Assembly: GCA_937864385.1 (NCBI GenBank)
Contig: CALMJN010000199.1
Coordinates: forward strand, 1-12,104
Direction: 5' to 3'
Source: an uncultured Methanosarcinales archaeon
Lineage (GTDB): Archaea; Halobacteriota; Methanosarcinia; Methanotrichales; Methanotrichaceae
Length of the DNA: 12,104 bases
The notes under the pieces: generated by a model
What the model saw: only the letters and a program-made list of their open reading frames with translations
Told to the model about the DNA's origin: nothing
Database searches by the model: none
Translations under genes and position numbers: made by a program
In this document: positions 1 to 12,104 of the stretch, in pieces
Layout of the letters: each line of letters opens with the position of its first letter
Numbering within the stretch: position 1 is the stretch's first letter

Positions 1-225
1 GGAAGAGACCTGAATCAGGTTATCATGGATATTTATAGCCTCTTCAAACCACTCCAGCTTGTCAGAATCGCCCTCAGCCACGATCTTAACTCTGCCGTCA
101 TCGAGATTCTCCACTACTCCCTTAAGCCCCAGCATTGTGGCAAAATCGACGACCCTCGCTCTGTAACCTGTCTTCTGCACGCTGCCAGAGACATAAGCTA
201 CAAGCCTTTTCATACTTTTCATCAT
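1..225 (-). CDS. acyP: Acylphosphatase, partial (3' end lies beyond the window edge)
   Basis: A small acylphosphatase, which hydrolyses carboxyl-phosphate bonds such as acetyl-phosphate-like or acyl-phosphate metabolites in the cytoplasm. Translating the minus strand from 225 gives 75 residues running off the window; the family is about 90 residues, so roughly the last 15-20 are missing. The fold signature is visible: a first strand ending LVAYVSGSVQ, then KTGYRARV with the phosphate-binding Arg, then GLKGVVENLDDGRVKIVAEG with the catalytic Asn. The usual GRVQGVGFR is written as GSVQKTGYR, so the loop is divergent but the key Arg and Asn are kept. Three in-frame ATGs (225, 222, 213) could start it; none has a clear Shine-Dalgarno, and 213 (MKRLVAYVSG) fits the family best. 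It lies 87 bases downstream of the polymerase on the same strand and may be cotranscribed. Confidence 0.85.
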   Translation of the reverse strand, partial: MMKSMKRLVAYVSGSVQKTGYRARVVDFATMLGLKGVVENLDDGRVKIVAEGDSDKLEWFEEAINIHDNLIQVSS

Positions 226-312
226 TGCCAGCTCTTCATATTTGGCTTTATCGCCGCTCTTATCCCATATTCCTATCCATCAGACATAGCTCGTCTGGAA
301 AAGCTCATGTCT

Positions 313-2250
313 TTATTCCGCCAGGCTCTTCATGATCCTGACCTCCGCCTTCACCGGCACAGGATGGAGAAGCTCTGAGCCTATCCGCTCCATGATCTCC
401 TTCAGCTTGACCGCATACTCCTCTGCTCTCTCCTCCGGGACCTCCAGCAGGATCTCGTCATGTACGGAGTTGATGATCCTGGCCTCCTGGCTGGAGATCT
501 TATCATAGACCTCAGCCATCACCAGCTTGATCAGGTCCGCCCCCGTCCCCTGGCAGGGCGTATTGTACATCTGAAACTTCGATGCCCTGATTCCCGCTCC
601 GAAGCGCGGCCAGATCCGCCTTCTTCCCATGATGGTGGTGGTGGCCGTCAGAGGCAGGGCGAAGAATCCCTGAATGCAGTTGTGGAAATAATGCTGCACT
701 GTAAAGCTCATCTCCGATAGCTGCCGCTCCTGCCACTCTCTCACACCCTGGTAGCAGCTCAAAAAATTCTCCCTGGCCTGCTCTGCCTCGTCTGAAGAGA
801 TGAAAATCCCGTAGTCTGAGAGAATACGGCTCTGCAGGGATCTGGCCGAGCCGCCATAGATGAGCAGGAAGTTCATGGTCTTGGCCGCCTTTCTCTGGGC
901 CTGCGTCACCTGCTCGATCGGAACTCCCGATATCCGGGAGGCGGTGAGCCGGTGCAGGTCGACCCCGTTTTTGAAAGCCTCAAGCATCACTCTGTCGCCC
1001 GATAGCCGGGCCATAATTCGCAGCTCAATTGTAGAGAAGTCTGCCTTGACGAACTTCTTTCCCTCTGCCGGAGTAAAAAGCCTCCTTATGGCAGATGCAT
1101 CCTCGCCGGTGCTGGGAATCTGATGGGCGTTGGGATTTCTGGAGCTGATCCTCCCGGTAGAGGACTGAATCTGAAAGAAATGGGGATGAACCCGGCCGTC
1201 CACCGGCGAGACCTTCTCCAGCCAGCTGCAGAGAAAAGTGAGCTGGTGGCAGACGCGCCTGTAGCGCAGCAGCGCTTCTGCGAAGGCGCAGCCCGCCGCT
1301 GCCAGGCCTTTCAATATCTCTGCCTTGGTGCTGCTCACAGGATAGCCCCGCCTTCTCAGAAAGGCCATGACATCCTCGGTCCGATCGGGATTGAGATAGC
1401 AGCACAGCCTCTTGCCATCATGAGAGACTGTGACAAAGCCCTTCCTCCTCGCCTCCTCCTGCATGGCAGAGACCAGATTGCAGATCTCATACTCCTCCCG
1501 GCAAACCATGCCCCTCGCTTGATCGCATTCCAGATGAATTCCCGACCCTTGCATCTCCGCCAGGGAAGCGGCCACCTGAAACTCCAGGTCGGCGATCTTC
1601 TCCAGCCCGTTTCTGGCCAGAAGCTCCGCCAGGATATTGTGCAGGGGCAGCAGAACCGAGGCCCGCTTTAGAGCCAGGCCATCGCCATTCCGGTCGCCCT
1701 CTTCTGCGCTATCTTCTTCTGCGTTATCTTCTTCAGCGCTGTCTACCCCTCCTCCGCCATCACCTCCGCCATCTCCTTCGCCGCCTTCCCCATCAAGAAT
1801 GATGCCCAGATGCCTCTCCGCCAGAGAGGCCAGGCTGTGATCGGGTACATCCCTCCTCCAGGGATGGCAAGTAGATCCTGATGGCCTGAGATAGTAGTAT
1901 CCCGACCAGCAGATCTGCGATGCCAGCATCAGGTCAAAGACATTGCAGGCATTGATCTTCCTGCCTGCTGAGTCTCTAATCAATGAAAGGGCTGGCCTGG
2001 CGCCATAGATTACCTTCCTGATGCTTCTCTGCTCCAGAAGGGCGGCCAGCAGCAGGATCATTTCCCCGGCGCCATCCGTTCCATGCTCTCTGCCATCAGA
2101 GATGTAGACTGACTTATCGGGAAGTGCAAGGCATACAAGCTTGATTGCCGGCCTAAAAGAATCCTGGTCGGCTGGCTGAAGCGCCAGGCCGCAAATGCCA
2201 TATTTCTTCGCCTTTTCTAAGCCGAATTTCCACTCTTTTAGGGAATGCAT
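313..2250 (-). CDS. Family A (PolI-type) DNA polymerase with degenerate 3'-5' exonuclease domain
   Basis: A template-directed DNA polymerase of family A. Residue numbers here count from a possible TTG start at 2301 (662 residues). I prefer the ATG at 2250 (residue 18, 645 residues) because AGGAAGG lies 9 bases before it and the extra 17 residues look like nothing. Motif A is KADFSTIELRIMARLSGD (Asp421, Glu426). Motif B is RKAAKTMNFLLIYGG (Arg470, Lys474, Phe478, Tyr482). Motif C is NSVHDEILLEV (His614, Asp615). The thumb/palm entry SSTGRISSRNPNAHQIP is at 380-396. Residues 30-170 align in layout with a 3'-5' exonuclease domain (VFDLMLASQI, HSLASLAERHLGI), but the DxE and NAKFD motifs are gone. 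A Gly/Asp/Glu-rich insert fills 171-208. There is no 5' nuclease domain. It is last or next to last in the phosphatase/NAD kinase run. Phe478 predicts normal discrimination against dideoxynucleotides. Such enzymes are unusual in archaea, so transfer from bacteria or a virus is likely. Confidence 0.95.
   Translation of the reverse strand: MHSLKEWKFGLEKAKKYGICGLALQPADQDSFRPAIKLVCLALPDKSVYISDGREHGTDGAGEMILLLAALLEQRSIRKVIYGARPALSLIRDSAGRKINACNVFDLMLASQICWSGYYYLRPSGSTCHPWRRDVPDHSLASLAERHLGIILDGEGGEGDGGGDGGGGVDSAEEDNAEEDSAEEGDRNGDGLALKRASVLLPLHNILAELLARNGLEKIADLEFQVAASLAEMQGSGIHLECDQARGMVCREEYEICNLVSAMQEEARRKGFVTVSHDGKRLCCYLNPDRTEDVMAFLRRRGYPVSSTKAEILKGLAAAGCAFAEALLRYRRVCHQLTFLCSWLEKVSPVDGRVHPHFFQIQSSTGRISSRNPNAHQIPSTGEDASAIRRLFTPAEGKKFVKADFSTIELRIMARLSGDRVMLEAFKNGVDLHRLTASRISGVPIEQVTQAQRKAAKTMNFLLIYGGSARSLQSRILSDYGIFISSDEAEQARENFLSCYQGVREWQERQLSEMSFTVQHYFHNCIQGFFALPLTATTTIMGRRRIWPRFGAGIRASKFQMYNTPCQGTGADLIKLVMAEVYDKISSQEARIINSVHDEILLEVPEERAEEYAVKLKEIMERIGSELLHPVPVKAEVRIMKSLAE
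1678..1791 (-). repeat. Low-complexity Gly/Asp/Glu-rich linker with pentapeptide repeat inside the polymerase gene
   Basis: This stretch encodes a Gly/Asp/Glu-rich tract (GEGGEGDGGGDGGGGVD) and then three tandem copies of a pentapeptide of the form (S/N)AEE(D/G). At the DNA level the latter is a 15-base unit repeated about three times at 1696-1740 with few changes. It sits exactly between the degenerate exonuclease region and the polymerase core, so it is read as a flexible acidic linker grown by slippage. Confidence 0.8.
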
Positions 2251-2314
2251 ACCCGTATCCCTTCCTGCCCATCTGTTTTGGCTGGCGAGCCCGTGGCCCA
2301 ATAGTCACGGTCGT

Positions 2315-2539
2315 CTAAAATATCTCGACCTTCCGCCCCTTGCCCGGCAGCAAGCCAGCCCCTCCAGCAGCCCCACTATATGGGCCATGTGGGGCCATAT
2401 GGGTGATGTTGTCCGCCGAGCCCATGCTCAGAAAGTCGATCAGAGCATAGAGCACAACCGCGCTGCGTATGGATTTGGATATGACAAAGAAGAGCAAGAC
2501 CGATATCTCCGGAGCGATGCTGGCCAGGCAGCCCATCAC
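2315..2539 (-). CDS. Possible small hydrophobic protein, unknown
   Basis: A 74-residue ORF (GTG at 2539 or ATG at 2536) starting 12-15 bases after the NAD kinase stop and ending before the polymerase. I do not recognise it. Residues about 8-37 are hydrophobic (ISVLLFFVIS, SAVVLYALIDFLS) and could form one membrane segment. The C-terminal half is Gly/Pro-rich and ends in a basic KGRKVEIF. In favour of it being real: same strand and spacing as an operon member, G/C-biased third codon positions like its neighbours, and a G-rich run just before the start. Against it: only a weak Shine-Dalgarno, and no family signature. It may be chance coding in a spacer or a decayed gene. Confidence 0.35.
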   Translation of the reverse strand: MMGCLASIAPEISVLLFFVISKSIRSAVVLYALIDFLSMGSADNITHMAPHGPYSGAAGGAGLLPGKGRKVEIF

Positions 2540-2551
2540 CCCGGTCCTGCT

Positions 2552-3385
2552 TCAGGTCAGCTTGTTCTTGACCTTGGCATAGAATCCATCCTTTTCCACC
2601 TTGACGAACCTGGCCGGCTTCTTGGCCTTGCTGATCACCACTTTATCATGAGCGGATATGGTATGGGAGGTCTGCCCGTCCACCACCACCAGGGCCTCTT
2701 TTTCCGGCAGCTTCAGCCGCACCTCAATGACGCTGTCTCCCGGTATCACCCAGGGCCGGGAGGAGAGCTTGAAGGGAGCCATGGGCACCAGAACTATGGC
2801 GTCCACCCGGGGATCGACTATGGGCCCTCCCGCGGACATGGCATAGGCGGTAGAGCCGGTGGATGTGGCCACGATCACCCCGTCCGCCCGGAAGTCCTCC
2901 ATCAGCGCCCCGTCCACTATGATCTCAAATTCGACCATCTTGGCCGGGCTGGCGGTGATAATGGCTATCTCATTGGTGGCCCGGGGCAAACATACGCCGT
3001 TAAGCAGCAGCTTGAGCCGGGAGCGCTCGTCCACCACAAAGCCGGACAAGAGCTTCTTCAGAGTGGCTATGGCATCCTTGGGCTCCACGTCCACTAAAAA
3101 GCCCAGTGTGCCCATGTTTATGCCCAGTATGGGAAGGGGATCGGCCATCTTGTGAATGGTGCGCAGGATAGTCCCATCTCCACCTACCGAGACTATGAAA
3201 TCAACCTTTGCCTTCTCCATCTCCGCCACGCTGCTTCCCTCCCGGCCCAGCTGAAAAGCGATGTCCTCATCCACCATGACCTGTACCTCTTTGCCCTCGC
3301 ACTCGATCTGATAGATAAGCATCCCTACCAGCTGTACTGACTCAGGCTGATGTCTGGATACGAAACCGATCTTAATCCAGGCCAC
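2552..3385 (-). CDS. nadK: NAD(+)/NADH kinase
   Basis: Phosphorylates NAD (and possibly NADH) at the 2' position of the adenosine ribose to make NADP(H), in the cytoplasm. Visible family motifs are GGDGT at 68-72 (catalytic Asp70), NMGTLGFL at 90-97, TNE at 137-139, DGVIVATSTGSTAYAMSAGG at 168-187 (ATS replaces the common ATP) and VDGQ at 235-238. The length of 277 residues is typical. The gene overlaps the 3' end of the upstream phosphatase gene. The start is uncertain. The GTG at 3385 shares its first G with a perfect AGGAGG (3390-3385). An in-frame ATT at 3376-3374 lies 8 bases after that site and would give a protein starting (M)KIGFVSR, the usual N-terminus of the family. Pairing with the phosphatase points to joint control of the NADP pool. 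Confidence 0.95.
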   Translation of the reverse strand: MAWIKIGFVSRHQPESVQLVGMLIYQIECEGKEVQVMVDEDIAFQLGREGSSVAEMEKAKVDFIVSVGGDGTILRTIHKMADPLPILGINMGTLGFLVDVEPKDAIATLKKLLSGFVVDERSRLKLLLNGVCLPRATNEIAIITASPAKMVEFEIIVDGALMEDFRADGVIVATSTGSTAYAMSAGGPIVDPRVDAIVLVPMAPFKLSSRPWVIPGDSVIEVRLKLPEKEALVVVDGQTSHTISAHDKVVISKAKKPARFVKVEKDGFYAKVKNKLT

Positions 3386-4190
3386 CTCCTATCAGCCGAA
3401 GAAGCTCGGAGTGGCACAGGCCGTTTGAGCCAATCAGATCCTTCTTCTGCCACATATTCCCGTCCAGGTATAGAGGCTCTCCATAGGCATCGGTTACAAC
3501 GCCTCCCGCCTCTTCTATGAGCAGCTTTCCCGCCGCCACATCCACCACCCGCATCATCTCCCGCAGGTCTACGAAGGCATCCAGGCGGCCCGAGGCTACC
3601 AGGGCCATCTCTAAAGCGGTGCTGCCCAGGGTGCGAATGCGTCGCACCACATCCCCGATGCCGGCGATCCTTCCGGTATGGGGGCGCAGGGTGTAAGCGG
3701 ATATGCTGAAATGGGGCAGATCGGCGTTAGAGGAGACATGCAGCCGCCCACCAGGCTCTCCATAGGCCCCCCGTCCGCTCTCGGCATAATATGCGTCTCC
3801 CCGGAAGAGGTCGCAGACATAGCCGAAATGAAAGTCGCCCCGGCTGGCGTAGATGGATACGGAGTAGAAGGGGATCCCGGCTATGGCATTGAATGTGCCG
3901 TCCAGGGGATCGAGGTGCAGGAAATAGTCCGCCCCATCTCCGATCAGGGCTTCGCCCGCCTCCTCGCTGAGCACCCGAAAGCCCAGGCCGGAGGCGCGAA
4001 GCGTATCCAAGACCGCATCTTCTGCCGCCCTATCGATTCTCTTGGTGGGAGTGCCGTCCGCCCCCATCCGGACCATCTCCGCTGCAGCACGGCTTCCCGC
4101 CATCTCCCGGATGGAAGAGGCAGCAGCCTCAGCCGCCTTCTGGCACAGGCTCTTCAGCCTTGCCCCATCCGGTGAAAGTCCTTCCCTCAT
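3372..4190 (-). CDS. suhB: Inositol monophosphatase-superfamily phosphatase (candidate NADP phosphatase / FBPase-IMPase)
   Basis: A Mg-dependent, Li-sensitive type sugar-phosphate phosphatase of 272 residues. Metal-site motifs are DGTPTKRIDRAAED at 45-58, LSEEAGE at 74-80 (Glu76/77), LDPLDGTFN at 93-101 (Asp94, Asp97) and VVDVAAGKLLIEEAGG at 215-230 (Asp217, in place of the usual WDxAAG). GSTALEMALVASGRLDAF at 189-206 is also typical. Archaeal members act on inositol-1-phosphate, fructose-1,6-bisphosphate or NADP, and sequence alone does not separate these. The overlap with NAD kinase favours an NADP phosphatase role, since in M. jannaschii one protein (MJ0917) combines NADP phosphatase and NAD kinase in this order. 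ATG at 4190 has no Shine-Dalgarno, and a TATA-like box about 25 bases upstream suggests a nearly leaderless mRNA. Confidence 0.92.
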   Translation of the reverse strand: MREGLSPDGARLKSLCQKAAEAAASSIREMAGSRAAAEMVRMGADGTPTKRIDRAAEDAVLDTLRASGLGFRVLSEEAGEALIGDGADYFLHLDPLDGTFNAIAGIPFYSVSIYASRGDFHFGYVCDLFRGDAYYAESGRGAYGEPGGRLHVSSNADLPHFSISAYTLRPHTGRIAGIGDVVRRIRTLGSTALEMALVASGRLDAFVDLREMMRVVDVAAGKLLIEEAGGVVTDAYGEPLYLDGNMWQKKDLIGSNGLCHSELLRLIGGGLD

Positions 4191-4213
4191 CGTTTGAGCA
4201 ATAAGCTGCCCGA

Positions 4214-4221
4214 CTATTAAA
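4214..4221 (-). promoter_or_regulatory. TATA-like box for the phosphatase/NAD kinase operon
   Basis: On the minus strand this reads TTTAATAG, close to the archaeal TATA consensus. Transcription would start about 25 bases downstream, near 4192, almost on the ATG at 4190. That agrees with the lack of a ribosome binding site there and predicts a leaderless transcript. Confidence 0.5.
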
Positions 4222-4244
4222 GTTTCTCACATAGGAATGAAAAG

Positions 4245-4253
4245 CTTTAAAAT
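4245..4253 (+). promoter_or_regulatory. TATA-like box for the symporter operon
   Basis: CTTTAAAAT on the plus strand. A start about 25 bases on (around 4278) would give a leader of about 40 bases holding the AGGAGG site. It is divergent from the box at 4214-4221. Confidence 0.45.
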
Positions 4254-4275
4254 GCTAAGTTGTATCATGCTACCA

Positions 4276-4301
4276 TGTGACAGTTAAGCCTATGCGTCAC
4301 A
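4276..4301. promoter_or_regulatory. Inverted repeat TGTGAC-N14-GTCACA, candidate operator or leader hairpin
   Basis: Perfect 6-base arms (4276-4281 and 4296-4301) with centres 20 bases apart, about two helical turns. The repeat lies at or just after the predicted transcription start of the symporter operon and ends 3 bases before the AGGAGG. Either a dimeric repressor site or an RNA hairpin near the ribosome binding site would fit. Confidence 0.4.
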
Positions 4302-4317
4302 ATAAGGAGGGATTGTA

Positions 4318-4413
4318 TTGATCGTCGGACTGCCTACTGATACCTTTATTGGAGTTATAGTCGTGCCTGTGGGATTATCCCTGTTGCTCCTCATCTGGGC
4401 CTTGAGGTGGTGA
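4318..4413 (+). CDS. 31-residue single-span membrane protein, symporter small accessory protein type
   Basis: Starts at TTG 4318, 7 bases after a perfect AGGAGG (4305-4310), one of the best ribosome binding sites in the window. The product begins MIVGLPTDTF, continues with a hydrophobic span IGVIVVPVGLSLLLLIWAL, and ends RW. Translation stops at TGA 4411-4413, which overlaps the possible GTG starts (4407, 4410) of the symporter or lies 5 bases before its TTG at 4419. The two are therefore probably translationally coupled. Very short membrane proteins encoded just before sodium:solute symporters are known in methanogens and other prokaryotes (annotated, from memory, as symporter small accessory protein). 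A role as a small subunit, assembly factor or regulator of the transporter is inferred. Confidence 0.8.
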   Translation: MIVGLPTDTFIGVIVVPVGLSLLLLIWALRW

Positions 4414-4418
4414 TTGCC

Positions 4419-5951
4419 TTGGACCTCTTCGGAACTATCATTGTGATACTCTATTTCGTGGGCCTGGTGGGCATAGGGGCCCTGGCCTCAAAGAAGATCA
4501 AGAACTCGGAGGACTTCCTGATGGCGGGGAGGAATCTCGGCTTCTGGACCTTCACCCTCCTGGTGGTAGCCAGCATCTGCAGCGGCATGACCATACTGGG
4601 AGTGGCCGGCCTGGGCTATGCCACCGGCTGGCCCAGCATCTGGGAGCAGATCTTCGTGCCCCTATGTGCAGCCGTATGCATACTGTTCTTCGGAACCAAG
4701 ATGCATGCCGTGGCGGCCAAGACCGGCTATGTCACAGTGCAGGACTACTTCGCCCATCGCTTCTACAGCCCCAGGGGCATTCGCGGCACCTCGGCTATAA
4801 TCGGCATCCTCATATCCATAATCTACCTGGTGGGCCAGTACATCTCCATCAGCATGGTACTGTCCTGGCTCTTCGACATCCCCTATCAATGGGCTCTGGT
4901 CATCGGCGCAGTGATCGTCATGGCCTACACCATCCTGGGCGGTCTATATGCCATCGGCATGGCCTCCCTGGTGCAGGGGATAATGATTCTGGCCGGCGTA
5001 CTGCTGGTCGGCCCGGCGGTCATAGCTGCCGCGGGAGGGCTGGAGCATATCAACCTGGTGCTGGCGAACATTGATGTGAACATGACCCATCTCTGGTATC
5101 CCCAGGTGCATCCGCCCTATGCCAAGTATGCCTTCCTGACGCCGCAGTACCTCTTCTCTTTCTTCTTTTTGCTGGCATTCGGCCTGGCGGCAGCCCCCCA
5201 TGTGGTCAACAATGTTCTGGCGGCCAAGGACAATAAGTACTTCAAATGGTCCCCACTAGCGGCATTCGTCATCTATGCCGTGATCATGTACCTGTGCAAG
5301 ATCACCGGCTTTGCCGCCCGATCCATGGTAGAGGAGGGCATGATCACCCTGCCCACCAATGTCACCAATCCCGCAGACTACAGCTTCATAGTGGCGGCGG
5401 AGCATGTCTTCCCCGGCATCTTTTCTCCCATTGTAGCGGTGATCGTCTTATCGGCGGTGATGTCCACCACCGACCGGCTGATGCTGACCATAGGAAGCTA
5501 CGTCAGCTGGGATGTCTACAAGCAGTTCATCAACCGGGACGCTTCGGAGAAGTCCATCACCCTTCTGAGCAGAGTGGCCATCGCCCTCTCCACGGTAATC
5601 ACTCTCTACCTGGCCTGGTCCAATCCCCCCGAGCTTTTGGCCTGGCTGATATGGATGGGAATAGGAGTGATGCTGGCCTGCTTTGTGACTCCTCTCTTTG
5701 CCGGCCTGTACTGGCGGCGGGCCACCCGGGAGGGGGCTCTAGCCTCCATGATCGTGGGGCTGGTGGGGATCTCCATCATCAGCTATGCCCAGTTCACCAA
5801 GGTCATAGCCCTGCCCATGCACCCCAGCATGTACGGTTTCATTTTGTCTGTGGCGGCGATGATCCTGGTCAGCCTGATCACCAAAAAGCCATCGGAGAAA
5901 GTTCTGGATGAGACCAAGACAGGCATGTTCATCCGGGAAAAGAAGACCTAA
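4419..5951 (+). CDS. Sodium:solute symporter (SSS family)
   Basis: An inner-membrane secondary transporter using the Na+ gradient to import a small organic solute. It has about 13 hydrophobic spans, as usual for the LeuT-like SSS fold. Residue numbers here count from GTG 4407 (514 residues). Marks are SEDFLMAGRNLGFW at 34-47, the loop GLGYATGWPSIWEQ around 68-81, LGGLYAIGMASLVQ at 178-190 and AVMSTTDRLML at 350-360, where Ala350, Ser353 and Thr354 match the Na2 sodium site. I prefer TTG 4419 because GAGGTG lies 9 bases before it; GTG 4407 and GTG 4410 (GTGA overlap with the small upstream gene) are alternatives. The overall pattern recalls the PutP/pantothenate branch, but substrate cannot be assigned; acetate or another monocarboxylate, or an amino acid, are possible. 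A strong terminator follows. Confidence 0.93.
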   Translation: MDLFGTIIVILYFVGLVGIGALASKKIKNSEDFLMAGRNLGFWTFTLLVVASICSGMTILGVAGLGYATGWPSIWEQIFVPLCAAVCILFFGTKMHAVAAKTGYVTVQDYFAHRFYSPRGIRGTSAIIGILISIIYLVGQYISISMVLSWLFDIPYQWALVIGAVIVMAYTILGGLYAIGMASLVQGIMILAGVLLVGPAVIAAAGGLEHINLVLANIDVNMTHLWYPQVHPPYAKYAFLTPQYLFSFFFLLAFGLAAAPHVVNNVLAAKDNKYFKWSPLAAFVIYAVIMYLCKITGFAARSMVEEGMITLPTNVTNPADYSFIVAAEHVFPGIFSPIVAVIVLSAVMSTTDRLMLTIGSYVSWDVYKQFINRDASEKSITLLSRVAIALSTVITLYLAWSNPPELLAWLIWMGIGVMLACFVTPLFAGLYWRRATREGALASMIVGLVGISIISYAQFTKVIALPMHPSMYGFILSVAAMILVSLITKKPSEKVLDETKTGMFIREKKT

Positions 5952-5962
5952 GAGAATACCTT

Positions 5963-6009
5963 CGGGGATGGCCCGGAAAGCTCGGTCCCTCCCCGCTTGC
6001 TTTTTTTTT
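5963..6009 (+). terminator. Stem-loop plus T-run terminator after the symporter
   Basis: Arms 5963-5975 and 5983-5995 pair at 11 of 13 positions around a 7-base loop. Five bases later nine T's run from 6001 to 6009. It lies 11 bases after the symporter stop. Archaeal termination mainly needs the T-run; the added hairpin makes it look like a bacterial intrinsic terminator. Confidence 0.8.
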
Positions 6010-6232
6010 CGGCATCATCAATTTTTTCCCGGTAATACAGCGCGATGATAGGACCGGGGCGCAAAAAGGCGCTCTCAGCTACGGGCTGGCCTGGATCATG
6101 GGCCTCCATGGCGATTCTTTTTGGCAGCCTTGTTCCCGATCGATCAATAGAGTTATCTCTGCTTATAGCATTCAGAGCCCGAGGGGATAGCACAAATAAT
6201 AGAATAAGCTGCCGCTCCCCAAAGAGGCTGCC
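6010..6232. other. Intergenic region, no gene supported
   Basis: Between the symporter terminator and the sugar kinase gene. Short ORFs exist on both strands (6045-6236 plus, 5948-6193 minus), but neither has a ribosome binding site or family signature, and the minus one runs through the terminator. I see no tRNA-like cloverleaf. It probably carries the promoter of the next gene. Confidence 0.5.
6162..6169 (+). promoter_or_regulatory. Weak TATA-like box for the ADP-dependent kinase gene
   Basis: CTTATAGC lies about 70 bases before the ATG at 6233, so a start near 6192 would give a 40-base leader. An A/T-rich stretch at 6194-6206 is an alternative. Confidence 0.3.
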
Positions 6233-7543
6233 ATGAATGTCATCTGCGCCTATGCCGTCAACCTGGATGCCGTCTGCAATGTAAATGCCAGGCAGCTCCT
6301 CCCCCTCCTGCCTCCAGAGCTCTCATCAGAAAAGATCGGGCTGAAGGGCTCCATCGCCAGGATGGAAGATCTGGTCTCTTCCCTGCTCTATTGCATGAGA
6401 GAGGGATCCGGGGCCGAGATCCTCATAGATAGCCCTGCCCTGGCCAGCCGCATTGAGCAGGCCTTCACCTGGCAGATGCGCCTGGGCGGCAATGCGGGAA
6501 TAATGGCCAATGTCCTGGCCGATCTGGGAGCCATGCCGGTCCTCAATGCGCCGGCCATTGGCCCCAGGCTGGCGGCTATCCTCCGTCCTGAGGTGAGGCT
6601 GCCTCTCTCCGGCTCTCTGGCGGAGCCGGGACGGATGGCTCAGGCGAAGAAGGATGACCGTCCGGAGCCGGTTCACTATGTCTTCCAGTTCAAGAGAGGA
6701 GAGGAGATCCAACACGGACGAGATGGATTCATCGTCCCCCAGGACAACCGCTTCATTGCCAGCTACGATCCTGTCAACACTGCTCTTTTATCCAGCCCGG
6801 ATTTCGACAGCTATTGCCTAAATCATATTTCCGTTTTTAGCGGGGCCATGGTCTCCGGCTTTCATTTGCTGCCCCTGCAAGATTATGGAAAGATCTTGCC
6901 GGAGAAGATAAATCAATTGAGATCCTGGAAGAAAAGAAATCCAAATCTATTCATCCACCTGGAGCTGGGCTCATTTCAGAGCCCCCGGATAATGTCCCAT
7001 CTTCTGGATCTGATCTCAGAGGTCTCCATAGACAGCCTGGGAATGAACGAGGATGAGCTGGATGCGGCGGCAGGATTGTTGAATCTGTCCATAAAAGCCA
7101 ATACTCCCGCCTCCTGGCAGGAGAGAGTTCTGGCTGCCGAGCTTCTGCAGGATAAGACCGGCATCACTAGAGTCTCGGTTCACACCAGAGAATATATTAT
7201 CAGCACCATGAGGGACGGCCTCCTCTCGGCCCGGGATGAGATCTTGGCTCTGCAAAGCGGAGTTGATGCCGCAGCATCGCTGGCCGCCTGCGGATCCATA
7301 AGAGAGGCTCCTCCGGAAGAGTTTAATGATAAGGGCCTTGCCGCAGCAGCGGATCTCCGCCGCCTGGGAGCGGTAGGCTTCGGCAGAGGCGCCATCCTCC
7401 AATCAGGCGGCAGGATTTTATCTCTGGTCCCGGCGCGGCAGGTGAGCTGTCCCATGATAACTGTCGGCTTAGGCGACACAGCAACCGCATCTATCTTCTT
7501 TTGCGAGCTTGAGGCCATCAGGAAAAACGCCGGTCCGGTTTGA
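6233..7543 (+). CDS. pfkC: ADP-dependent phosphofructokinase/glucokinase
   Basis: An archaeal sugar kinase that uses ADP instead of ATP to phosphorylate fructose-6-phosphate and/or glucose in the modified Embden-Meyerhof pathway; cytoplasmic. The 436 residues belong to the ADP-GK/PFK branch of the ribokinase fold. Visible are VNLDAVCNVN at 9-18, the substrate-side MRLGGNAGIMAN at 82-93, FSGAMVSGFH at 202-211, HLELGS at 242-247, SLGMNEDEL at 268-276, HTREY at 317-321, and the catalytic VGLGDTAT at 411-418 with Asp415 as the presumed base. Sugar specificity (PFK or glucokinase, or both) cannot be settled here. ATG 6233 follows GAGG (6224-6227) by 5 bases. It stands alone, between a terminator and a convergent gene whose stop codon lies only 4 bases away. 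In a methanogen it would serve glycogen or sugar-phosphate turnover. Confidence 0.92.
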   Translation: MNVICAYAVNLDAVCNVNARQLLPLLPPELSSEKIGLKGSIARMEDLVSSLLYCMREGSGAEILIDSPALASRIEQAFTWQMRLGGNAGIMANVLADLGAMPVLNAPAIGPRLAAILRPEVRLPLSGSLAEPGRMAQAKKDDRPEPVHYVFQFKRGEEIQHGRDGFIVPQDNRFIASYDPVNTALLSSPDFDSYCLNHISVFSGAMVSGFHLLPLQDYGKILPEKINQLRSWKKRNPNLFIHLELGSFQSPRIMSHLLDLISEVSIDSLGMNEDELDAAAGLLNLSIKANTPASWQERVLAAELLQDKTGITRVSVHTREYIISTMRDGLLSARDEILALQSGVDAAASLAACGSIREAPPEEFNDKGLAAAADLRRLGAVGFGRGAILQSGGRILSLVPARQVSCPMITVGLGDTATASIFFCELEAIRKNAGPV

Positions 7544-7547
7544 TTGC

Positions 7548-8654
7548 CTAAACTTGCTCTATTTGCAGAAGATGGCTTCCTGCTATTGCCTTTATCTTTT
7601 CTGCCAGCTCAGCGGGAGTGACTCTGATCCTCTTTTTGCCCTGAAAGACCCTGTCTTTGACCTCTCTGCCCACCACATCGTCATGGCCGGGCTCGACCCG
7701 AAAGATGATGCTGCCCTGCATCATGCTTGTGCCCTCTGCCAGACGGTCCAGGTCTCCATCCACAATCCCCATCACTATAGTGCCCAGTCGGGAGAGAATA
7801 TCCCCCGCTATGGCCGTGGTGTCATCTCCCACTGTGACTGCCACACCGGCACCCTGAGCCGCCTCGAAGACATCTTCGGCAGAGTGGTCAATGAAGGCCG
7901 CAACATAATTTTTATGAGCATTAATCCTTTCAGCCGCATCTCTTGCCCCAGGAGCGGCGGTCCTTCTGATGCTGCCGCTGCGGATGATAGCCCTCTTGAG
8001 ATCTACACAGTCAAGCTTCTCCAGGCCATGCCGCTTGACCGCCGCCCCCTTGATATCGACAATCCTGCCCCTCTCGGCCTCGATCTCTACCCGGCTTTCT
8101 ACCGCCCTGCCGATGACAGTCCCATTTACGGAGATCAATTCGCCGGGACAGACGGCATTTAGAGTGCGGCTGATGATGCCTCTTTCATCTTCTTTGCCGG
8201 TCTCGCCCATAGGGCGAGGACGGATTAGATCAAGTCCCAGCTCAAAGGCCAGCCTGCCGGCCAGAATGGCAGCCTCTTCGTCACCCCGCAGCAGTGATAT
8301 GAATCTTCCACCGCAGTCTATCTGTATCAGAGGCCTGCCCTCCCCCGCTCCCCGGGCCACCATGGCCCCAAAGAAGAGGCCGCTCTCCCTGCTCTTGGCC
8401 AGGTTGAGCAAAAAAATGATATCGCTGCTCTCTTCCAGATCCTGTATGGACTGGCTGGGCCGCCTCCTGGGACTGATCCTGACCGTATCCTGCAGCCCGG
8501 CATCCATCAGAGCCACCCGTCCCATGGTGCCGCCCAGGACGGCTGTGACCTTTCCCAGCCTCTGGAGATGTCTGATCAGCTTCAGGGCACAGCCGCCATC
8601 GATGGTCTCCGGACCGTGCAGCACTACGCCTATTCTGCAATTCCCATACTGCAA
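7548..8654 (-). CDS. DUF2117 family protein, methanogen-associated, unknown function
   Basis: A 368-residue protein that I match to DUF2117, an archaeal family of unknown role. The first part looks like a nucleotide-fold-like alternation: CRIGVVLHGPETIDGG at 6-21, then TAVLGGTMGRVALMDAGL at 37-54, with a conserved-looking IQIDCGGRF at 110-118. The C-terminal half contains TVGDDTTAIAGDIL at 274-287 and GIVDGDLD at 296-303, Asp-rich turns that could bind metal or phosphate, and PGHDDVVGREV at 322-332. No signal peptide or membrane span. The start is TTG at 8654, 7 bases after the DUF2098 stop; GGATAG overlapping that stop is a modest ribosome binding site. Last gene of a four-gene run. Its role is unknown; neighbours suggest methanogen-specific housekeeping. 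Confidence 0.8.
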   Translation of the reverse strand: MQYGNCRIGVVLHGPETIDGGCALKLIRHLQRLGKVTAVLGGTMGRVALMDAGLQDTVRISPRRRPSQSIQDLEESSDIIFLLNLAKSRESGLFFGAMVARGAGEGRPLIQIDCGGRFISLLRGDEEAAILAGRLAFELGLDLIRPRPMGETGKEDERGIISRTLNAVCPGELISVNGTVIGRAVESRVEIEAERGRIVDIKGAAVKRHGLEKLDCVDLKRAIIRSGSIRRTAAPGARDAAERINAHKNYVAAFIDHSAEDVFEAAQGAGVAVTVGDDTTAIAGDILSRLGTIVMGIVDGDLDRLAEGTSMMQGSIIFRVEPGHDDVVGREVKDRVFQGKKRIRVTPAELAEKIKAIAGSHLLQIEQV

Positions 8655-8661
8655 AATATCT

Positions 8662-8943
8662 CTATCCGCCCGTCTCCAGGTTGTCGTCCTGCATCTTGGC
8701 CGCGTCCATCATCTCCTGGGTCTGCCTGAACCTCTCCTGGATCTGCTCTAATGTCATGCCCTCCAGCTCCTTTCTCTCCGGGGGCTTATCGATCAGCTCC
8801 AATGTATCCAGACGATAGTACAGTCCGGTACTGTCGAGGTATGCCCACTTCTGGCCGTCTTCTTCCTCTTTCAGCACCTTGACCTTGCCGGTGGTGCCTG
8901 TTCCTTTATAACGGACCAGGCTGTTCTCCACGATCTCTGCCAT
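8662..8943 (-). CDS. DUF2098 family protein
   Basis: A 93-residue protein of the methanogen family DUF2098, function unknown. The N-terminal 55 residues look like a small all-beta barrel: VENSLVRYKGTGTTGKVKVL, then WAYLDSTGLYYR and LDTLELID. This is reminiscent of SH3-like or KOW-type folds, which is only an impression. The tail (about 60-93) is charged and probably helical, with EGMTLEQIQERFRQTQEMM. ATG at 8943 has a weak AAGGAC-type site upstream. It is 40 bases downstream of the CxC protein gene and 7 bases upstream of the DUF2117 gene, so cotranscription is likely. Confidence 0.82.
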   Translation of the reverse strand: MAEIVENSLVRYKGTGTTGKVKVLKEEEDGQKWAYLDSTGLYYRLDTLELIDKPPERKELEGMTLEQIQERFRQTQEMMDAAKMQDDNLETGG

Positions 8944-8983
8944 GATATATCAAGTCCTTTAGCTAATGATCTGCCGCAATCAA

Positions 8984-9445
8984 TTAAAGCTTCTGCACCA
9001 TTATATTGCTCTCTTCTTCTGCAAGACCCAGGATCTCTGCTCCCCCCGGCCGGCTTATGATCTCTATCTGGTGGAACTCCTGGCAGGCGCAGAGCACATC
9101 CTGCTGGGGATGAGTTCCCGGCTGGATCTGGCAGCTGCAGCGGGTGCGCTCTCCTATGGATACCACCACCTTCAGGCGGGGAGAAGCTGGATGGCCTTTG
9201 GGCAGCACTATCAGAGGGGCCTGCATCTCCCTGAGCTGAAAGATGGTGCAGGCCAGAGCTCTTTTGACCTTATTGCCCACGCCCCAGGAGGAGGCCACCA
9301 TAAGGTCCTCCGGCTCGGTAAAAAGAATTCGCTCCTCGTCCTCTGTTTCCAGATAGAAGAATAGTCCTTTGCTCTTGGCTATGGCTATGGTGCCTTTTCG
9401 CCCCTCCAGATAAGCTATCTCATCCTCTTTTATGGTTAAGCGCAT
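8984..9445 (-). CDS. Conserved-looking protein with CxC-x13-CxC motif, unknown
   Basis: 153 residues; I do not recognise the family. The N-terminal half is a run of short strands (DEIAYLEGRKGTIAIA, GLFFYLETEDEERILFTEP). The second half has PLIVLPKGHPASPRLKVVVS. It then has a cysteine cluster CSC at 103-105 and CAC at 119-121, with His112 between, which could hold a zinc ion or an iron-sulfur centre. No membrane span or signal peptide. ATG 9445 is 12 bases after the zinc-ribbon stop, without a strong ribosome binding site, so it is probably translated from the same message. Its place between a zinc ribbon and DUF2098/DUF2117 genes suggests a shared, methanogen-specific function; this is inference. 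Confidence 0.75.
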   Translation of the reverse strand: MRLTIKEDEIAYLEGRKGTIAIAKSKGLFFYLETEDEERILFTEPEDLMVASSWGVGNKVKRALACTIFQLREMQAPLIVLPKGHPASPRLKVVVSIGERTRCSCQIQPGTHPQQDVLCACQEFHQIEIISRPGGAEILGLAEEESNIMVQKL

Positions 9446-9457
9446 GGCCTTTGCAGT

Positions 9458-9610
9458 TTAAACAGCCTTGACATTCCTGGACTTGCAGGATGGACACATA
9501 GGCCGCCTTCCCATGCCCTTGAACTGATTTTTGCAGTCCAGACATTCATAATCCTTGGCCACCAGTGACTCGATATTCCCGATGTCCGGCCCGCCCCCAA
9601 CGGTACACAT
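9458..9610 (-). CDS. Small zinc-ribbon protein (50 residues)
   Basis: First gene of the cluster. ATG 9610 follows a perfect GGAGGTGA (9625-9618) by 7 bases. The product begins MCTVGGGPDIGNIESL and then carries two metal knuckles, CLDC at 23-26 and CPSC at 39-42, joined by KNQFKGMGRRPM, and ends KSRNVKAV. This is a four-Cys zinc ribbon of the kind seen in small RNA- or protein-binding archaeal factors. The basic residues around the second knuckle fit nucleic acid contact, but a protein partner is equally possible. Codon use matches the neighbours. An overlapping reading frame over the same bases (9436-9621, minus) gives no meaningful protein. Confidence 0.85.
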   Translation of the reverse strand: MCTVGGGPDIGNIESLVAKDYECLDCKNQFKGMGRRPMCPSCKSRNVKAV

Positions 9611-9645
9611 CTCGCCTTCACCTCCGCTTCATCTATTGCACATCT

Positions 9646-9657
9646 GCATATTTAAAA
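9646..9657 (-). promoter_or_regulatory. TATA box for the zinc-ribbon/DUF2098/DUF2117 operon
   Basis: On the minus strand it reads TTTTTAAATATG, a good archaeal TATA element. Initiation about 25 bases downstream (near 9628) would place the GGAGGTGA site right after the start of the message and the ATG at 9610. Confidence 0.6.
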
Positions 9658-9658
9658 A

Positions 9659-9673
9659 CGGCGGAAAATCGCC
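9659..9673 (-). terminator. Weak hairpin and T-run after the polyferredoxin gene
   Basis: On the minus strand a 4-base-pair GGCG/CGCC stem (9673-9660) with a 6-base loop is followed by five T's that also form part of the next operon's TATA box. Small but correctly placed 16 bases after the stop. Confidence 0.35.
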
Positions 9674-9688
9674 AATCAGCTTTCCGGA

Positions 9689-10297
9689 TCAAAAGCTCAG
9701 TGCCTCTTTGGGACAAGCCTCGATGCATCTGCCGCATTTTATGCAGTCCGGCTTCTCCCTGATCTCATTTACTGGCAGCTGCATAGGGCAGACCTTCTGG
9801 CATTTGCCGCAATCGATGCATTTGTCCGCATCCACCTTGAGCTGGTACCTGCTGCCTCCCATCGCTCTCTGCAGAGTTCCCATGGGGCAGAATGAGCACC
9901 ACGCCCTGGGGGCTATGATCACCCCAAAGAGGATGGCTATCGATGTGGTGAGAATGCATAGAGTCACAAAGACCATGCCCACCTTGTCCACTATCCCCGC
10001 CGTATTTATGATCCGGTAGACCATAAATCCCATGAGCAGAAGGAATATGGGCACTCTCAGCCACATGCTGCGAAATGAAGCCGGAATCTTAAGCTTCCGG
10101 CTAAAGGGAGCCAGCCAGAAGTCGACGAAGCTGCCCCGGGGGCAGAGATTTCCGCAGAACCATCGTCCCCGGAAGGGAGCGATGATCATCAGGCTGGCAA
10201 AGACCAGAAGGAGTAGAAAGCCGAGCTTGGGATAGAAGATGCCGCCTATGGACACAATCAGCACTATGATGCCAAAATAGGGAGTAATCTTGAGCAT
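9689..10297 (-). CDS. Membrane polyferredoxin, NapH/MauN-like 4Fe-4S protein
   Basis: A 202-residue integral membrane electron carrier. Hydrophobic spans lie at about 5-22, 26-41, 80-97 and 105-129. A CxxxCP pair (CGNLCP, Cys48/Cys52) and a CxxCP pair (CSFCP, Cys134/Cys137) follow spans, as in NapH-type proteins. Two classic 4Fe-4S ferredoxin motifs then close the protein: CIDCGKCQKVCP at 160-171 and CIKCGRCIEACP at 185-196. Such proteins pass electrons between the membrane quinone or methanophenazine pool and soluble partners. The ATG at 10297 follows GAGGTG (10307-10302) by 4 bases and is preferred over an upstream TTG at 10330. The protein is shorter than the usual 250-300 residue NapH, and no partner oxidoreductase lies on the same strand. 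The divergent genes encode two flavin enzymes that could be partners (inference). Confidence 0.9.
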   Translation of the reverse strand: MLKITPYFGIIVLIVSIGGIFYPKLGFLLLLVFASLMIIAPFRGRWFCGNLCPRGSFVDFWLAPFSRKLKIPASFRSMWLRVPIFLLLMGFMVYRIINTAGIVDKVGMVFVTLCILTTSIAILFGVIIAPRAWCSFCPMGTLQRAMGGSRYQLKVDADKCIDCGKCQKVCPMQLPVNEIREKPDCIKCGRCIEACPKEALSF

Positions 10298-10336
10298 ATC
10301 GCACCTCGGTTCAGACCGGATATAGATCAAGCAAAG

Positions 10337-10344
10337 CTATTTAA
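10337..10344 (-). promoter_or_regulatory. TATA box for the polyferredoxin gene
   Basis: TTAAATAG on the minus strand. A start near 10313 leaves a leader of about 15 bases containing GAGGTG. Confidence 0.5.
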
Positions 10345-10360
10345 GCGATTCCTAAAGCTC

Positions 10361-10370
10361 TTTTTATAAT
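10361..10370 (+). promoter_or_regulatory. TATA-like box for the flavoprotein/nitroreductase operon
   Basis: TTTTTATAAT on the plus strand, about 35 bases before the TTG at 10403, predicts a very short leader carrying GAGG (10395-10398). It is divergent from the box at 10337-10344. Confidence 0.5.
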
Positions 10371-10402
10371 CCTGATGGCGATAATGGATTAAAAGAGGTT
10401 AC

Positions 10403-11755
10403 TTGGCCCTATTTCATAAAGATATCCCGTCTGAGCCTGACGGTAAATACAAAACCGGCGAAAGAAATGAGATCCTGGCTGGAAAAGATCATGATCTGAT
10501 CCAGGATTATGATCTGATCGTAGTGGGAGCCGGGCCTTCCGGGCTTTTTTGCGCCATAAACTCCTTTCAGAAGGGCAAAAGGATATTGATTCTGGAAAAG
10601 AAGAATTCCCCCGGGCATAAGCTTTTGATCTCAGGGTCCGGCCAATGCAATATAACTCACGCCGGAGAGATTTCCGACTTTCTGGCGCATTATGGAGATC
10701 ACGGCAGATTTCTGCGCCCGGCCCTGCTGGGCTTTACCAACTGCGATCTAATCTCCTTCTTTGCCAAATCGGGGCTGGGGATGGTCCAGGAAAAAGGAGG
10801 CAAGATCTTCCCAGAGAGCATGCAGTCCAGAGATGTGCTGAATGTTTTGACCTCACAATGCCGAAAATTGGGCGTGGAGATCAAATGTGGAGAGGCGGCA
10901 AAATCCATAAACAGGATAGAAGATAGCTTTCTTGTCAGCGGCACCGGCGGCAGATATCGCTCCAGGCTGCTGGTGATGGCCACCGGAGGATGCTCCTATC
11001 CCGCCACGGGATCGAGCGGAGACGGCTATGGTTTTGCCCGCATCCTGGGCCACAGCATATCTGATATCGGCCCGGCTCTGTCTCCGGTTATCATCAAGGA
11101 TTATCCCTTTTCCGATCTGGCTGGACTGTCTTTTTCGGATTTGAAGATCTCCCTTTATCGCCGGATAAAGATCAAAGATCATCGGGGAGATATTCTTTTC
11201 ACTCATGATGGGCTCTCAGGCCCGGGAATTCTGGATCTGTCCAGATATATCCGGGCCGGGGACCTGATTAAAATCTCTTTTATCCCGGCGGAGAGGCGAG
11301 AGGAACTGGAGAAGTGGCTGGTGGAAAAGAGCCAGAATGATGGGGGAAAGAAAATGACCACCGCCCTGGCCGGCATGCCTCTATCTCTGCCTCCCGGACT
11401 TCAGCTCTCCTTCCGCCTGACAAAGAGATTGCTGCAGATCTCGGGGATTGCCTCAGACCTGCAATTGTCTCAATTGACCCGAGAGATGCGAAATCGATTG
11501 ATTGATAATCTGACAGGCCTCTCTTTAGTCGTCTCCGATGTTTGCGGCTTTAATGCCGCCATGTGCACCAGAGGGGGAGTTTTGACCACGGAGGTCGATC
11601 CCAAGACCATGCAGTCCCGGCTGGTTTCGGGGCTGTATCTGGTAGGCGAGGTCCTGGATATAGACGGGGATACGGGAGGCTACAATCTGCAGGCGGCATT
11701 CTCCACAGGAATGCTGGCTGCCAGGAGCATAAAAAGCATCTTTAAACCAAGTTAG
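10403..11755 (+). CDS. HI0933/BaiN-family FAD-dependent oxidoreductase
   Basis: A soluble FAD-binding flavoprotein of the HI0933-like (YhiN/BaiN) family; substrates are mostly unknown, and some members are thought to reduce unsaturated substrates. The dinucleotide fold is DLIVVGAGPSGLFCAI at 37-52, with the ribose-binding Glu65 in LILEKK. The family box GHKLLISGSGQCNITH is at 71-86, and MATGGCSYPATGSSGDGYG is in the middle. The C-terminal signature GLYLVGEVLDIDGDTGGYNL is near the end. At 450 residues it is longer than the usual 390-420 because of a polar N-terminal extension of about 35 residues. The only possible start in frame is TTG 10403 (stop at 10382, no ATG or GTG before the FAD motif), with GAGG 4 bases before it. 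The nitroreductase gene follows after 21 bases. Confidence 0.92.
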   Translation: MALFHKDIPSEPDGKYKTGERNEILAGKDHDLIQDYDLIVVGAGPSGLFCAINSFQKGKRILILEKKNSPGHKLLISGSGQCNITHAGEISDFLAHYGDHGRFLRPALLGFTNCDLISFFAKSGLGMVQEKGGKIFPESMQSRDVLNVLTSQCRKLGVEIKCGEAAKSINRIEDSFLVSGTGGRYRSRLLVMATGGCSYPATGSSGDGYGFARILGHSISDIGPALSPVIIKDYPFSDLAGLSFSDLKISLYRRIKIKDHRGDILFTHDGLSGPGILDLSRYIRAGDLIKISFIPAERREELEKWLVEKSQNDGGKKMTTALAGMPLSLPPGLQLSFRLTKRLLQISGIASDLQLSQLTREMRNRLIDNLTGLSLVVSDVCGFNAAMCTRGGVLTTEVDPKTMQSRLVSGLYLVGEVLDIDGDTGGYNLQAAFSTGMLAARSIKSIFKPS

Positions 11756-11776
11756 AGGCAGAAGGATGGGATAGCC

Positions 11777-12104
11777 ATGCTGGAGATATTGAGAGATAGG
11801 CGGAGCATCAGAAGATACAAGGATCGGCAGATAGAAGAAGAGAAGATAGAGCAGCTCAAAGAAGCAGCTCTGCGCGCCCCTTCTTCCAGGGGCATCAATC
11901 CCTGGCGGTTTGTCTTCGTCACCGACAAACCGATGTTGGAAAAGCTCTCCTCTGCCAAAGAGAGCGGCAGCAGCTTTCTGAAGGGCGCGGCTATAGGTGT
12001 GGTTGTGGCTGCGAAGCAAGGGGAGTCGGATGTCTGGGTGGAGGACTGCTCCATTGCCTCCATAATCCTGCAGCTGGCCGGATGCAGCCTGGGCTTGGGC
12101 TCCT
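11777..12104 (+). CDS. Nitroreductase family protein, partial (runs off the window)
   Basis: The N-terminal 109 residues of an FMN-dependent nitroreductase-fold enzyme, usually 160-200 residues long, active as a homodimer and reducing nitro groups, quinones or flavin with NAD(P)H. The start MLEILRDRRSIRRYKDRQI holds the basic FMN phosphate contacts. APSSRGINPWRFVFVTD is the classic second FMN box. VEDCSIASIILQLAGCSLGLGS matches the conserved helix before the C-terminal part. ATG 11777 has a weak GGATGGGAT site upstream. Spacing of 21 bases from the flavoprotein gene indicates one operon. Its physiological substrate cannot be told from this fragment. Confidence 0.9.
   Translation, partial: MLEILRDRRSIRRYKDRQIEEEKIEQLKEAALRAPSSRGINPWRFVFVTDKPMLEKLSSAKESGSSFLKGAAIGVVVAAKQGESDVWVEDCSIASIILQLAGCSLGLGS

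Follow-up and report, generated by a model that had tools for sequence, protein, structure and literature searches.

A family A DNA polymerase of Methanotrichaceae and the association of its relatives with CRISPR adaptation genes

DNA polymerase I of E. coli is needed for both naive and primed CRISPR adaptation and is proposed to act as a gap filler (PMC4678826). Integration by Cas1-Cas2 produces gaps that a polymerase must fill (PMC4678826, PMC9048733). Polymerases encoded beside adaptation genes have also been reported. The CAPP enzymes, like the polymerases of clades I and II described below, adjoin Cas1, Cas2 and type III loci, and a role in adaptation is proposed for them (PMC8211822); unlike a family A enzyme, however, they belong to the Prim-Pol superfamily, prime DNA and have an unrelated fold. 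UAS-4 and UAS-15 are described as Cas adaptation modules to which DNA polymerases are linked (PMC10910872, 2023), again like clades I and II, and they may or may not include the Methanotrichaceae group. Because this paper mentions adaptation-linked DNA polymerases, we regard the enzymes reported here as a variant, rather than a new kind, of such a polymerase. Among literature titles and abstracts we found no description of a CRISPR-linked family A enzyme from methanogens, which does not imply absence from print. The best NCBIfam match of our enzyme is to the bifunctional 3'-5' exonuclease/DNA polymerases of cyanobacterial plasmids (PRK14975), at 333.1 bits; it stays below the cut-off of 640 for that family, whose exonuclease active site it has lost.

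The window locus and its polymerase

The window, the whole stretch of 12,104 nucleotides analysed here, is an entire contig of a Methanotrichaceae assembly (2.26 Mb, 489 contigs, 93.4% complete). Its relevant features are as follows.

1..258, minus strand: acylphosphatase-type gene fragment, cut by the contig end (homology to G021 and G014:C45)
313..2301, minus strand: polA, clade I family A DNA polymerase, 662 aa (ORF, Pfam, model)
316..1689, minus strand: polymerase domain, residues 205-662 (Pfam, alignment, model)
454..462, minus strand: motif C, His-Asp-Glu 614-616 (E. coli H881, D882, E883; alignment)
856..894, minus strand: motif B, R470 to Y482 (E. coli R754, K758, F762, Y766; alignment)
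1039..1041, minus strand: motif A aspartate D421 (E. coli D705; alignment)
1690..1788, minus strand: Gly/Glu/Asp-rich linker, residues 172-204, low confidence (AlphaFold2 model)
1792..2259, minus strand: exonuclease-like domain at the N-terminus (about residues 15-170) that has lost its catalytic residues (alignment, model)
2304..2543, no strand assigned: flanking sequence with 84% identity to that beside a polA relic in the CRISPR adaptation locus G014:C45 (alignment)
2552..3385, minus strand: NAD kinase (nadK), start of a conserved block with an IMP-type phosphatase and an SSF transporter (Pfam, homology)

The contig is archaeal and belongs to Methanothrix. It carries genes for DUF2117, DUF2098 and an ADP-dependent sugar kinase (Pfam), and its nadK is 90% identical to that of a Methanothrix relative; together these rule out bacterial contamination. 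The polA reading frame opens with TTG, and the end at 2250 given by the first-pass annotation corresponds to an in-frame ATG at residue 18, an alternative start. That annotation saw a family A polymerase with intact motifs A, B and C in an archaeal chromosome, and this holds: the protein matches DNA_pol_A (PF00476) at 264.8 bits against a cut-off of 34.3 (E=1.6e-78), the single such match in the whole assembly, and its neighbours are archaeal. A prophage, which the annotation had thought not obvious, is not visible within the window.

In the alignment, 13 polymerase residues are present (E. coli R668, D705, E710, H734, R754, K758, F762, Y766, N845, Q849, H881, D882 and E883), at positions that we take to be the catalytic ones and whose E. 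coli letters were checked in the alignment; R682 and R841 are not conserved. The 3'-5' exonuclease domain gives only a weak Pfam match (20.9 bits, below the cut-off of 23.6), and at exonuclease positions 355, 357, 420, 424, 497 and 501 the window reads A, Q, G, A, L and R. The window protein has no Pfam match to a 5' nuclease domain, and so departs from the three-domain bacterial Pol I, nor to the Prim-Pol catalytic domain that would mark a CAPP enzyme. The AlphaFold2 model (pLDDT 85.4, pTM 0.85) resembles Klenow-type polymerases across nearly its full length in a structure search. Among the best 50 PDB matches listed, with TM 0.63-0.76 by query length, the top ones are the Plasmodium apicoplast enzyme, followed lower down by Aquifex, Bst, Klenow and mycobacterial Pol I; viral family A polymerases likewise match. 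The enzyme thus has the family A fold and polymerase residues in common with the Klenow part of E. coli Pol I, and differs from Pol I in the undetected 5' nuclease domain, the lost exonuclease residues and in not being a general bacterial housekeeping gene. With neither nuclease in evidence, the primer removal suggested earlier for this gene is unlikely.

Relatives, distribution and active sites

PF00476 was found by profile search in 17 of 60 relatives and in 25 of 392 genomes of the phylum, and a search with the window protein gave matches in 20 of 50 family genomes. This is not the pattern of a broad, vertically inherited archaeal clade, and several kinds of locus lie behind it. In a midpoint-rooted tree of 50 proteins, the window enzyme and nine others form clade I (support 100/100). 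Its sister (100/99), at 44-46% identity, is clade Ib, made up of three loci from archaea and two contigs that bear the labels Chloroflexi and Leptolinea (L219, L223), where either a shared element or wrong binning may be involved. Clade II, about 30% identical to clade I, joins I/Ib at 93/98. Outside I/Ib/II are the polymerases of cyanobacterial plasmids, of Clostridiales, of f7 and others, and those of G015, G229 and the phages sit on long branches of uncertain placement.

Clade Ib polymerases are associated with integrative elements: a DUF3854 protein is encoded nearby in L046, L048 and L061 only (ORF cluster 18, with Pfam support on two), and an integrase in L048 (Pfam) and L061 (ORF clustering). 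No Cas4-Cas1 of ORF cluster 2 lies near them, and one of these polymerases is 3 kb from an unrelated array. The nearest bacterial plasmid matches are PRK14975-type proteins, tree neighbours outside I/Ib/II. Six of their plasmid neighbourhoods, from 127 matched records, hold replication, transfer and recombination genes and, in gene tables that are incomplete, no annotated cas gene; we therefore dropped a CRISPR link for these bacterial relatives. The acquisition from a bacterium or virus proposed in the first-pass annotation stands as far as kinship to mobile-element and bacterial plasmid polymerases goes; the tree, being midpoint-rooted, shows this kinship rather than the direction of transfer. 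A phage origin was rejected, as all phage tblastn matches stay below both 60% identity and 80% query coverage (the best among 40 listed has 37.9% over 42%), and IMG/VR gave no confirmed relative.

Each of the 10 clade I rows of the alignment has all 13 polymerase residues, and in clade II position 762 is Tyr and position 883 is Ser (E. coli numbering throughout; the residue table omits three phages, G229 and G015). At the exonuclease site, D355, D424, Y497 and D501 are kept by no clade I row, and Glu at 357 by one. In clade II, D355, E357 and D501 are missing from every row; Y497 is present in all of these rows and N420 or D424 in some. By alignment, both CRISPR-linked clades are therefore without a 3'-5' exonuclease site. 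The exonuclease residues are lost in five f7 rows as well. In contrast to clade I, clade Ib keeps them, two members having Glu at 424. Outside clades I, II and f7, D355, E357, Y497 and D501 are kept in 23 of 25 rows, the exceptions being Msarc_G261b and Sinorhizobium, and several of the 25 have Glu at 424. Over six clade I pairs, dN/dS is 0.10-0.19 in the polymerase domain and 0.21-0.39 in the N-terminal part (the value for one clade II pair was left out because of saturation). The clade I polymerase domain is under purifying selection, which is compatible with any function.

Linkage to CRISPR adaptation genes

We fetched 38 loci (L044-L081), clustered the ORFs that surround the polymerase in them and in the window, and identified the shared polymerase neighbours as Cas4-Cas1 fusions and Cas2. 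Arrays near the polymerases use a 36-bp repeat such as GTTTCAATTGGGCCACGTCTTTTCAGACATGGATAG. An array or Cas4-Cas1 gene stands beside 7 of 10 intact clade I and all 6 intact clade II genes, so that linkage holds for the relatives as a group. In clade I the array is less than 2 kb away (449-1923 bp; G001, G013, G014, G019, G020, G021, G025). The other three intact genes are those of G010, whose 3.4-kb contig has a single good copy of the repeat (32/36), of the window, and of G004. The last genome (99% complete, two contigs) has no copy of the repeat pattern and no Cas4-Cas1 fusion; one decayed repeat copy lies near its polA (27/36, reached in 0 of 60 shuffles). The order cas4-cas1, cas2, array, followed by polA in the opposite direction, recurs in G001, G011, G014, G019 and G021 (the G011 polA is cut by the contig and the G014 Cas4-Cas1 is a fragment), and in G020 and G025 C319 the array lies 5' of polA. 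These counts leave out the clade I pieces that are broken, relics or cut by the contig (G025 C197, G012 C78, G014 C45, G025 C235, G011 C49) and a broken clade II copy in G424; most of the pieces left out are likewise near arrays or Cas4-Cas1.

The six intact clade II genes are 81-1344 bp from a Cas4-Cas1 gene. Five are head-to-head with it at 81-304 bp (G002, G013, G020, G251 and G425, the last with a contig-cut cas4-cas1), and in G035 the distance is 1.3 kb with an array between. In a tree of 27 Cas4-Cas1 proteins, five clade II-linked fusions form one clade (100/99; 0 of 500 shuffles as low) whose branching is that of their polymerases, whereas the six clade I-linked fusions are scattered (4 changes, 28 of 500 shuffles as low). 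Clade II is thus inherited together with its Cas4-Cas1, and clade I, to which the window gene belongs, is more loosely associated, as an accessory. No polA was found near 16 of the 27 fusions, some of which are on short contigs.

Counts across genomes were also compared. Cas1 lies within 6 kb of 11 of 17 clade I/II genes (16 intact and the contig-cut G011 C54) against an assumed chance of 3.9%, a comparison that ignores relatedness. The repeat pattern is present in 22 of 50 family genomes and its reversed control in none. It occurs in 15 of 17 family genomes with a clade I/II polA versus 7 of 33 without (p 7e-6), and within the genus in 11 of 13 versus 3 of 13 (p 0.002), counts that include single repeat copies and one broken polA and that kinship and incompleteness confound. 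For comparison, nadK is present in 24 of 26 genus genomes, and G004 is the only one in which, read by eye, it is on the same contig as Cas1, at a distance of about 1 Mb. Closeness to an array is partly non-specific, since arrays with other repeats lie 3-5 kb from three other-clade polymerases (L061, L063, L069). Other-clade polymerases were kept out of the linkage counts, and none is represented in the Cas4-Cas1 or Cas2 ORF clusters.

Type III-B genes are found at some of these loci: Cas10/Cmr2 and Cmr3 at L059 and Cmr6 at L051. L045 encodes a Csx1/CARF protein, and PADLOC gave no match for four proteins of L055. The gene for a SAVED-domain protein (L045:2135-2683, L081:2061-2597, L189:4192-4737, L181:5962-6498) lies ahead of cas4-cas1 in three loci, and in G010 it forms a head-to-head pair with polA. 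In four species a 132-aa protein with no Pfam match and, by eye, a hydrophobic N-terminus lies between array and polA (L045:7999-8397; homologs L050, L055, L059).

The window gene itself is not seen beside such genes. We found no array, cas gene or repeat in the window, whose contig ends at base 1; the best candidate for a remnant of the 36-bp repeat reaches 21/36, matched by 49 of 60 shuffles. A search of the whole assembly gave no copy of the repeat pattern, and the one Cas1 of this genome is a non-fusion protein on a contig (C231) of only 3.1 kb. Arrays are often lost in fragmented assemblies, and for both these reasons the missing repeat and array are weak evidence. The flanks of polA do resemble a CRISPR locus. 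The counterpart of 1-258 adjoins cas4-cas1 in G021, and it is this counterpart that has the Pfam acylphosphatase match. Both 1-258 and 2304-2543 are 84% identical to two sites 4.6 kb apart on contig C45 of the sister species G014, around and between which are Cas4-Cas1, Cas2, single repeats and two polA relics. On that contig (L177:7552-12935) the relics flank an intact Cas4-Cas1, and one keeps only both gene ends.

On the other side, homology of the nadK region reaches no further than window 2546-2556, where the nadK stop codon lies, in 8 of 8 compared loci, among which G018 is uninformative as its contig ends there. The first-pass annotation had placed polA in an archaeal gene run with nadK. 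This arrangement is not shared: nadK is present in 23 of 25 other genus genomes and in none is it near a family A polymerase match, the two being on one contig only in G004, 173 kb apart. Since the flanks match G014:C45 and the nadK homology stops, the polA segment looks like part of a CRISPR locus that was brought next to nadK by a rearrangement or an assembly error. An assembly chimera joined at about 2543-2552, which would be compatible with any functional reading, seems to us rather unlikely. It would fit the end of CRISPR-locus homology at 2543 just where nadK homology begins, the division of the assembly into 489 contigs, and the G018 and G022 contigs that end 4 and 375 bases from nadK; a real rearrangement would look the same, however, because the sequence beyond nadK differs among relatives (window 2552, G018:C198, G022:C118), as at a plastic site. 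No tRNA was found at the junction or anywhere else in the window. The window gene looks like an orphan whose module was lost, moved or not assembled.

A putative role in adaptation and its alternatives

CRISPR adaptation, which the partly supported first-pass annotation had not considered, is on these comparisons the best-supported task for the clade of the window polymerase. With moderate confidence, we propose that clades I and II are polymerases of a Methanotrichaceae group, related to those of plasmids and integrative elements, that may have been recruited to adaptation modules of Cas4-Cas1 fusion, Cas2 and 36-bp repeat arrays, with type III-B effector genes at some loci. A prespacer integrated by Cas1-Cas2 would leave the strands of the first repeat as gaps, which the polymerase probably fills; alternatively, it could make the second strand of the prespacer. 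Because the polymerase is without a 3'-5' exonuclease, the 3' ends needed by Cas1 would stay undegraded. A linked family A enzyme would make the gap-filling question in adaptation testable in vitro and connect the need for Pol I in E. coli with an archaeal example, and the linkage would explain part of the patchy occurrence of bacterial-type polymerases in methanogens. A broader idea is put forward tentatively: two plasmid- or element-type lineages may have become dedicated, proofreading-free polymerases for integration repair in archaeal Cas4-Cas1 adaptation modules, perhaps independently, the exonuclease-dead f7 lineage may serve end joining beside Ku/LigD-type genes, and loss of proofreading may mark the passage from replicon copying to short gap filling.

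Counting against a role in adaptation, clade I partners scatter on the Cas4-Cas1 tree, 16 of the 27 fusions are without a polA found close by, the place of the array relative to polA varies, and the window genome and G004 keep polA without the repeat family or the fusion. Such retention would be expected of a chromosomal polymerase in general repair or accessory to replication, found near CRISPR genes because both share plastic, defence-rich regions. Such a polymerase would also account for the scatter of clade I partners on the Cas4-Cas1 tree, and purifying selection fits it as it fits any function. We consider it unlikely, given the recurring orientation and spacing with head-to-head pairs at 81-304 bp, the single co-inherited Cas4-Cas1 clade for clade II, and a distribution as patchy as 20 of 50 family genomes. 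Quite improbable is a replication polymerase left near CRISPR loci as a passenger of decayed integrative elements, to which the DUF3854 and integrase genes around sister clade Ib, the broken clade I copies (G012 C78, G025 C197, G014 C45) and an integrase-cluster ORF at one of them (L047, G012 C78) would be suited, but against which stand the absence of a DUF3854 gene from intact clade I loci, the loss of the exonuclease site while the polymerase domain is under purifying selection, and the co-inheritance of clade II with Cas4-Cas1.

Two other kinds of family A polymerase were observed among the fetched loci. At L067:9407-14176, a 1589-aa ORF has a family A polymerase as its C-terminal part. 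At L068:9132-15355, a family A polymerase has Ile at 762 and lacks the exonuclease residues; Ku, an ATP-dependent ligase and a LigD phosphoesterase/Prim-Pol protein are encoded 1-7 kb away (Pfam, for L068 alone), and gene clusters 7-9 of this locus are shared by L071, L072 and L073. The L068-type enzyme is a possible end-joining polymerase in another archaeal family.
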